A DNA stretch of 64,000 nt from Cryomorphaceae bacterium (GTDB taxonomy: Bacteria; Bacteroidota; Bacteroidia; Flavobacteriales; Schleiferiaceae). Position 1 is the first letter of the stretch. Each line of letters opens with the position of its first letter. The stretch covers positions 1-64,000 of the forward strand of contig JAJTFK010000007.1 of the NCBI GenBank assembly GCA_021298655.1, read 5' to 3'. The notes under the pieces are model-generated. The model did not search any database. It was not told the DNA's origin and saw only the letters and a list, made by a program, of their open reading frames with translations. A program made the position numbers and the translations under genes. Shown here one piece after another: positions 1 through 64,000 of the stretch.

Positions 1-171
1 GTGCTGGTCAAAAACGGTCCAGGTGTAGGCTCCGTCGTGGCGGCGTCCAAAAGATTGGTCGTCCATTAGCGGCGGAACCCGAACCTCGTCGAGTACCGCC
101 CAGTCTCCGGCGATTTGCCGACTGAGGTATACTCCTTCGCCGTTCGCGTCCAGTTTGAACGGAGGGCCCCC
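1..171 (-). pseudogene. Out-of-frame continuation of the CotH/lamin-tail protein (runs off the window)
   Basis: Reading the minus strand one base shifted after the C5 run at 167-171 gives GGPPFKLDANGEGVYLSR and then a continuous frame to base 1. This is the expected second half of a lamin-tail domain (FKL..GE.VYL pattern). One extra base in the run would rejoin it to the upstream frame. Either the assembly dropped a base in the homopolymer or the gene is truly frameshifted. Confidence 0.75.
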
Positions 172-1973
172 GTGAAGCTGCTGCTGCCGGATGCCCAAAG
201 CAGCAGCCGCCCACCCGCCGGAATGCTGTAGCCATTGAGGCTTGCCTTGGCTGGGTTCGTTCGGCTGTCGCTCAGGTAGAGGCCGTTGAGGCTGACCGAG
301 GTGGCCCCGGGATTCAACAATTCAATCCAGTCTTCTCGGTTGCCGTTGGGCGCTGTAGGGCCGTTTGCGTTGGCGCTGCACACTTCATTCAGTACGACGT
401 TCGGGCCCGCAATGGTCGCCCAAAATCCGGGCGAGCAGGGCGCGGAATTGGCTGCGCCTTGAGCGTCCGTTGCCGTAACGTAGTAGCTAAATCCGTTGCT
501 GACCCCGTCCAGGAGGGCGCCGTAGAGTCGGTCGCCAGCCAATTCGTCGTGGTGCGCCCCGTCGTCCAACAAGGCCAAACTCTGCCAGCTTCCGCCGGTA
601 GGTTGGTAGTGAACTACTACGCTCGGCGTGGCTTCGTCCCAAACTTCGACCTGAATCGGAACTCGGCCGCTGGCCCCGTGGCCCACAATCCGCGGTGGGA
701 ATACGATGGGTTCCACATTTCCTTGCGGAATTTGGATTGCCGAAGAAGCGATGCGCGTTGCCATAAAGGGATGGATCCCAAATTTTACGTGGGCTCCAGC
801 GGCCACCGTCAGGGCGTTCCAGAAATCCAAGGAATCGTAGCCGTAGTCCAAGCTGCGGTAGGCGTCCTCTTCGACATACGGCGCGAGCTGGGCGCGGAGG
901 TTCCTGTTGCGCGCTTGCCACGCGGACGTCCCGGCCAATGCGCCCAATTCGTTCAAAAACAGCCCAAGCCGACGCTGGGCCTCGGGATTTGCGCTGATTT
1001 TCGTGTACAGGGGGTAGGTGCCGAATTGCGTGATGCCTCGCGTGGCCCAATTGATGTTGAACCAATCCACACCAAACGTATTGTCGGCATCGTAGGAGCT
1101 AAAGTGCATCAAACCGCTTGCCGGATCTTCGTAGAGGTAGAAGTTGTTTTTATTGAACGAGTGGTTGTCCCAATGCCCGGTGGTGATTTCCCAGGCGAGC
1201 CATTTGAGGTAGTCGTTGACGTTAAAAATGCTGTCGAGCGCACACAGCGACTGCGTGCCCGTCGTGGCGTGCAGCGCGGTCACAAACGCTGCGAGTCCAC
1301 GGTAGTCGTCGGCGCCTTCGTTGGTTTCGAGTTCGTAGACCCGCCTTCCGCCCGACGAAAGTTTGTAGGACGCGGGGTCGGTCCCAAGGTTGGCCAAGTC
1401 CGCAGGGTAGAGGCACTTGTACAGGTTGCCCGCATCCCGCGCGAAGCGGTGCTCCACGTAGTCGTCGTTGAAGTGTTCCACGTTGGCATACAGGCCAAAC
1501 GGCTGTCCGTTGATGAAAAGTCGAACGTGGTTGACGCGCGGAGCGGGAATCCCTAAATCCTGGGCGAGCTCCCAGGCAATGCGCGCCCTCATGATGCTTG
1601 GGTCGTTGTGTTCTCCGTTTAAATTCAGGTCTTTAACTCCCTGGGAACGCGCACCGGGCGTGAAGCTGTTGAACGAAATCTTAAACGACTTTTTGCCGCT
1701 GCTGCGCGACGTGTTGCCGCGCAGTCGGAAGCCTACTTCGACACCGCTTACCGAAAATCCGGGCGCCGTAAACGCAAAGGTTGCGTGGTATTCGTAGTCG
1801 CTGGTGACGTTGGTTAAAATTGCCGCCAGGCTGTCGGCCGGAATCGCAATGTCGATGCGCGGAACGACGTCGGTGCGGTAGAATTGGTTCGCCGGCGGCA
1901 AGGCTGCGCGCTGTGCGGCCATCGACCAGGGAACGGCCATGAACAGGGCCAACCAAACGATGTTTGTGCGCAT
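66..1973 (-). CDS. CotH kinase-like secreted protein with lamin-tail domain, frameshifted near its 3' end
   Basis: The start gives a signal peptide (MRTNIVWLALFMAVPWSMAA). Residues about 35-430 resemble the CotH family: the RLRGNTSRS segment near residue 85 and the YDADNTFG segment near 295 are typical. In the family, CotH is an atypical protein kinase in spore coats; many Bacteroidota homologues are secreted and of unknown role. About residue 530 onward is a lamin-tail domain (VVLNEVCSANA, DWIELLNP). The domain breaks at a run of five C at 167-171: the frame goes into nonsense ending at base 66, while the next frame continues the lamin-tail domain to base 1 and beyond. The start overlaps the GH92 stop (TAATG), so the two are probably cotranscribed and secreted together. 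Identity of the family is good; substrate unknown. Confidence 0.8.
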   Translation of the reverse strand: MRTNIVWLALFMAVPWSMAAQRAALPPANQFYRTDVVPRIDIAIPADSLAAILTNVTSDYEYHATFAFTAPGFSVSGVEVGFRLRGNTSRSSGKKSFKISFNSFTPGARSQGVKDLNLNGEHNDPSIMRARIAWELAQDLGIPAPRVNHVRLFINGQPFGLYANVEHFNDDYVEHRFARDAGNLYKCLYPADLANLGTDPASYKLSSGGRRVYELETNEGADDYRGLAAFVTALHATTGTQSLCALDSIFNVNDYLKWLAWEITTGHWDNHSFNKNNFYLYEDPASGLMHFSSYDADNTFGVDWFNINWATRGITQFGTYPLYTKISANPEAQRRLGLFLNELGALAGTSAWQARNRNLRAQLAPYVEEDAYRSLDYGYDSLDFWNALTVAAGAHVKFGIHPFMATRIASSAIQIPQGNVEPIVFPPRIVGHGASGRVPIQVEVWDEATPSVVVHYQPTGGSWQSLALLDDGAHHDELAGDRLYGALLDGVSNGFSYYVTATDAQGAANSAPCSPGFWATIAGPNVVLNEVCSANANGPTAPNGNREDWIELLNPGATSVSLNGLYLSDSRTNPAKASLNGYSIPAGGRLLLWASGSSSFTGALRSNWTRTAKEYTSVGKSPETGRYSTRFGFRR

Positions 1974-4747
1974 TACCGTACCGTGTTGACCGTCAATTCA
2001 TCCACAAAAACAAAGGTTTCCCCTCCGGCACCGGGGTGCCACGAGGGCAGAATGCCGGGGTTTGCCAGCTTCACGCGAACGGATTTTAGCTTGGCGCCCT
2101 TCGGCCCCGTGAAGCCTACGGTTTTTCGGAATACCGCGCTGGGGCTCTCGCTGCGCGCCACGTCGCCGAGGTCGATGTGCTGCGTTTGGACCGCAGCGTT
2201 GGCAAACACGCAGGTAACCTCAATTGCTTCCGGCAGGGCGATCCACGACTTGATGTCCTTGAGCAGGCTTACTTCAACCTCAATTTCGCGAGCCTTGATG
2301 GCTTTGGGGTGCACGAGTTCGATGATCGCGTCCTGGCCCTGAATCCCTGTCCATTCGCCTTTGCGCCAATCCACGTCGCCGAACACGCCGTCCACTAAAC
2401 TTGCGTCACCCGGTCGGTATTGGGGATTTGCTACCCCCTGTACCAACGTGGCGGTCCATTCGTTTGGTTTTTTCGTGGTCTCCGCGATGGACCGGTGCTG
2501 GGTTCGGCCGTCGCCCGCTTCGAGTTTCTGGCTCTCGGTAACTGTTTGGCTCGCCCCGTCAATCGTGGCGGTAGTCTTGCCCTCAAACCGCCGCGGAACC
2601 TGGATTCGCGGCGCCGGAAGCACCACCGACGTCAGCCCGTGTGCTGCGTTTTCGTAAGGAGCCAGCGCACCGGGTGCCGTTCCGTGGTGGACCGTAATGC
2701 GCTCCGCCTTCACCAGTTCGTCATGGTCTATAAATCCGCGGTAGGCAAGTCGGGCGTTGTGGTAGGGCAGTTCCAGGCTTTGCACGTAGGGCCCGGTTCC
2801 GAAGCGATACAGGTCGGTATTCAACCCATTTGCCCGCAGCGCAACCCGGTTCCAGAGCATGGGGCCCACCGCGTAGCGCGCTTCGCCCGGAACCAAGGGG
2901 TAAATTCCCCAGGAGCTCATCACGTACCAGGCCGACATCTGGCCGCAGTCTTCGTTGCCTTGGTAGCCGTCGGGCTGGTCGCTGTACATGGTAGCCAAGA
3001 TTTCGCGAATGCGCTCGTGGCCTTTTTCGGCGTGCGGCGTGGCGGAATACAGCCACGCAATATGGTGCGACGGTTCGTTGCCGTGGGCGTATTGACCGAT
3101 GAGCCCGGTAATGTCGGCTTGTTCGCGCCCGACGGTCGCTGAGGGCGCTGCAAACAACGCGTCGAGTTGGCCTTCCAGGGTTCGCCCTTGAGCGCGGAGC
3201 ATGCTCGTCCAGCGCGCGAGGTCGTGCACGGGCGCAAAACTGTACTGCCAGGCGTTGGCCTCGGTGAAGTGGTTGTTGACCTCCCGGGGCTCGAAGCGCG
3301 CCATGAAGTCGCCGTTGTCGCGTGGACGCATCAGCCCTGTAGCGGGATCAAGCAAACTAACCCATCCCTGGCTGCGTCGCCAAAATTCCTCCGCCGTCCC
3401 GAGGTCGCCCAAGCGCGCCGCAGTCCACGCAATCGTCGCGTCGTCGTAGCTGTACTCCAGCGTCTTGGAAACGCTTTCGGACTCGTCCTGAATGCTCAAG
3501 TATCCGTTCGCGGCGTAGGCAGGCAGGCCAAAAACCGGCGCGTTGGCGGTGGTTGTCATGGCGTTGAGCAGTCGTCCTCCGTCTACCGCGTAGCCCTTAG
3601 CGTGGGCGTCGGCGAGCACGCTTACGCTGTGGTAGCCGATCATGCAGTTGGTTTCGTTGCCGGCAAGTTCCCAAACCGGAAGACGCCCTGACTGATCAAA
3701 CATATCCAACATGCTGACAATAAAGTCTTTGGTTCGTTCTGGTTGAACTAAAGCATAAAGAGGGTGTGCCGTGCGGTAGGTGTCCCAAAGCGAAAACACC
3801 GTGTAGTGGGCGTTGGTCGGGTCGCGGTGGATTCGGCCGTCCATTCCGCGGTAGCGCCCGTCCACATCGCTCCACAGATTGGGCACGCTAAACGCGTGGT
3901 AGAGTGCGGTGGCGTAGACGCGGCGGTCGGTGGCACTGCCGCCTTCGACCTGTGCTCGGTCCAGTTCGGCTTGCCACATCGTCCGGCCTCGGGCCACACA
4001 GCGCTCGAAATGAGGCGCATCCGCAAGGGTTGCGGTCAAATTGCGGTCCGCACCTTCGGGATCGGTCCCCGAAAACCCCACGGCGAATTCGACCGAAGGC
4101 GTCGCAAAGCGCAGCAGTACGTGTAGGGAATCCAAAACGTCCACCTTGGTTCCCTTGGGCAGCTTCAGCGCCAAATAAGCATGCTGCTCGCGGGCCCACC
4201 CCTGACTCACCCGCTGCAAAATCAAGGTTTCCCCGAACTGAATCACTTTAGCGCGGAGCACGCGGTCGCGGTAGTTAAGGTCGATCCAGGCCACCGAAGG
4301 CTGACCCGGAGCAAAGGTGTAGCGGTGAAATCCGCCGCGCTCGGCCGCAGTGAATTCCGCCTTAGTGCCGTTCGCCAGCGTTACCCCGTAGTATCCTGCC
4401 GAAGCGGTTTCCGAGGCCTTGCGGAACGCCATTGGGGAATCCTCAAAGGCGGAACCCCACGGTTTGAACAAAAAATCGCCGTAGTCGCCCACGCCCGTGC
4501 CGCTCAGGTGCGTATGGCTGAAGCCCCACAGGGTTGAATCGGTGTAGTGGTAGCCGCTGCAGCCGTCCCAGCCATCTCGGCGCGTATCGGGCCCAATTTG
4601 AACCATACCGAAGGGTGCGGTGGCCGAAGGGTGGGTGTGGCCGTGGCCGCCCGTGCCAATAAACGGATCGATGTCGGCTACCGAAATTTGGGCCGAGGCG
4701 GCCGTTGCCGCGCTAAATGCGGCGGCACAGAGTAGGGTGCGGGTCAT
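1973..4747 (-). CDS. GH92 family alpha-1,2-mannosidase, secreted
   Basis: A signal peptide (residues 1-19, ending AAASAQ-like) precedes a glycoside hydrolase family 92 protein: DPFIGTGGHGHTHPSATAPFG at the N-terminus, LWDTYRTAHPL near residue 320, GNETNCMIGYHS near 365 and CGQMSAWYVMSSWG near 605 are family hallmarks, including acidic and calcium-site residues. GH92 enzymes are calcium-dependent exo-alpha-mannosidases acting on glycoproteins or yeast mannan. About 924 residues is longer than the usual 750; the last 150 residues look like a beta-sandwich discoidin-like appendage. Its TAA stop shares a base with the ATG of the CotH-like gene. No SusC/D pair is adjacent, so this is not a classical polysaccharide utilisation locus within the window. 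Confidence 0.92.
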   Translation of the reverse strand: MTRTLLCAAAFSAATAASAQISVADIDPFIGTGGHGHTHPSATAPFGMVQIGPDTRRDGWDGCSGYHYTDSTLWGFSHTHLSGTGVGDYGDFLFKPWGSAFEDSPMAFRKASETASAGYYGVTLANGTKAEFTAAERGGFHRYTFAPGQPSVAWIDLNYRDRVLRAKVIQFGETLILQRVSQGWAREQHAYLALKLPKGTKVDVLDSLHVLLRFATPSVEFAVGFSGTDPEGADRNLTATLADAPHFERCVARGRTMWQAELDRAQVEGGSATDRRVYATALYHAFSVPNLWSDVDGRYRGMDGRIHRDPTNAHYTVFSLWDTYRTAHPLYALVQPERTKDFIVSMLDMFDQSGRLPVWELAGNETNCMIGYHSVSVLADAHAKGYAVDGGRLLNAMTTTANAPVFGLPAYAANGYLSIQDESESVSKTLEYSYDDATIAWTAARLGDLGTAEEFWRRSQGWVSLLDPATGLMRPRDNGDFMARFEPREVNNHFTEANAWQYSFAPVHDLARWTSMLRAQGRTLEGQLDALFAAPSATVGREQADITGLIGQYAHGNEPSHHIAWLYSATPHAEKGHERIREILATMYSDQPDGYQGNEDCGQMSAWYVMSSWGIYPLVPGEARYAVGPMLWNRVALRANGLNTDLYRFGTGPYVQSLELPYHNARLAYRGFIDHDELVKAERITVHHGTAPGALAPYENAAHGLTSVVLPAPRIQVPRRFEGKTTATIDGASQTVTESQKLEAGDGRTQHRSIAETTKKPNEWTATLVQGVANPQYRPGDASLVDGVFGDVDWRKGEWTGIQGQDAIIELVHPKAIKAREIEVEVSLLKDIKSWIALPEAIEVTCVFANAAVQTQHIDLGDVARSESPSAVFRKTVGFTGPKGAKLKSVRVKLANPGILPSWHPGAGGETFVFVDELTVNTVR

Positions 4748-4751
4748 ACCC

Positions 4752-4759
4752 GAAAGATA
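4752..4759 (-). promoter_or_regulatory. TAnnTTTG-type box 4 bases before the GH92 start
   Basis: The minus strand reads TATCTTTC, then GGGT, then ATG. It matches seven of eight positions of the Bacteroidota -7 box; the spacing predicts a leaderless transcript. Confidence 0.5.
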
Positions 4760-4774
4760 GCGACCGTACCGAAG

Positions 4775-5452
4775 CTATTCGCCCAATAGGTCGGGCCGAC
4801 GCTCCCGAGTGCGCGCAAGGGCCTGCTCGGCGCGCCACTGCTCGATCGCCGGGGTGTTGCCCGACGTCAAAATCTCGGGAACCTTTAGGCCGCGAAACTC
4901 GGCCGGTCGCGTGTACACTGGGGGAGCGAGCAAATTGTCCTGAAACGAGTCCGTCAGGGCCGAGGTTTCGTCGTTCAGCACGCCCGGAATCAAGCGAATC
5001 AGCGCGTCCGCAATCACCGCCGCGGCCAACTCGCCGCCGCTCAGCACGTAGTCGCCAATCGAAATCTCGTGGGTAATCAGGCTGTCGCGCACCCGCTGGT
5101 CAATGCCCTTGTAGTGTCCGCACACAATTAACACGTTTTGGAACGCGGACATGCGGTTGGCCATCGGTTGGTCTAGGGTTTCGCCGTCGGGCGACGTGTA
5201 AATCACGGCGTCGTAGGTCCGTTCCGCCATCAGGCCTTCGATGCAGGCAAAAAGCGGCTCGGGCTTCATGACCATTCCGGCCCCGCCGCCAAAGGCGTAG
5301 TCGTCGACCTGCTTGTGCTTGCCCAAGCCGAATTCGCGCAAGTCGTGCAGGTGTACCTCGGCAAGTCCCTTGGTTTGGGCGCGCTTGAGAATGGATGCCT
5401 CGAACGGACTGCGAATCAGTTCCGGGAGCAAGGAGACAATGTCGATGCGCAC
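4775..5452 (-). CDS. trmD: tRNA (guanine(37)-N1)-methyltransferase TrmD
   Basis: TrmD methylates G37 next to the anticodon of tRNAs reading CNN codons, using S-adenosylmethionine, and prevents +1 frameshifting. The 225-residue length is normal. The SPOUT trefoil-knot motifs are present: [23 protein letters not shown] and [12 protein letters not shown] (about residues 85-140). The start is [12 protein letters not shown], the family's usual N-terminus, three bases after the stop of the upstream 2OG oxygenase gene, so both are in one operon. In many bacteria trmD follows rpsP and rimM; here those lie 30 kb away on the same strand. Confidence 0.97.
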
Positions 5453-5455
5453 CGC

Positions 5456-6385
5456 CTAGGCCAGTCCGATTTCGACCAAGCGCTCGTGCAGGTAGGCTCC
5501 GGCGGTAATGTCGCTGAACGCCTTGGGACGCTCGGCGCTCACGCAGTGGGCCAAGCAATTGAGCGGCATGTCCTCTTTGGGGTGCACAAAAAACGGCATC
5601 GAAAAGCGCGGAAGGTGGCGCTTCTCGGCAGTCGGATTTACCACGCGGTGGGTGGTGCTTGCCAGCACGCCGTTGGTGAGGCGCTGCAGCATGTCGCCCA
5701 CATTGATGACGAGCACGTCGGTGGTCACGTGAATCGGAACCCATTTTCCTTCGGAAATCACCTCAAGCCCTTCAGCCGAAGCGCCCATCAGCAAGGTGAT
5801 GAGGTTGATGTCTTCGTGGGCGGCGGCGCGAATTCCGTCTTCAGGAAGCTCCGGCTGCGCGGGGTAGTGAATGGCGCGAAAAATGGAATGGCCGCCCGCC
5901 AGGGCTTTGGTAAAGTACTCGCGGTCCAGGCCGATGTGCAGGGCGACGGCCTTCATAAGCTCATTGCCAATCGCCTCGAGCTTCACGTAGGCGTCGTGAA
6001 TCACGTCGTCCATTCCCGACACCGCCGCGTTTACGGCGACATTGGGCATCAGTCCGCGCGCTTCGGCGTTCATCGGCCCCCACTGAAAAAATTCCTTGAG
6101 GTCGGCCGAGGTTTCGCCCTTGGCGTGTTCGACGCCAAACGGCGTAAATCCCCGCTGCCCCTTGGCTCCAGCCAAAATGTAGTCGCGCTTGATCGCTTCG
6201 GGAAGCTGAAAAAACTGCTGAACGGCCGTGTACAGTTGCTCGCGGTCGGTGGCACCAAAGCCGTGGTGTTCAATGGCGGCAAAACCAAGGGTACGAAAAG
6301 CCGTTCCGAGGGCGTCCGAGAAGGCTTTTTGGGCCTCTGGTCCGCCGTGAGTCCAATCCTGGAGCGAAAGGGTGGGAAGTTGCAT
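5456..6385 (-). CDS. 2-oxoglutarate/Fe(II)-dependent oxygenase, isopenicillin N synthase-like
   Basis: This 309-residue protein has the N-terminal DIOX_N fold and the double-stranded beta-helix core of isopenicillin N synthase-like oxygenases. The iron triad is visible as HED near residue 190 and THRV near residue 246, with a downstream RFS motif (about 261) that would bind the 2-oxoglutarate carboxylate. The substrate cannot be inferred; such cytosolic proteins are widespread in Bacteroidota. It is the first gene of a two-gene operon with trmD. An RNA-modification role is possible but only suggested by the neighbour. Confidence 0.85.
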   Translation of the reverse strand: MQLPTLSLQDWTHGGPEAQKAFSDALGTAFRTLGFAAIEHHGFGATDREQLYTAVQQFFQLPEAIKRDYILAGAKGQRGFTPFGVEHAKGETSADLKEFFQWGPMNAEARGLMPNVAVNAAVSGMDDVIHDAYVKLEAIGNELMKAVALHIGLDREYFTKALAGGHSIFRAIHYPAQPELPEDGIRAAAHEDINLITLLMGASAEGLEVISEGKWVPIHVTTDVLVINVGDMLQRLTNGVLASTTHRVVNPTAEKRHLPRFSMPFFVHPKEDMPLNCLAHCVSAERPKAFSDITAGAYLHERLVEIGLA

Positions 6386-6389
6386 ACAT

Positions 6390-6397
6390 CAAAGATA
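6390..6397 (-). promoter_or_regulatory. TAnnTTTG promoter box for the 2OG oxygenase-trmD operon
   Basis: The minus strand reads TATCTTTG, ATGT, then the ATG at 6385. Perfect match to the box, with a spacer of four bases to the start codon. Confidence 0.65.
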
Positions 6398-6407
6398 GGA
6401 CGCGCCG

Positions 6408-6415
6408 TTCCTTTG
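6408..6415 (+). promoter_or_regulatory. TAnnTTTG-like box for the E1 dehydrogenase gene
   Basis: TTCCTTTG then CAGT then ATG. One mismatch to the consensus. It lies back to back with the divergent box at 6390-6397, so the two boxes share a 34-base intergenic space. Confidence 0.5.
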
Positions 6416-6419
6416 CAGT

Positions 6420-8381
6420 ATGAAGCACACCCCCAGCCTCGACCTGTACCGTTCGCTGTTTTTGCCCCGCGCCGTCGAAGAACGCATGCTCATTGCCCTC
6501 CGCCAAGGCCGAATTTCCAAGTGGTTTTCAAGCTACGGCCAAGAGGCCGTGAGTGTAGGGACCACCTTGGCCATGCACGAAGACGAGTGGATCTGCACGA
6601 TGCACCGAAATTTGGGTGTTTTTACGGCGCGAAATCTGCCGCTAACCAAACTTTTTGCGCAGTTTCAGGGTCGCGCAACGGGCTACACCAAGGGCCGAGA
6701 TCGCTCTTTTCACTTTGGCACGCGCGAACACCGGATTTTCGGCATGATTTCGCACTTGGGTGCCCAGCTTGGCGTAGCCGACGGTTTAGCCCTCGCACGA
6801 AGCCTCCGCGGGGAAGGAAAGTGTGTGCTGGTTTACACGGGCGATGGCGGCGCCTCCGAAGGCGATTTTCACGAAGCCTTGAATGTGGCGGCGGTGTGGA
6901 ATTTGCCCGTTTTAATTGTTGTGGAAAACAACCAATGGGGTCTGTCGACGCCGTCGCGCGAACAGTTTGTTTTTGATTCCTTTGCCGTGAAGGGGCCGGC
7001 CTACGGCATCGAAGCCCATTCCATTGACGGAAACGATCTTGGAGTGGTTCTCGAGACGGCCCGAGAATTAACGCAATCCATTCGCCAAAATCCGCGCCCG
7101 ATTTTGCTGGAATGCGTCACCTTCCGGATGCGCGGCCACGAAGAGGCTTCGGGCACCAAATACTACCCCGAAGGACTTATTGAGTCTTGGCAGGCCAAGG
7201 ACCCGGTGGTTCGCTACCGGCAGGCCGTACTCGATGCCGGTTCCGCTTCCGAATCGGACCTCAAAACCCTGGAAGATTCCCTTGCCGCCGAGGTGCTTAA
7301 TTCCCTAAATCAGGCCCTCGAAGAACCCAAGCCGGAGTACCGCGAAGAAGACGAACTCCACGACGTCTACGCGCCGGTTCCCACGGGTCCTACGAACGAA
7401 GTCCCGCCTTCTTCGGACCGCAAGCTGCGCTTAATTGACGCGATTAAGGAGGGGCTCGATCAGGCGCTCGAGCGCCACGATAATTTGGTTTTCATGGGTC
7501 AAGACATCGCGGAATACGGCGGGGTGTTTAAGGCCACCGACGGGTTCGTCGAACGCTACGGCTCGGACCGCATCCGAAACACGCCCCTGTGCGAATCTGC
7601 CATTGTAGGTGCCGGAGTCGGATTGTCGGTTGAAGGGTACAAAGCCATGGTTGAAATGCAGTTCAGCGATTTCGTAACAGAAGCCATGACCCAAATTTGC
7701 AATCAGGCGGCCAAATTGCACTACCGCTGGGGCCAGCAGGCGGATTTGGTGATCCGAATGCCCACGGGGGCAGGTGTGGCCGCAGGTCCGTTTCACAGCC
7801 AGTCCACCGAGGCATGGTTTGCCCGCGTTCCGGGCCTCAAGGTGGTTTACCCGTCCGGACCTGCGCAGGCCAAAGGTTTGCTGCTGCGTGCCTTTGAAGA
7901 TCCGAATCCGGTGCTGTTTTTTGAACACAAAAACCTGTACCGTTCTGTGGAGGCCGAAGTGGCGCCGGAATACTACAGCCTTCCGTTGGATCGCGCCGTG
8001 CGCGTCCGCGAGGGCGAAGCGATCACGGTGATTGCCTACGGTTGGGCCGTGCATTGGGTTCAGGATTGGATGAAGCGAAACGCCGAAGTTTCGGTGGAGC
8101 TGATCGACCTGGTTTCCCTGCGGCCCATTGACTGGGCTACGCTGGAGCAATCGGTACGCAAAACCGGTCGGTGCGTGGTGGTCCAAGAGGACACTTTTTT
8201 GGGAAGTATTGGCAGTTCGGTGGCCGCCGAATTGCAGTCCCGCTGCTTTACGTCGCTTGATGCGCCCATCGAGGTGGTTTCAAGTGCCGATCTGCCCATA
8301 CCGTTTTCGGCCGAATTAGAGCGCGGATTTTTGCCGCATGAACGCCTGGAAATGGCCCTAAATCGCTGCGTAAAATTTTAA
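6420..8381 (+). CDS. 2-oxoacid dehydrogenase E1 component, fused alpha and beta subunits
   Basis: The 653-residue protein joins the E1 alpha (about 1-315) and E1 beta (about 340-653) subunits of a thiamine-diphosphate 2-oxoacid dehydrogenase. The alpha half carries the TPP motif GDGGASEGDFHEALN through VENNQWGLSTP (residues 141-178). The beta half carries FMGQDIAEYGGVF, FSDFVTEAMTQICNQ, RMPTGAG and FFEHKNLYR. Bacteroidota commonly have this fusion and it is usually assigned to the branched-chain 2-oxoacid complex, which decarboxylates valine, leucine and isoleucine derivatives to acyl-CoA used for branched fatty acids. E2 and E3 are not in the window, so pyruvate-type activity cannot be excluded. 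Confidence 0.93.
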   Translation: MKHTPSLDLYRSLFLPRAVEERMLIALRQGRISKWFSSYGQEAVSVGTTLAMHEDEWICTMHRNLGVFTARNLPLTKLFAQFQGRATGYTKGRDRSFHFGTREHRIFGMISHLGAQLGVADGLALARSLRGEGKCVLVYTGDGGASEGDFHEALNVAAVWNLPVLIVVENNQWGLSTPSREQFVFDSFAVKGPAYGIEAHSIDGNDLGVVLETARELTQSIRQNPRPILLECVTFRMRGHEEASGTKYYPEGLIESWQAKDPVVRYRQAVLDAGSASESDLKTLEDSLAAEVLNSLNQALEEPKPEYREEDELHDVYAPVPTGPTNEVPPSSDRKLRLIDAIKEGLDQALERHDNLVFMGQDIAEYGGVFKATDGFVERYGSDRIRNTPLCESAIVGAGVGLSVEGYKAMVEMQFSDFVTEAMTQICNQAAKLHYRWGQQADLVIRMPTGAGVAAGPFHSQSTEAWFARVPGLKVVYPSGPAQAKGLLLRAFEDPNPVLFFEHKNLYRSVEAEVAPEYYSLPLDRAVRVREGEAITVIAYGWAVHWVQDWMKRNAEVSVELIDLVSLRPIDWATLEQSVRKTGRCVVVQEDTFLGSIGSSVAAELQSRCFTSLDAPIEVVSSADLPIPFSAELERGFLPHERLEMALNRCVKF

Positions 8382-8415
8382 TTAAAAGGAATTGATTTTT
8401 TGGTACGATTTCTGC

Positions 8416-8423
8416 TACATTTG
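8416..8423 (+). promoter_or_regulatory. TAnnTTTG promoter box for the 72-residue protein
   Basis: TACATTTG, with a possible -33 TTG at 8392-8394. It leaves a leader of about 30 bases, unlike most promoters in this window. Confidence 0.6.
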
Positions 8424-8457
8424 AGCCGGTTCAATTAACCATATAATACGTACTAAC

Positions 8458-8676
8458 ATGACTCCATCACAACTCGTTCAGCACTTCCGTGAAAACCAGA
8501 ATGGCAACAAGACGTTGAAGACGGTTTTCCGCAATCAATTCTTGGGCAAATTTGAAATTGAAGAACTGGAAGGTTTGATCATCTCTTGCGAGAAAGAAAT
8601 CGCCAAGCGTGCTCAAGCCGAAATCGACGCCCGTATTCAGTGGCTCGAATCTCAGGGATACACGGTATCTAAGTAA
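8458..8676 (+). CDS. Small conserved hypothetical protein, 72 residues
   Basis: An acidic/basic helical protein starting MTPSQLVQHFREN and ending with a coiled-coil-like segment (EKEIAKRAQAEIDARIQW). It has its own promoter with a leader and its own strong terminator, which suggests a well expressed single gene. No transmembrane segment, signal peptide or known catalytic motif is visible. I recognise no function; similar short proteins occur in Flavobacteriia, by memory only. Confidence 0.8.
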   Translation: MTPSQLVQHFRENQNGNKTLKTVFRNQFLGKFEIEELEGLIISCEKEIAKRAQAEIDARIQWLESQGYTVSK

Positions 8677-8708
8677 TTAGGCGCCGTTCCCCGCCAAACC
8701 AAAAAATT

Positions 8709-8735
8709 AAGGGCCCTTCGGGGCCTTTTTTTATT
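8709..8735 (+). terminator. Rho-independent terminator after the 72-residue protein
   Basis: AAGGGCCC, loop TTCG, GGGGCCTT and then a T tract. One mismatch in the stem. Confidence 0.8.
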
Positions 8736-8759
8736 TTATCAACTCGTGGCTAAAATAAA

Positions 8760-8783
8760 AAAAGCCGCCATTTGGCGGCTTTT
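8760..8783 (-). terminator. Hairpin terminator downstream of tRNA-Val
   Basis: AAAAGCCGCC, loop ATTT, GGCGGCTTTT is a perfect 10-base-pair stem. On the minus strand it lies just after the tRNA 3' end and is followed by a T-rich run; the A/T flanks make it potentially bidirectional. Confidence 0.75.
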
Positions 8784-8788
8784 GGGAG

Positions 8789-8863
8789 TGGGCGCACACG
8801 GATTCGAACCGCGGACCCTCTGCTTGTAAGGCAGATGCTCTGAACCAGCTGAGCTATGCGCCC
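8789..8863 (-). tRNA. tRNA-Val (anticodon TAC)
   Basis: Acceptor stem GGGCGCA/TGCGCCC with discriminator A, D loop AGCTCAGCTGGTTCAGAGC, anticodon loop CTTACAA (TAC at positions 34-36) closed by TCTGC/GCAGA, and T loop GGTTCGAATCC. CCA is not encoded. Confidence 0.95.
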
Positions 8864-8909
8864 CATTGGGGAGTGCAAATATAGTGATGATTGGCAAACC
8901 TCCAAATGC

Positions 8910-9266
8910 TTACGGAAGGAATTCTGGACCCGAGCGGTATATGATGTGGCAATCGTCGCGCCCCACAACATACCACGCGGTGCTCAGTTGGGTGCCCAGC
9001 GAATCCTGAACCCGCACGAACAGGCTGTCTCCTTCGAAGCTGAGTGCGTTCATGCTGCCGTCGTCGACCACGGCAAAAAAGCGCTCGTACCCCTCGTCCA
9101 GTATGGTCAAGGTGTCTCCAGTACGCCAATTGACGGTAGTGACTTTGCTGGGTAGATTTGCTCCAGTCCACGTAAAGCCCACGCTTCGGAACTCTTCGGT
9201 ACAAAAGGTTCTCGGCTCGCATGCCTGCAGCATCAGCGCGGCACCCAGCAGTCCAAAATAGTTCAT
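8910..9266 (-). CDS. Hypothetical lipoprotein, 118 residues
   Basis: A short signal peptide ends in the lipobox LMLQAC (cysteine at residue 16), so the protein is probably lipid-anchored in the envelope. The mature part is rich in beta-strand-forming stretches and has two further cysteines (FCTEE, DDCHII) that could pair. No family recognised. The ATG overlaps the TGA stop of msrB by four bases, so it is translated from the msrB transcript and may share a role in envelope redox stress, which is inference only. Confidence 0.7.
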   Translation of the reverse strand: MNYFGLLGAALMLQACEPRTFCTEEFRSVGFTWTGANLPSKVTTVNWRTGDTLTILDEGYERFFAVVDDGSMNALSFEGDSLFVRVQDSLGTQLSTAWYVVGRDDCHIIYRSGPEFLP

Positions 9267-9748
9267 TTGGTCGATTTTTTAAAGTCCAACGAAGCACTGT
9301 TCACGCAGTACCTCAAGCCCGTGGCCGTGGGGCCGTCGTCAAACACGTGTCCGAGGTGCCCGCCGCATTTTTTGCATAGGATTTCGGTTCGCACCATGCC
9401 GTGGCTGTAATCCGCCTTTTCGGCAACATTGGATTCGGGTCCTTGGGCATCAAAACTGGGCCATCCGCAGTGGGCATCAAACTTGCTGTCGCTCGCAAAG
9501 AGCGCCGCGCCGCAGCCGGCACACACATAAGTCCCGGGCTCAAAATGCTTGTCGTACTGGCCGGTTCCCGGGTACTCCGTGCCTTTTTGGCGAAGAACGC
9601 GAAATTGCTCGGGCGTAAGCGAAGCACGCCACTCGGCTTCCGTGCGCGCAATGGGGAAGGATTCGTTCTGCATGGGTTTTGGGGTATGTTGGCACGATGC
9701 CAAGGGCAGTAGTCCCAAGACACCGAAAGCAAAGCCAATAATCTTCAT
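9263..9748 (-). CDS. msrB: Peptide-methionine (R)-S-oxide reductase, lipoprotein form
   Basis: MsrB reduces the R epimer of methionine sulfoxide in oxidised proteins. The start at 9748 gives a lipoprotein signal (FGVLGLLPLASC, lipobox cysteine about residue 19), so this copy is predicted to act in the periplasm. The MsrB domain follows: YVCAGCG and CKKCGGHLGH form the zinc site, CGWPSF is a family signature and RYCVNSASL holds the catalytic cysteine. A longer frame upstream would run into tRNA-Leu and is not credible. The gene is directly coupled to the small lipoprotein downstream. Confidence 0.94.
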   Translation of the reverse strand: MKIIGFAFGVLGLLPLASCQHTPKPMQNESFPIARTEAEWRASLTPEQFRVLRQKGTEYPGTGQYDKHFEPGTYVCAGCGAALFASDSKFDAHCGWPSFDAQGPESNVAEKADYSHGMVRTEILCKKCGGHLGHVFDDGPTATGLRYCVNSASLDFKKSTK

Positions 9749-9781
9749 GCAGCGTACTCCGCAAAATGCGGACCAAAAAAG

Positions 9782-9864
9782 TGCCCTGGACTGGACTCGA
9801 ACCAGCACGAGCATAGCTCACCACCCCCTCAAGATGGCGTGTCTACCAATTTCACCACCAGGGC
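9782..9864 (-). tRNA. tRNA-Leu (anticodon GAG)
   Basis: Acceptor GCCCTGG/CCAGGGC with discriminator A; D arm GGTGAAATTGGTAGACAC; anticodon stem CCATC/GGTGG around TT-GAG-GG; long variable arm (GTGAGCTATGCTCGT region); T loop GGTTCGAGTCC. The class II variable arm fits leucine. CCA is not encoded. Confidence 0.93.
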
Positions 9865-9891
9865 GACACTTTTAAACAGAAGAACGTTTCG

Positions 9892-9964
9892 TGACTCGAC
9901 TGGGATTCGAACCCAGGACCCATACATTAAAAGTGTATTGCTCTACCAGCTGAGCTATCGAGTC
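9892..9964 (-). tRNA. tRNA-Lys (anticodon TTT)
   Basis: Acceptor GACTCGA/TCGAGTC with discriminator A, D arm AGCTCAGCTGGTAGAGC, anticodon stem ATACA/TGTAT around CTTTTAA (TTT anticodon) and T loop GGTTCGAATCC. CCA is not encoded. It lies 27 bases upstream of tRNA-Leu on the same strand, so the two are probably processed from one transcript. Confidence 0.95.
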
Positions 9965-10022
9965 GTCTCGTAAACGAGGCTGCAAATATAGTAATTACGG
10001 GCAAAAACAAAACGCGGTCGCG

Positions 10023-10030
10023 TAGATTTG
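10023..10030 (+). promoter_or_regulatory. TAnnTTTG promoter box for aroK
   Basis: TAGATTTG, nine bases before the ATG; the predicted 5' leader is only a few bases. Confidence 0.6.
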
Positions 10031-10039
10031 TAGGGACGT

Positions 10040-10564
10040 ATGAAAACCTGGTATTTGTGGGGCTACATGGGCTCGGGGAAGTCGAGCCTGGGTCGCGAAG
10101 TGGCGCGGTCTTTGGGTCTGGAATTTAGGGACTTAGACGTGCTAATTGCCCACGAAAGCGGCATGAGTATTTCGGACTTCATGGCCGCTCGGGGCGAACT
10201 GGCCTTCCGCAAATTGGAGCGCCAGCTGCTGCACGAACAAGAAGGTTTTTCGGGAATCCTGTCGTGCGGTGGAGGAACGCCCTGCTACTACGACAACGCC
10301 CACTGGATGCTTGAACACGGCAATACGGCGTACCTATCTGCTTCGGTCTCGTGGCTTCACCAGCGCTTGGCCGCGAGCCGTGTCCGGGGAACGAAGCGCC
10401 CGTTGCTGTCGGGCGTTCGCGACGAAGACTTGGCGGAATTTATTGCCAAACACCTCTTTGAGCGCCAGCATTTTTATGCCATGGCGGAACACAAAATATC
10501 CGTGGATAAGCTCTCTTCGGCCGATGCCGCGGCACGCCTCGCCGCATTGATTCAGACCAAGTAG
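10040..10564 (+). CDS. aroK: Shikimate kinase
   Basis: The enzyme phosphorylates shikimate at the 3-hydroxyl with ATP in the chorismate pathway. Residues 8-17 are the Walker A loop GYMGSGKSSLG; RDLD (about 31-34) and GELAFRKLE (about 54-62) bind shikimate and magnesium, and LSCGGGTP (about 74-81) is the Walker B-like glycine motif. Length (174) is normal. Its 3' end overlaps by 13 bases with the convergent phosphoribosyltransferase gene. Confidence 0.95.
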   Translation: MKTWYLWGYMGSGKSSLGREVARSLGLEFRDLDVLIAHESGMSISDFMAARGELAFRKLERQLLHEQEGFSGILSCGGGTPCYYDNAHWMLEHGNTAYLSASVSWLHQRLAASRVRGTKRPLLSGVRDEDLAEFIAKHLFERQHFYAMAEHKISVDKLSSADAAARLAALIQTK

Positions 10565-11046
10565 GTGGCGCTGGGGGTGCCCCAGTCTACCTCAACGCGT
10601 TCGTGCAGCCCCGTGCTCAGCGAAAGACCTTTGATATCTGCCTTAACCGGGTAGCGCTTGTGGTTTCGATCCACCAGAACGGCGGTCGTGATGCGTGCGG
10701 TGGGAACGGTTAAAAAATGCGCTACGGCGTAGAGCAAGGTGGCCCCGGAATTCAGCACGTCGTCGACCACCACGATGTGGGCTCCCGACACGTCGGCCGG
10801 GAAGGGGGTCGAACGGGTGTCGCCAAGGGAGGGCTCGCGCTTGTTTACCTCCAATTCAATGAGTTCCACCGCCGTTTGCGGCGCTAAATGGGCCATAATG
10901 CGCTCCGCAAGCACGTAGCCCGAGTTGCGGATGCCCGCAAGCACGAGCCGTTCCCCTTCGCGGTGGCGCTCCAGAATCTGCCAGGCCATCCGTTCTACGG
11001 TCCGAGCCATGCGCGCGTCGTCCAAAATCAGGGTGCGTTCTGCCAT
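10552..11046 (-). CDS. PyrR-like phosphoribosyltransferase
   Basis: A 164-residue type I phosphoribosyltransferase. VVVDDVLNSGATL (about residues 94-106) is the PRPP-binding motif. The N-terminus ILDDARMARTVERMA and the tail VLVDRNHKRYPVKAD strongly resemble PyrR, the uracil phosphoribosyltransferase that in Firmicutes also attenuates pyr operons. No pyr genes are adjacent, so an attenuation role is not supported here; a salvage enzyme is as likely. It is downstream of rlmD with a short gap (9 bases) and probably cotranscribed. Confidence 0.85.
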   Translation of the reverse strand: MAERTLILDDARMARTVERMAWQILERHREGERLVLAGIRNSGYVLAERIMAHLAPQTAVELIELEVNKREPSLGDTRSTPFPADVSGAHIVVVDDVLNSGATLLYAVAHFLTVPTARITTAVLVDRNHKRYPVKADIKGLSLSTGLHERVEVDWGTPSATYLV

Positions 11047-11055
11047 GGCCTAAAA

Positions 11056-12486
11056 TTAACGTGTTCCCGCGGTCTTTGCGCGCAGCAGCACGATGGATTC
11101 CACGTGAAACGTTTGCGGAAACATATCTACGCCCTGCACGCGCTCCACCTCATAGGCTTCGGCCAGCATGCTGACGTCGCGTGCTTGGGTCGAGGGATTG
11201 CACGAAACGTAGACCAACTTGGGCGCCTTAATCCGTGCAAGTTCGGCCACTACCGCAGGGTGCATGCCTTCGCGGGGTGGGTCGACCACCACCACATCCG
11301 GAGCGCCGTGTCGGGCCACGAATTCGGGGGTGAATAGGCGACGCATGTCGCCCACCTCAAATGCCGTGTTGGTGATTCCGTTGCGCTCGGCGTTGCGAAC
11401 CGCGGCTGCGACCGCCTCGGGGACGCTTTCCACGCCCACCACCTTGGCGGCAACCTGCGCCATAAACAGGGCAATGGTGCCGGTGCCGGTGTACAGGTCG
11501 TACACGGTTTCGCCGCCTTGGAGGTCCGCCGCGCTAAGGGCTTCGGCATAAAGCCGGTGCGCCTGCACGGGATTGGTTTGGTAAAACGATTTGGGGCTGA
11601 TCAAGAACCGCAGTGCGCGACCGCCGTCAATGGCCGAATCCATGGTTTCTTCCAGGGCTTCCACGCCGTGAAAGAGGTGCAGGTCTACGTCGTACATCGA
11701 GTCGTTCACCTTTTCGTTAAGGCCCCAGTACAGGCTGACCAGGCGGTCGAATCGCTCGGTCATGCGGTGCATTAACGTGAAGCCGTCTGGCCCGGGGTGT
11801 TCGCCCCACTGGATAATCAGCATCCAGTCGCCCGCTTGGTTGCTGCGCAGCATGGCGGTCCGCAGGGCGCCCACTTTGGCGCGCGGATGCCAAAAGCTCA
11901 ATCCAAGCGCTAGGGCTTCGTCGCGCAGGGCGTTTCGAATCTCGTTTCCGTAGGCCGGAATCAGGTGGCAGTCCTGAACATCCAAAATTTTATCCCAAAA
12001 ACCGGGAACGTGAAAGCCAAGCCCGGGTTCGGTTTCGGCTTCGGGATTGGCGTCGAGTTCGCCTCGGGTCCGCCAGCGGTTGCTGGTGAAGCTGAATTCG
12101 GTTTTGTTGCGGTAGCGGAACGGGGTGGGTGCCGGAACAAAGGGGCGCCATTCCGCCTGGTCTCGGGATACCCCGCCGACGCGAACCAGCTGCTCTTCGA
12201 CTTCATGGCCCTTGAATTCGGCCTGGCTGGGGTAGCCTAAGTGCTGCCAGGGACAGCCGCCGCAGGACTCCGTGTGGGCGCAGGAGGGCGCCACGCGAAG
12301 GGGCGAAGCCTCGACGACCCGATCCACGCGACCTTCGTAAAAGTTCTTTTTTCGCTTCAGTACGCGAACGTCCACCACGTCGCCCGGGGCGGCTCCGCGC
12401 ACCAAAACCGTTTTGCCGTCGGCCGACTTGCCCACGGCCACACCGCGCCCTCCGGCTCGGTCCACCTTAATGTTTTCGAGAATCAC
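11056..12486 (-). CDS. rlmD: 23S rRNA (uracil-C5)-methyltransferase, RlmD/RumA family
   Basis: A TRAM domain (about residues 1-60, VRGAAPGDVVDVRVLKRK) is followed by a four-cysteine FeS site (CAHTESCGGCPWQHLGY, about 75-92) and a class I methyltransferase domain (DLYTGTGTIALFMAQ, DPPREGMHP, YVSCNPSTQARD with catalytic cysteine). Family members make m5U in 23S rRNA (position 1939 or 747) or tRNA; the exact site is inferred. The start is GTG at 12486 (VILENIK), four bases after a perfect promoter box. The longer open frame to 12951 runs through the divergent aminotransferase gene and is rejected. Confidence 0.9.
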   Translation of the reverse strand: MILENIKVDRAGGRGVAVGKSADGKTVLVRGAAPGDVVDVRVLKRKKNFYEGRVDRVVEASPLRVAPSCAHTESCGGCPWQHLGYPSQAEFKGHEVEEQLVRVGGVSRDQAEWRPFVPAPTPFRYRNKTEFSFTSNRWRTRGELDANPEAETEPGLGFHVPGFWDKILDVQDCHLIPAYGNEIRNALRDEALALGLSFWHPRAKVGALRTAMLRSNQAGDWMLIIQWGEHPGPDGFTLMHRMTERFDRLVSLYWGLNEKVNDSMYDVDLHLFHGVEALEETMDSAIDGGRALRFLISPKSFYQTNPVQAHRLYAEALSAADLQGGETVYDLYTGTGTIALFMAQVAAKVVGVESVPEAVAAAVRNAERNGITNTAFEVGDMRRLFTPEFVARHGAPDVVVVDPPREGMHPAVVAELARIKAPKLVYVSCNPSTQARDVSMLAEAYEVERVQGVDMFPQTFHVESIVLLRAKTAGTR

Positions 12487-12490
12487 CGGG

Positions 12491-12498
12491 CAAAGGTA
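12491..12498 (-). promoter_or_regulatory. TAnnTTTG promoter box for rlmD
   Basis: TACCTTTG, CCCG, then GTG. This box decides the start codon of rlmD and predicts a leaderless GTG-initiated message. Confidence 0.65.
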
Positions 12499-12504
12499 GG
12501 GCGC

Positions 12505-12512
12505 TATCTTTG
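12505..12512 (+). promoter_or_regulatory. TAnnTTTG promoter box for rocD
   Basis: TATCTTTG, 16 bases before the ATG. It sits six bases from the divergent rlmD box, so polymerases at the two would exclude each other. Confidence 0.6.
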
Positions 12513-12528
12513 GGTAAATCCTTGACCC

Positions 12529-13797
12529 ATGAAGCCCCACGACTACATCGCACGCGAAGATCGATTCGGAGCCCACAACTACCACCCACTTCCGGTCGTG
12601 CTGCAGCGCGGAGAGGGCCCCTATGTTTGGGATGTTGAGGGCACTCGCTACTACGATTTTTTGAGTGCCTACAGCGCGGTAAACCAAGGCCACAGCCATC
12701 CGCGCATCGTGGGTGCGCTGGTTGATCAGGCACGGACCTTGGCCCTGACGTCGCGCGCCTTCTACAACGACCAGCTCGGCGCAATGGAAGAGGCTCTGGC
12801 CACCCGCTTTGGCTACGACAAGGTTTTGGCGATGAATTCCGGGGCGGAGGCCGTGGAAACGGCGCTTAAGCTGGCCCGCCGCTGGGCGTACGACGTAAAG
12901 GGCGTGCCCGACAACCAAGCCCTCATTTTGGTGGCCAGCCAGAACTTTCACGGCCGCACCTCGACCATCGTTTCGTTTTCAAGCGATCCCGATTCCTACG
13001 GCGGATTTGGACCCGCTATGCCCGGCTTTCAGATTATTCCCTACGACGACTTAGCCGCACTGGATGCGGCATTGGCCAACCCCAATGTGGCCGCCTTTTT
13101 GGTGGAGCCCATTCAGGGCGAAGCGGGCGTCTACGTGCCGACCGAGGGCTACATTTCCGGTGCCGCCGCGCGGTGCAAAGCCGCCAACGTGCTGTTTATG
13201 GCCGACGAAATTCAAACCGGAATCGGTCGAACCGGGGCCTGGCTTGCGACCTGCGGGGCGTGCAGTTGCTCCGGCGGTCGCTGCGAGCGCGATCCACAGA
13301 CCTACGTGCGGGCCGACGTACTCATATTGGGCAAAGCCCTATCGGGCGGAGTTTATCCCATTTCGGCGGTGCTCGCCGACGACTCGGTGATGCTCACCAT
13401 CAAGCCGGGTCAGCACGGTTCGACCTTCGGCGGCAATCCCGTAGCCGCCCGCGTGGCGCAGGTGGCCTTGGACGTAGTCGAAGACGAGCAGCTGATGCAG
13501 CGCGCACGCCGTCAGGGCGAGCACTTTCGCGCGACACTCCGCCGCGAACTGGGCAGCCATCCGCTTGTCGGTACGGTGCGCGGACGCGGACTCCTGAACG
13601 CCGTCGTGATCCATTCCCCGGCGGATTCCCACGTTGCTTGGGACCTGTGTCTGGCCATGGCGGCCGAAGGGGTCCTCGCAAAACCAACGCACGGAAACAT
13701 CATTCGCTTTGCGCCCCCCTTGGTGCTCACCGATGCCGAACTGGACGACGCCCTGGACCGCATTGTGCGAAGCGTTAAAAAGTTTCGCGTTTCGTAA
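12529..13797 (+). CDS. rocD: Ornithine--oxo-acid transaminase
   Basis: A class III PLP aminotransferase that moves the delta-amino group of ornithine to 2-oxoglutarate, giving glutamate semialdehyde. NSGAEAVETALKLARRWAYDVKG (110-130 region), FHGRTSTIVSFSSDP, VEPIQGEAGVYVP, MADEIQTGIGRTG and ILGKALSGG (PLP lysine about residue 269) are ornithine aminotransferase signatures. Odd feature: an insertion at about residues 240-262 with C242, C245, C247 and C252 (C-x2-C-x-C-x4-C), just before the PLP-lysine segment, that could bind a metal. Length 422 versus about 400 for plain homologues. Confidence 0.93.
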   Translation: MKPHDYIAREDRFGAHNYHPLPVVLQRGEGPYVWDVEGTRYYDFLSAYSAVNQGHSHPRIVGALVDQARTLALTSRAFYNDQLGAMEEALATRFGYDKVLAMNSGAEAVETALKLARRWAYDVKGVPDNQALILVASQNFHGRTSTIVSFSSDPDSYGGFGPAMPGFQIIPYDDLAALDAALANPNVAAFLVEPIQGEAGVYVPTEGYISGAAARCKAANVLFMADEIQTGIGRTGAWLATCGACSCSGGRCERDPQTYVRADVLILGKALSGGVYPISAVLADDSVMLTIKPGQHGSTFGGNPVAARVAQVALDVVEDEQLMQRARRQGEHFRATLRRELGSHPLVGTVRGRGLLNAVVIHSPADSHVAWDLCLAMAAEGVLAKPTHGNIIRFAPPLVLTDAELDDALDRIVRSVKKFRVS

Positions 13798-13826
13798 ACA
13801 ATTCAAAACCCGCATGGTTAAATTAT

Positions 13827-13901
13827 AGCCCGCGGGAGGTTGGCGGATTTCGGTCCGCCAGGTGTATAGGGTAGTTTTCTCCCGCGGGCTTCCCTTTTTT
13901 T
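13827..13901 (+). terminator. Composite (forked) terminator after rocD
   Basis: A perfect 12-base-pair outer stem, AGCCCGCGGGAG (13827-13838) with CTCCCGCGGGCT (13879-13890), encloses a second perfect 7-pair hairpin TGGCGGA (13841-13847)/TCCGCCA (13854-13860). It is followed by TCCCTTTTTTT. The 40-base outer loop with an inner hairpin is larger than an ordinary terminator. Confidence 0.75.
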
Positions 13902-13910
13902 ACGGTGCCC

Positions 13911-14153
13911 TCATTCGTGCGCAGGCCACGTCGCCATCCAGTCTTGGTACATGGCGTTGAAGTGCGTGCGCACCTTTTCCAAAAAATCCGGCGTCACCGT
14001 CGCCCAGACTGCGCTCGGGCTGGCGAAGCGATCGATCGGATATCGGTAGGTCTGCTTCATGGGTCCAGCCTCGATTTCGACGAGGTAGTTGCTGCCAAAG
14101 TGAAAGAGCTGAATGCGAAACGTGGGGTGGGGGAGTTGGTCGACGATGCGCAC
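13911..14153 (-). CDS. Hypothetical protein, 80 residues, last gene of the TonB receptor operon
   Basis: A cytosolic-looking protein (MRIVDQLPHPTFRIQLFHFG) with alternating hydrophobic beta-strand-like segments and a C-terminal helix (FLEKVRTHFNAMYQDW). No signal peptide or known motif. It starts nine bases after the TonB receptor stop, so it shares that transcript. I do not recognise the family. Confidence 0.65.
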   Translation of the reverse strand: MRIVDQLPHPTFRIQLFHFGSNYLVEIEAGPMKQTYRYPIDRFASPSAVWATVTPDFLEKVRTHFNAMYQDWMATWPAHE

Positions 14154-14162
14154 GATGAAAAG

Positions 14163-16310
14163 TTAAAAATCAGCCCTAAAGCTTAGATTAATCAAGCGGT
14201 TGGTCAGGTAGTTGGGCACGGCATAGTAGCTCGCCGTACTGATGTCCATGACCCAAAAATAGCTGGCGGTGTTGCGGATTTCCAGCAAATTATAGACTTC
14301 CAGGGCAAGGCGCGGGCGAAGCCCCTTCCACGTCGGCAGCACGCGCTCAAACCCCAAGTCCATGCGCCGGTAGGGCGGGGCCTTAAACGGCTTGGCATTC
14401 TCCAGCGGAAGGCCAAACGGAAAACCGCCGGTTACGCTGGTAACCAGGTAGACCCGATTTTGCGGCTGGCCGGGAAGGTGGTCTTCGACCCGCATGCTGA
14501 AGGCATAGCGGTAGTCCGTTCCGCGCCGCTGCCAGTCGCCGCCGTCGAATTTTTCGCGCACCCGAAACAGCGAAAGCGAAACCCAGGATTCCGCGTCCCC
14601 CACCCAGGTGCTGTGCAGCTGCTGGTCAAGGCCGAAGGCCACGGCCGTTCCGGGCTGGGTTCCGAGGTAGCGTATCCGCATGCCGTCCTGTTCGAAGGCA
14701 AATGCACGGTCCTGGTACTTGAGGTAGGCCTCGGTTTGGTACATCCAGGGGCGGCCCTTGCGCGTTCCAAAGCGTTTGTAGCCGAGGATTCCGTGCCAAG
14801 CGTGCTGCATGCGGGACTCGGTTTCGAGGCCGTTGGCGGTCCAGTTGCGGAGTTCACGTACGCTGGCCGTCTGCGCGTAGCTGCCCGCATTCGCGTAGGC
14901 GGACCACGACGCTCCGCCCTGAGGCGAAATCGAAAACGACGCCCGGGGACTCCAGCGCCATTCACCCGACCGGCTGTCGCGAATCAGCCGCTGCCCCAAG
15001 CGCAGGTGCAGGGTGTGCCCGCCGTGCTTCCAGCTGTCGCTGTAGGTAGTTGAAAGCCAGTGCTTGGTGTTGCGCAGTTGGCCTTGACTTTGCAGCACCG
15101 AATACAGTTCCAGGCTGGAATCGGGTACGTAGCTGGTGTCGTTGGGGCCGAGGACGACCAGCGTGGGCTGGTGCATGAGGCTGTAGCCGGCGGAATCCAA
15201 GTTGATCCATTCCGAAACGCGGTCTTGGGCGAGCTGAAGGCGCTGCCCTACCGTCCAATTTAGCTGGGCGGTCTCGCTGAGCAGGTGGCTGCCGCGAAGG
15301 GCGGTATGCAGGTCGCGGACCCAAAGATCGTTGCGCGCGTAGCGCTGGAAACCGCCGCTGCCGCGCAGGTAGCTTAATTCCCCAAACTGATCCGAACCCA
15401 TGTTCGTGTTGACGTCCCCGAGTCGGTAGGCCGATTCCACGTCGGAATGCTCGACCTCAAGGGCTTGGGACCAGCTCGCCTCGGCGTCGATCACGCTCCG
15501 AAGCCCCAGCGCGCGGCGCGTCCGCCAGCCGGCGAAGGCGTTTTGGAATCCGTAGTATTCGGTCCCGGCCATGGCCACCTGAAGGCGCAGCACCTGAGTT
15601 ACCGTACCGAATTCGGTCGTTCGGCTGGTGGGCGCGAGGCGGAAGCCGTTTTGCTGGGCGATTCCCAGGAACTCGTGCCTCCAGGCGCCCTGTCGGTGGC
15701 TCCACACGATTTGGGCATCGCGGGAATCCGCCCGAAAATCGCCCGAAACATCGCCGGTGCGCGCAAAGAGCACGTTGCTCCGGTAGCGAAGGCTTACGCC
15801 CAGATTGCCGGCCCATACGGTTGCTCCGCCGGAGTAGCCTCCGAGTCGAACGCGCCCGCGCAGCGAATCGCTTCGTCCGTAGTTGACTTCCAGGGCCGAC
15901 GAAAGTTTGTCGCCGAGTTCCGCGTGAAATCCGCCCGCCGTAAAGGTCAGCGACGAAACCAGGTCGGGGTTGAGCACGCTCAGTCCCTCTTGCTGGCCCG
16001 AGCGCGCGAGCTGCGGACGGTAGAGTTCAAATCCGTTGACGTAGACGAGGTTTTCGTCGTAGGTTCCGCCGCGCACGCTGTACTGGCTGCTGAGTTCGTC
16101 GCTGGCAACTACGCCCGGCAGGGTTCGAAGCAAGGCCTCGACCGAGCCCGTAGGGGTTCCCAAACCGGCAAGCGTGCTGGATTTCACCCGAACCTCACTG
16201 GCGGCGGGGCGCACGCGCTGCCCGGTGACCGTGGCCTCCTGGAGCTGGGTTCCGCGCGGGGTGGTGTCGTTGAGCGCAGCCAGCAGCAGCGCAGAGGCCA
16301 GCAAACCCAA
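14163..16310 (-). CDS. TonB-dependent receptor, outer membrane
   Basis: A signal peptide is followed by a plug domain (about residues 40-150: EATVTGQRVRPAASEVRV, ALLRTLPGVVASDELSSQYSVRGG, DENLVYVNGFELY) and a beta-barrel ending in the aromatic terminal strand LINLSFRADF. Such receptors import a ligand across the outer membrane with TonB energy. There is no SusD partner, so iron chelate, cofactor or peptide are all possible. The start is TTG (16310), because the in-frame codon two positions upstream is the stop of the preceding gene; no ATG precedes the signal peptide. The regulatory-like domain usual on Bacteroidota receptors is on the separate upstream gene. Confidence 0.88.
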   Translation of the reverse strand: MGLLASALLLAALNDTTPRGTQLQEATVTGQRVRPAASEVRVKSSTLAGLGTPTGSVEALLRTLPGVVASDELSSQYSVRGGTYDENLVYVNGFELYRPQLARSGQQEGLSVLNPDLVSSLTFTAGGFHAELGDKLSSALEVNYGRSDSLRGRVRLGGYSGGATVWAGNLGVSLRYRSNVLFARTGDVSGDFRADSRDAQIVWSHRQGAWRHEFLGIAQQNGFRLAPTSRTTEFGTVTQVLRLQVAMAGTEYYGFQNAFAGWRTRRALGLRSVIDAEASWSQALEVEHSDVESAYRLGDVNTNMGSDQFGELSYLRGSGGFQRYARNDLWVRDLHTALRGSHLLSETAQLNWTVGQRLQLAQDRVSEWINLDSAGYSLMHQPTLVVLGPNDTSYVPDSSLELYSVLQSQGQLRNTKHWLSTTYSDSWKHGGHTLHLRLGQRLIRDSRSGEWRWSPRASFSISPQGGASWSAYANAGSYAQTASVRELRNWTANGLETESRMQHAWHGILGYKRFGTRKGRPWMYQTEAYLKYQDRAFAFEQDGMRIRYLGTQPGTAVAFGLDQQLHSTWVGDAESWVSLSLFRVREKFDGGDWQRRGTDYRYAFSMRVEDHLPGQPQNRVYLVTSVTGGFPFGLPLENAKPFKAPPYRRMDLGFERVLPTWKGLRPRLALEVYNLLEIRNTASYFWVMDISTASYYAVPNYLTNRLINLSFRADF

Positions 16311-16313
16311 GGT

Positions 16314-16937
16314 TTAGCGCTTTTTGAGGGACTGAAAAAACTGCGCCCAGGCAAAGGGGTCGCTCAGGCGGCCAAGGATGGCCGAGGCGCCATTGGCCCC
16401 GTAGAAGCGGCCCGAGTTGTAGAGTTGCTGCTCTTGAGCCTGAATGATGTAGCGCTGCATTTCGTTTGAACTCATACCCATGAGGGCGGCCTTCTCCTTA
16501 AGTGCTTGGATGGCAAGGTTTTGCAGGGCTACGTCGCGCTCGGTGGTCTCTATCTTCATGCGCAGCAGTTCGCGGTTGAGGTCTTCGGGGCGAGGCCAGG
16601 GGTAGAGCGTGACTTCGTCGAGCTCCACGGTATTCCAGCGCATGAATACGGTGGCCAAATAGCCGGTTCCGTGCAGGCTGTCGGGCACCCAAAGCAGCTC
16701 GTCCTCAAAGCCAAACCGACGAAAGCGCAGCGTGTCTCCCGGAACCGCCGTAATCGAAAAGAAGCCGTCTTCGCCCGACGTCGTCGTGGTGGAACGCCCC
16801 AGTATCCAAAGCCGTGCGTTGGGAATGGTTTGAAGGGTACTGTCGCGCGTGAGAATCACGCCGCTTACCTGCACCACCGATTGGCCCGCAAGCGGCGCCG
16901 ACAGGGCCATCAGCGCGAGGAACATCCACTTATTCAT
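16314..16937 (-). CDS. Secreted carboxypeptidase-regulatory-like (CarboxypepD_reg) protein
   Basis: Signal peptide MNKWMFLALMALSAPLAGQS, then a single beta-sandwich carboxypeptidase-regulatory-like domain (VQVSGVILTRDSTLQTIPNA through DTLRFRRFGF, about residues 20-80), then a helical tail of about 100 residues rich in Gln and Met. In SusC-type receptors this domain precedes the plug; here it is a separate protein of 207 residues encoded just before the TonB receptor and in the same frame, separated by one stop codon and ACC. The ATG overlaps the stop of the M23 peptidase gene (ATGA). Confidence 0.78.
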   Translation of the reverse strand: MNKWMFLALMALSAPLAGQSVVQVSGVILTRDSTLQTIPNARLWILGRSTTTTSGEDGFFSITAVPGDTLRFRRFGFEDELLWVPDSLHGTGYLATVFMRWNTVELDEVTLYPWPRPEDLNRELLRMKIETTERDVALQNLAIQALKEKAALMGMSSNEMQRYIIQAQEQQLYNSGRFYGANGASAILGRLSDPFAWAQFFQSLKKR

Positions 16938-18397
16938 AATATATGGGTAAAGGTAGTCAGGTTGCCGAGCTCGTCCTGTACCTGGAGTTCGAGTTGCCCG
17001 ATTTCGGATCCGGCGTCGACCCAGAGCGCGTTGGCCTTGGCGTCCAGGTAGGCCCAGACCCACGCCCCGTTGATTGAAGCGCGCACGATTTCCACGTCCA
17101 GTTCGTCGCGAACCTGAATCCAAACCCGCCCGCTGGGCTCCCGCCGCAGAAACCGGCATTCGGGCCCCTCGGTATCGACGCGCACGTCGCCAGATCCCAG
17201 GGTTTTCGAGGTAAACCGAATGCCCCCTTCGATTCGCGTACCCGGAATTTTGGCGGACCCCCGCCCATCCCGAACCGCGAGGTAGGTTTTGTCCCACAGG
17301 GAATCCGCCAGCTGATCCGGGTGCCATTCGTAGCGCACGGGTTTAAGGGCTGCGGCGTCCGGGGCCACCACGACGCGGCGGTCTTCTGCCCGAAAGCTCA
17401 GGTTTTGGTCCCATGCCAGGGCCTGGGCGGGCAGCTCCAAGCTCCAAGATTCCGATTCAAGCAGTTTGCGCGGCTGGACGGCGCGCAGTTCCCGGGATTG
17501 GAGGCGAACCGGACCGCTCCAAACGACGGAATCCCCAGAGTTCACCGTCAATCGGTAGCGTCCGGGTTGGTTCGGCAGGCTCAAGTGGACATGCCAGCCC
17601 GGTGCCGGTTGGGTGGGCGTGGGGTGAAGCAGGAATCCCCGCACTCCCTGCTGGCTGTGCAGGCTGAGCGCCAAGCCCGCGTCGGCACCCCGCTGCACGT
17701 CAAAACTCCAGCGCGACAGGGCCCATTCCGCCCGAAGGCTGTCGTCCACGTAGACCGAAAACCCTTGTTCGGGCAGGGTAACCGCGAGGTCGTACCAGGA
17801 CGAAACCGATAGGGAATCGCCTGCGGGGCGCCAGCGTTCGTTTTGGCGAGCCCAAAGCCTTGGTTTTGCCACGGGGGTAGGTACCCGCAGCCCCAAGGGG
17901 ATGGGGTTCAGAATTTCTTCGCTGGCTTGGTCGCGAAGTTCAAAGTGCAGGTGGGGCCCGCCCGATGCGCCCGTGTTGCCCGATGTGCCGATCACGGAAC
18001 CCTCCGGTACGGTTAAAAATCCGCGTGGAGGATACAGGTCAAGGCGGTATTCGCCGAGGCGTTCGGCCTGGGTTCGAACGTAGGCCCAAATCTCGGGACT
18101 GAAGGACTCCAGATGGGCGTACACCGAAGTGTGGCCCGTGGGGTGATCCAGGTACAGGGCCCAGCCGTAGCCGTCGGGTCGAATGACGATTCGCCGAACC
18201 CAGCCTTCGGCCACCGCATACACGTTTTTTCCGGTAGTGCCGCCCGTTCGCAGGTCAATTCCGCTGTGAAAGTGGTGGTTGCGCAGTTCAGCCAGTTCGC
18301 CCGAGACCGACAAGGGTTCATCAAGCGGTTGGACGCGAATCTGGCCAAGAGCCGCGAACGGGGCCAAGGCAAGCAACCATAAACGTAGGTGGGGCAT
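16934..18397 (-). CDS. M23 (LytM) family metallopeptidase, secreted
   Basis: Signal peptide (MPHLRLWLLALAPFAALGQ) and an M23 domain at about residues 35-180: HHFHSGIDL supplies H and D zinc ligands, and GPHLHFEL the H-x-H motif. M23 enzymes cut peptidoglycan cross-bridges or act as activators of amidases. The remaining 300 residues look like beta-rich domains of unknown role. It is the first gene of an operon with the regulatory-like protein, the TonB receptor and the 80-residue protein. The start at 18397 was chosen from the signal peptide and from the promoter-like box four bases upstream. Confidence 0.9.
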   Translation of the reverse strand: MPHLRLWLLALAPFAALGQIRVQPLDEPLSVSGELAELRNHHFHSGIDLRTGGTTGKNVYAVAEGWVRRIVIRPDGYGWALYLDHPTGHTSVYAHLESFSPEIWAYVRTQAERLGEYRLDLYPPRGFLTVPEGSVIGTSGNTGASGGPHLHFELRDQASEEILNPIPLGLRVPTPVAKPRLWARQNERWRPAGDSLSVSSWYDLAVTLPEQGFSVYVDDSLRAEWALSRWSFDVQRGADAGLALSLHSQQGVRGFLLHPTPTQPAPGWHVHLSLPNQPGRYRLTVNSGDSVVWSGPVRLQSRELRAVQPRKLLESESWSLELPAQALAWDQNLSFRAEDRRVVVAPDAAALKPVRYEWHPDQLADSLWDKTYLAVRDGRGSAKIPGTRIEGGIRFTSKTLGSGDVRVDTEGPECRFLRREPSGRVWIQVRDELDVEIVRASINGAWVWAYLDAKANALWVDAGSEIGQLELQVQDELGNLTTFTHIL

Positions 18398-18401
18398 GAC
18401 C

Positions 18402-18409
18402 CCAAGATA
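18402..18409 (-). promoter_or_regulatory. TAnnTTTG-like box for the M23 peptidase operon
   Basis: TATCTTGG, four bases, ATG. One mismatch; divergent from the box at 18431-18438. Confidence 0.5.
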
Positions 18410-18430
18410 GAAATTCCCGTGCCAAACTGC

Positions 18431-18438
18431 TACCTTTG
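18431..18438 (+). promoter_or_regulatory. TAnnTTTG promoter box for the coiled-coil/zapA operon
   Basis: TACCTTTG, GGGT, ATG. Perfect match with four-base spacing. Confidence 0.65.
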
Positions 18439-18442
18439 GGGT

Positions 18443-18733
18443 ATGGCAGATTCCGCAGACCGCATTGGCATCATTCAGGGACAGGTGCACGACCTGATTT
18501 CGAAATACCGGTTTGCGATTACGGAGTTGGAGCAGCAGGCTCAAGCCATTGCGCAGCAGGACCGTAAGGTGCTTGAATTGCAGCAGCAGATCAAGGCCTT
18601 GCGCAGCGAAAACGAAGAGCTGCGGCTGCTGCAGTCCTTTACGGGCGACGCGGCCGCTCGAGCAGACCTGGTCAAACGCCTAAATGCCTGGTCCCGCGAA
18701 ATCAATCAAGCTATTGCGAAGATTCAGCCATGA
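18443..18733 (+). CDS. Small coiled-coil protein encoded before zapA
   Basis: A 96-residue protein, mostly one coiled coil (ELEQQAQAIAQQDRKVLELQ and following, about residues 25-62). It overlaps the zapA start by four bases (ATGA). In the Bacteroidota a short coiled-coil protein often precedes zapA; by context it may act in cell division like ZapB, but sequence similarity to ZapB is not evident to me. The start was taken at 18443, right after the promoter box. Confidence 0.75.
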   Translation: MADSADRIGIIQGQVHDLISKYRFAITELEQQAQAIAQQDRKVLELQQQIKALRSENEELRLLQSFTGDAAARADLVKRLNAWSREINQAIAKIQP

Positions 18734-19038
18734 GTTCCGATACCATTCGCATCAACGTCGCCATTGGCGGCAGGACCTATCCCTTGACCATTCCGCGCCA
18801 CGAAGAGGAGCAGGTTCGAAAGGCGGTATCCTTGATTCAGGGTACGATTTCGCGCTTTGAGGAGCGCTACGCCGTGGGCGACAAGCAAGATGCCCTAGCC
18901 ATGTGCGCCCTACAGTTGGCGAATCAGGCTGCGGGCATGCAGTCCGCCGGCGACCATTCCGGGGCAGAAGACGAGCGCTTGAAGCAGATTCAGGGCCAGC
19001 TCGACGCCGTTCTGGGTACCCGGCGTACCGCCCTTTAG
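18730..19038 (+). CDS. zapA: Cell division protein ZapA
   Basis: ZapA binds FtsZ and cross-links protofilaments in the division ring. The N-terminal beta-strand pattern IRINVAIGGRTYPLTI and the helix EEEQVRKAVSLIQGTISRFEERY, with DALAMCALQLA, fit the ZapA family; length 102 is normal. Translationally coupled to the coiled-coil gene. Its stop overlaps that of the convergent HAD gene by four bases. Confidence 0.88.
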   Translation: MSSDTIRINVAIGGRTYPLTIPRHEEEQVRKAVSLIQGTISRFEERYAVGDKQDALAMCALQLANQAAGMQSAGDHSGAEDERLKQIQGQLDAVLGTRRTAL

Positions 19039-19625
19039 CGGCTTAAATCCAATACTTCGGGGTCAATCGCGTTGCGCAGCGACCAGTAGGCTTGATAGGT
19101 CTCGGACCAGGCTTGACGTCCGGCAACCGCGGCTTCAAGCCAACCGCGTTCTGCGAGGTAGTGTTCGCACCAGCGCCGAACGGGCGAAGGGGTTGGGATC
19201 CAATCGTCTACCAGTTCGTGTTTTTGGGCCAGTTCGCGAACGCCTTCGGTCCACGGCCATGCGACCATAGCCCGTCGGCCTACCTGCGCGGCGAGCCCGA
19301 AATCGAGCACGTCGTCAAAGACAAAGGCCCAATCGCTCGGGCTCTGGCTCCAGCGTTCCGTCAGCAGGGGGATGGCCTTGGTCTTGTCGCGGGCGTAAAA
19401 AAGGAATTGGTCGATGTGTTCGCGCTGGGCCACGTGTTCGGCGGTGAGGTTGCGCTCCCCGGTAACAAGGGCGACGCGAAGCATTTCTCCGGTGTGCAGG
19501 TAGTGCCCAAAGCGGAGCAGGTTGAGGCCCATGGTGTCGTGTTCGCTGAACTCGGAATGGCCGTCGGGGCGCTTTCGCCCGTCGGTCCAAACGCCGTCCC
19601 AGTCGAAGATGAGGCCGCGAACCAT
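19035..19625 (-). CDS. HAD-superfamily phosphatase, KdsC-like
   Basis: Haloacid dehalogenase fold of the small, cap-less KdsC type: LIFDWDGVWTDG gives the nucleophile D8 and the acid D10, ALVTGERN is motif II (T/S), KTKAI contains the motif III lysine, and FVFDDVLDFGLA is motif IV. KdsC itself releases phosphate from 3-deoxy-D-manno-octulosonate 8-phosphate, and relatives act on other nonulosonate phosphates. The substrate here is unknown. About 50 extra residues at the C-terminus (PTPSPVRRWCEHYLAERGW on) are not part of KdsC. It starts two bases after the stop of the transaldolase-CBS gene, so the two act in one pathway by strong contextual inference. Confidence 0.8.
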   Translation of the reverse strand: MVRGLIFDWDGVWTDGRKRPDGHSEFSEHDTMGLNLLRFGHYLHTGEMLRVALVTGERNLTAEHVAQREHIDQFLFYARDKTKAIPLLTERWSQSPSDWAFVFDDVLDFGLAAQVGRRAMVAWPWTEGVRELAQKHELVDDWIPTPSPVRRWCEHYLAERGWLEAAVAGRQAWSETYQAYWSLRNAIDPEVLDLSR

Positions 19626-19627
19626 GC

Positions 19628-20641
19628 TCAGGAGTTTAGATCTTGTATGTCAATCAATCCGAGCGCTTTACCTGATTCATCCTCAACCAAAAGTTGATCT
19701 ACTTTGGTTTCGGCGAACCGACGGTACGCGTCGTTGAGCAGGGCCGACGAAGCAACGGCATGCGGTGCCTTAAGTGCGTGCGCCGAACGAAGGCTGGCGT
19801 GGACGTCCAAGGTTCCCTGGCGCTCCATAAGTCGGCGGAGGTCGCCGTCGGTAAACAACCCGACGGCACGGCCCTGTTCGGCCAGTACTACGGCTCCGAG
19901 TCCGCTCACGGTCATGGCCACAAGTGCGTCCCGAACGGGCGTATCGGGAGATAAAATCGCTTGGTCCGGCCGCAGCACGTCGGCAACCCGAACCGTCATG
20001 CGGCGGTGGTCTTCGTCAAACTGGGCGGTACCGAGGCTCGTAAGGTGGTTGTTGGGCAGCTGCTGGGCCACCGACCAGGGAACCGTAACGGCGTCGACGC
20101 CCAGGTCCATGGCGTTGCGCACGTGTTCGCTGTGGCGCACCGACGAAAACATGACCTTCGAAGCGTAACCGTGCCGATCCTTGAAGGCAACAATGGAATC
20201 CACTAAGGCCAAAGCATCGGTTCCCTGATCCTGAAGGCGTCCGACCAAGGGACAGACGTAGGTCGCCCCGGAATTCATGGCCATGTAGGCCTGCTGCGGG
20301 GTGTAAATGAGGTGGACGTTGGTCATAATGCCCTCTTTGCTGAGGTGCGCGCAGGCTTCGACGCCGTGCAGCGAAACCGGAATCTTGAACACCGTAGTTT
20401 CGCGCGGCATGCCCAGCGCCAGCAGCCGGTGGGCTTCGGCCACAATTTCGCTCGCGGACGATCCCAGGGCCTCAACCTGAATCACGGGAACGTGCTTCGA
20501 GGTCTCGAGCAGCCAGGCATCGACGTTCGCAACTCCTTGACGCTGAAGGAAGGTAGGGGTAGTCGTAAGGCCGTAAAAAATGCCGAGGGTAAAGGCGGCC
20601 GAAATCTCGTTCGGATTCGCGGAGTCGAGGTACAATTCCAT
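19628..20641 (-). CDS. Transaldolase-like (FSA-type) protein fused to a CBS-domain pair
   Basis: Residues 1-215 align with fructose-6-phosphate aldolase/small transaldolases: MELYLDSANPNEISAA (D6), VFKIPVSLHG with the Schiff-base lysine K86, and HLIYTPQQAYMAMNSGATYV. The usual TTNPS is TTTPT (T28 in place of N28), and the tyrosine in the family's PYVNR motif is L (CPLVGR), so the catalysis or substrate is altered. Residues about 215-337 are two CBS domains (DVLRPDQAILSPDTPVRD, FTDGDLRRLMERQG, LGLIDIQDLNS). The CBS pair has the same arrangement as on KdsD, whose sugar isomerase partner acts with KdsC. This gene is upstream of a KdsC-like phosphatase. It is probably a sugar-phosphate lyase/aldolase regulated by a nucleotide. 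Confidence 0.85.
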   Translation of the reverse strand: MELYLDSANPNEISAAFTLGIFYGLTTTPTFLQRQGVANVDAWLLETSKHVPVIQVEALGSSASEIVAEAHRLLALGMPRETTVFKIPVSLHGVEACAHLSKEGIMTNVHLIYTPQQAYMAMNSGATYVCPLVGRLQDQGTDALALVDSIVAFKDRHGYASKVMFSSVRHSEHVRNAMDLGVDAVTVPWSVAQQLPNNHLTSLGTAQFDEDHRRMTVRVADVLRPDQAILSPDTPVRDALVAMTVSGLGAVVLAEQGRAVGLFTDGDLRRLMERQGTLDVHASLRSAHALKAPHAVASSALLNDAYRRFAETKVDQLLVEDESGKALGLIDIQDLNS

Positions 20642-20645
20642 GGGG

Positions 20646-20653
20646 CCAAAGTA
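20646..20653 (-). promoter_or_regulatory. TAnnTTTG-like box for the transaldolase-CBS/HAD operon
   Basis: TACTTTGG, CCCC, ATG. One mismatch, four-base spacing. Confidence 0.45.
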
Positions 20654-20697
20654 CGAAGCCTGTGCGTACTTTGCAGGCTAAAGCCCTTGTGTAGTCT

Positions 20698-21972
20698 ATG
20701 AAGAAGCTCTTGGTTGCCAACCGCGGCGAAATTGCCCTGCGCATCATGCGTACCGCTCGCCAAATGGGAATTGCTACGGTTGCGGTGTATTCGGAAGCGG
20801 ACGCCGACGCGCCCCACGTTCATTTTGCCGACGAAGCCTACTTAGTGGGCCCCGCGCCGAGCAACCAAAGCTACCTTAATGTTGCGGCCGTCGTGGCGGC
20901 CTGCAAGGCCTCAGGGGCCGACGCCGTGCACCCGGGGTACGGATTTTTGAGCGAAAATGCGGATTTCGCCGAGCGCATTCAGCGCGAAGGCATTATTTGG
21001 GTGGGCCCCCCAGCCTCGGCAATTCGCGTGATGGGCGACAAGCTGTCGGCCAAGGCCGCGGCGGCCCAGTTTGACGTTCCCTTGGTGCCGGGCAGCGACG
21101 GGGCCGAAAAATTCGTCACCTCGCCCCGCCACATCGAAATCCAGGTGCTGTCGGACCAGCACGGTACCCACCTGCACCTCTTTGAACGCGAATGCTCGGT
21201 GCAGCGCCGCCACCAAAAAGTGGTGGAAGAGGCTCCGAGTGCCATTTTGTGTCCGGAACTCCGCGCGCAAATGGGCGATGCGGCGGTTAAGGCCGCCCAA
21301 AGCTGCGGCTACGTCGGCGCGGGCACCGTGGAATTCATTTTTGATGCGAGCGGAGCCTTTTACTTCCTCGAAATGAACACCCGCCTGCAGGTGGAGCATC
21401 CCGTTACCGAAGAAGTCACGGGACTCGACCTTGTGGCCGAACAGATTCGCATTGCCCGAGGCGAAAAACTTCCGTACCGCCAAGAAGACCTCAAGCTCAA
21501 CGGCCACGCCATCGAACTGCGCGTGTACGCCGAAGACGTGGCCAACAACTTTGCGCCCGATACCGGGGTGCTGGAAGTCTACCGCCGCCCGACAGGTGCC
21601 GGAATCCGCGTCGACGACGGGGTGCGCGAAGGCCAGGAGGTTTCGGTCTACTACGACCCGATGCTGGCCAAGCTCATCGCTTGGGGCCCGGACCGCGAAA
21701 CGGCCCGGCAGCGCTTGCTGGCGGCCATTGATCGTTATGCGGTGGTCGGCGTTAAGAACACCCTGCGCTTCGGTCGCTTCATCCTGGAGCATCCCGATTT
21801 CGTGAGCGGACACTTTGATACGGGCTTCGTTGCCAAGAATTTCACGCCCGAGGCGTTGGAACCGCGCCCCCAGGGTGCGGAATGGGCCGCAGCCCTCGCC
21901 GAGTACTACCGTCCGCAACCCGCGGCACCGCCCGTAGCACCAAGTCTATGGAAAACACGCCACGGATTATGA
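20698..21972 (+). CDS. accC: Biotin carboxylase (AccC-like) with an internal in-frame deletion
   Basis: AccC carboxylates biotin on its carrier protein with ATP and bicarbonate. The N-terminal domain (KKLLVANRGEIALRIMRTAR, AVHPGYGFLSENADFA), the QRRHQKVVEEAP segment, the EMNTRLQVEHPVTEE metal site and the C-terminal domain are all present. Between PGSDG (residue 135) and EKFVTSPRHIEIQ (residue 137 on) roughly 60-70 residues are missing. That segment normally holds the ATP-grasp lysine and the glycine-rich lid GGGGKGM, so the encoded protein should be inactive. The frame is preserved. The deletion could be real or an assembly collapse at about 21100-21108. The stop overlaps the next gene by ATGA. 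No accB is adjacent. Confidence 0.85.
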   Translation: MKKLLVANRGEIALRIMRTARQMGIATVAVYSEADADAPHVHFADEAYLVGPAPSNQSYLNVAAVVAACKASGADAVHPGYGFLSENADFAERIQREGIIWVGPPASAIRVMGDKLSAKAAAAQFDVPLVPGSDGAEKFVTSPRHIEIQVLSDQHGTHLHLFERECSVQRRHQKVVEEAPSAILCPELRAQMGDAAVKAAQSCGYVGAGTVEFIFDASGAFYFLEMNTRLQVEHPVTEEVTGLDLVAEQIRIARGEKLPYRQEDLKLNGHAIELRVYAEDVANNFAPDTGVLEVYRRPTGAGIRVDDGVREGQEVSVYYDPMLAKLIAWGPDRETARQRLLAAIDRYAVVGVKNTLRFGRFILEHPDFVSGHFDTGFVAKNFTPEALEPRPQGAEWAAALAEYYRPQPAAPPVAPSLWKTRHGL

Positions 21973-22616
21973 GGAGCCTCGCCTGGATGGGGTTGCTGCT
22001 TATGGGCTGGGGTGCTTGGGCTCAGGAAGTACCCACGACCTACAAAGGGGAGAAGGGGAAGGGGTCCGTCATTGAAGGCGACACGATTCCCTGGGTGTTC
22101 TTAGATGAAATACTGGTGGTGGACAAGCCCACCTTTACCGACGTCGAGGCACGGAAGCGCTACCTGCTGCTCCGCCGTAGGGTGCTCAAGGTTTATCCCT
22201 ATGCCAAGGTAGCCGGGGAACGCTTGGACTCCCTGAACATGCGCTTGGCTCGCGAAAAGTCGGCGCGCAAAAGGGCTAAATACACCAAGCAGTACCAGGA
22301 TTTTTTGGAACAGCGCTTCGAAGCGGAGCTCCGCAAGCTCACCCGTTCCGAAGGACAAATTCTGTGCAAGCTCGTGTACCGCGAAACCGACCAAACGGTG
22401 TTTCAGTTAATTCGCGAGTACCGAAATTGGTTTACGGCCGTCGGCTGGAGCGTGACCGGCTCGTGGTACGACATCAACATCCGAAAGGAATACGATCCCA
22501 AGCACAACCAAGAGGACGCCTTGATTGAGAAAATCCTTCGGCGCTCCTTTGCGCTGGGCGACCTCAAGGAGCGCATTCCCATGGATGTTCACGGCAAACC
22601 CCGACCCCGTCGATGA
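21969..22616 (+). CDS. DUF4294 family protein
   Basis: Signal peptide MRSLAWMGLLLMGWGAWAQ and a 190-residue domain matching the DUF4294 type known from Flavobacteriia (VFLDEILVVDKPTF, LRRRVLKVYPYAKVAG, RLTRSEGQILCKLVYRETD). Function unknown; predicted exported. ATG overlaps accC stop by four bases, and its own stop overlaps the bshC start (ATGA), so all three are one transcript. The conserved block LCKLVYRETDQTVFQLI near residue 130 suggests a folded domain rather than a tether. Confidence 0.85.
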   Translation: MRSLAWMGLLLMGWGAWAQEVPTTYKGEKGKGSVIEGDTIPWVFLDEILVVDKPTFTDVEARKRYLLLRRRVLKVYPYAKVAGERLDSLNMRLAREKSARKRAKYTKQYQDFLEQRFEAELRKLTRSEGQILCKLVYRETDQTVFQLIREYRNWFTAVGWSVTGSWYDINIRKEYDPKHNQEDALIEKILRRSFALGDLKERIPMDVHGKPRPRR

Positions 22617-24205
22617 AGGGGCATTGGGTGGCTCCGCTCTCGGAGTGCGGCATCGGATCGGCCCTAGCGGACCTTCGGTCACGTGGTCTGGACCGCGCGC
22701 CCATGACCCAGGCCCTTTCCGCCGACGCCATGCGCCTCAGGGCGCGCGAATTCCCGGTGCAGCGCCGTGCGCTGCTGGCCTCCGTGCTCCGCGACCAGTG
22801 CGGTCCCAACCCCACCGCGCTGCAGCGTGAACTGCTGGATCGGCTGGCCCAGCCCGACGCGGTGACCGCGGTGGCGGGCCACCAACTGGTCACGGCGGCG
22901 GGCCCCCTGTACGTGCACGCCAAAATTGCCGAAACCGAGGCCCTTGCGGCCCACTGGACCGCTCAGGGAATTCCGACCGTCCCGGTGTTTTGGATGGCCA
23001 GCGAGGACCACGACCTCGACGAGATCCGGCGCATTTTTTGGCGCGGCAAACCCGTCGGGTCGTGGGCGCAGCCGGCGGAGCCGCTGCGCAGCGGCGCGGT
23101 ACGCGCCGACCTCGCGGCCCAGGCGCTGCAGCAGTGGATCGCGTCGAATGAGCTTCCGGAGCCCGTGCGCTGGGCGGCATCGCAGTGCGAGGACGCCTAC
23201 CGCACGTCGACCAACCTCGCCGACGCCACGCGCCAGCTGATGGGGCGGCTTCACCCGGGAGTTCTGGTGCTGGATGCGTCGGATGCGCGGCTGAAGGCGG
23301 CGGCGGCGGAGCTTTGGGAAGACGAAATCCGCAACCAAACCCTATTTGGAACGGCGGCCGAGGCGGCGAAGCCCTGGGGAGGTACCGAGCCTCCTGTTCC
23401 CATGCGCCCTTCCGCGCTTTTTGCCCTGGACGCCCAGGGCCGGCGCTACCGCATGGACCGGAACCCCGACGGACACTGGCTCCGAGCCGACGGCATGCGC
23501 CTGGGCCGCGATGCCGACGTCGCTGCCTGGGCCCGAACGACGCCCGAGGAAGTCAGCCCCAATGCGCTGCTTCGCCCGGTGTACCAAGAGTGGATTTTGC
23601 CCAACGCAGCCTACACCGGCGGGGCGGGCGAATTGGCCTATGCCTACCAACTGGCCCCGTATTTCGCCCAAACGGGCATGAAACACGGCGTTTGGCGCCT
23701 GCGCCACAGTGCGGCCTGGCTGCCCGCCAATGCCCAAAAAGCGATCCGGACCTTGAAGAACGAAACGCCGAATTTCCGAGAAGCTGTTCCGGAATTTAGG
23801 GGTCCCTGGAACGTTCGCGAGGTTCGGTCGGAGCTGCTACACCACCTGGGAGCGCCCGAAAAGGACCTCCGGCCCGTGCTCGAGGCCGTATCGCCCGCGA
23901 TTCACGCCCACTATTCGCAGCCTGGCTTGGAACGCTCTGCGGCCGCGTGGTTGCAGCGCATCGAGCGCGAAGAGGCCCGCATGCGCGAACGACTTCGTCG
24001 GGAAGTGGCGCAGCGCGAGTCCGTGCAGCTCCGGCGCCTGGACGTCTTGGCCGAAACCTTGATGCCCTCCGGTCAGCTTCAGGAGCGGATTTGGACGCAT
24101 TTTGACCTGGTGGAGCAGGGCGGTTCCGACGCCGTAGACGCCTACCGAGCGGCCTACACCGAAGATCCCCACTGGGACGCGCTCGGTTGGTGGGAATTCC
24201 GCTAA
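22613..24205 (+). CDS. bshC: Putative cysteine ligase BshC, bacillithiol biosynthesis
   Basis: BshC adds cysteine to glucosaminyl-malate, the last step of bacillithiol synthesis. The 530-residue length is normal for Bacteroidota. Signatures seen: AGHQLVTAAGPLYVHAKI (about residues 87-105), VPVFWMASEDHDLDEI (about 122-138), and the aligned C-terminal helical domain with RLRREVAQRESVQLRRLD. The bacillithiol pathway in Bacteroidota is established for several genera; the other pathway genes, bshA and bshB, are not in this window. Four-base overlap with DUF4294. Confidence 0.93.
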   Translation: MKGHWVAPLSECGIGSALADLRSRGLDRAPMTQALSADAMRLRAREFPVQRRALLASVLRDQCGPNPTALQRELLDRLAQPDAVTAVAGHQLVTAAGPLYVHAKIAETEALAAHWTAQGIPTVPVFWMASEDHDLDEIRRIFWRGKPVGSWAQPAEPLRSGAVRADLAAQALQQWIASNELPEPVRWAASQCEDAYRTSTNLADATRQLMGRLHPGVLVLDASDARLKAAAAELWEDEIRNQTLFGTAAEAAKPWGGTEPPVPMRPSALFALDAQGRRYRMDRNPDGHWLRADGMRLGRDADVAAWARTTPEEVSPNALLRPVYQEWILPNAAYTGGAGELAYAYQLAPYFAQTGMKHGVWRLRHSAAWLPANAQKAIRTLKNETPNFREAVPEFRGPWNVREVRSELLHHLGAPEKDLRPVLEAVSPAIHAHYSQPGLERSAAAWLQRIEREEARMRERLRREVAQRESVQLRRLDVLAETLMPSGQLQERIWTHFDLVEQGGSDAVDAYRAAYTEDPHWDALGWWEFR

Positions 24206-24234
24206 TTGGCGAAGCCGAGCTCCTCGGGGCGCCG

Positions 24235-24242
24235 TACTTTTG
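24235..24242 (+). promoter_or_regulatory. TAnnTTTG promoter box for guaA
   Basis: TACTTTTG, CTCCC, ATG at 24248. It fixes the guaA start and separates it from bshC. Confidence 0.6.
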
Positions 24243-24247
24243 CTCCC

Positions 24248-25582
24248 ATGACCGACGCCATCTTGATCCTCGACTTTGGTTCGCAGTACACCCAGCTGAT
24301 TGCTCGCCGCGTGCGCGAACTCAATGTCTACTGCGAAATTCATCCGTTTCACCACATTCCGGAGGACTGGAAGGCCAAGTTTAAGGCGGTTATTTTGAGC
24401 GGTTCCCCCTTTTCGACCCTAGAAGAAGGGGCGCCCAATCCCGACTTGAGTGGGTTTTACGGTCAAGTTCCGTTGCTGGGCGTATGCTATGGGGCTCAAT
24501 TTATGGCCCATACGCGCGGCGGAAAGGTTGCGCGCAGCACGCACCGAGAGTACGGCCGTGCCCACCTCAACCCCGGCTCGGGTGCATCGCGCCTGCTGGC
24601 CGGAATCCCCCAGGGCAGTACGGTGTGGATGAGCCACGGAGACAGCATTGTGTCCCTTCCTGCCAGCGCGGTCATTGAGGCCACGACCGACAGCATTCCG
24701 GTGGCTGCCTACCGCTTTGCGGACGAAGAAACCTACGCCATTCAGTTCCACCCCGAGGTCGTGCATTCCGAACACGGAACGCAGCTGCTGCGCAACTTCA
24801 TCTACGAAATTGCCGGTTGCGCCCCCACGTGGACGCCGGCCAGCTTCATCGACGAGACCGTAGCGGCCCTTAAGCAGCAAATTGGCGGCGGCAAGGTGGT
24901 CTTGGGCCTCAGCGGAGGCGTCGATTCTACGGTGGCCGCGGTATTACTCGACAAAGCCATTGGCGACCGCCTGCACTGCATTTTTGTCAACAACGGCTTG
25001 CTGCGCAAAAATGAGTTCGAGGGCGTGTTGGCCCAGTACGAGCACCTGGGCCTCAACGTGGTGGGCGTGGACGCCAGCGCCGAGTTTTACGCGGCCCTCG
25101 CCGGCCACGAAGACCCCGAAGCCAAGCGCAAGGCCATTGGTCGAACCTTTATCGAAGTGTTTGACCGCGAGGCCCACCGCATTCAGGGTGTGGAATTCCT
25201 CGGTCAGGGAACGATTTACCCCGACGTCATCGAGTCCGTCAGTGTGAACGGCCCGAGCGTAACCATTAAATCGCACCACAACGTCGGCGGCTTGCCCGAT
25301 TTCATGAAGCTCTCGATTGTGGAGCCCTTGCGGAGTCTGTTCAAGGACGAGGTGCGCCGCGTGGGCGCCGCCATGGGGCTGAAGCCCGAACTGCTTGGCC
25401 GCCATCCCTTCCCGGGACCGGGTCTTGCCATTCGCATTCTGGGTGAGGTGACCGCAGATAAAGTGGCGATTCTTCAAGAGGTCGACCACCTCTTTATTCA
25501 GGGACTCCGCGACGCCGGCCTGTACGACCAGGTCTGGCAAGCCGGCGCCATTCTGCTTCCGGTTAAGTCGGTGACGGCATGA
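24248..25582 (+). CDS. guaA: GMP synthase (glutamine-hydrolysing), 3' end disrupted
   Basis: GMP synthase converts XMP to GMP with glutamine and ATP. The glutaminase half has GVCYGAQ (catalytic C80) and [11 protein letters not shown] (H and E of the triad, about residues 168-170). The ATP-pyrophosphatase half has [12 protein letters not shown] (P-loop, about 221-232). The dimerisation domain follows but the frame ends at VKSVTA (25582). After a missing stretch of about 22-24 codons, the rest of the protein continues from about 25574 to 25716 in another frame. If the deletion is real the enzyme would be truncated; GuaA is normally essential for purine synthesis without salvage, so this points to an assembly error. 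The start [15 protein letters not shown] is the family's normal N-terminus. Confidence 0.92.
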
Positions 25583-25716
25583 CGGCGGATTGGGTGCACT
25601 TGCCCTATGACTTTTTGGCACGAACTTCGAACGCCATCATTAACCAGGTTCGCGGCGTAAACCGGGTCGTCTACGACATCAGTTCCAAGCCGCCCGCAAC
25701 CATCGAATGGGAATAA
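25574..25716 (+). pseudogene. guaA: Out-of-frame 3' remnant of guaA
   Basis: The frame beginning [20 protein letters not shown] and ending [17 protein letters not shown] is the last 46 residues of GMP synthase, ending in the conserved TIEWE followed by TAA at 25714-25716. It is joined to the upstream part through a deletion at about 25573. Its stop overlaps the next gene's start by ten bases. Confidence 0.9.
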
Positions 25717-26840
25717 AGATTTTCGCGGTCCTGACCGCCAGCCTGATCCTCCATCAAGGAGTCCATGCGCAGTCTCCGGTACGCTGGGCACTGGTCTTGC
25801 CTTTTCAGGTTCAAGCAGATACGGCAGGGGGCAAGGTAGGCCAGCGCATGGCGCTCGAGTTTTATGCCGGATTTAAGGCGGCCCTTGATTCGGCGTCCAG
25901 CGCCGAGGAAATAGTCCTGGATTTGTACGACTTTGATGAGGCCACAGGCAGCGTGATCGATCACCAAATCGGGGGCGTTGTTCGGAACTACAACCCCAAG
26001 GAATTTATGCTGCTGCAGCAGCAGCGTGACGTGCGCTTCGTGGTTGGCCCCTTTCGCGCCCAGGACTCCGAGGCCCTTGCCCAGCAATCATCGTCGTCGA
26101 CCTATGTGGTAAATCCGGTCTCGCGCGACCTGTCGGTTCGGGGTAACCCGCAACTGATTGCGGCGGCCCCTCCGCGCTTCACGGAATCTGAGGCCCTTGG
26201 TCGGCTCGCGGCGCGCGACACCAAAGCCCGTCCCAATTCGCGAACCGTCGTTTTTGATTTGGGCGACAAGAACAGCGTGCTGCAGCGCAAAGCGTTTTAC
26301 ACGGGTTTTGCTGCGAACGGCGGAGACACGTCCAAAATTCAGAGCTGGGATGGTCGACCAACCGCCAACCTCGCGGAACGCGTCGGGCGCGATGACTTGA
26401 TCGCGACGCGGTTTGTGCTGCTGGACGACAAGGTGTTGAGTGCCGCGCGCATTCTTCAGGGGCTGCGCCAGCGCCCGGCGAGCCAAACGGAACTGTGGAC
26501 CGTCAGCACGACCGTCAACAGTCCTTCGCTCGATGCTTTTTTGCTGCTGCGCCAACCCATTGTTTGGGTGCAGACCGATCGTCTGGAGTTCGCGACCTAC
26601 GACGCCGTGGATGCCCAGATTTCGGACGCCCTTGGCGAATCGCGTTCGCGCTGGGCGTGGCTCGGTTACGATACAGCCCTGATGCTGTTAACCAATGAGC
26701 CCGACGGATTTACCGGTCCGCGCCGCCGCTACGAATGGCACCTTGAGCCAAACGGAGGCCAAGTCAACCGGGCAGTAGAGCTTTACCGCTACGACCCCAA
26801 GGTGGGTGTGAACCCTGTTAAAATTCCTGCGTTACCCTAG
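25707..26840 (+). CDS. Predicted exported periplasmic-binding-like protein
   Basis: A signal peptide ([22 protein letters not shown]) precedes a 355-residue protein resembling the branched-chain amino acid ABC substrate-binding fold (Peripla_BP), with alternating beta-alpha units ([60 protein letters not shown]). No ABC transporter genes are adjacent, so it may be a receptor-like or lipoprotein-associated protein. It overlaps the guaA 3' end and is followed with one base gap by crtZ. Role unknown. Confidence 0.75.
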
Positions 26841-26841
26841 C

Positions 26842-27312
26842 ATGATTGCCGTTGCCATGTTTTTGCTGGCCTACGTCCTCATGGAGGGCGCAGCCTGGGC
26901 CGCTCATCGGTTTTTGATGCACGGGCCGCTTTGGACGCTACATGCCGATCACCACACCAAAGAGCCCGGATTTTTCGAGAAAAACGATGCGTTTTTTTTG
27001 ATTTTTGCGGTTCCTTCGTGGTTGTGCATCATGCTCGGCATGATGTGGTCCGTTCCGGAGTCCACCGCGTTCGGGTTTGGAATAGCCGCCTACGGTCTTA
27101 CCTACTTTTTGGTTCACGAAATCTTTATTCACCAGCGCTTCCGCTGGTGGGTACACACCGACAATCCCTACTTCCGGGCGGTGCGCCTCAAGCACAAGTG
27201 GCACCACAAAACCCTGGGTAAGGAAGGCTCCGCACACTTCGGCTTGCTTTGGGTTCCCTGGAGCATGGTCCGCGAAGAAGCGCGCAAGATGAAGCTCGAA
27301 CGCCAATCGTGA
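26842..27312 (+). CDS. crtZ: Beta-carotene hydroxylase CrtZ
   Basis: CrtZ is an integral-membrane diiron enzyme that adds 3-hydroxyl groups to beta-carotene to give zeaxanthin. The four histidine clusters are visible: HRFLMHG, HADHH, HEIFIHQR and HKWHHK. The protein is 156 residues with three to four transmembrane segments. The downstream lycopene cyclase starts within its stop codon (GTGA), so a coupled beta-carotene to zeaxanthin step is encoded here; upstream carotenoid genes (crtE, crtB, crtI) lie outside the window. Confidence 0.95.
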   Translation: MIAVAMFLLAYVLMEGAAWAAHRFLMHGPLWTLHADHHTKEPGFFEKNDAFFLIFAVPSWLCIMLGMMWSVPESTAFGFGIAAYGLTYFLVHEIFIHQRFRWWVHTDNPYFRAVRLKHKWHHKTLGKEGSAHFGLLWVPWSMVREEARKMKLERQS

Positions 27313-28010
27313 AGGGACTGTACCTGCTGTTGATGGGATTGACTTTTTTGGGTCCCTTCACCCGAGCTTTTGAGCCGCGCATCCGCTACATCGGCCAAAC
27401 CAAGCACCTGGCTCTGGCGACCGTCTTCATGATGGCCCTCTTTATTCCCTGGGACGTCGTAAAAACAGCCACGGGCGTCTGGGGTTTTAATCCGCGCTAT
27501 TTGGTCGGTCCGTCGCTCTGGGGACTGCCCCTGGAGGAGTGGCTCTTCTTCGTGGTGGTTCCGTGGGCAACCTTTTTTATCTACGAAGTGCTGCAGTTGT
27601 TTTTTCCGTGGACGCAATCTTCGAAAAGCACCTTTTGGTTTTTGGGTTTGCTCGGCGCCGTCTGTGGGGCGTTGGCATGGGCTTTTCACGACCGCTGGTA
27701 CACGCTAACGGCCTCACTAGGACTGGCTCTTGGCTGCCTTTGGCTCATTTGGCAACGCCCCTGGTGGACCGCTGCATTCCTGCGCAGTTGGGCGGTCGGA
27801 TTGATTCCGTTTTTTGCCGTGAACGGAATCTTGACGGGAGCCTTTTTGCCCGAACCCATTGTTTGGTACAACGACGCCGAGAACATGGGAATCCGCATGG
27901 GAACCATACCCGTGGAAGACGCGCTGTACGGCACCTTCATGATGATCATGTATGCGGCTGGGGTTCATTGGTCCCGCGCACGCGCCGAAAAGTCGAATGG
28001 AATGGGTTAA
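27309..28010 (+). CDS. Lycopene cyclase domain-containing membrane protein (CrtYcd-like)
   Basis: A GTG start (27309) overlapping the crtZ stop gives VKGLYLLLMGLTFLGPFTRAFE and 233 residues with about seven transmembrane helices, arranged as two repeats of the lycopene cyclase domain, each with the pattern around WDVVKTATGVWGFNP / LPLEEWLFF and DAENMGIRMGTIPVEDALYG. This is the fused c/d-type cyclase found in Bacteroidota and fungi-like enzymes, converting lycopene to beta-carotene. Together with crtZ it fits zeaxanthin production. Confidence 0.9.
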   Translation: MKGLYLLLMGLTFLGPFTRAFEPRIRYIGQTKHLALATVFMMALFIPWDVVKTATGVWGFNPRYLVGPSLWGLPLEEWLFFVVVPWATFFIYEVLQLFFPWTQSSKSTFWFLGLLGAVCGALAWAFHDRWYTLTASLGLALGCLWLIWQRPWWTAAFLRSWAVGLIPFFAVNGILTGAFLPEPIVWYNDAENMGIRMGTIPVEDALYGTFMMIMYAAGVHWSRARAEKSNGMG

Positions 28011-28015
28011 ATTTG
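28008..28015 (+). promoter_or_regulatory. TAnnTTTG promoter box for nusB
   Basis: TAAATTTG, overlapping the stop codon of the cyclase gene and 17 bases before the ATG of nusB. Confidence 0.6.
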
Positions 28016-28032
28016 CAACCTAATTCCGTTCT

Positions 28033-28974
28033 ATGCTTACTCGCCGCCACCTCCGCATTAAAACAATGCAAGCGCTTTACGCGTACACGCAATCCGATTT
28101 AAGCGACGCGCAGCTCGGACTTCGACGCCTGGAGGACAGCATTAACGGAATTTATGAGCTCTACCTTTTTGAGCTTCGAATTTTTTGGCATTTCAAGCAC
28201 TTTATGGAGGAGCGCCTCGAGATTGAGCGCGCCAAGCAGTTCCCGAATCGCCTTCGCGAGGCGCAGCTGGACCATTTTCTGAACATGCCCTTTTTGGCCC
28301 AATTGACGGCGGACGATGAGGTTACCAAGGCCTGGGAGCAGCACCGAACGCATTGGGGCGAATCCGCCGACGTGCTGCGTACCGTGTTTTTTGCGTACTG
28401 GGCCGAGTGGGGGGAGACCCTTTTTTGGAACAGCCCCGAGCTGCAGACTCCCGAAGCGCAAATTGCGCACATTCGCCAATTTTACCGAGATTATTTGGCG
28501 AATAACGAGGAGTTGCACCAGCACTACGAGTCCCTGAGCATGCACTGGTCCGACGATTTGGATGCAGCCCAAATGATGGCGGTGCAAACGCTTCAAAATG
28601 CCCGCAAGAACCGGCCCGTGCTGGTTTCCCTGTACCGCGATGCGGACGATGCACAATTCGCCAAGGAACTCTTTCTGCACACGCTGCGCCACCTTGCGGA
28701 ATGGCAAGACCGGATGGCCGGGAAGGCCAAGCAGTGGGATTTTGACCGCATGGCCCCAGTGGACCGCACGATGGTTCAAATGGCCCTGAGCGAAATCCTG
28801 GCTTTTCCCGAGATTCCGGTTAAGGTGAGCATTGATGAGGCCATTGAGATTTCCAAGCAATACGGCTCGCCCAAGGCGGCGTCGTTTGTCAACGGACTTT
28901 TGGATGCCCTGGTAACCGACTTAAAAGCGGACGGGCGCATTCAAAAGCTCGGACGTGGGCTCATTGGTGCCTAA
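28033..28974 (+). CDS. nusB: Transcription antitermination factor NusB
   Basis: NusB with NusE forms part of the antitermination complex on rRNA boxA. The start LTRRHLRIKTMQALYAY and the C-terminal block FDRMAPVDRTMVQMALSEIL...ISIDEAIEISKQYGSP are NusB hallmarks. At 313 residues it is about twice the E. coli protein; Bacteroidota NusB carries a long insertion (about residues 40-190 here), so this is normal for the phylum. It leads the DUF1573-yajC transcript. Confidence 0.93.
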   Translation: MLTRRHLRIKTMQALYAYTQSDLSDAQLGLRRLEDSINGIYELYLFELRIFWHFKHFMEERLEIERAKQFPNRLREAQLDHFLNMPFLAQLTADDEVTKAWEQHRTHWGESADVLRTVFFAYWAEWGETLFWNSPELQTPEAQIAHIRQFYRDYLANNEELHQHYESLSMHWSDDLDAAQMMAVQTLQNARKNRPVLVSLYRDADDAQFAKELFLHTLRHLAEWQDRMAGKAKQWDFDRMAPVDRTMVQMALSEILAFPEIPVKVSIDEAIEISKQYGSPKAASFVNGLLDALVTDLKADGRIQKLGRGLIGA

Positions 28975-28984
28975 TTTTAACCCC

Positions 28985-29431
28985 ATGAAAACAACACCTA
29001 CTGCTTTTGCTGCCGCGATCCTGCTTTTGGGATCGGCGTGTTCCAACCCCAGCGATCAGATTAAGCCCGAAGAGGAGCGCATGGCCCTCGAGGCCGTACA
29101 AAGCGCGGACCTTCCGGAACTTTCGTTTGCCAACGAAACCCACGACTTTGGGAGCATTAACGAAGGCCAGGTGGTGGAAACGGAGTTTCGTTTTACCAAC
29201 ACCGGCAAGGCTCCGCTCATTATTTCGTCGGCCCAGGGAAGCTGCGGCTGTACCGTGCCGGAATACCCCAATGCCCCCGTTGCGCCGGGTGAAGAGGGCG
29301 TGATTCGCGTGAGCTTCAACAGCGAAGGCAAGCCCAATCAGCAATCCAAAACCGTTACGCTAACCACCAACGCGGTTCCCAGTACCAAGGTGCTGACGAT
29401 CACGGCCAACGTAACCCCTAAATCCAAGTAA
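28985..29431 (+). CDS. DUF1573 lipoprotein
   Basis: The start MKTTPTAFAAAILLLGSACSN gives a lipobox at GSAC (cysteine about residue 19). The mature part is a single DUF1573 Ig-like domain (NETHDFGSINEGQVVETEFRFTNTGKAPLII, GCTVPEYPNAPVAPGEEGVIRVSF). It is a surface or periplasmic protein of unknown role, a frequent Bacteroidota neighbour of nusB and yajC. It lies ten bases after the nusB stop. Confidence 0.88.
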   Translation: MKTTPTAFAAAILLLGSACSNPSDQIKPEEERMALEAVQSADLPELSFANETHDFGSINEGQVVETEFRFTNTGKAPLIISSAQGSCGCTVPEYPNAPVAPGEEGVIRVSFNSEGKPNQQSKTVTLTTNAVPSTKVLTITANVTPKSK

Positions 29432-29433
29432 CC

Positions 29434-29757
29434 ATGCATCTTTTTTTACAAGCTCAATCTCAAGGCGGAATCGCAGGCTTCCTGCCGCTAATTGCCATCT
29501 TGGCCGTTATGTATTTTTTCTTTTTGCGCCCGCAGATGAAGCGCCAGAAGGAGGAAACCAAGTTCCGCAACGTTTTGGCTAAGGGCATGCGTGTGGTGAC
29601 CAGCGCCGGCGTTCACGGCAAGATTTCGGACCTCGACGAACACACGTTTGTTCTGGAAACCGAGAACAGCCGGCTCCGCCTGGAGCGTTCTGCCGTGAGC
29701 AAGGAGCTGACGGCCGCCCGCTACCCAGAAAGCGCCAAAACGGAGGAGAAGAAGTAG
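29434..29757 (+). CDS. yajC: Preprotein translocase subunit YajC
   Basis: YajC is a small inner membrane protein associated with SecDF-YajC. One transmembrane helix (residues 16-32, FLPLIAILAVMYFFFLRPQ) is followed by the cytosolic YajC motif RPQMKRQKEETKFRNVLAKGMRVVTSAGVHGKI. The 107-residue length is normal. It closes the nusB operon, ahead of a strong terminator. Confidence 0.95.
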   Translation: MHLFLQAQSQGGIAGFLPLIAILAVMYFFFLRPQMKRQKEETKFRNVLAKGMRVVTSAGVHGKISDLDEHTFVLETENSRLRLERSAVSKELTAARYPESAKTEEKK

Positions 29758-29776
29758 TTTTTCGGCACCCCGAACG

Positions 29777-29808
29777 AAAAAGGCCCGAGCATCTGCTCGG
29801 GCCTTTTT
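29777..29808 (+). terminator. Terminator after yajC
   Basis: AAAAAGGCCCGAGC, loop ATCT, GCTCGGGCCTTTTT: a perfect 14-pair stem with flanking A and T tracts, so it can serve both strands (yajC and the convergent gene at 29832). Confidence 0.9.
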
Positions 29809-29831
29809 GTTTGGTCGGTTATCGGGACGTT

Positions 29832-30347
29832 TTAAATGCGCTTAAGTTGTTCCTTAAGCATTTTAAGCTGGTCCGACAGCAAGCCTTTGTCGTCGAGTTT
29901 TTTCGCTTCGGTGAGGAGCGTTTGCGCTTCCTGCTTGCGGCGGCGCGACATGGCCATGGCGGCAAGCTGCATTTTAGCCAGAGCCCGATCTTGCTTCATG
30001 CGAAGTCCGGTATTGAGTGCCTTGCGCATGAAGGATTCGGACTGACCCAAGTTGGTTTGCGACAGCATGAGGCCCCGCAAGAAGTAGTAGTACGCCAATT
30101 GGCCTTTAATGAGGGTTTGCTCCGGGTGCTTGAGGGCGTCAAGCTGGGCCCCCGCCTTGGTGAAGTTCTGGGACCGAACATACCAGAGCGCCAGGAGAAT
30201 CCGCTCGTTTCGGAAGTGCAGCAGCACGGGGATGCCTGCGAGAAAGGTGAAAAAAATCCCGTTACCCCAGTTCGCCTCAACGAACTGCAGGATGGCTAGG
30301 GCAAGCACGGCGGCCGCAATGGCCAGTCGGAGGTAGCGTCGAATCAT
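29832..30347 (-). CDS. Membrane protein with TPR-like helical repeat
   Basis: An N-terminal pair of hydrophobic segments (MIRRYLRLAIAAAVLALAIL; GIFFTFLAGIPVLLHF) anchors a soluble helical C-terminal half (about residues 60-171) rich in Leu, Lys, Gln and Ala, resembling tetratricopeptide-like helices. Function unknown. The start at 30347 is set by a perfect promoter box four bases upstream; a longer frame upstream lacks support. Confidence 0.75.
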   Translation of the reverse strand: MIRRYLRLAIAAAVLALAILQFVEANWGNGIFFTFLAGIPVLLHFRNERILLALWYVRSQNFTKAGAQLDALKHPEQTLIKGQLAYYYFLRGLMLSQTNLGQSESFMRKALNTGLRMKQDRALAKMQLAAMAMSRRRKQEAQTLLTEAKKLDDKGLLSDQLKMLKEQLKRI

Positions 30348-30351
30348 GGGG

Positions 30352-30359
30352 CAAAAATA
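30352..30359 (-). promoter_or_regulatory. TAnnTTTG promoter box for the TPR-like membrane protein
   Basis: TATTTTTG, CCCC, ATG. Perfect match and four-base spacing. Confidence 0.65.
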
Positions 30360-30467
30360 GCGCGGCTTCAGCCGAGGATTTCGATGCGCTTCGTACGGAA
30401 GCCGGCTCGCGCGGAATATTCCCGGATTTTTGGGTGGCGGTGTTATCAACCTGGGGTGTTCAAAACT

Positions 30468-30497
30468 TAGCGGAGCTAACATTGGCTTAATCCGCTA
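30468..30497. repeat. Inverted repeat upstream of the phoH-like gene
   Basis: TAGCGGA (30468-30474) and TCCGCTA (30491-30497), 16 bases apart, lie 36 bases before the phoH-like start. It could be an operator or a weak hairpin. The rest of the 185-base intergenic stretch 30348-30532 shows no convincing promoter box for the phoH-like gene (TAATTTCA near 30504 is weak). Confidence 0.35.
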
Positions 30498-30532
30498 TTC
30501 GGGTAATTTCATAGCCAACAAATTCATCGTTT

Positions 30533-31885
30533 ATGCCCGCCGCACCCAAAAAAGTTCGCAAAATTTTTGTGCTCGATACCTCGGTAATCCTCTACGACCA
30601 CAACGCCATCATGAACTTTGAAGAGCACGATGTCGCCATTCCCATTCCCGTTTTGGAGGAGTTGGACGAGTTTAAAAAGGGTTCGGACACCAAGAACTAC
30701 GAAGCCCGCGAGTTCATTCGAATGCTCGACAAGAAGGCGGAGCATAAATCACTGACGGATTGGATCGCCCTGAACGGAAGCAAGCGCGGGAAGTTCCGGG
30801 TGGTCATGGATACGCCCGGTCTTGGGGTCGACGCGACGGCCGTCTACGGCAAGGGAAAAAACGACCATAAAATCCTGAATGCCGCGCTCTACCTGCAGGA
30901 GCAGGAGCCTAACCGGCCCGTGGTTTTGGTCACGAAGGACATCAATCTGCGCCTTAAGGCCAAGGCACTGAATGTGGCCGCTGAAGACTACTTAACCGGC
31001 AAGGTGAAGGAGACCGATACCGTATTCACGGGGCGGGCCGAGCTCGAAAACTTTCCGGAAAAGCAACTTCAGACCCTGTACGAGCAAAAGCACGTCCCGT
31101 TGGATGGGGCACTTAAAACGGTTCAAAAGCTCAACCTGCAGCCCAACCTGTTCTACATCCTCAAGTCCGGAAAAAGCAGCGGATTGGGATTTTTCAACGC
31201 GCAGACTTCCGAGATGGAATTGGTTGAAAAGTCCGCATACTATGGAATCAAGCCGCGCAACGCGGAACAAACGTTTGCGCTTCACGCCATCATGAATCCG
31301 CACATCAAGCTGGTCACCCTGACGGGGGTGGCCGGTACCGGCAAAACCCTTTTGGCGTTGGCCGGCTCGCTCGAGCAGCGCCGCGATTTCAAGCAGATTT
31401 ACCTGGCTCGACCCATTGTTCCGCTCAGCAACCGCGACATTGGGTTTTTGCCGGGCGACGCCGAGCAGAAAATCAATCCCTACATGCAGCCGCTTTGGGA
31501 CAACCTGAAGTACATCAAGAACCAATTTGGCGAGCGCGACCGCAACTACAAGCAGATTGATGAAATGGTGGCCAACGAGAAAATCCTGGTTACGCCCTTG
31601 GCCTACATCCGCGGACGTTCGCTAAGCAACGTGATTTTCATCGTGGACGAGGCCCAAAACTTGACGCCCCACGAGGTGAAGACCATCATTACGCGGGCGG
31701 GGGAGAACTCCAAGTTCATTTTCACGGGTGATGTGCGCCAAATTGACACGCCCTACCTGGACGAACAGTCCAACGGCCTGAGCTACCTCGTGGATCGCCT
31801 CAAGGGGCAACCGCTCTACGCCCACGTTTCGCTGGTCAAGGGCGAGCGGAGTGAGCTGGCGAACCTCGCCAACGACCTGCTCTAG
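30533..31885 (+). CDS. PIN domain-PhoH family ATPase
   Basis: The N-terminal PIN nuclease domain (about 8-150: FVLDTSVILYD, EELDEFKK, VTKDINLRLKA with acidic site residues) is joined to a PhoH-like P-loop ATPase/helicase domain (GVAGTGKTLLALAGS near 265, FIVDEAQNLTPHEVKTIITR near 365). This is the PhoH2-type protein (YlaK-like), proposed to act as a sequence-specific RNA helicase and RNase. The 450-residue length and domain order fit the family. Upstream it stands alone; it converges with pckA. Confidence 0.9.
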   Translation: MPAAPKKVRKIFVLDTSVILYDHNAIMNFEEHDVAIPIPVLEELDEFKKGSDTKNYEAREFIRMLDKKAEHKSLTDWIALNGSKRGKFRVVMDTPGLGVDATAVYGKGKNDHKILNAALYLQEQEPNRPVVLVTKDINLRLKAKALNVAAEDYLTGKVKETDTVFTGRAELENFPEKQLQTLYEQKHVPLDGALKTVQKLNLQPNLFYILKSGKSSGLGFFNAQTSEMELVEKSAYYGIKPRNAEQTFALHAIMNPHIKLVTLTGVAGTGKTLLALAGSLEQRRDFKQIYLARPIVPLSNRDIGFLPGDAEQKINPYMQPLWDNLKYIKNQFGERDRNYKQIDEMVANEKILVTPLAYIRGRSLSNVIFIVDEAQNLTPHEVKTIITRAGENSKFIFTGDVRQIDTPYLDEQSNGLSYLVDRLKGQPLYAHVSLVKGERSELANLANDLL

Positions 31886-31899
31886 GGCCTCGATCTCCG

Positions 31900-31931
31900 G
31901 AACAAAAAAGGCGGACCCGTGGGCCCGCCTT
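31900..31931 (-). terminator. Terminator after pckA
   Basis: A stem of 11 pairs with one mismatch (AAGGCGGACCC/GGGCCCGCCTT, loop GT) followed on the minus strand by a T tract (complement of AACAAAAAA). Confidence 0.75.
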
Positions 31932-31949
31932 GGTGCGTTACGTACCGAT

Positions 31950-33536
31950 TTACCGGGGTCCAGCCGCCTTGATTTCGTCGGTGGTGCCGGCTTCGAACTT
32001 GGCGAAGTTGTCGCGGAACAACCCTGCTAGGCGCTCGGCTCCCGCGTCGTAGGCCGCCTTGTCCGACCAGGTTTCGCGCGGATCCAGAATATCGGTTGGT
32101 ACATCCGGACAGGCCGCGATGCGCGCCAGGCCAAATCGGGCGTCGGTCGCCGTCGGAGCGTTGTCCAATTCGCCCGACATGGCAGCCTGAATCAGGCGGC
32201 GCGTGTTTTTCAGCGAAATCCGGTGTCCGGTGCCGTAGGCGCCGCCCGTCCAACCGGTGTTCACCAGCCAAACTTGTATGTCGGTACCTTCCAGTTTGCG
32301 CATCAGCATTTCCGCGTAGGCCGAGGGGTGGAGGGGCATGAAGGGCGCACCAAAGCAGGCAGAAAAGGCCGCCTTGGGTTCCGTTACGCCGGCCTCGGTT
32401 CCCGCAACCTTCGCCGTGTAGCCGCTCATGAAGTGGTAGGCGGCCTGGGCCCGCGTGAGCTTGGACAGGGGAGGGAGGATGCCGTAGGCGTCGGCGGTCA
32501 AAAAGAAGATGTGTTTGGGTGCCGGGCCTTGAGACGGCAACACAATGTTATCAATAAAGTCGATTGGGTACGAAACGCGGGTGTTTTCGGTAATCTTCTT
32601 GCTGGTGTAGTCGGGAACTCCGGCCGCGTCGAGCACCACGTTCTCGAGGAGGGCACCGGGCCGAATGGCGCGAAAGATGTCCGGTTCTTTTTCTTCAGTT
32701 AAGTCAATCACCTTTGCGTAGCAACCGCCTTCGAAATTGAAAATGCGGCCGTCTGGAGTCCATCCGTGTTCGTCGTCACCGATCAGCTGGCGGTTTGGGT
32801 CGGCGCTCAGCGTGGTTTTACCCGTGCCCGAAAGGCCAAAAAACAGGGCCGTTGCGCCGTCGTTGCCCAAATTGGCGGAACAGTGCATGGGCAGCGCGTG
32901 GTGCTGGGTCGGAAGCAAAAAATTTAGTGCGCTGAAAATGCCCTTTTTCATTTCGCCGGTGTACCCGGTTCCGCCAATCAGAATGGTTTTGTCGTCGAAA
33001 CTCAGAATGGCAAAGTTTCCTTGGCGGGTGCCGTCGCGCTGCGGGTCGGCCTCGAAACCGGGAGCGTGAAGGATCGTCCACTCCGGGTTAACGTGCTCCA
33101 GCTCCGTGGCAGTTGGGCGCAGGAACATGTTGTAGCAGAACAAGTTGTGCTCTGGGAATTCGTTGATTACGCGAAGACTGATCTGCACGGAAGGCTCGGC
33201 GCCGGCAAAGGCGTCTCGAACGTACAGGTTTTTGCCGTTCAGGTAATCCAGCACCCGAGCCTTGAGCGCGCGGTAGGCATCCGCTTCGAAGGGAATGTTC
33301 ACTTTTCCCCACCAAACAAGGTCTTCGGTGTGGGCGTCGCGCACGATGAATCGGTCTTCTGGAGAGCGGCCGGTGAACTTCCCCGTGGGAATGTTCAGCA
33401 CCCCGTTGGCGGTCAGGGTTCCGCGCCCCATTTCCAGGGCCAGTTTGGTTAGGGTTTGGGGATCAAGTTGGTAGCTAAAGCTAGCGCGGTCTAAGCCAGA
33501 AATGCTTAATGCGCCTGCAGAAGGTGTGCGGCTCAT
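31950..33536 (-). CDS. pckA: Phosphoenolpyruvate carboxykinase (ATP)
   Basis: The enzyme converts oxaloacetate and ATP to phosphoenolpyruvate, CO2 and ADP. Motifs: TGRSPEDRFIV, HCSANLG (PCK active site), GLSGTGKTTLSADP (kinase 1a P-loop, about residue 240) and GDDEHGW (kinase 2). Length 528 is normal. Transcribed alone from a box with a leader of about 20 bases, then a terminator. It indicates gluconeogenesis, consistent with growth on amino acids or lipids. Confidence 0.97.
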   Translation of the reverse strand: MSRTPSAGALSISGLDRASFSYQLDPQTLTKLALEMGRGTLTANGVLNIPTGKFTGRSPEDRFIVRDAHTEDLVWWGKVNIPFEADAYRALKARVLDYLNGKNLYVRDAFAGAEPSVQISLRVINEFPEHNLFCYNMFLRPTATELEHVNPEWTILHAPGFEADPQRDGTRQGNFAILSFDDKTILIGGTGYTGEMKKGIFSALNFLLPTQHHALPMHCSANLGNDGATALFFGLSGTGKTTLSADPNRQLIGDDEHGWTPDGRIFNFEGGCYAKVIDLTEEKEPDIFRAIRPGALLENVVLDAAGVPDYTSKKITENTRVSYPIDFIDNIVLPSQGPAPKHIFFLTADAYGILPPLSKLTRAQAAYHFMSGYTAKVAGTEAGVTEPKAAFSACFGAPFMPLHPSAYAEMLMRKLEGTDIQVWLVNTGWTGGAYGTGHRISLKNTRRLIQAAMSGELDNAPTATDARFGLARIAACPDVPTDILDPRETWSDKAAYDAGAERLAGLFRDNFAKFEAGTTDEIKAAGPR

Positions 33537-33562
33537 GGGTAAACGGTTATCAAGGGTTAATG

Positions 33563-33570
33563 CAAAGTTA
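33563..33570 (-). promoter_or_regulatory. TAnnTTTG promoter box for pckA
   Basis: TAACTTTG, 26 bases before the ATG. Confidence 0.55.
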
Positions 33571-33598
33571 AAGTACCTTGCAGCCTCAATCGACCCTT

Positions 33599-34936
33599 GT
33601 GAAAAAGATCGCTGTCCTCGGTGCAGGCCGTTCCGCCGGCCCGCTTATTGAATACCTCGCCACCCATCCGGATTCCAGCTCGTGGACCGTTTCGGTGTAT
33701 GACCAAGATGCCGAAACATTAGCGCGAAAAACGGCATCGTTTCGCAACGTTTCGGTCGAGTCGGGCGACCTGCGCAGCACGGAACTTCTGGATCGAATCG
33801 TATCCGCCCATGACGTGGTGGTTTCCATGCTTCCGGCCTTCATGCACCTGCCCGTGGCGGAGCGCTGCGTGCGCTTTGGACGGCACCTGGTTACGGCCTC
33901 CTACATCAGCCCAGAAATGCAGGCCCTCGATGCCGAAGTTCGGGCCAAAGGACTGGTGTTTGTGAACGAATGCGGGGTGGACCCCGGCATTGACCACATG
34001 TCTACCATGGAGCTGCTTCATCGGCTGCGCCGCGAGGGTGCTCAGGTTACGTCCTACGAGAGTTTTTGCGGCGGAATCCTTGCTCCAGAAAGCCCGGCAA
34101 ATCCCTGGTCGTATAAGTTTACGTGGAATCCGCGCAACGTCGTGCTTGCTGGCGCGGGCGGTGCGGTCCATTTCGTTCAAGAGGGTCAATTCAAGCACAT
34201 TCCCTACCACGAGGTCTTTCGCCGAACGGAATTTCTGGACATTCCCGGCTACGGACGCTTTGAGGCCTATGCGAACCGCGATTCGCTGAAGTACCAGTCG
34301 GCCTATGGCCTCGAAGGCATTGGGACCATGTACCGCGGAACCCTTCGCCGTCCGGGCTTTTGCCGCGCGTGGGACGTGTTGGTGAAGTTGGGTGCAACCG
34401 ACGACAGCTACCCCCTGGAGCACGTGGATGCCATGACGCACCGCGACTTCCTCAATACCTTTTTGGCCTACCGTCCGACCGACAGCGTGGAGCTCAAGCT
34501 CATGCACTACCTGAACATCAGCCAAGACTCCGACGTCATGGAACGGCTGGAATGGCTCGGACTTTTTGCCGATGAGCCCGTGGGCCTCTCCGAGGGCACG
34601 CCCGCCCAGGTCCTTCAGCAGATTCTAATGAAAAAGTGGACCATGACCGACGCCGACGTCGACATGCTCGCCATGATTCACCGAATCGAGTACACACAAA
34701 ACGGCCAGCGCCATCGCCTGCAGTCGTCGCTCGTTGCCAAAGGAGTGTCTGCGGACGTTACGGCGATGTCGTACACCGTGGGTTGGCCTGTGGCCATGGC
34801 AACCCGCTTGGTTGCCTTGGATTTAATTCCGGAACGGGGCGTCCTGATGCCCAATATTCCGTCGCTGTATGAGCCGATTTTGGCCGAATTGGGCGGGCGC
34901 GGAATCCGTTTCGACGAGCGCGATCAAAGGCTGTAG
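33599..34936 (+). CDS. Saccharopine dehydrogenase family protein
   Basis: An N-terminal Rossmann domain (VKKIAVLGAGRSAGPLIEYL, glycine-rich nucleotide motif; DVVVSMLPAFMHLPVAERC) and the long C-terminal saccharopine dehydrogenase domain (NECGVDPGIDHMSTMEL, SFCGGILAPESPANPWSYKFTW). Eukaryotic relatives (LYS9/AASS) form glutamate and alpha-aminoadipate semialdehyde from saccharopine in lysine metabolism; Bacteroidota homologues are annotated the same way. A GTG start at 33599 places the Rossmann motif at residue 8; a TTG seven codons upstream is possible. Its end overlaps rimM by 13 bases. Confidence 0.9.
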   Translation: MKKIAVLGAGRSAGPLIEYLATHPDSSSWTVSVYDQDAETLARKTASFRNVSVESGDLRSTELLDRIVSAHDVVVSMLPAFMHLPVAERCVRFGRHLVTASYISPEMQALDAEVRAKGLVFVNECGVDPGIDHMSTMELLHRLRREGAQVTSYESFCGGILAPESPANPWSYKFTWNPRNVVLAGAGGAVHFVQEGQFKHIPYHEVFRRTEFLDIPGYGRFEAYANRDSLKYQSAYGLEGIGTMYRGTLRRPGFCRAWDVLVKLGATDDSYPLEHVDAMTHRDFLNTFLAYRPTDSVELKLMHYLNISQDSDVMERLEWLGLFADEPVGLSEGTPAQVLQQILMKKWTMTDADVDMLAMIHRIEYTQNGQRHRLQSSLVAKGVSADVTAMSYTVGWPVAMATRLVALDLIPERGVLMPNIPSLYEPILAELGGRGIRFDERDQRL

Positions 34937-35442
34937 AGCTCCTCGGGAGCCTTTAGGTACAGAACTTTAGCTTTTTTATCTACCCGTTCGATGAAGGCAT
35001 CGATAACGGGAATGAGGACGGGCTGTTCGCGGCCCGAAACGGTGATTTCAAACAGGTCCTGCCCCGGGTACTCAAGTACTTGATTAACCACCATCGTGGC
35101 GAGAACACCCGGATTTTGTACCGCGTAGCCCTTTAGGTCGTGGTAGTAAAACTGATCGTCGTCCAGTTCAGGCAGCAGGTCTTCGGGAAGCCATAGGCCC
35201 TTTCCCACCAGTGCTTGCGCCGCGGCTTCGCCGTCCACGTCGTCAAAGCGCACAATGGATTCTTCGGCGTTTACGCTCCGCTGGGTGGCCACAAAAAAGG
35301 GAAGGGCCTTGCCGCGATCTTCCACGAAGTACGCGTCAAGGCCCTGATACGGTGTCGGATCGTCTGCGGTGATGCGCACCACAACGTCCCCCTTAAATCC
35401 GTGCTTTTTGCGCACGTAGCCGACCTGGAAGTAGCCCTCCAC
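34924..35442 (-). CDS. rimM: Ribosome maturation factor RimM
   Basis: RimM binds S19 and aids late 30S maturation. N-terminal RimM beta-barrel (YFQVGYVRKKHGFKGDVVVRI) and C-terminal PRC-barrel (QFYYHDLKGYAV, VLIPVIDAFIERVDKKAKVLYLKAPEELYSL) are present; 172 residues is normal. It follows rpsP with a 12-base gap. Confidence 0.94.
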   Translation of the reverse strand: MEGYFQVGYVRKKHGFKGDVVVRITADDPTPYQGLDAYFVEDRGKALPFFVATQRSVNAEESIVRFDDVDGEAAAQALVGKGLWLPEDLLPELDDDQFYYHDLKGYAVQNPGVLATMVVNQVLEYPGQDLFEITVSGREQPVLIPVIDAFIERVDKKAKVLYLKAPEELYSL

Positions 35443-35454
35443 GGTCGTACTGAA

Positions 35455-36090
35455 TTATTCGGCGTCGGCTGCGGGAGCCTCTTCGGTAGCGGCTTCGGCG
35501 GCGGGAGCCTCTTCGGTAGCGGCTTCGGCGGCGGGAGCCTCTTCAGCAGCAGCTTCAGCGGCGGGTGCCTCCTCGGCGGCCACTTCGGCAACCTCTTCGG
35601 CAACTTCTTCGGCGGCATGAGCTTCCTCAACTACGGCGAATTTGGCGGCAACGGCCTCGGCCTTCTTGGTGTTGGCGTCGGCTTCGGCCTTCAGGCGATC
35701 TGCCTTGGCCTTATCTGCGGCGCTCGACAGGTTGGTGATCTTGCCGTCGATAAGTGATTGCTTGTCGTTCAGCCACTTCGTAAAGCGCTCTTCAACTTGC
35801 TCGGCGGTCAATGCGCCTTTTTTCACGCCCTCGAGAAGGTGCTTCTTCATCAATACGCCTTTGTACGACAGGATGGCACGGGCGGTGTTGCTCGGCTCGG
35901 CGCCGTTCATCATCCACTCCAGAGCGCGTTCAAAATTGAGGTCGATCGTGGCGGGATTGGTGTTGGGGTTGTACTGGCCCAAGTCCTCGATGAACTTACC
36001 GTCGCGCTTGGCGCGGCTGTCCGCTACTACGATGTTGAAGATGGGGCGACCTTTGCGGCCGTGGCGTTGAAGGCGAATGCGTGTTGCCAT
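35455..36090 (-). CDS. rpsP: 30S ribosomal protein S16 with repeated acidic C-terminal tail
   Basis: The S16 core is residues 1-about 80 (MATRIRLQRHGRKGRPIFNIVVADSRAKRDGKFIEDLGQYNP is split here by its key motifs RHGRKGRP and FIEDLG). Residues about 120-211 form a low-complexity tail: an Ala/Lys/Glu segment, then four near-perfect copies of a 10-residue Glu/Ala/Pro unit (AEEAPAAEAA) ending the protein. Extensions after S16 are common in Bacteroidota, but the tandem repeat is strain-variable in principle. Operon rpsP-rimM, preceded by a promoter with a 50-base leader. Confidence 0.93.
   Translation of the reverse strand: MATRIRLQRHGRKGRPIFNIVVADSRAKRDGKFIEDLGQYNPNTNPATIDLNFERALEWMMNGAEPSNTARAILSYKGVLMKKHLLEGVKKGALTAEQVEERFTKWLNDKQSLIDGKITNLSSAADKAKADRLKAEADANTKKAEAVAAKFAVVEEAHAAEEVAEEVAEVAAEEAPAAEAAAEEAPAAEAATEEAPAAEAATEEAPAADAE
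35461..35580 (-). repeat. Four tandem 30-base repeats in the rpsP tail
   Basis: Units at 35461-35490, 35491-35520, 35521-35550 and 35551-35580 share GGCTTCGGCGGCGGGAGCCT-type sequence with few changes, encoding the AEEAPAAEAA repeats. Period 30 keeps the frame, so copy number can change without frameshift. Confidence 0.9.
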
Positions 36091-36144
36091 AGTGAGTTAA
36101 CGTTTTAGAAGGGTCCTAAACCCCGTTGTTAAGAATTAGGGCTG

Positions 36145-36152
36145 CAAAAGTA
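36145..36152 (-). promoter_or_regulatory. TAnnTTTG promoter box for rpsP-rimM
   Basis: TACTTTTG preceded by T-rich sequence, 54 bases before the ATG, giving a long leader. Confidence 0.6.
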
Positions 36153-36165
36153 CAAAAAAACCACA

Positions 36166-36194
36166 AACTAGCAACAAGCCTACCGTTGCTAGTT
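36166..36194 (-). terminator. Hairpin terminator after the cystathionine beta-synthase-like gene
   Basis: AACTAGCAAC and GTTGCTAGTT pair over ten bases around a nine-base loop, followed on the minus strand by TGTGGTTTTTTT. The same T-rich run borders the rpsP promoter. Confidence 0.75.
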
Positions 36195-36200
36195 ACTGGT

Positions 36201-37577
36201 TTAAGCTAACTGCGCCAGCAGGTCGTGCTTGCTCACAATGTGGTCGCCGCCCGGCGCGGAAACAATCAACGCATTAAACTCCGCGCCCATGGCGTGAACG
36301 CCGTCGTGCAGGCTGGCCGAGGCGGAAAGGCTGGGGAAGGGGGCGCCCATTACCGTGCGCACCAGCTGCTCAATGCCGCCTTCTCCGGAGGTCAGCGCCG
36401 TAATCACGTGGGATTCGGTGAGGCTTCCCACGTACCTGCTGCCGTCGTGAACCGGCAGCTGGCTAATTCCCAAACGCTTAAACTGCACAATGGCGTTGTT
36501 AATGGGCTCCTCGGGTCCGATGGTCACCAGCGGCCTTGCAGCACGGCCCTGGACGGCCTCGCCCAAGGTTTTCCATTCCTCGCGAAGGAATCCGCGCTCG
36601 CGCATCCAGTCGTCGTTGTAAATCTTGCCGACGTAGCGGCTGCCGTGGTCGTGGAACAGTACGACGGTCACCGCGTCGGACGGCAGCAGGTGCTTCAGCT
36701 GGCGCAGGCCCTGAAACGCTGAACCGCAGGAGTATCCGAGCAGGAGTCCCTCGCGTCGGGCGAGCTCGCGCGCGGCCAAGGCTCCGTCGCGGTCGGTAAC
36801 CTTTTCAAAGCGGTCGATCAGGCCGAAATCTACGTTTTTGGGCAAAATATCTTCACCTATGCCTTCGGTGATGTAGCCGTAAATCTCTTTGGTGTCGAAC
36901 TCACCCGTCTCGTGGTACTTTTTAAACACCGAACCGTAGGTGTCCACGCCCCAAATCTGAATGTTGGGGTTTTTCTCTTTCAAGTACTGGGCAACGCCCG
37001 AAATGGTCCCGCCGGTGCCGACGCCCACGATGAAGTGGGTGATTCGCCCGCCGGTTTGTTCCCAAATCTCGGGCCCGGTGGTTTCGTAGTGGGCCTGGCG
37101 GTTGCTCAGGTTGTCGTACTGATTTGGGAAAAACGAGTTGGCGATTTCGCCGTTGAGGCGTCGGGCCACCGAATAGTAGGAATCGGGATGCTCCGGGGCG
37201 ACGTTGGTGGGGCAAACATGGATTTCGGCACCCAGCGCACGCAGTACGTCCATTTTTTCTTTGGACTGCTTGTCGCTCATGGTGCAAATCAGCCGGTAGC
37301 CCTTGATTACCGCCGCGAGGGCAAGGCCCATGCCGGTGTTTCCCGAAGTGCATTCGATGATGGTGCCGCCCGGCTTGAGTCGTCCGTCGCGTTCGGCGTC
37401 TTCGACCATTTTTAGCGCCATACGGTCCTTCGTGGAATGCCCGGGGTTGAAGTACTCGACTTTGGCAAGGACTTCGCCGGGAATATCCTTGGCGAGTTCG
37501 TTGAGTCGGATCATCGGCGTGCGGCCAATGGTCTCTAAAATGTTTTCGTAAACGGAAGGAGTCGGTCGAGTCATCAT
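36201..37577 (-). CDS. Cystathionine beta-synthase-like PLP enzyme with CBS domains
   Basis: Residues about 10-320 are the fold-II PLP enzyme: TIGRTPMIRLNEL, KVEYFNPGHSTKDR (PLP lysine), SGNTGMGLALAAV and GVGTGGTISG phosphate-binding loops. Residues about 340-458 are two CBS domains (LVTIGPEEPINNAIVQFK, GSRYVGSLTESHV). Members condense serine and homocysteine to cystathionine or make cysteine. The start at 37577 overlaps the Rrf2 stop (ATGATG), so both are cotranscribed and the regulator probably controls sulfur amino acid synthesis; that is inference. Confidence 0.92.
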   Translation of the reverse strand: MMTRPTPSVYENILETIGRTPMIRLNELAKDIPGEVLAKVEYFNPGHSTKDRMALKMVEDAERDGRLKPGGTIIECTSGNTGMGLALAAVIKGYRLICTMSDKQSKEKMDVLRALGAEIHVCPTNVAPEHPDSYYSVARRLNGEIANSFFPNQYDNLSNRQAHYETTGPEIWEQTGGRITHFIVGVGTGGTISGVAQYLKEKNPNIQIWGVDTYGSVFKKYHETGEFDTKEIYGYITEGIGEDILPKNVDFGLIDRFEKVTDRDGALAARELARREGLLLGYSCGSAFQGLRQLKHLLPSDAVTVVLFHDHGSRYVGKIYNDDWMRERGFLREEWKTLGEAVQGRAARPLVTIGPEEPINNAIVQFKRLGISQLPVHDGSRYVGSLTESHVITALTSGEGGIEQLVRTVMGAPFPSLSASASLHDGVHAMGAEFNALIVSAPGGDHIVSKHDLLAQLA

Positions 37578-38047
37578 GGGGTGCGAAGGTAGGGCGTGGG
37601 CCGAAGGATGTTCCGCTGGGCTAGGGTTAGTTCCGAAGCGCGCGCAACCATGTCGGCTAAGCTTATGGACTTTAGGGCGTGAACCGTTTCGTTGCGCACC
37701 TGCACCAGGGCGTCTTGAAGGGCGCAGGCTTGCGGATTCGGGCATTCCGCGCAGGGTTCGTAAAACCGATGCGAGGCGCAGGGCAGAAGGGCTATGGGCC
37801 CCTCGACCACGCGCAAAATATCGGCCAGCGAAACCTCGCTGGCGGGCCGGGCCAGCTGGTAGCCCCCGCTCCGACCGGATTCTGCGAGCAGCAGCCCTGC
37901 TTCCCGCAGCGCGCTTAGTATCTGTTCCAAAAACCGACGCGGGCTTTTGCAGGCTTCGGCCAAGCGCGCCGTGGAAAAGCGTTCGTCCGGATGCTGCGCT
38001 AAATGCTGCAGGGCATGCAGGGCGTAGACGCTCTTTCGGTTCAGCAT
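37574..38047 (-). CDS. Rrf2 family transcriptional regulator
   Basis: A 157-residue Rrf2 protein: winged helix (LNRKSVYALHALQHLA, RLAEACKSPRRFLEQILSALREAGLLLAESGRSGGYQLARP) with a dimer helix. The loop LPCASHRFYEPCAECPNPQAC contains four cysteines in the region that carries FeS ligands in IscR/NsrR-like members, so FeS or redox sensing is likely. The S1/P1 nuclease gene upstream overlaps its start by seven bases and the CBS-like enzyme follows, so the regulator is the middle gene of a three-gene operon. Confidence 0.9.
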   Translation of the reverse strand: MLNRKSVYALHALQHLAQHPDERFSTARLAEACKSPRRFLEQILSALREAGLLLAESGRSGGYQLARPASEVSLADILRVVEGPIALLPCASHRFYEPCAECPNPQACALQDALVQVRNETVHALKSISLADMVARASELTLAQRNILRPTPYLRTP

Positions 38048-38820
38048 GCGTAGATGCGGTTCAAAATGCTCGCGAGGCGCACGCCGGCCTGCACCAGGCG
38101 CTGTTCAAGCCGCGGGTAGTTCTCGTATCCGTAGCGGTAACTTAAGTTGTCTACCTCGGCCGGAGGGTAAATTCCGGCCATGCGGAGCGCCTTCGATTCA
38201 TTGGCCCAGTCGAGGTAGGTTCCGCTCTGGTACTGCTTCACGCGGTCTTGAGGTGTCGTGCGCAGCAGGTGCTGGCTGTATTCGGTGTACGAAAGCTGTT
38301 GGCCGTCGATCAAGTCGCTGTCCCAAACCCGGTGCAGGTTGGTGCTCTTGCCGAAGTACTTGATTTTGATGTCGTTGCCACCCTTGTCGTCGCCACGCCC
38401 TACGTGAAGGGGTTGGTGCAGGTCCCCGATGAGGTGCACCAGGATTCGAATCGCAGCGGCCTCGCCGCCGTGCGTGAATTTTTTGGTTTCGAGTTCGCGG
38501 GTGATCTCGTCCAGCTTCATTAAAATGTCGCCTTGGCTCGGGGTTCCCGCTTCGGCATAGGTTTGGTGGTCGCCAATCGTGCAGTAGTGCCAAGGGTCCC
38601 AATGGTCGTAGGCCTTGTCGGATTTAACCTCGTCCATCCACGTGGAGCACATCGCCAGGCTTTCGCCCTGAAGCAGTGCGCTGAGTTTTTTCTCGACGCA
38701 GGGTTTGAGGTGCGCCGTGGCGATTTCGCCCACCACGCGGTGTCCAATTTGTCCCCAACCCAGTGCGGAATACGTAGCACCCACAACGAGTGCCGCAAAA
38801 ACACGAATTTTTTGATGCAT
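38041..38820 (-). CDS. S1/P1 nuclease family protein, secreted
   Basis: Signal peptide (MHQKIRVFAALVVGATYSALG) and mature N-terminal WGQIGHRVVGEIA, the zinc-binding Trp of the family. Other zinc ligands lie in WHYCTIGDHQTYA, HLIGDLHQPLHVGRGDDKGGND and NLHRVWDSDLID. The family cleaves single-stranded nucleic acids and removes 3'-phosphates; here it probably scavenges extracellular DNA/RNA. The start at 38820 follows a promoter box by three bases. Confidence 0.92.
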   Translation of the reverse strand: MHQKIRVFAALVVGATYSALGWGQIGHRVVGEIATAHLKPCVEKKLSALLQGESLAMCSTWMDEVKSDKAYDHWDPWHYCTIGDHQTYAEAGTPSQGDILMKLDEITRELETKKFTHGGEAAAIRILVHLIGDLHQPLHVGRGDDKGGNDIKIKYFGKSTNLHRVWDSDLIDGQQLSYTEYSQHLLRTTPQDRVKQYQSGTYLDWANESKALRMAGIYPPAEVDNLSYRYGYENYPRLEQRLVQAGVRLASILNRIYAC

Positions 38821-38823
38821 GCC

Positions 38824-38831
38824 CAAAGGTA
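38824..38831 (-). promoter_or_regulatory. TAnnTTTG promoter box for the S1/P1-Rrf2-CBS operon
   Basis: TACCTTTG, GGC, ATG. Three-base spacing, the shortest in the window. Confidence 0.6.
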
Positions 38832-38852
38832 GCACGCCGGCGGCGCAAGCCC

Positions 38853-38860
38853 TACCTTAG
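38853..38860 (+). promoter_or_regulatory. TAnnTTTG-like box for the acyltransferase gene
   Basis: TACCTTAG, CGGCCC, ATG. One mismatch; divergent from 38824-38831. Confidence 0.45.
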
Positions 38861-38866
38861 CGGCCC

Positions 38867-39445
38867 ATGGAAGCAGCGGAATTTTTTGCACATCCCACCG
38901 CGGTCATTGATGCGGGTGCGGTTATTGGCAGCGGGTCCAAAATTTGGCATTTCACCCATGTGATGCCGGGCGCAGTGCTCGGTGAAGGCTGTAATTTGGG
39001 TCAAAACGTGGTCGTTTCGCCGGGCGTTCGCCTCGGGCGGAACGTGAAGGTTCAAAACAACGTCAGCATCTACACCGGCGTGACCTGCGACGACGACGTT
39101 TTTTTGGGTCCGAGCTGTGTGTTTACCAACGTGACCAATCCGCGGTCCGCCGTCAACCGGCGCGACCAATACGCCACCACCCACGTCGGTCGGGGAGCCA
39201 GCATCGGGGCCAATGCCACCATCGTCTGCGGTCACGACATCGGCGCTTTTGCCTTTATTGGCGCGGGGGCGGTGGTTACCAAGAACGTACCGGCCTATGC
39301 CTTGGTCGTAGGCAATCCGTCGCGGCAAATCGGTTGGATGAGCGAGTTCGGCCACCGGCTCGAATTCGATAACCAGGGCCGCGCAACCTGCCCCGAATCC
39401 GGTGAACACTATGTGCTCTCTGATGGTTACGTACACAAATCCTAA
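38867..39445 (+). CDS. Hexapeptide-repeat acyltransferase, WbpD-like
   Basis: A left-handed beta-helix of hexapeptide repeats ([20 protein letters not shown], [39 protein letters not shown]). The [16 protein letters not shown] and [20 protein letters not shown] segments resemble the WbpD/WlbB UDP-amino-sugar N-acetyltransferases used for O-antigen sugars. The acceptor is not proven. It is separated by 23 bases from the acyl-CoA dehydrogenase gene, with which it may be cotranscribed by chance. Confidence 0.85.
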
Positions 39446-39468
39446 ACAACGCTTTACCCGTTAATCTT

Positions 39469-40623
39469 ATGAACTACCCCATTGACGCCCAACATTCTGA
39501 GGAGCTCGAACTCATTCGCGCGTCGGCCGCCGAGTTTGCCGCACAGCGCATCGCCCCGCACGTCATGGAATGGGACGAGGCCCAGATTTTTCCGAAAGAA
39601 TTGTTCCACGAAATGGGTAAGCTCGGCTTTTTGGGCGTACTCGTTAGCCCGGAATACGGCGGTGCCGGAATGGGGTACGCGGAGTACATCACCATCGTCG
39701 ACGAAATCGCGCAGGTTTGCGGAAGCATCGGTCTGAGTGTGGCCGCCCACAATTCGCTGTGTACCCAGCACATTAATCAGTTCGGAACCGAGGAGCAAAA
39801 GCGCCGTTGGCTTCCCAAACTGGCCACCGGAGAATGGATTGGTGCGTGGGGCCTCACCGAAACGGGCACGGGCAGCGACGCCGGCGGCATGAACACCACC
39901 GCGGTGCGCCACGAAAACGGCTGGATGCTCAATGGCAGCAAGAACTTTATTACCCACGCCATCAGCGGCGACGTGGCCGTGGTAATTGCCCGCACGGGCG
40001 AAAAGGGCGACAGCCACGGAATGACCGCCTTTGTGGTGGAAAAGGGCACCGCGGGTTTTCAGGGCGGACGCAAAGAGAACAAGCTCGGCATGCGCGCCAG
40101 CGAGACGGCCGGATTGTTTTTTGACCAGTGTTTTGTGCCCAACGATCAGGTGCTTGGAAGCGTAGGTGAGGGCTTTATTCAGTCGATGAAGATCCTCGAC
40201 GGCGGACGAATTTCGATTGCCGCCTTGAGCCTGGGCATCGCCAAAGGTGCACACAAAGCAGCGCTTCGCTACAGCCGCGAACGCGAGCAGTTTGGCCAGC
40301 CTATTGGTGATTTTCAAGGCATTGCCTTCAAGCTTGCCGAAATGTCGACCAAAATCTACGCGGCGGAACTCATGACGCGCCACGCGGGCTCCCTCAAGGA
40401 CCAAGGCCGTAAGGTCACCCAAGAATCCGCCATGGCCAAGCTGTTCGCGAGCGAGACGGCGGTTGAGGTTTCGACCGATGGCGTACAAATTCACGGTGGG
40501 TACGGGTACACGAAGGACTACCCTGCGGAGAAGTACTTCCGCGACTCGAAACTGTGCACCATTGGCGAAGGCACGTCCGAAATTCAAAAGCTCGTGATTT
40601 CGCGTGGCTTGAAGAAGGCCTAA
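39469..40623 (+). CDS. Acyl-CoA dehydrogenase
   Basis: An FAD-dependent acyl-CoA dehydrogenase of normal length (384). Features: N-terminal helical domain, [16 protein letters not shown] with FAD/acyl contacts (about residues 125-140), [25 protein letters not shown], and the C-terminal catalytic-region [22 protein letters not shown] with [17 protein letters not shown]. It oxidises acyl-CoA to enoyl-CoA in beta-oxidation or branched amino acid breakdown; chain length is not determinable. Confidence 0.94.
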
Positions 40624-40705
40624 CCATATACTCACCCGAACGAGCCGTTGGCGCAGCCCCATGCAGCGCCATGCAGTAGGCTTGGAACGGAACACCTAAT
40701 TGTGG

Positions 40706-40713
40706 TTTCTTTG
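40706..40713 (+). promoter_or_regulatory. TAnnTTTG-like box for the large secreted protein
   Basis: TTTCTTTG, six bases, then the ATG at 40720. One mismatch. Confidence 0.45.
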
Positions 40714-40719
40714 TATGTT

Positions 40720-43700
40720 ATGATTCGAATGCTACGTTTCTTCGTTGCGGCATCGCTGCTTCTTTTGGCGTCCAACTCCCTGAAGGCCACGCACGCGTAC
40801 GGCGGCGAAATCACTTGGAAGTGCTTTACCACCGGTCCCAATGCCGGCAAGTTTAAGTTTTACATGATTCTCTACCGCGACTGCGGAAGCGGCAATGCGA
40901 CGCTACCCGGGGGTAGTGTGGCCCTAAACTCGAATTCACCGGCCGGAACCATCACCCTTACCCAGGTTGGAACCAACACGGATGTGTCGCCAACGTGCTA
41001 CGTTACGCCGTCGCCGATTCGCTGCAACGTTTCCGCGAGCGGTGAAGGGGCACTTGAAGAAGCACGTTATGAATCGGCCTTCATCAACCTAACCGGCACG
41101 CCTCCCGCGGCCGGATGGACGTTCAGCTATTCACTCTGCTGCCGACCGAATACCCTGACCAATTTGCAAAATCCGGGGTCGCAAAACCTGTTCCTTCGTG
41201 CCGTGATGTACCCCTACAGCGTCAACGGAAACCAGCAAAACACGAATCCCTGCTACGATTCGTCGCCCCGTTTTCTGGAGCCACCAAAGTCGGTGATTTG
41301 CACCGGGTACGAGTATACCTACGCGCAATTTGCGTTTGACGACGACTTGGATTCCATTTACTACGATTGGGCTCCTTCGTTGACGGCTGCCGCTACCCCC
41401 ATTTTGTATGTTTCACCGTACACCGCAGTGAGCCCGCTTCCCAACGGTGGAACACCGGCTCAGTTGAACAACATTACGGGCAACATTACCCTTAATCCTT
41501 CTGCAGGAGGTTCGTATGCGACGTCGATTAAGGTTTCGGCGTACCGTTGCGGCCAGCTTATTGCGGAGGTGTTCCGAGATATCCCCATGGCCATTAAAAA
41601 CAACTGCCCCAGTTTGCCTACGGGTTCACCCAATACGCCCCCAACCCTAGCGGTAACCAACATCCCGGGATTTCCTCAGATCACGCCGGTAGTCATAAGT
41701 GGCGACACGGTGTACTACGAGGCCACGGTCTTTGCCGGCCAAGTGGTGAAGTTCAATCTGGTGTCTCAGGATCCGCAGCTTTTGCCCAACTTTCTCCCCC
41801 AGACCATTGGTTTTAGCCCAAGCGGTGGCCAATTCGGCATTCCGTTTTCCAACGCGAATACGGGCTGCTTAAACCCACCCTGTGCTACGGTGGTGCCGGT
41901 TGCGCCCCAAACGACCTTAACGAATCCGCTGAACAACGAAATCCTGTTTAACTGGCAGACTTCGTGCAACCACATCGCCTACCAGGGCACGCAGTGCGGA
42001 TCACCGACCAACTCCTACACCTTCGCGATGCGGATGCAGGACAATTTCTGCCCAATCCCGGCGGTTTCGGTCAAATCGGTGGTAATCAATGTGGTTTCGA
42101 CGATTCCGGTGCCGCCAGACATGTCCAATGCCTGCGCGACCGTCAACGGCAACGGCACCGTTGGCATTAACTGGGGATACCCCGCCGATACGGGAATGAA
42201 CTTTGATGCCTACATCGTGTACCATTCCACCAGTCCGACGACGCCGTTTACCGCGATTGATACGGTTAAAAACTACAGCACGCTGTCCTACACCGACTTG
42301 ACTCCGGGCCCTGGTGCGAACTACTACTACCTCCGTTCCAAGGGAGGCTGTGGATACGTCTCGGTTCCGAGCGACACCCTTCAAACGATGGGGTTGACGC
42401 TGAACTCGCTGCCGCCGACCAATTCCTACGTGGCCGATTTGAGCTGGAACACTACCCGAACGAGCTACAGCCAACCTTTTGAGGTGTGGCGCCGTCAGCT
42501 TCCGTCGGGAACCTGGCAAAAAATCGACACCACGAGCAAGCTTAATTACCGCGATACGGTCAACGTGTGCGGACAGAATTTGGAGTACCAAATCCGCACG
42601 GCGACGGGTTGCGTGAGCACCAGTAAGTCGGGCTTTTATTCCGACCAGGTCAACACCGACGTCATCGTAATCGACAGCGTTTCGGTAGTGAACGGGCAGG
42701 TGGTCATTTCGTGGACCCCTGGAGCGAGCAACGACATTGTGGACTACTACCTGCTGAAGCGTGGCGCCGGCGGTGTTTGGAGTCCGATTGATACGATCAA
42801 GCCGGGCGCAACCCTGCCGCACGTGATTCCGGGCGCCCTCGAAAGCGTGAAGGATTACTACAAGGTTATTTCGGCGGACTCCTGCGGAAACATGAGTTCG
42901 GATTTACTGGTTCAGGCCGCGAACAACATGGTTCTGTCGGAGAACATGGATCCCTGTGAAGGAATCATGCGCCTTCGTTGGAACACCTATAAGGGCTGGG
43001 GTACCGGCGGCGTAAAGCAGTACGAAATATGGATGGAAGAAACGCCCAACGGAGGTGCCACCACGGTGACGCTGGTGGGATTCAAGGGGCCGAATGATTC
43101 GACCTTTAGCCTGCGCAACCTGAGCAGCGGAACGACCTACTGCTGGTACGTACGTGCTATTGATACGGCTACGCTGAAAACCGCAACGTCCAATAAGGTG
43201 TGCATTACGTCGCTTGCCGTTCAGCGCTCGCGCCTTTTGTACTTGGCCAAGGCCAGCGTTCGCGACGACAACGGAGTAGAGCTGGTGTGCTTCATTGACA
43301 AGGACGCCGACATCGTGCACTTTGACGTGCAGCGCGCCGACGAATTGGGTGCACCGTTCAAGTCGCTGGGTCTGCTTCCCAAGCCCATTACCGGACCTTG
43401 GGAGTACCGCTTCAAGGACTTTACGGCGAACCCCAACGACCACCGCTACGTGTACCGCTTTGTGGCTACCGACAGCTGCGGAAACATCGACACGTCGAGC
43501 AACATCGGACGCACCATGGTGCTTGAAGTCGACGAGCAGGACAACCTGACCAACTTCCTGACGTGGAACGGATACATTGACTACATGGGCGGTGTGGATC
43601 GCTACGAGGTCTACCGTGCGGTGCAGCCGGCCGGCGGATTCCAGCTGGTTGGATCTACCCAGGATACCTTCTTCTTGGACAATACCCGTCCGTTGGGTGA

Positions 43701-44103
43701 TTACAGCGGTTTGGTGGCCTACCGCGTGGTGGCCGTCGAGGGAGCGAATCCGCTGGCGTTCCGCGATGCCGACGGTTCGGTGTTCAAGTCCAACTCAACT
43801 ACGGCCATGGCCGAGTTCAAGCCACGGGTGTTCATTCCAAATAGCTTCAATCCGAAGTCGGACGTGGCCGCCAACCGGGTTTGGAAGCCGGCTCAGATCT
43901 ACATTACGCCCAACAGCTACAACCTGGAGATTTTTGATCGCTGGGGCCAGCGGGTGTTTGAAACCAAGGACGAGTCCAAGGGCTGGGACGGTAAGCTCAA
44001 CGGAAATTTCGCCCCGTCGGGTGTGTACACCTACCAGTTGCGCTACCGCAGCATCGAAGGCGAGCTGGTGGAGCGCCGCGGAACGCTGAATTTGCTGTAC
44101 TAA
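40720..44103 (+). CDS. Large secreted FN3-repeat protein with type B T9SS sorting domain
   Basis: Signal peptide (MIRMLRFFVAASLLLLAS) then THAYGGEITWKC, a common start of Bacteroidota gliding-associated surface proteins. About 400 residues of beta-rich sequence with paired cysteines are followed by several FN3-like repeats (e.g. NACATVNGNGTVGINWGYPAD, SNDIVDYYLLKRGAGGVW, GVDRYEVYRAVQPAGGF). The last 90 residues are the gliding motility-associated (CHU_C, type B) sorting domain: VFIPNSFNPKSDV, YNLEIFDRWGQRVFETKDES, WDGKLNGNFAPSGVYTYQLRY. This signal sends proteins through the type IX secretion system. Putative adhesin; no adjacent SprF/PorP-like gene. The start at 40720 is preferred to an earlier frame start at 40648. 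Confidence 0.88.
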   Translation: MIRMLRFFVAASLLLLASNSLKATHAYGGEITWKCFTTGPNAGKFKFYMILYRDCGSGNATLPGGSVALNSNSPAGTITLTQVGTNTDVSPTCYVTPSPIRCNVSASGEGALEEARYESAFINLTGTPPAAGWTFSYSLCCRPNTLTNLQNPGSQNLFLRAVMYPYSVNGNQQNTNPCYDSSPRFLEPPKSVICTGYEYTYAQFAFDDDLDSIYYDWAPSLTAAATPILYVSPYTAVSPLPNGGTPAQLNNITGNITLNPSAGGSYATSIKVSAYRCGQLIAEVFRDIPMAIKNNCPSLPTGSPNTPPTLAVTNIPGFPQITPVVISGDTVYYEATVFAGQVVKFNLVSQDPQLLPNFLPQTIGFSPSGGQFGIPFSNANTGCLNPPCATVVPVAPQTTLTNPLNNEILFNWQTSCNHIAYQGTQCGSPTNSYTFAMRMQDNFCPIPAVSVKSVVINVVSTIPVPPDMSNACATVNGNGTVGINWGYPADTGMNFDAYIVYHSTSPTTPFTAIDTVKNYSTLSYTDLTPGPGANYYYLRSKGGCGYVSVPSDTLQTMGLTLNSLPPTNSYVADLSWNTTRTSYSQPFEVWRRQLPSGTWQKIDTTSKLNYRDTVNVCGQNLEYQIRTATGCVSTSKSGFYSDQVNTDVIVIDSVSVVNGQVVISWTPGASNDIVDYYLLKRGAGGVWSPIDTIKPGATLPHVIPGALESVKDYYKVISADSCGNMSSDLLVQAANNMVLSENMDPCEGIMRLRWNTYKGWGTGGVKQYEIWMEETPNGGATTVTLVGFKGPNDSTFSLRNLSSGTTYCWYVRAIDTATLKTATSNKVCITSLAVQRSRLLYLAKASVRDDNGVELVCFIDKDADIVHFDVQRADELGAPFKSLGLLPKPITGPWEYRFKDFTANPNDHRYVYRFVATDSCGNIDTSSNIGRTMVLEVDEQDNLTNFLTWNGYIDYMGGVDRYEVYRAVQPAGGFQLVGSTQDTFFLDNTRPLGDYSGLVAYRVVAVEGANPLAFRDADGSVFKSNSTTAMAEFKPRVFIPNSFNPKSDVAANRVWKPAQIYITPNSYNLEIFDRWGQRVFETKDESKGWDGKLNGNFAPSGVYTYQLRYRSIEGELVERRGTLNLLY

Positions 44104-44130
44104 CCGAATAGGTTCATAACTTCTTGCGGA

Positions 44131-44166
44131 ATCCGCCCCGGGCTCGGGGCGGATTTCGTATTTTTG
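44131..44166 (+). terminator. Terminator after the large secreted protein
   Basis: ATCCGCCCC and GGGGCGGAT pair over nine bases around GGGCTC, followed by TTCGTATTTTTG; the distal T run is also the guaB promoter box. Confidence 0.7.
44159..44166 (+). promoter_or_regulatory. TAnnTTTG promoter box for guaB
   Basis: TATTTTTG, 24 bases before the ATG, immediately after the terminator stem at 44131-44154. Confidence 0.55.
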
Positions 44167-44178
44167 CATGCAACTTAA

Positions 44179-45663
<1,485 letters not shown>

Positions 45664-45664
45664 C

Positions 45665-46381
45665 TTAGGGTAGGGGCTGCTGCTGGCGTCGTTCGAATTC
45701 CTGGTAGCACTGAATCAGGCTGACCAGCAGTTCGTAGTCGGTTGCCGTGCGGATTGCGTTTTGGTTGTAGCGGCAAAAAAGCAGGACTTCTTCAATTTTG
45801 GCTTCGGTGATTCCCGTTAGCTCAAACAAGGCTTCGCGGTTGCGGCTCTCGTTGAGTTGGGTTCGGTATTCGTCGGAAGCCGCTAAGGCAGCAAGTTCGC
45901 GCAGCTGCCTGGGGCGGTCCCCAAACTGATCGTACAAAAAGTCAATGGGGTTGGCGATGGTGGGGGCCTTGGGCTTCGGAACCACAATCGCGCTGCCGGT
46001 GGGGCGTGTGGGCTCTTTGAGCTCCATTTCCCGCGGTAGGTTGCTGGTCAATTTATAGGCCGTTACCGGAACTTCTTCAAGCAAAAAATTGCGGGGCGGG
46101 AGGGTTACGCGCACCGAATCGGCCTGCCGGGCGACCTGGTACCGGTATCCGTAGCCCGGACGGCTAAAAACGAGGGTGTCGTTGAGGCGGGCCTCGATGC
46201 GAAACCGGCCGTCGCGGTCCGTGGCGACGCGTTCTTCGGACCGCGCGTTGACGATCATGACATCCGGAACCCGTTCCGCAGACTTTTCCTCGGTCACGTA
46301 TCCCCGAAAAACGACGCGCTGCTGGGCCCAAGCCTGGGGCAAACCGGCAACGACCAAAAGGATGCTAAAAAAAATCCGCAT
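45665..46381 (-). CDS. Secreted carboxypeptidase-regulatory-like domain protein
   Basis: Signal peptide MRIFFSILLVVAGLPQAWAQ, then a CarboxypepD_reg-like beta domain (RVVFRGYVTEEKSAERVPDVMIVNAR, DRDGRFRIEARLNDTLVFSRPGYGYRYQ). The rest (residues about 110-238) is helical with DYELLVSLIQCYQEFE near the end. It resembles the 207-residue protein at 16314-16937 in layout. Role unknown; related proteins often accompany outer membrane machinery. It converges closely with guaB (one base gap). Confidence 0.78.
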   Translation of the reverse strand: MRIFFSILLVVAGLPQAWAQQRVVFRGYVTEEKSAERVPDVMIVNARSEERVATDRDGRFRIEARLNDTLVFSRPGYGYRYQVARQADSVRVTLPPRNFLLEEVPVTAYKLTSNLPREMELKEPTRPTGSAIVVPKPKAPTIANPIDFLYDQFGDRPRQLRELAALAASDEYRTQLNESRNREALFELTGITEAKIEEVLLFCRYNQNAIRTATDYELLVSLIQCYQEFERRQQQPLP

Positions 46382-46387
46382 GGGCAG

Positions 46388-46395
46388 CCAAAGTA
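46388..46395 (-). promoter_or_regulatory. TAnnTTTG-like box for the regulatory-like protein
   Basis: TACTTTGG, six bases, ATG at 46381. One mismatch. Confidence 0.4.
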
Positions 46396-46430
46396 CATTA
46401 ATTATGCCGTTTCGGCCAGCGGATAATCCC

Positions 46431-46438
46431 GATATTTG
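46431..46438 (+). promoter_or_regulatory. TAnnTTTG-like box for ettA-hisS
   Basis: GATATTTG, 20 bases before ATG at 46459. One mismatch. Confidence 0.45.
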
Positions 46439-46458
46439 CGCTTCAACACGCAGCAATC

Positions 46459-48150
46459 ATGGCAGACGACAAGAAAGTGATTTTCTCGATGTCGGGGGTG
46501 AGCAAAATCCTCCCGAACAACAATAAAGCGATTCTTAAGGACATTTACCTCGGATTTTTTTACGGGGCGAAAATTGGCATTATCGGCCTCAACGGATCGG
46601 GTAAGTCGACGCTGCTCAAGATCATCGCCGGAATTGACAAGAGCTACCAGGGTGACGTAGTGTACTCACCGGGCTACAGCATTGGCTACCTCGAGCAGGA
46701 GCCTCAACTCGACGAGACAAAGACCGTCATTGACATCGTCAAAGAAGGCATGGCCGAAACCGTGGCGGTACTCGAGGAATACAATTCCATCAACGACCAA
46801 TTTGGCCTGCCCGAGGTGTACGAAAATCCCGACGCCATGGACAAGCTGATGGCGCGTCAAGCCGAGCTGCAGGATAAGATCGATGCCACCAACGCGTGGG
46901 AACTCGATCAGGTTTTGGCCCGCGCGATGGACGCCCTGCAAGTTCCCGACGGCGACACGCCCATTTCGGTGCTTTCGGGCGGAGAACGCCGCCGGGTTGC
47001 TTTGTGCCGTTTGCTGCTGCAGAATCCCGACATCCTGCTTCTGGACGAACCGACCAACCACCTCGACGCCGAGTCTATTTTGTGGCTGGAGCACCACCTG
47101 CAGCAGTACCCTGGAACGGTAATCGCCGTAACGCACGACCGCTACTTCCTCGACAATGTGGCGGGATGGATCCTCGAGCTTGACCGCGGCGAAGGAATTC
47201 CGTGGAAAGGCAACTACTCGAGCTGGCTGGATCAAAAGACCAAGCGCTTGGAGCAAGAAGAAAAGCAGGCGAGCAAGCGCCGCAAGACCCTCGAACGCGA
47301 GCTGGAGTGGGTGCGCATGAATCCCAAAGGTCGCCAAGCCAAGAGCAAGGCTCGTTTGAACAACTACGACAAGTTGATGAGCGAGGAACAGAAGGACAAG
47401 GAGCAGCGCCTGGAGATTTACATTCCCAACGGCCCGCGCCTCGGTACGCATGTCATCGACGCGCTGCACGTGAAGAAGGGCTTTGGCGACAAGCTGCTGT
47501 ACGAAGATTTGAACTTTACGCTGCCTCCGGCAGGAATTGTGGGAATCATTGGTCCAAACGGCGCGGGAAAGACGACCATCTTCCGCATGATTATGGATCA
47601 AATGAAGCCCGACGCGGGCGAGTTCAAGATCGGAGAGTCGGTGAAGGTCAGCTACGTGGATCAAACCCACGCCAAGCTGTTTGCCGATAAGTCCATTTTT
47701 GAAATCATCGCCGACGGCCAAGAGCAGTTTGAGATGGGCGGGCAGATCGTGAATTCGCGCTCGTACCTGTCGCGCTTCAACTTTAGCGGCGGCGACCAAT
47801 CCAAGAAGGTGGGCGTGCTTTCCGGTGGTGAGCGCAACCGCCTCCATTTGGCGATGGCCTTGAAGGAGGGCGGAAACGTGCTCCTTCTGGACGAACCGAC
47901 CAACGACCTGGACATCAATACGCTGCGCGCGCTGGAAGAGGGCCTCGAGAACTTTGCCGGTTGCGCCGTGATTATTTCGCACGACCGCTGGTTCCTGGAC
48001 CGCGTGTGTACCCACATTTTGGCCTTTGAGGGTGATTCCGAAGTGTACTACTTCGAGGGTTCCTTCAGCGACTACGAAGAGAATAAGAAGAAGCGACTCG
48101 GTGGAGGTTTGGAGCCCAAGAAATTCAAATACAAAAAGTTAGTCAAGTGA
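46459..48150 (+). CDS. ettA: Energy-dependent translational throttle EttA (ABC-F)
   Basis: A soluble ABC-F protein of 563 residues with two nucleotide-binding domains: Walker A GLNGSGKSTLLK (about 42) and GPNGAGKTTIFR (about 368); signatures LSGGERRRVALCRLL and LSGGERNRLHLAMAL; Walker B LLLDEPTNHLDAES and LLLDEPTNDLDIN. The interdomain linker is charged and helical (LEREL..VRMNPKGRQAKSKARLN). EttA binds the ribosomal E site and gates translation with cellular energy. The stop overlaps the hisS GTG start (GTGA). Confidence 0.95.
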   Translation: MADDKKVIFSMSGVSKILPNNNKAILKDIYLGFFYGAKIGIIGLNGSGKSTLLKIIAGIDKSYQGDVVYSPGYSIGYLEQEPQLDETKTVIDIVKEGMAETVAVLEEYNSINDQFGLPEVYENPDAMDKLMARQAELQDKIDATNAWELDQVLARAMDALQVPDGDTPISVLSGGERRRVALCRLLLQNPDILLLDEPTNHLDAESILWLEHHLQQYPGTVIAVTHDRYFLDNVAGWILELDRGEGIPWKGNYSSWLDQKTKRLEQEEKQASKRRKTLERELEWVRMNPKGRQAKSKARLNNYDKLMSEEQKDKEQRLEIYIPNGPRLGTHVIDALHVKKGFGDKLLYEDLNFTLPPAGIVGIIGPNGAGKTTIFRMIMDQMKPDAGEFKIGESVKVSYVDQTHAKLFADKSIFEIIADGQEQFEMGGQIVNSRSYLSRFNFSGGDQSKKVGVLSGGERNRLHLAMALKEGGNVLLLDEPTNDLDINTLRALEEGLENFAGCAVIISHDRWFLDRVCTHILAFEGDSEVYYFEGSFSDYEENKKKRLGGGLEPKKFKYKKLVK

Positions 48151-49487
48151 GTCAGGCCCGTCCAGCAAAGGGAACCCGTGATTTTTCGGCGGCCGAGGTG
48201 CTTCGCCGGCGCTACGTCGTCGGCGTACTGCAGTCGGTCTTTGAGCGCTACGGTTTTGCCCCGCTGGAGACGCCTTCGTTCGAGAACCTGGAGACCCTGA
48301 TGGGTAAGTACGGCGAAGAGGGTGATCGATTGATTTTTAAAATTTTGCGATCTGGAGATTTCATGAAATCGGTCGCGAACCCAACCCAGCCTAAGGCTTC
48401 CGAACTGGCCGATAAGGCCCTTCGCTACGACTTAACCGTGCCCTTCGCGCGCTACGTCGCGCAGAACGCTGGGGTGCTGGCGATGCCGTTTCGTCGCTAC
48501 CAAATTCAGCCCGTGTGGCGCGCAGACAATCCCCAAAAGGGCCGTTTTCGCGAGTTTTACCAGTGCGACGCCGACGTCGTGGGCAGCACCAGTTTGTGGC
48601 AAGAGGTCGAGCTGGTGGCTATGTACCACGAAGCTTTTGCCACACTGGGGCTCGATGTGGTGGTGCGGGTCAATCACCGGGGGCTGTTGGCGGGAATCGC
48701 CGAGGTGGCAGGCTTGGGCGATCGCTTGATTGACTTTACGGTGGCCCTCGACAAGCTCGACAAGGTGGGCGCCGAAGGAGTTCGCTCCGAGTGGCGCGAC
48801 CGAGGGTTCACCGAGGCACAGTGCGCGGCGCTCGAACCCGCGTTGACTGCCTCGGGCGGAATTCAGGATACGCTGACCCAAATGGGTAAATGGCTTTCGG
48901 CTTCCGAGGTCGGAACCAAGGCCGTGGCTGAGTTGACGTGGTTGGTGGAGCGCGCCGGCCGGACCGGGAATATTGCCTTGGACGTTACCCTGGCGCGCGG
49001 CCTCAACTACTACACGGGCTGCATTTTTGAAGTCCAGGCTACGGACGTCGCCATGGGCAGCGTGGGCGGAGGCGGTCGCTACGACAACCTCACGGGCATT
49101 TTTGGCGTACCGGGCTTAAGCGGAGTGGGCATCAGCTTTGGGCTGGACCGCATTGTGCTTTGCCTCGAAGAACGGAATCGAATGCCGAACCCGGCATCGG
49201 GTCCGCAGGTTTTGGTTGTTCAGTTTAGCGAGGCCGAGGCGGACTACGCCTTTGCGGTGGCCACGGACCTTCGTGCGGCCGGTATTCGGACGGTGATGTA
49301 CCCCGAACCAGCCAAAATCAAAAAGCAGTTTGACCATGCGGAGCGCATTGGCGCTCAGTGGGTTGCGCTGGCAGGTGCCAGCGAGCAGGCTCAGGATACG
49401 GTGCAGCTTAAAAACCTGCACACGGGCGAGCAGCACCTGGTTTCACGGTCCGCATTGGGCGAATTTCGCTGGAATCAGGGCGCGTAG
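48147..49487 (+). CDS. hisS: Histidine--tRNA ligase
   Basis: Class II aminoacyl-tRNA synthetase: motif 2 region FRRYQIQPVWRADNPQKGRFREFYQCDAD (GRFREFYQCD), histidine-specific motif GLNYYTGCIFEV, motif 3 GVGISFGLDRI, and a C-terminal anticodon-binding domain (LVVQFSEAEADYAFAVA, KIKKQFDHAERIGA). 446 residues. It starts with GTG coupled to the ettA stop, so translation factor and synthetase are in one operon. Confidence 0.96.
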   Translation: MSQARPAKGTRDFSAAEVLRRRYVVGVLQSVFERYGFAPLETPSFENLETLMGKYGEEGDRLIFKILRSGDFMKSVANPTQPKASELADKALRYDLTVPFARYVAQNAGVLAMPFRRYQIQPVWRADNPQKGRFREFYQCDADVVGSTSLWQEVELVAMYHEAFATLGLDVVVRVNHRGLLAGIAEVAGLGDRLIDFTVALDKLDKVGAEGVRSEWRDRGFTEAQCAALEPALTASGGIQDTLTQMGKWLSASEVGTKAVAELTWLVERAGRTGNIALDVTLARGLNYYTGCIFEVQATDVAMGSVGGGGRYDNLTGIFGVPGLSGVGISFGLDRIVLCLEERNRMPNPASGPQVLVVQFSEAEADYAFAVATDLRAAGIRTVMYPEPAKIKKQFDHAERIGAQWVALAGASEQAQDTVQLKNLHTGEQHLVSRSALGEFRWNQGA

Positions 49488-50095
49488 CGCAGTCCCAGCC
49501 GCAGCATAGGGAAGGCCTCCTCGAGGACTTCACCCGAATCGTAGTCGCGCTGCAGTCCGTATCCGATCGTGGCACGCCACTTCTTGGTCAAGAAGTAGTT
49601 CATTCCTAAAGTGTAGCGCGTTCGACGAAGTGGTGAGCGCGGGTTGAATTGCTCGTGCCACACTTCGGCCGTTGCTTCGGGAACCCATTTGCCGAATTTG
49701 CGTTCAAGGTAGAGCCCGTAGCGCACCGTGGCCGCTCGGTTTACGTGGTAGCGCAGGCCAAGGGTCACATCGGCTATTCGTACGTCCTTAAACTCGGGTT
49801 TAAACTTTTTCTCTAGGGCAAGCGTGTGGCGTGGCCGCACGTTGGCATTCAGTGGGGCTCGAAACTCGTAAAATGCCTTCCAGTTTCGCGAAGCGTCGAT
49901 GGTTCCACGGAGGTCGGCAAAGTGCTGGAACTGCCCGCTGCGCCAACGCTGCTCCAACGAGGTAGCTAAATCGAAACGCCGATGCGGGCTGAGTTTAAGC
50001 GTGCTGGCTGCCCAGACCTGAGTTTGAGCCGATGAACGCAGCGGTACCCAAACCGCCACGGCAGCAACCAACAAGGCGCGCAATGCCGAACTCAC
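49475..50095 (-). CDS. DUF2490 family protein
   Basis: A GTG start at 50095 (VSSALRALLVAAVAVWVPLRSSAQTQ signal peptide) coupled by GTGA to the stop of the 90-residue protein. The 206-residue product has amphipathic beta strands (FDLATSLEQRWRSGQFQHFADLRG, ATVRYGLYLERKFG, RATIGYGLQRDYDSG) ending FPMLRLGLRYAP, consistent with the small outer membrane beta-barrel DUF2490. Function unknown. It is the last gene of the photolyase operon and overlaps hisS by 13 bases. Confidence 0.8.
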   Translation of the reverse strand: MSSALRALLVAAVAVWVPLRSSAQTQVWAASTLKLSPHRRFDLATSLEQRWRSGQFQHFADLRGTIDASRNWKAFYEFRAPLNANVRPRHTLALEKKFKPEFKDVRIADVTLGLRYHVNRAATVRYGLYLERKFGKWVPEATAEVWHEQFNPRSPLRRTRYTLGMNYFLTKKWRATIGYGLQRDYDSGEVLEEAFPMLRLGLRYAP

Positions 50096-50364
50096 AGTCC
50101 CAGAAGAGCCACCGCCAGCAGTGCGCTGAAGACGAGGTACAGCAGCGGGCGAATCATTTTGTGGACGATGTCTTTGGCGTAGCGCTCGCCCCGAAAGGTG
50201 AGGATGCCGCGTGTTTCGTCGAGCGGATGCGGGGCCAGTACCTTGCGCAGCAGCATCTCCTTGATTAACAGCGTGTCCTGAAGGGGAATTCCGCCTTTTG
50301 GGTTGTCGTAGCGGTAAAAGAGTCCGCGGAAGTAGAGGGAGATGACCTGCAGATCGTGTTGCAT
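50092..50364 (-). CDS. Small membrane protein, 90 residues
   Basis: A hydrophilic N-terminus (MQHDLQVISLYFRGLFYRYDN) and one C-terminal transmembrane helix (MIRPLLYLVFSALLAVALLGL). No family recognised. It starts 30 bases after the DASH cryptochrome stop and is coupled to DUF2490 by GTGA. Confidence 0.6.
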   Translation of the reverse strand: MQHDLQVISLYFRGLFYRYDNPKGGIPLQDTLLIKEMLLRKVLAPHPLDETRGILTFRGERYAKDIVHKMIRPLLYLVFSALLAVALLGL

Positions 50365-50394
50365 GCCGCAATTTAGGTCGGAGAACGAGGCAAT

Positions 50395-51609
50395 TTACCG
50401 GAGCCAATAATTCCGAAATGCGCCTTCGGGATCGTAGTCGTTGGCCTGCTTCACGGTGTTAAAGCGTCGAATGGGGCGCGGGTCGGTGCCCACTCCGGCG
50501 ATGTACGCCCAATTGGCCCAGTTGCTCGCCGGGTCGTAGTCCAAGAGCTGGGACTCGAAATAGGCCGCTCCGTAGCGCCAATCGAGGCCCATGTCGTGAA
50601 TAAGGTAGGAGGCCAGGTTTTGTCGGGCGCGGTTGCTGCTGAAGCCCGTAGCGGCGAGTTCACGCATGCCGGCATCGACGAAGTCGTCTCCGGTCGTTCC
50701 GTCAACCCAGCGCTGAAACGCTTGGGCATGGAAGCCGGTTTGGGGTGCCGCATCCCGAAATCCTTTTTGGGAGAAGAGCCGGCTTCCCGCGGTGTAGGCC
50801 ACCCACTGGAAGTACTCCCGCCACAGAAGTTCAACCCGTATCCATTCGACGTCGGCGCTGCCGCCCAGTTGGGCCTCGAGGGCGAGGCACTCCTGCCATA
50901 CGCGCTTTGGGCTGAGTGCGCCCGACGCAAGCCAGATCGAGAATTTTGTAGAAAACTCGGTGCCCAGAAGTCCGTTTCGGCGCGTTTTGTACTGCCGAGC
51001 CCCCTCGGGTTGGCTAAAATAGGCCCGAAGTCGGGCAAGGGCATCGGCTTCGCTCGGGCTAAAGGGAATCGATTCGCTGGGGTGCTGCGGGGAATGCTTA
51101 GCGGTAATCGCCAGAGGCGCCAGATTAAATTCGGTATGCTCCCGTTCGGCCCGATGCCGAAATGGGGTAAAGGTGGGCGGTAGGTGGTTCAGTCCGCCGG
51201 GAATGTTCATGGGGCTCCACAGGCTGTGCGTCCAAAACGACGCAGTCTTAGGGATGGCGGCCCGAACGGCTTCTTCTTCACGGCGCTCGTCGAAGGCCAC
51301 CGATCTGCTGAATACGACCTCGTCGGCGGCGCATTGGGTCAGCCAATCAACCGCCGATCCGTCGGTTTCCACGAGCTTCACGCCCAGTGGTTCCAGCTCG
51401 GCGCGCAGCGAATCCAGGCTTCCCGAGATCCAAGACCGGCGTTTAGGGCTTAGCCGAGGAATGCCGCCAAGCCCCGTAGCCGTTTTAAGGCCGTTCCACG
51501 CAAAAAGCGCCACGGCTTCGGTTCCGGTTTGAATCGACGCGTCGCGCAGGTAGTTCCAGCATTCGTTGTCGTTCAGTCGCCGATCGTGGCGCAGCCACCA
51601 CACAATCAT
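50395..51609 (-). CDS. DASH-type cryptochrome/photolyase
   Basis: The N-terminal photolyase domain (VWWLRHDRRLNDNECWNYL) and the FAD-binding domain with ETG-like DASH signatures: DAGMRELAATGFSSNRARQNLASYLIHDMGLDWR, YDPASNWANWAYIAGVGTDPRPIRRFN. DASH proteins bind FAD and an antenna folate and repair cyclobutane dimers in single-stranded DNA, or act in light sensing. 404 residues, slightly short. The ATGA overlap couples it to the FeS photolyase upstream. Confidence 0.93.
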   Translation of the reverse strand: MIVWWLRHDRRLNDNECWNYLRDASIQTGTEAVALFAWNGLKTATGLGGIPRLSPKRRSWISGSLDSLRAELEPLGVKLVETDGSAVDWLTQCAADEVVFSRSVAFDERREEEAVRAAIPKTASFWTHSLWSPMNIPGGLNHLPPTFTPFRHRAEREHTEFNLAPLAITAKHSPQHPSESIPFSPSEADALARLRAYFSQPEGARQYKTRRNGLLGTEFSTKFSIWLASGALSPKRVWQECLALEAQLGGSADVEWIRVELLWREYFQWVAYTAGSRLFSQKGFRDAAPQTGFHAQAFQRWVDGTTGDDFVDAGMRELAATGFSSNRARQNLASYLIHDMGLDWRYGAAYFESQLLDYDPASNWANWAYIAGVGTDPRPIRRFNTVKQANDYDPEGAFRNYWLR

Positions 51610-53132
51610 AAATTGTTTATTGACTGTAAATTAGATTCTGCCTGTTCAAGTAAGGCTTCTCGGTGATCGGGCTTCATTTTATCCCAGGTACGGTAGACCA
51701 TGCCGACCCGAGGATTGCGCTCGAGCTGGGGGCGGTTCCGCGCGTAAAAATGCCAGTACAGGCTGTTGAAGGGGCAGGCGTTGGGGCCAACCTTCTCGTG
51801 AACGGAATAGGGACAGGACGCACAGTGGTTTCCCTGCTTGTTGAGGTAGGCCCCGCTGCTGACGTAGGGCTTGGTTCCGACTATTCCTCCGTCGGCAAAC
51901 TGACTCATGCCTCGGGTGTTGGGCAGTTCAACCCATTCAAGGGCATCTATGTAGATGCCGAGGTACCAAGTGTCCAGTTCCCGGGGATCCAAACCCGCCA
52001 ACAGGGCGAAGTTGCCGACGACCATAAGGCGCTGGATGTGGTGGGCGTAGGCGGTGCGCAGGCTTTGGTCCACGGCGACCTGCATGCAGCGCATGCGGGT
52101 TTGGCCAGTGTACATCCACGGGGGCAGCGGGCGGTCGTGGCCAAAAAAATTGCGTTCGGCGTAGCTCGGCATTTGGTCCCAGTAGATTCCGCGCACGTAT
52201 TCACGCCAGCCCAAAACTTGGCGAATAAAACCCTCCACGGCCGGCAGGGGGTAGCGCTCGGGTGCGCGGCGCCAAGCCGTTTCGGCGGCGCGAACGGCGT
52301 CGAGTGGGTGCAGCATTTTGGTATTGAGGGCGAAGGAAATACGGCTGTGAAACAAGAAATCCTGGCCTTCGGCTAGGGAGTCTTGGTAGCGTCCAAACAG
52401 CGCAAGGGCGTGTTCGACAAAGTGGTCGAGGACGTCGAGGGCCTCAGGTCGGTCGGAAGGCCAGGGGAAATCGGCGGCTGCCGACTCGCCCCAACGCGGA
52501 ATTCCATGGCGGTCTAGTCGCGCGTCCAGTTCGCGCAGGTCGTGGTGCGCGCGCCATTCTCGGGGTACCTGCTGCGCGGGATCCCAGGATGATCGGTTTT
52601 CGGCATCGAAGTTCCAGGTTCCGCCCTCTGGCTGGCCCGAAGTGTCGAGAAGTACGTTCCATTTAACCCGCATTACCCGGTAAAACGACTCCATGAGGTA
52701 GGTTTTCTTGCTCGCAAAATGCCGGCGAACGCCGTCGCGTTCGGTAAGGAAGTGTTCGCTGGGCACGCACTGCCCGATGCCGCTCAGCGCCTGGTCTAAG
52801 CGGTATTCGTCGGGTTCTTGGTACTCAACCGCCACCGTTTGGCCCGTTCGGGCTTCCCATTCGGTCTTCAAGGCTTCAAGGTTGGCGCGAAGACTGCCTC
52901 GTTGCCTTGGTTCGTCCAGCGTCCAGTGTTCCACGGAGTGGCCTTCGGCCCGAAGCCATTCGGCGAAGCGCTGCATTCCGTGCAAAAACGCCAGCATTTT
53001 TTGGCGGTGGTGGGGAGCGTAGGTAAGCTCTTCTCGACTTTCAAATAGGGCATACACCACCTCGGAATCGCGTTGCGCGAACCACGAGTGCAGCGGGTTG
53101 AGCTGGTCGCCCAAAATGAGGCGGAGCTTCAT
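51606..53132 (-). CDS. FeS-type bacterial cryptochrome/photolyase (PhrB-like)
   Basis: The family binds FAD, a lumazine antenna and a 4Fe-4S cluster and repairs (6-4) photoproducts. Start [33 protein letters not shown] and [25 protein letters not shown] are family signatures; cysteines for the FeS cluster lie in RMRCMQ (about 345) and [22 protein letters not shown] (about 445-465). 508 residues is normal. ATGA coupling with DUF2256 (upstream) and the DASH cryptochrome (downstream) shows one operon. Confidence 0.94.
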
Positions 53133-53284
53133 GGGGTGGACTTGGTTTTGGCTTCGCTCCGACAGCGGTCCGAACAGTACTTGACCTGATCCCAGTCGCG
53201 CTCCCACTTTTTGCGCCACGTGAACGGGCGACTGCACTGGGCGCAGTCTTTTTGGGGCAGGTTGGATTTGGCTACGCCGCGCAC
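53129..53284 (-). CDS. DUF2256 zinc-ribbon protein, 51 residues
   Basis: A GTG start at 53284, two bases after the flavin reductase stop, encodes 51 residues: [35 protein letters not shown]. This is the DUF2256 pattern with C14, C17, C37 and C41 as probable zinc ligands. It is a known small companion of photolyase and cryptochrome genes. It overlaps the photolyase start by ATGA. Function not established; a nucleic acid-binding role is possible. Confidence 0.88.
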
Positions 53285-53286
53285 GT

Positions 53287-53919
53287 TTAGCGCATTTGGG
53301 GTTTGCGGTCGGGCAGCGCGTACGCAAAACGACCAAGCTGCCGGCTGCGGTGGTAGGAATCCAAACCCTGGGCAAGAAGTAGGTCCTCGGGTAGGGCTAC
53401 AAAGCCGTCTTCGCCGAGCACGGCGGTGTCGGCCAGCTGGACCTCGACCACCGATCCCACGACCAAAATGGTTCCGCTGGCCAAAACGTGTTCTTCGGCC
53501 AGCGTGAGGCCGTAGGCTACGGTTGCTCCATCGATTCGGGGCGCGGCGATGCGGTCAAAGGGGGTCCAGCTGATGCCCTGGACATCCAGTTCGCTTTCGC
53601 CTTCGGGGTACTTGGCGCTGCACTGGTGGAGTTCGCCGGCTTCCCGAATGTCGCCGGCCATGAGGTTGAATCCAAAACTGGCCCGTTCGCGCAGGTAGCG
53701 CAAGCCTTGATGCTCGGCCGTCAGCGGCCGAAACAGAAACCCAAGCTGCGGTGGGTTGGCGCTGACGTGGAGGGTTTGGCTGAACACGGCCGCATTGGCC
53801 AGGCCGGACGGGGAGAACGTCGTGAGCAGGCCTACCTGGCGCGGCCCGCCCAGGGAATTAAAAAACTGTGCGCGGAACCGAGGCTCCCAGGAATTCCATA
53901 CGGTGTCGGTCAGCTTCAC
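53287..53919 (-). CDS. Flavin reductase family protein
   Basis: An FMN-binding split-barrel protein: [50 protein letters not shown] and [14 protein letters not shown] are typical. Such enzymes supply reduced flavin or act as FMN oxidoreductases. A GTG start ([13 protein letters not shown], 53919) is coupled to the SDR stop by GTGA. Its place between an SDR and photolyases suggests supply of reduced flavin for the light-response operon, by inference. Confidence 0.85.
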
Positions 53920-54596
53920 GGGCGCAGGCTGCTCATTCCGCCGTCGACGCCCAATACCTGGCCGCTGATCCATGGGTTGTCGAGCAGGGCAAGGCCTGCC
54001 GCGGCGAGGTCTTCGGCCTCGCCCACGCGCTTGAGCGGGTGGCGTTCGGCAGCTGCGGCCGCGCGGGCTTCGTTGCCCAGCAGCTTGGACGCCAATGGAG
54101 TATTGGTAAGCGAGGGTGCAATCGCATTGACGCGCACGACGGGTGCCCACTCGGCGGCCAGCGATCGAACCAGGCCCTCAACGGCCCCTTTGGCCATGGC
54201 GATGCTCGCGTGGTAGCTCATGCCTTGCCCCACGGCCACCGTGCTAAACAGCAGCGCGGAACCCTGTCCTTCGCGAAGGGCCTTTTCGGCTTTTTGAAGC
54301 GCCAGCGCGGCCCCAAGGGCATTGATTTCAAAATCGCTGCGGAATTCCTCGGCCTTGTAGCCCTTGAAGGGCTTTAGGTTGATGCTGCCCGGGGCGTAAA
54401 CAAACCCATCTAGCCGGTCGGGAAGACCGCTTCCGTCCCACTGCAGCACGTCGGCCTGAATTTCGTGGAGGCGGGGGTTGGATCGGTCGCTGCTTCCGCG
54501 CGAAAGACCAACGACCGCGTCGCCCCGTTCGAGCAGGAGATCGGTAAGGGCGCGACCGATTCCGCTGCGGTGCCCCGCGATAAAGTAGGTTTTCAT
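53916..54596 (-). CDS. Short-chain dehydrogenase-like protein with altered active site
   Basis: Rossmann fold with MKTYFIAGHRSGIGRALTDL (glycine motif) and LDGFVYAPGSINLKP. S118 (LLFSTVAVG) and K136 (AMAKGAVEGL) of the catalytic set are present, but the tyrosine four residues before the lysine is I132 (SIAMAK), so it probably lacks normal SDR oxidoreductase chemistry or uses Y128 nearby. Length 226. It is the first gene of the flavin reductase-DUF2256-photolyase operon. NAD(P) specificity is not clear. Confidence 0.8.
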   Translation of the reverse strand: MKTYFIAGHRSGIGRALTDLLLERGDAVVGLSRGSSDRSNPRLHEIQADVLQWDGSGLPDRLDGFVYAPGSINLKPFKGYKAEEFRSDFEINALGAALALQKAEKALREGQGSALLFSTVAVGQGMSYHASIAMAKGAVEGLVRSLAAEWAPVVRVNAIAPSLTNTPLASKLLGNEARAAAAAERHPLKRVGEAEDLAAAGLALLDNPWISGQVLGVDGGMSSLRP

Positions 54597-54619
54597 ACTT
54601 GAGCTAACACCGCTCGGAC

Positions 54620-54627
54620 TACTTTTG
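54620..54627 (+). promoter_or_regulatory. TAnnTTTG promoter box for hutH
   Basis: TACTTTTG, 16 bases before the ATG at 54644. Confidence 0.6.
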
Positions 54628-54643
54628 TTGAAACCCTCAACGA

Positions 54644-56149
54644 ATGGCCCATCCCGTGCTAAATCTTATTCAAACGTGGTCGCTGAGCGACTGGAATGCC
54701 GTAGCCGAGGGCCGTGCCGAGCTCGTGCTGCGTGCCGAAGACCGCGCCGCCGTGGCCGCCAACCGCGCCGCCGTGGAACGCGGCATCGAGCAGGGTAGGG
54801 TGGTTTACGGGGTGAATACCGGTTTTGGTGCGCTTTGCACCACGGCCGTTGACCGCCGCGACCTTCAGGCGCTGCAGCGCAACCTGATCATGAGCCATGC
54901 GGCCGGAGCAGGTCCCTTGGCGTCGCCCGCGGTGGTGCGTTTGATGCTGGCGGCCAAAGCGCGCAACCTGGCCCGTGCCCATTCCGGCGTGCGCCCCGAG
55001 CTGCTTGACGCCGTCCTCACGCTGTACCGCGAAGACGCGCTTCCCGAAGTTCCTCTGATGGGCTCGCTGGGCGCGTCGGGTGACTTGGCCCCCCTGGCGC
55101 ATTTATCGTTGGCCCTCCTCGGTGAAGCCCACGTACTGCACCGCGGCACCCGCGTTTCGTCCGCGCAGTTTTGGCGTAATCTGGGCCAAAATCCCCAAGT
55201 TCTCGAGGCGAAAGAGGGCTTAGCGTTGATCAACGGCACGCAATTCATGCAGGCCGTGGGCCTGGCCTCTGCCCTCAAAGCGGCGCAGCTCGCGCAGTGG
55301 GCCGATGCCGTGGGCACCGCGTCGCTACTGGCGTACGATGGAATGCCTTCGCCCTTTGAAGCACGGGTTCATGCCCTGCGTCCCCACCTGGGTCAGGGAC
55401 TTGTGGCCCAAAACGTGCGCGAATGGGCCGCGGGTTCGCCGCTCTGGCACGACCAAAAGGCCCACGTGCAGGACCCGTACTCGTTTCGGTGCATGCCCCA
55501 AGTGCATGGAGCAAGCCGCGACGCCTGGCGGTACGTGGTGGGGGTGCTGGAAACCGAATCTGCCTCGGTTACCGACAACCCGCTCGTATTCACCGACAGC
55601 GGCGATGGCGTGAGTGCCGGTCATTTTCACGGACAACCGCTGGCGCTGGCTTTTGACTACGCCAAGATTGCGAGTGCGGAATGGGGCAGCATCAGCGAGC
55701 GCCGAATCAACCAGCTTACGCTGGGCAAGCGCGGACTCCCCATGTTTTTGGCGGCCGACAGCGGCGTCGAAAGCGGCCTCATGATCGTGCAGTACGCCGC
55801 GGCCGCCTTGGTTAGCCGCAACAAGCAGCGCGCCACGCCCGCCAGTGCCGACAGCATCGACAGCAGTGCCGGCCAAGAGGACCACGTGAGCATGGGCGCC
55901 AACGCGGCCACGGATTTGCACGAAGTGTTGGGCAATGTGGAACGCATCCTTTCCATGGAATGGCTGTGTGCGGTGCAGGCCGCCGAGCGCAGCGGGCGAA
56001 ATCTTGGTCCCCGCTTGGAAGCGCTTAAAAACGACTTTCGCCGCAGCTACCCTGCCGTTTCAGGGGACTACTACGCCCACGAAGGCATGGAGGCCGCTTT
56101 GGCCTTTCTGCAGTCCACGACGTTGGGGTCGCTCGACCACGCGTTTTAA
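54644..56149 (+). CDS. hutH: Histidine ammonia-lyase
   Basis: HutH deaminates histidine to urocanate. The MIO prosthetic group forms from ASG in GSLGASGDLAPLAH (about residue 148), and YGVNTGFGALC, NGTQFMQAVGLASALK and SQDSLD-type SSAGQEDHVSMGANAA follow. 501 residues is normal. It stands alone here, without hutU, hutI or hutG, so histidine breakdown genes must be elsewhere. Confidence 0.95.
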   Translation: MAHPVLNLIQTWSLSDWNAVAEGRAELVLRAEDRAAVAANRAAVERGIEQGRVVYGVNTGFGALCTTAVDRRDLQALQRNLIMSHAAGAGPLASPAVVRLMLAAKARNLARAHSGVRPELLDAVLTLYREDALPEVPLMGSLGASGDLAPLAHLSLALLGEAHVLHRGTRVSSAQFWRNLGQNPQVLEAKEGLALINGTQFMQAVGLASALKAAQLAQWADAVGTASLLAYDGMPSPFEARVHALRPHLGQGLVAQNVREWAAGSPLWHDQKAHVQDPYSFRCMPQVHGASRDAWRYVVGVLETESASVTDNPLVFTDSGDGVSAGHFHGQPLALAFDYAKIASAEWGSISERRINQLTLGKRGLPMFLAADSGVESGLMIVQYAAAALVSRNKQRATPASADSIDSSAGQEDHVSMGANAATDLHEVLGNVERILSMEWLCAVQAAERSGRNLGPRLEALKNDFRRSYPAVSGDYYAHEGMEAALAFLQSTTLGSLDHAF

Positions 56150-56153
56150 CTGG

Positions 56154-56855
56154 CTACAGGCTTAGGCGCTGGGCAAAAGCCGCTACGGCATAGAGTCCGG
56201 CGGTTTCGGTGCGCAGCCGGTGCGGCCCCAGTCCGACCAGTACGGCTCCGTGGGCCTGGGCTTCGGAGATTTCGGCGTCGGTAAAATCGCCTTCGGGGCC
56301 AATAAAAACGGTCCAGGGTTCGTTGGGCGCAGCCCGAATCAGTTCGGGTAGGTAGGCGGATTCCGGGCGAAGCGCCGCAAGGGCGCATCGTCCTTTCGTC
56401 GAGGCCATTCGTTCGCTGAAGGGCGTCGGGCCGTCCAATTCCGGCAGCATTCCCTTTTGGCTTTGCTTGCACGCCGCCTGCATCACGCGAACCAATCGGT
56501 CCAGCTTGAGGTGGCGGCGCTCGGAACGGGCACATTCCACCAACGAAACGCGGTGCACGCCCAGCTCCACCGCCTTTTCGAGCAGCCACTCGATGCGGTC
56601 CATGTTCTTGGTCGGTGCAATGACCAGATGAAAGCAGCCCGAAACGCTGCCGTAGCTCGGGAGCTCCCGAGCCCGCGCAACCACGGCGCCCCGCTTGCCC
56701 AAAAAGTGCAGGGGACCTTCCCAAGCGGAACCCAATCCGTCAAGCACGCGAACCACGTCGCCGTCGTTCAGGCGCAACACTTTGTGGGCGTGGTGCGCTT
56801 CGTCTTCGAGCAAGGCCACGTCGGCTCCCTGGCGAATGCCCCAGAAGTGGTGCAT
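56154..56855 (-). CDS. rsmE: 16S rRNA (uracil(1498)-N3)-methyltransferase
   Basis: RsmE is a SPOUT-class methyltransferase acting on 16S rRNA U1498. N-terminal RNA-binding domain (HHFWGIRQGADVALLEDEAHHAHKVLRL) and C-terminal knot (VFIGPEGDFTDAEISEAQ, VGLGPHRLRTETAGLYA) are present; 233 residues is normal. It begins directly after the rimK-like stop codon. Last gene of the tsaD operon. Confidence 0.95.
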   Translation of the reverse strand: MHHFWGIRQGADVALLEDEAHHAHKVLRLNDGDVVRVLDGLGSAWEGPLHFLGKRGAVVARARELPSYGSVSGCFHLVIAPTKNMDRIEWLLEKAVELGVHRVSLVECARSERRHLKLDRLVRVMQAACKQSQKGMLPELDGPTPFSERMASTKGRCALAALRPESAYLPELIRAAPNEPWTVFIGPEGDFTDAEISEAQAHGAVLVGLGPHRLRTETAGLYAVAAFAQRLSL

Positions 56856-57767
56856 TTAGGCGCCGATTTTGTCTTTGGACTTGGCCTTCGACTGGCCGTG
56901 GTGGGCCGCGATGTAGTCGATTATGTGTCCCGCTACGTCCATGCCGGTTACGGTTTCTACGCCCTCAAGCCCCGGAGACGAATTGACTTCCATGATGAGC
57001 GGACCGCGTGCGCTCTGAAGCATGTCCACACCGGCCACCTTAAGGCCCAAAGCTTTGGCGGCTTTAACCGCCATCGCGCGTTCGCTGGCCTTTAACTTGA
57101 TGGGAATGCCCGAGCCGCCGCTGTGCAGGTTGCTGCGGAATTCGCCTTCGCGACCTTGGCGCTTGTACGCGGCGACGACCTGGCCCCCGACAACAATCGC
57201 TCGGATGTCGGCGCCTTTGGCCTCCTTGATGAATTCCTGGACCAAAATGTTGGCGTCGAGCGAATAAAACGCTTCGATGACGCTGCGCGCCGCCGTTTTG
57301 GATTCGGCCAAAACAACGCCTTTGCCTTGGGTGCCCTCAAGAAGCTTGACCACCAGCGGCGCACCGCCGACTTCCTTGATGAGTGCGTCGATGTCCGAGG
57401 GCTGCTTGGCCACCGCCGTGCGCGGGATCGCAACGCCTTCCTTGGCCAAAATCTGCAGCGCGCGCAGCTTGTCGCGCGATCGAACCAGAGCGAGGCTGCT
57501 GACGGGCGTAAAAATGTGCTTCATCTCCAGCTGGCGGAGCATGGCGGCTCCGTAGTCGGTAATGGATGCACCAATGCGCGGAATGACGGCGTCGACGCCC
57601 TCAATTCGGTGGTCGCCGTAGTAAATGTCGAGTTCGTTGGCCGAAAGCACGGCGTAGCTCCGTCCAATATTCATGACTTTGGCGACGTGTCCGCGCGATT
57701 CGGCTGCCTCCACCAGGCGGCGGGTGGAGTAGAGGTTTCGGTTGGACGAAAGGATCAGTAGGTTCAT
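56856..57767 (-). CDS. RimK-family alpha-L-glutamate ligase
   Basis: An ATP-grasp ligase: LRALQILAKEGVAIPRTAVAKQP (lid), VVKLLEGTQGKGVVLAESK (P-loop), ILVQEFIKEAKGADIRAIVVGGQVVAAYKRQGREGEFRSNLH and VDMLQSARGPLIMEVNSSPGLEGVE (metal-binding NxN). RimK adds glutamate to the C-terminus of ribosomal protein S6 in E. coli; homologues in Bacteroidota are paired, as here, with a RimK-associated protease. The start ATGA overlaps the protease stop. Confidence 0.9.
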   Translation of the reverse strand: MNLLILSSNRNLYSTRRLVEAAESRGHVAKVMNIGRSYAVLSANELDIYYGDHRIEGVDAVIPRIGASITDYGAAMLRQLEMKHIFTPVSSLALVRSRDKLRALQILAKEGVAIPRTAVAKQPSDIDALIKEVGGAPLVVKLLEGTQGKGVVLAESKTAARSVIEAFYSLDANILVQEFIKEAKGADIRAIVVGGQVVAAYKRQGREGEFRSNLHSGGSGIPIKLKASERAMAVKAAKALGLKVAGVDMLQSARGPLIMEVNSSPGLEGVETVTGMDVAGHIIDYIAAHHGQSKAKSKDKIGA

Positions 57768-58201
57768 GGTGCGGATGGTGCAGGGGGAGTAAGGCGGGAA
57801 AGGTACTTCGCCGACACGTTGCGGCGGCGGACGTCGACCACAAATCCGCGCTTTAAAAAGGTTCGGCCGAGCAGCAGCTGGTGGCGCATCCGCGAACGGT
57901 CCGAAAGGCTGAATTCCTGGAGCACCACTTCGCCGTATACACGCAGCTCAAGGTGAACCAGGTAGCGCTCCTGGAGGTCGCCAAAGCTGGATTTGACTGT
58001 GGCCCTTCGGTAGGCCGTGTGGCGCGTCGTGGTTCCGTTGGGCCAGCGAACGACGAGCTCGGATCCGTCGAGGTGGTAGTTGATGCAGTGCACCGCGCAA
58101 TGGTAGGCGCCGGTGTCAATGCGCGCTTCGACGTCGGTCCAGCCCAATTCGGGCAGGTGTACGAGTTCGCTTCGTCCCAGGGGGCGCTTGATGCTAGCCA
58201 T
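57764..58201 (-). CDS. RimK-associated zinc/aspartyl protease-like protein
   Basis: Residues 1-146 match the ATP-dependent zinc protease (DUF785-like) family encoded beside rimK: SIKRPLGRSELVHLPELGWTDVEARIDTGAYHCAVHC (aspartyl-like D-T-G), TVKSSFGDLQERYLVHLELRVYGEV, SLSDRSRMRHQLLLGRTFLKRGFVVDV. E. coli RimB-like proteins remove glutamate tails added by RimK or regulate it. The start is taken at 58201 (MASIKRP). It overlaps the end of tsaD by eight bases. Confidence 0.85.
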   Translation of the reverse strand: MASIKRPLGRSELVHLPELGWTDVEARIDTGAYHCAVHCINYHLDGSELVVRWPNGTTTRHTAYRRATVKSSFGDLQERYLVHLELRVYGEVVLQEFSLSDRSRMRHQLLLGRTFLKRGFVVDVRRRNVSAKYLSRLTPPAPSAP

Positions 58202-59237
58202 GGAGTGAAGGTACTTCCAAGCGGGCGCTGGCCGCGCGGTCCATTCCGCTAAATCGACCTTCGGCAAAGGCGTAGTAGGCGACGGCGCCAATCATTGCGG
58301 CGTTATCGGTGGCGTAGCTCAGGGGCGGAATGCCCACGGGGAGTTCGCGTCGAAGGCCCCAGGCCTCGAATTCACGGCGAAGCAGGCGGTTGGCCGCCAC
58401 GCCGCCCGCGAGAACTGCATACCGATGTTCGGGCTGAAGGGCCCGGTCCAAGCGATCGAGCAGGGGCTGGACCAAGGCAAGTCGAGCCGAAGCGCACCAA
58501 TCATTGAGGTCCTCGGTCAGGGTTTCGGGGCGCAGCTTTTGTTCCTTTTGAAGGGCGTACAGGATGCTGGTTTTAAGTCCGCTGTAGCTGAAATCAAGCC
58601 CGGGGGTTTGCATTCGAGCCAGCGCAAACCGCTGCGGATTTCCGAATTCCGCGCGGCGGTCGACTTCGGGCCCGCCGGGGTAGGGAAGCCCAAACATCTT
58701 GGCCGCCTTATCGAAGGCTTCGCCTACGGCGTCGTCCAGGGTTCCGCCCAAAAGACGAAAATCGAAGGGTCCCCGAACGTCAAACAGCTGGGTGTGGCCG
58801 CCCGAAACCACCAAGGCAAGAAAGGGAAAGCCTTCGAGCGGGCGTTCCTGCACTCCGGGCTCCATCAGGCTGTGGGCCAGCACGTGGGCTTGAATGTGGT
58901 GAACCCCGATAAAGGGAAGGTCCAGCGACTGCGCGAGGGCCTTGGCGGTGCCGTGGCCCACCAGCAGCGAACCGAGCAATCCCGGACCTTCGGTAGCGGC
59001 CACCGCGTCGAGTTCACCAAACGCAACACCCGCCTGAGCCAGGGCCGCGCGAACCGTCGGTACAAGGGTTTGCAGGTGCGCCCTCGAGGCGAGTTCCGGA
59101 ACCACGCCGCCGTAGGCCTCGTGAACCGTTTGGCTGTAAACCACGTTGGACAGCACCCGTCGGCCGCGCAGCACCGCCGCCCCGCTGTCGTCGCAGCTGC
59201 TTTCAATGGAAAGGATTAGGGGCTCTGCCGGCTTCAT
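58194..59237 (-). CDS. tsaD: tRNA N6-adenosine threonylcarbamoyltransferase TsaD
   Basis: TsaD transfers threonylcarbamoyl to A37 of ANN-decoding tRNAs, with TsaB and TsaE. IESSCDDSGAAVL, VVPELASRAHLQTLVP, GVHHIQAHVLAHSL, VSGGHTQLFDVRGP (metal/active site) and VLAGGVAANRLLRREFEAWG are hallmarks. 347 residues is normal. It starts the operon with the protease, rimK-like and rsmE genes, four bases after a perfect promoter box. Confidence 0.97.
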   Translation of the reverse strand: MKPAEPLILSIESSCDDSGAAVLRGRRVLSNVVYSQTVHEAYGGVVPELASRAHLQTLVPTVRAALAQAGVAFGELDAVAATEGPGLLGSLLVGHGTAKALAQSLDLPFIGVHHIQAHVLAHSLMEPGVQERPLEGFPFLALVVSGGHTQLFDVRGPFDFRLLGGTLDDAVGEAFDKAAKMFGLPYPGGPEVDRRAEFGNPQRFALARMQTPGLDFSYSGLKTSILYALQKEQKLRPETLTEDLNDWCASARLALVQPLLDRLDRALQPEHRYAVLAGGVAANRLLRREFEAWGLRRELPVGIPPLSYATDNAAMIGAVAYYAFAEGRFSGMDRAASARLEVPSLHG

Positions 59238-59241
59238 GGCA

Positions 59242-59249
59242 CAAAATTA
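59242..59249 (-). promoter_or_regulatory. TAnnTTTG promoter box for the tsaD operon
   Basis: TAATTTTG, TGCC, ATG. Perfect match and four-base spacing. Confidence 0.65.
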
Positions 59250-59255
59250 GGGCGC

Positions 59256-59263
59256 TACCTTAG
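59256..59263 (+). promoter_or_regulatory. TAnnTTTG-like box for tamB
   Basis: TACCTTAG, CAGC, ATG at 59268. One mismatch; the entire tsaD-tamB gap is 30 bases, so the two promoters are back to back. Confidence 0.5.
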
Positions 59264-59267
59264 CAGC

Positions 59268-62200
59268 ATGGCGGTTCGCGCACTTCGGATTCTTGGATTT
59301 AGTCTTCTCGGCCTGATTTTGGTCGTCGTGCTTGGGCTGGCCGCGCTTTCGATCAACCCAAAATGGGTAAGTCGTCCGGCCGAAAACGGGCTGCGTACCT
59401 ACCTCACGACGCACCCCCTGGCGGATTCCGCGCGCCTCGAGTTTCGGTCGCTTGAATGGAAGCCCCTGCGCGGACTGTCCCTTCGCGGGGTTCACCTACA
59501 TCGGGGTGTGGAAGGCGTCTACCTCGAATCGGTTACCCTCAGCGGCCTTGGTTGGCGCAACGGCCGACTGTATGCGGAGCGGCTAGAGCTCGATTCCCTC
59601 GTGGTAACCGGGGTTCCGGGTGCCCATTGGGCGGATTGGTTTGCGCCATGGAGTGACCCTGCCGATACCGCACGGTCGACGCTGGCCCTGGAAGTTGGCC
59701 ACGTTTCGCTCGGATTTTGGGCCCGCGACCTCGAAGGGGACACGCTCGTTGGACCTTCGAAACTTCGCATGCAGCATGTCGTCTGGGAATCCAGCGCGCT
59801 TGAAGCGCGCGCACGCCTGGAGTTAGCGGTTCCGGCCGCGGGTTCCGTGCTTGCCGACGTGCGGATGCAGCGCGATACGGTTGTGCTCGACATGTCGTGG
59901 GAGGCCTATCGGGCCGGGCTTGCCTACCGCGGAAATCTTATTGAATTTTCACTGCGGGACACATCGTCTAATGAATTAATTATTAAGGCATTAAGAGATG
60001 GAAAAAAATGGAAAATTCCCAAGCAACAGCTCGCTTGGGATGCGGTTTCTTTGGCGGCCGAGGGACATTGGGACGGGACGAACGGTCGCCTGCGCATGGA
60101 GGGCTCGGGCCTTGCTGCGGAGCTCAATACCCGCGGCGACCGGGTAAACCTAAGGCTTCAGGCCGATTCCACCCAGTTCCCCGAAGCGCAGACGTGGATG
60201 GCCCACGGTGTGCTGAACGGCCGCTACGGAGGCAATGAATGGTCCATTCGGGGCAATGACCTGTACGCTGGGTTTGGAACGGAACGCCAGCACGTTCAGG
60301 AAGTGGATGCACGGGGTACGCCGTCGCGCTGGACCCTTCGCCTTCGCGAAGCGCGGTACGGCGAACTTTCGGCCAGCGGAGACTACGCCCTGGCCGACGT
60401 AGCGGCTCGCTGGGTACCCAATTCGCCGCTCCGCCCGGGGATGGGGCTGCCCGCGGTTCATGGACTGGACGCAAATTGGTCGTTGGCAAATCCGTATAAC
60501 TTGCGGATGGTGGCCTTTGACAGCGTCGCGAACGTTGGGGCTTTTGTGGCTACGGTGCGCAACGGAGCTTGGGATGCGGCCGCCCATTTTGGGCCCTACC
60601 GACTGCAAAGCCGTTTTACGCGGCTCCCGAACGCGTGGGCGCTCCCCGAAATGACCGCTTCGGGGCTGGCCGAACAGGTAGTTGCGGGTCGTTTGGCGGT
60701 ATTGGATTCGCTCGGCTTCGCCTCGCTCGACCTCACAGGCCCCGAGCTCAACCTTCACCTCGCCCACGATCCTGCGTCCACCGTGGGAACCGCCTGGTGG
60801 TCATCCGAAGGAACCCGGGCCACGTGGATGTACCGAGCATCGGCATCCACCGTTCGCCACGACTTCGCCTGGAATGGCGAAGAAACCGCCCAGCTGCACC
60901 TGGAAGCCCAGTCCGGAGACAGCCTGCGCGTCGTTGCGCGCGGTTCGGCCATGCATCCGCGCGGCGGACAGGCCGAACTCGAAGCCCGAATTTGGCCTCA
61001 CGGACCGGAGTGGGATGGACGCCTGCACCACGGATTTGCCGACGTTTGGGACCGCCCCAAATCCGGCGACAGCCTCCAGCTCCACGGGGAACTGCGCGGT
61101 GCCCAGCATTTTAGCTACAATTTTGAAAAACAGCGCCTTGCCTTCACCGACCCCCTGTACTGGACCAGCCCCGAGGGTCAGCTGGCCTTGGGCGGTGCGC
61201 TAAGCCCAAACGAAGTGGAAGTGCTGCGCATTCAAGCGCGCAACGTTCGCATACCCTTTTGGTCCCGCGTAGCCGGACTGGCCGACGCGGAATTGGGCGG
61301 TTCGCTCGCCCTGGATGCCGTCGTGGTAGGTGAACTCTCGGGCTGGGCCCTTTCGGGAGGACTTCGTACCGACTCCCTGAGCCTCAAAAACCAACCCCTG
61401 GGCCAGCTAAACCTCGATTTGGATTACGTTCCCGAGCGCGACCTTGCCGAACTTTCGCTGAATTGGAGCCATGGCGACACCGCCCTAGTCCGGCTCAAGG
61501 GTACGTTGGGCAGCAACGGCTTTTCGGCCAAAACCGACCAGCTGAATATTCCGCTGCGCTGGGTACGGCCCTTCGCCGACGGCGCGGTAAACGACCTGTC
61601 GGGCCGGCTCCAAGGGCGGGTTCAGCTCGCTTCCCGGCCGGATTTCTCGGAGTTCACGTGGTCCGGCAGCGGCTTTTGGTCCAACGCCCACCTGCGCATT
61701 CCCACGGTTGGCTTGGGCCTAACCGGTACCGCTCCCTGGAGGCTCACCGACAAGGCGTTTACGTTGGGTCCCGCCCGTTTTGCCGATCACCGCGGCGTAG
61801 GATCCGCCGAAATCACGGCGAACCTTTCCTTCACGGGCAGCGAATGGGTTGATCTGCGCTTCAAAACCGAGCGCATGGTGGTACTGGACCTTCCGCCGAG
61901 CCGCAAGGCGGATTTTTACGGCTACATGGTTGCGTCGGGTTCCGGAAGGCTTCACGGCAGCAGCCGCGCCCTGAACCTTGATGTTCGGGCAAAATCCGCG
62001 GATTCGTCGGTTTTTGTGCTACCCTTGGACGCGCCGGTGTCGCTCGATGAGGTTGAGTTTCTCAGCTTCCGCGAACGGAACCAGCCCCAAAAGCTCCGCA
62101 AGCGCACCAACGACGACTTTCGGTTTGACCTGCATCTGGATCTCGATGTTACCGAGGATGTCTTGGCACGCCTAATTCTGGACGAGACCTTGGGTGACGT

Positions 62201-63080
62201 GATCGAAGCCCGCGGCAACGGGCCCATTCAACTCGATGTTCCCTGGGTGGGCGACATGGCGCTTCGCGGCGGCCTGACGCTGGATCGGGGCACCTACCTG
62301 TTCACCTTGGGGAATTTGGTCAACAAACCCTTTAGCTTGGTTCCGGGCGGAACCATTCGCTGGACCGGCGATCCCTATGCGGCCCAAATGAACCTGACCG
62401 CCTTGTACCGTACCCGAGCCGACGTGAAGGACTACCTCGCCCTTCCGGAGGCGGGACGCCAGAATATTGACGTCGGCTTGCGCGCTACCGGTCCCCTGTT
62501 CCAGCCCCAACTGGCCTTTGACGTGAGCATGCCCAACGCCGGAGAACTCGCCAAAGCGGCCTTGGCCAGTCGCTTGAGCTACGCCGACGAACGAACGACC
62601 CAAGTACTCAGCCTGCTCACCATCAGCTCATTTTGGCTCGGATCGTCGCCCTTAGCGGCCCAGGGAATGCAAGCGGTCGAGAGCAATACGACCCAGGTTC
62701 TCGCATCGCAGTTCACCAATTTTGTCACTCAGGGATTGGGGGCGGACTGGGACGTGAACCTGGCTTATTCAACGAATTCGGCTGCGGCCCAGCGCGAAAT
62801 GGAAGCCAGCATCGGCAAGAGTTTTCTCGACGATCGCCTGAGCATTCAAACGGAATGGGGCATCCCCATTGGGCAATCCCAGCCCAGCATCGGCCTCGGC
62901 GATATTGAAGTGCGCTATCAGCTGTCGGAAGACGGTCGGTGGAGCGCCAAGGCCTACCAGCGGCGAAACGACCAGATGATGCAAACCGGCGTGGTGGGAA
63001 GCCAACGCCAGGGCGTGGGCCTTCGGTTTGAGCAGAGCGGTGCGTCCTGGAACCAGCTCCTGCGGGGTTCCCGGCGCTAA
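59268..63080 (+). CDS. tamB: Translocation and assembly module protein TamB (DUF490)
   Basis: An N-terminal transmembrane anchor (ALRILGFSLLGLILVVVLGLAAL) and 1270 residues of amphipathic beta repeats typical of TamB/AsmA-like lipid-bridge proteins, ending in the DUF490 region (YLALPEAGRQNIDVGLRATG, AFDVSMPNAGELAKAALAS, RTTQVLSLLTISSFWLGSS, DIEVRYQLSEDGRWSAKAYQR). TamB spans the periplasm and helps outer membrane protein or lipid transport. No BamA-like partner is adjacent. Confidence 0.93.
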   Translation: MAVRALRILGFSLLGLILVVVLGLAALSINPKWVSRPAENGLRTYLTTHPLADSARLEFRSLEWKPLRGLSLRGVHLHRGVEGVYLESVTLSGLGWRNGRLYAERLELDSLVVTGVPGAHWADWFAPWSDPADTARSTLALEVGHVSLGFWARDLEGDTLVGPSKLRMQHVVWESSALEARARLELAVPAAGSVLADVRMQRDTVVLDMSWEAYRAGLAYRGNLIEFSLRDTSSNELIIKALRDGKKWKIPKQQLAWDAVSLAAEGHWDGTNGRLRMEGSGLAAELNTRGDRVNLRLQADSTQFPEAQTWMAHGVLNGRYGGNEWSIRGNDLYAGFGTERQHVQEVDARGTPSRWTLRLREARYGELSASGDYALADVAARWVPNSPLRPGMGLPAVHGLDANWSLANPYNLRMVAFDSVANVGAFVATVRNGAWDAAAHFGPYRLQSRFTRLPNAWALPEMTASGLAEQVVAGRLAVLDSLGFASLDLTGPELNLHLAHDPASTVGTAWWSSEGTRATWMYRASASTVRHDFAWNGEETAQLHLEAQSGDSLRVVARGSAMHPRGGQAELEARIWPHGPEWDGRLHHGFADVWDRPKSGDSLQLHGELRGAQHFSYNFEKQRLAFTDPLYWTSPEGQLALGGALSPNEVEVLRIQARNVRIPFWSRVAGLADAELGGSLALDAVVVGELSGWALSGGLRTDSLSLKNQPLGQLNLDLDYVPERDLAELSLNWSHGDTALVRLKGTLGSNGFSAKTDQLNIPLRWVRPFADGAVNDLSGRLQGRVQLASRPDFSEFTWSGSGFWSNAHLRIPTVGLGLTGTAPWRLTDKAFTLGPARFADHRGVGSAEITANLSFTGSEWVDLRFKTERMVVLDLPPSRKADFYGYMVASGSGRLHGSSRALNLDVRAKSADSSVFVLPLDAPVSLDEVEFLSFRERNQPQKLRKRTNDDFRFDLHLDLDVTEDVLARLILDETLGDVIEARGNGPIQLDVPWVGDMALRGGLTLDRGTYLFTLGNLVNKPFSLVPGGTIRWTGDPYAAQMNLTALYRTRADVKDYLALPEAGRQNIDVGLRATGPLFQPQLAFDVSMPNAGELAKAALASRLSYADERTTQVLSLLTISSFWLGSSPLAAQGMQAVESNTTQVLASQFTNFVTQGLGADWDVNLAYSTNSAAAQREMEASIGKSFLDDRLSIQTEWGIPIGQSQPSIGLGDIEVRYQLSEDGRWSAKAYQRRNDQMMQTGVVGSQRQGVGLRFEQSGASWNQLLRGSRR

Positions 63081-63102
63081 AACCTCAAGCCAATCGGTAC
63101 CG

Positions 63103-64000
63103 CTAATACAGGGCGACGTTGCGAACAATGTGCAGCCCATAGCCCTCAATGCCCACTCGGCGCATGGGATTTTGGGTAAGCAAGGCCACCTTGCGAAGGC
63201 CCAATCCGTGCAAGATTTGAGCGCCAACACCGTAGTCCAAGGGGTCGTGTCCCATGGAGCGGGACGGTGTCGGTGGTGCGGTCGGATCCCACTCGGTCCA
63301 ATCCGCGGCGGGTCCGCGCTGGTTCAAGCACACAATGCACCCGAAACCCTGATCGGCGATTTTGCGCATGGCGGCCGAAAAATGCTGGGCGTCGCCCGAT
63401 CCCGGGTCCACGAAGCTGGCCCACGGACTCGACGTAAAGGGGCCGCTCTGCATGCGCACCAGCACTTCGTCGTCCTCGTGCCAGGATCCGAAGCTGAAGC
63501 TCGCGTGCCGCTGGTCTGAGGTTGTTTGGCCGTAAATTTTGACCTGCCAGGGCCCCATAGGGCTGTCCAAGCGGTAGGATTTGAGTTCGTGAACCAAGCG
63601 ATCGCGTTCCATGCGGTAGCGAATAAGCTGCTCGATGCTAATGATGCGAAGGCCGTGCTTGGACGCCATGACCTCGAGGTCCGGCAGGCGGGCCATGCTG
63701 CCGTCGTCGTTCATGATTTCGACGATGACCCCGGCGGGGCGGCTGCCGGCAAGGCGTGCTAAATCAATGGCGGCTTCGGTGTGCCCGGCGCGGCGCAGTA
63801 CGCCTCCCGGGCGGGCGCGGAGCGGAAAAATATGACCCGGCCGGCGAAACTGTTCGGCTTTGGTGTTGGGTCGAGCCAGTGCGTTAATGGTTTTGGCCCG
63901 GTCGTGCGCCGAAATGCCCGTGGTGACGCCCTCGCCCTCGAGGTCCACACTGACGGTAAAGGCCGTTCCGTGCGGATCCGTGTTGCGGTGAACCATGGCG
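63103..64000 (-). CDS. ribB: 3,4-dihydroxy-2-butanone 4-phosphate synthase with degenerate GTP cyclohydrolase II domain (partial)
   Basis: The visible part is the C-terminal about two thirds: DHBP synthase (MVHRNTDPHGTAFTVSVDLEG, GHIFPLRARPGGVLRRAGHTEAAIDLARLAG) fused to a GTP cyclohydrolase II-like domain (ALLTQNPMRRVGIEGYGLHIV). In functional GCHII the zinc cysteines sit in C-TGD-FGS-RCDC; here the region reads MQSGPFTSSPWASFVDPGSGD, without those cysteines. RibB forms DHBP from ribulose 5-phosphate for riboflavin. The open frame passes the window edge at 64000; the first ATG visible (63996) is internal to the domain. A separate RibA is expected elsewhere. Confidence 0.88.
   Translation of the reverse strand, partial: AMVHRNTDPHGTAFTVSVDLEGEGVTTGISAHDRAKTINALARPNTKAEQFRRPGHIFPLRARPGGVLRRAGHTEAAIDLARLAGSRPAGVIVEIMNDDGSMARLPDLEVMASKHGLRIISIEQLIRYRMERDRLVHELKSYRLDSPMGPWQVKIYGQTTSDQRHASFSFGSWHEDDEVLVRMQSGPFTSSPWASFVDPGSGDAQHFSAAMRKIADQGFGCIVCLNQRGPAADWTEWDPTAPPTPSRSMGHDPLDYGVGAQILHGLGLRKVALLTQNPMRRVGIEGYGLHIVRNVALY

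Follow-up and report, generated by a model that had tools for sequence, protein, structure and literature searches.

A transaldolase-CBS fusion proposed to replace the arabinose 5-phosphate isomerase KdsD in Kdo synthesis of Bacteroidota

Kdo, an essential sugar of the outer membrane, is found in nearly every LPS, and KdsD is regarded as the standard source of the arabinose 5-phosphate from which it is made. Our results indicate, at a probability of roughly 0.6, that a fusion protein made of a transaldolase domain and a CBS pair takes the place of KdsD in this pathway as a non-orthologous replacement, and that it would form D-arabinose 5-phosphate by aldol addition. Many Bacteroidota thus seem to use another enzyme class for the entry step of Kdo synthesis, which would be an unrecognised variant of a core outer-membrane step, and no earlier description of a transaldolase-CBS fusion replacing KdsD in Bacteroidota was found in the literature searched. 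The window, the whole stretch of 64,000 nucleotides that was analysed, holds the following features of the system:

19628..20641, minus strand: transaldolase-CBS fusion protein, 337 amino acids (open reading frame; Pfam TAL_FSA and CBS matches; adjacency to kdsA; mutual exclusion with KdsD)
20006..20641, minus strand: transaldolase/FSA-type barrel, residues 1-212 (alignment of 42 homologues; predicted fold compared with 1vpx and 3s0c)
20384..20386, minus strand: codon of the Schiff-base lysine K86 (alignment with K85 of FsaA)
19628..20005, minus strand: CBS pair, residues 213-337, with a KdsD-like G-L-FTDGDLRR motif (4o9k, TIGR00393 and motif count)
19035..19625, minus strand: KdsC-like HAD phosphatase, 196 amino acids, proposed Kdo-8-phosphate phosphatase (open reading frame; KdsC match below cut-off; catalytic motifs; position downstream of the fusion)

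The original prediction, that a fused transaldolase-CBS gene is followed two bases later by a KdsC-like HAD gene, is borne out by both open reading frames, which lie on the minus strand with 2 bp between them. In the most likely route, K86 of the class I aldolase domain would bind glycolaldehyde as a Schiff base and add it to D-glyceraldehyde 3-phosphate, giving D-arabinose 5-phosphate. KdsA would convert this product and PEP into Kdo-8-phosphate, the adjacent KdsC-like HAD protein would dephosphorylate it to Kdo, and KdsB would turn Kdo into CMP-Kdo. The entry step is probably under feedback control by nucleotides or CMP-Kdo through the KdsD-type CBS pair.

The fusion and KdsD largely exclude each other. 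Of the 88 genomes in the window's family, 34 encode the fusion, 40 encode KdsD (counted by its SIS domain, whether or not CBS was present), none encodes both (about 15 expected) and 14 encode neither. In a draw of 395 genomes of the class Bacteroidia, the fusion (match at E <= 1e-45) was found in 77 and KdsD in 225, with both in 5 genomes against about 44 expected, and at genus level both occurred in 3 against about 21 expected. Fisher values for the exclusion, which ignore relatedness, are 3e-25, 1e-12 and 2e-13. Both states can be found in different genomes of one family (for example f1, f17, f20, f26, f30, f50, f53, f68 and f82). The fusion and KdsD are encoded together in G580, G603, G661 and G682, and G479 has KdsD with a divergent fusion. 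KdsD genomes of the window's family have clusters of the form kdsA-kdsC-kdsD or SIS-kdsA-HAD, and since the kdsA cluster carries KdsD in those genomes, the fusion occupies KdsD's place; in the wider class, kdsD of KdsD genomes often lies away from kdsA. KdsA itself was present in 22 of the 34 fusion genomes, 39 of the 40 KdsD genomes and 3 of the 14 with neither. These last three are explicable, as in two of them the contig ends next to kdsA, at the place expected for the SIS gene, and the third has a KdsA of the fusion-linked type.

The gene neighbourhood points in the same direction. In 45 loci from many families, whose open reading frames were clustered and whose neighbour genes were named from sequence reading (kdsA and kdsB also from family searches), a frequent order was kdsB - kdsA - fusion - HAD. 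The Kdo-8-phosphate synthase gene kdsA lies immediately upstream of the fusion on the same strand in 23/45 loci, and the kdsB cluster has 11 members among the fusion-locus reading frames. The HAD gene follows immediately downstream, again on the same strand, in 28/45 loci, so its pairing with the fusion is no chance adjacency, and the linkage on which the prediction depended is conserved elsewhere. The analogy drawn there with KdsD and KdsC proved apt too, since the genes belong to kdsA/kdsB operons and stand in for KdsD. What lacks support is the proposal that the HAD enzyme acts directly on the aldolase product, because the operon places KdsA between the two enzymes. The simplest scheme would then lead from the aldolase through arabinose 5-phosphate and Kdo-8-phosphate to the HAD enzyme and Kdo, and its first product is an aldose and not the new keto-sugar phosphate that had been suggested, although the alterations around the arabinose-phosphate site of the linked KdsA, described below, may point to a changed sugar. 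Clusters of KdnA-like and KdnB-like genes have 5 members each among the fusion-locus reading frames. These KdnB/KdnA-like genes (iron-type alcohol dehydrogenase and DegT-type aminotransferase) lie near the module in L085, L089, L090, L095 and L100, which suggests conversion of Kdo to 8-amino-Kdo.

The fusion combines parts of two known proteins. A Pfam search assigned residues 3-210 to PF00923 (TAL_FSA; E 1.7e-32, 113 bits against a cut-off of 27) and detected two CBS domains (E 8.4e-14). The predicted structure has a mean pLDDT of 82.5 and a pTM of 0.56, and its barrel matches the transaldolases 1vpx and 3s0c with a TM of 0.85 by target. The Pfam score, the fold match and the presence of K86 in 42/42 homologues place the protein in the TAL/FSA superfamily. 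It falls outside the curated FSA family, with 150.1 bits in TIGR00875 against a cut-off of 245.95, and the catalytic tyrosine and donor-site asparagine of FSA are absent from all 42 homologues (Y131 to L132, N28 to T). Among solved structures, the CBS pair has its best match in 4o9k, the corresponding region of an arabinose 5-phosphate isomerase. The KdsD model TIGR00393 matches the fusion at profile positions 151-267 only, that is, over CBS and outside the SIS isomerase domain, and the TDGDLR motif is found in 36/42 fusions, 22/24 KdsD proteins and 0/632 neighbouring reading frames. By these comparisons the CBS pair can be classed as KdsD-type. Feedback by CMP-Kdo, the ligand with which 4o9k was solved, should be read as a lead. 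Like KdsD/GutQ/KpsF (TIGR00393), with which it is mutually exclusive, the fusion combines this operon position and a KdsD-type CBS pair with arabinose 5-phosphate as proposed product, but the catalytic domain of those proteins is SIS, whereas the fusion has a transaldolase-type barrel carrying a Schiff-base lysine. If the reading is right, an exchange of the catalytic domain left the type of regulatory CBS domain unchanged.

The active site was examined by aligning the 42 fusions with FsaA of E. coli, the genome's own plain transaldolase, a metagenomic relative and two transaldolases of solved structure. D6, T26, E57, K86, R135, S167 and R169 (window numbering) are retained in all 42 fusions, and T28, H110, C130 and L132 around K86 are equally invariant, an unusual donor-pocket signature. 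The substitutions foreseen in the original prediction, with K86 kept, N28 changed to T and the conserved tyrosine to L, are all confirmed by the alignment, but ordinary transaldolases already carry F at the Y131 site of FsaA and the relevant comparison for L132 is F to L. Asn28 of FsaA touches the donor, and Tyr131 serves as its proton shuttle (PMC13259622). Position 28 is T in 42/42 fusions and N in the genome's plain transaldolase, and loss of this donor-contacting Asn would be a good fit with a changed donor such as glycolaldehyde. Glycolaldehyde is without the C1 hydroxymethyl group of dihydroxyacetone. FsaA of E. coli forms arabinose 5-phosphate from glycolaldehyde and GAP in vitro (PMC6298115, PMC9947464). 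The fusion shares with FsaA the fold and the catalytic residues D6, K85, R134 and S166 (FsaA numbering), and differs from it in its CBS pair, in N28T, T109H, A129C and Y131L, and in a score below the FSA cut-off. The stereochemistry of the new bond in the FsaA reaction is of the F6P type, as arabinose 5-phosphate requires. The demand for glycolaldehyde at LPS-scale flux counts against the aldol reading. That demand would disappear if the protein were an isomerase on an aldolase fold, converting ribulose 5-phosphate, a common metabolite, into arabinose 5-phosphate through the K86 Schiff base. The enzyme replaced by the fusion is itself an isomerase, and the changes at H110, C130 and L132 of the donor pocket are compatible with such a function, but D6, E57 and K86, the aldol residues, are retained without exception and this isomerisation is not known to us from any class I aldolase fold, so we regard it as unlikely. 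As a D-arabinose-5-phosphate-forming aldolase in place of KdsD, which is what we propose, the fusion would fill a pathway gap in those Bacteroidota genomes and would provide a natural example of the aldol reaction between glycolaldehyde and GAP on which synthetic carbon-assimilation pathways now draw.

The KdsA proteins encoded beside the fusion are altered. Comparison of 31 KdsA from fusion-type loci with 14 from KdsD-type loci (E. coli numbering) showed that 30/31 of the former differ at 117 (F to Y), 120 (R to M), 139 (K to H), 205 (Q to R), 207 and 254, and that 29/31 carry A61D; KDNRSS replaces KANRSS, and the L7 loop is changed as well. N62, R63, K138, R168, H202, E239 and D250 are kept, as are the PEP and metal residues. 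These proteins differ from canonical KdsA in KDNRSS, in Met for Arg120, in His for Lys139 and in the L7 loop, but share its PEP/metal residues and mostly score above the TIGR01362 family cut-off. The possibility that they are DAHP synthases was rejected, as the KdsA cut-off is mostly passed and the best solved hits are Kdo-8-phosphate synthases. Some of the altered positions line the arabinose 5-phosphate pocket or the L7 loop, F117 corresponding to Phe112 of the N. meningitidis enzyme (PMC6650799). A different aldose is thus possible, and the aldolase, the altered KdsA and a specialised HAD phosphatase may have co-evolved for another aldose phosphate and another 3-deoxy-ulosonic acid. In favour of this are the presence of A61D, F117Y, R120M, K139H and the changed L7 loop in nearly all fusion-linked KdsA, the canonical residues in 14/14 KdsD-linked and 80/80 viral KdsA where checked, and the fact that the HAD proteins form a distinct subfamily. 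Against it, KdsB has no group-specific column when fusion and KdsD genomes are compared, PEP/metal residues and N62/R63 of KdsA are kept, the fusion is exclusive with KdsD, and in G006 (genus g5) the fusion is paired with a canonical KANRSS/Arg120 KdsA. The fusion is present and KdsD absent in this genus, where KdsA of G007 and G008 is also high-scoring, and a canonical KdsA without KdsD, as checked in G006, needs a source of arabinose 5-phosphate. The lack of group-specific change in KdsB and the G006 pairing favour Kdo as the end product, and we consider co-evolution for a new sugar improbable. We give similarly little weight to a parallel aldolase pathway in which an aldose phosphate other than arabinose 5-phosphate would lead to a sugar acid standing in for Kdo in the LPS of Bacteroidota. 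KdsA relatives are encoded in at least 217 viral contig stretches, and the 80 of them that were compared (L232-L311) were all canonical by the motifs checked (KANRS, PAFLCRQ and KKG).

No Pfam match was found for the 196-residue HAD protein, and it matches the KdsC and KDN-9-P phosphatase models under their cut-offs, its 26.4 bits against a KdsC cut-off of 208 leaving it outside that equivalog family. The catalytic residues D, D, K, D and D of HAD phosphatase motifs I-IV are conserved in 32/32 homologues, and the T/S of motif II is visible in the displayed alignment of homologues. The extra C-terminal segment noticed in the prediction is real, the protein extending about 33 residues beyond the end of E. 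coli KdsC. With KdsC it shares the HAD core, the catalytic motifs and the place in the Kdo cluster, but FDD stands in place of GDD, the C-terminal extension is long and the score is below the cut-off. The homologues form a distinct subfamily with catalytic residues intact.

Since a second, plain transaldolase is encoded in the window's genome, the fusion is not the housekeeping enzyme. That it is an ordinary pentose phosphate transaldolase which gained a CBS regulator and stands beside LPS genes by chance is very improbable, since it has the fold of 1vpx/3s0c but a plain transaldolase is encoded separately in most of the family's genomes, the fusions branch off as a long-branched clade whose donor pocket is altered, and kdsA linkage and KdsD exclusion also argue against it.

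Several fusion genomes have gaps or lesions in this pathway. No kdsA was found in 12/34 fusion genomes of the family, 11 of them in the window's genus. G053, which is 98% complete, has no detected kdsA, yet KdsB and WaaA are present; in G056 the usual neighbour gene is not followed by kdsA, in G047 the contig stops partway through the neighbour, and G043, G045, G049 and G055 lack both genes. In the window's genome, kdsA (L154, G000:C31, 9450-10174) is frameshifted by the loss of about 52 bp following codon 24. Within the window, accC (biotin carboxylase, 20698-21972) is missing about 186 bp present in its relatives, including the glycine-rich ATP-binding loop, and guaA (24206-25720) has a frameshift near its C-terminus, with the expected end in another frame just downstream. 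Both lesions are probably assembly deletions, and their occurrence in core genes suggests that the kdsA frameshift is probably an assembly error as well. No kdsB was found in the window's genome; relatives carry it some 9 kb from waaA, a position past the contig end here.

Full-length fusion relatives across Bacteroidia are 50-57% identical, and the phylum draw gave a single matching genome outside this class. A phage origin of the fusion was rejected, none having been found in the viral contigs. The 42 fusions, together with a divergent subgroup, make up a single long-branched clade (100/100) in a tree that also includes five plain enzymes. This subgroup of transaldolase-CBS proteins from family f18 (L106, L107, L108, L109 and L120) is 31-39% identical, with Arg or Ser replacing the Schiff-base lysine and no kdsA or HAD gene adjoining; its members are possible pseudoenzymes.
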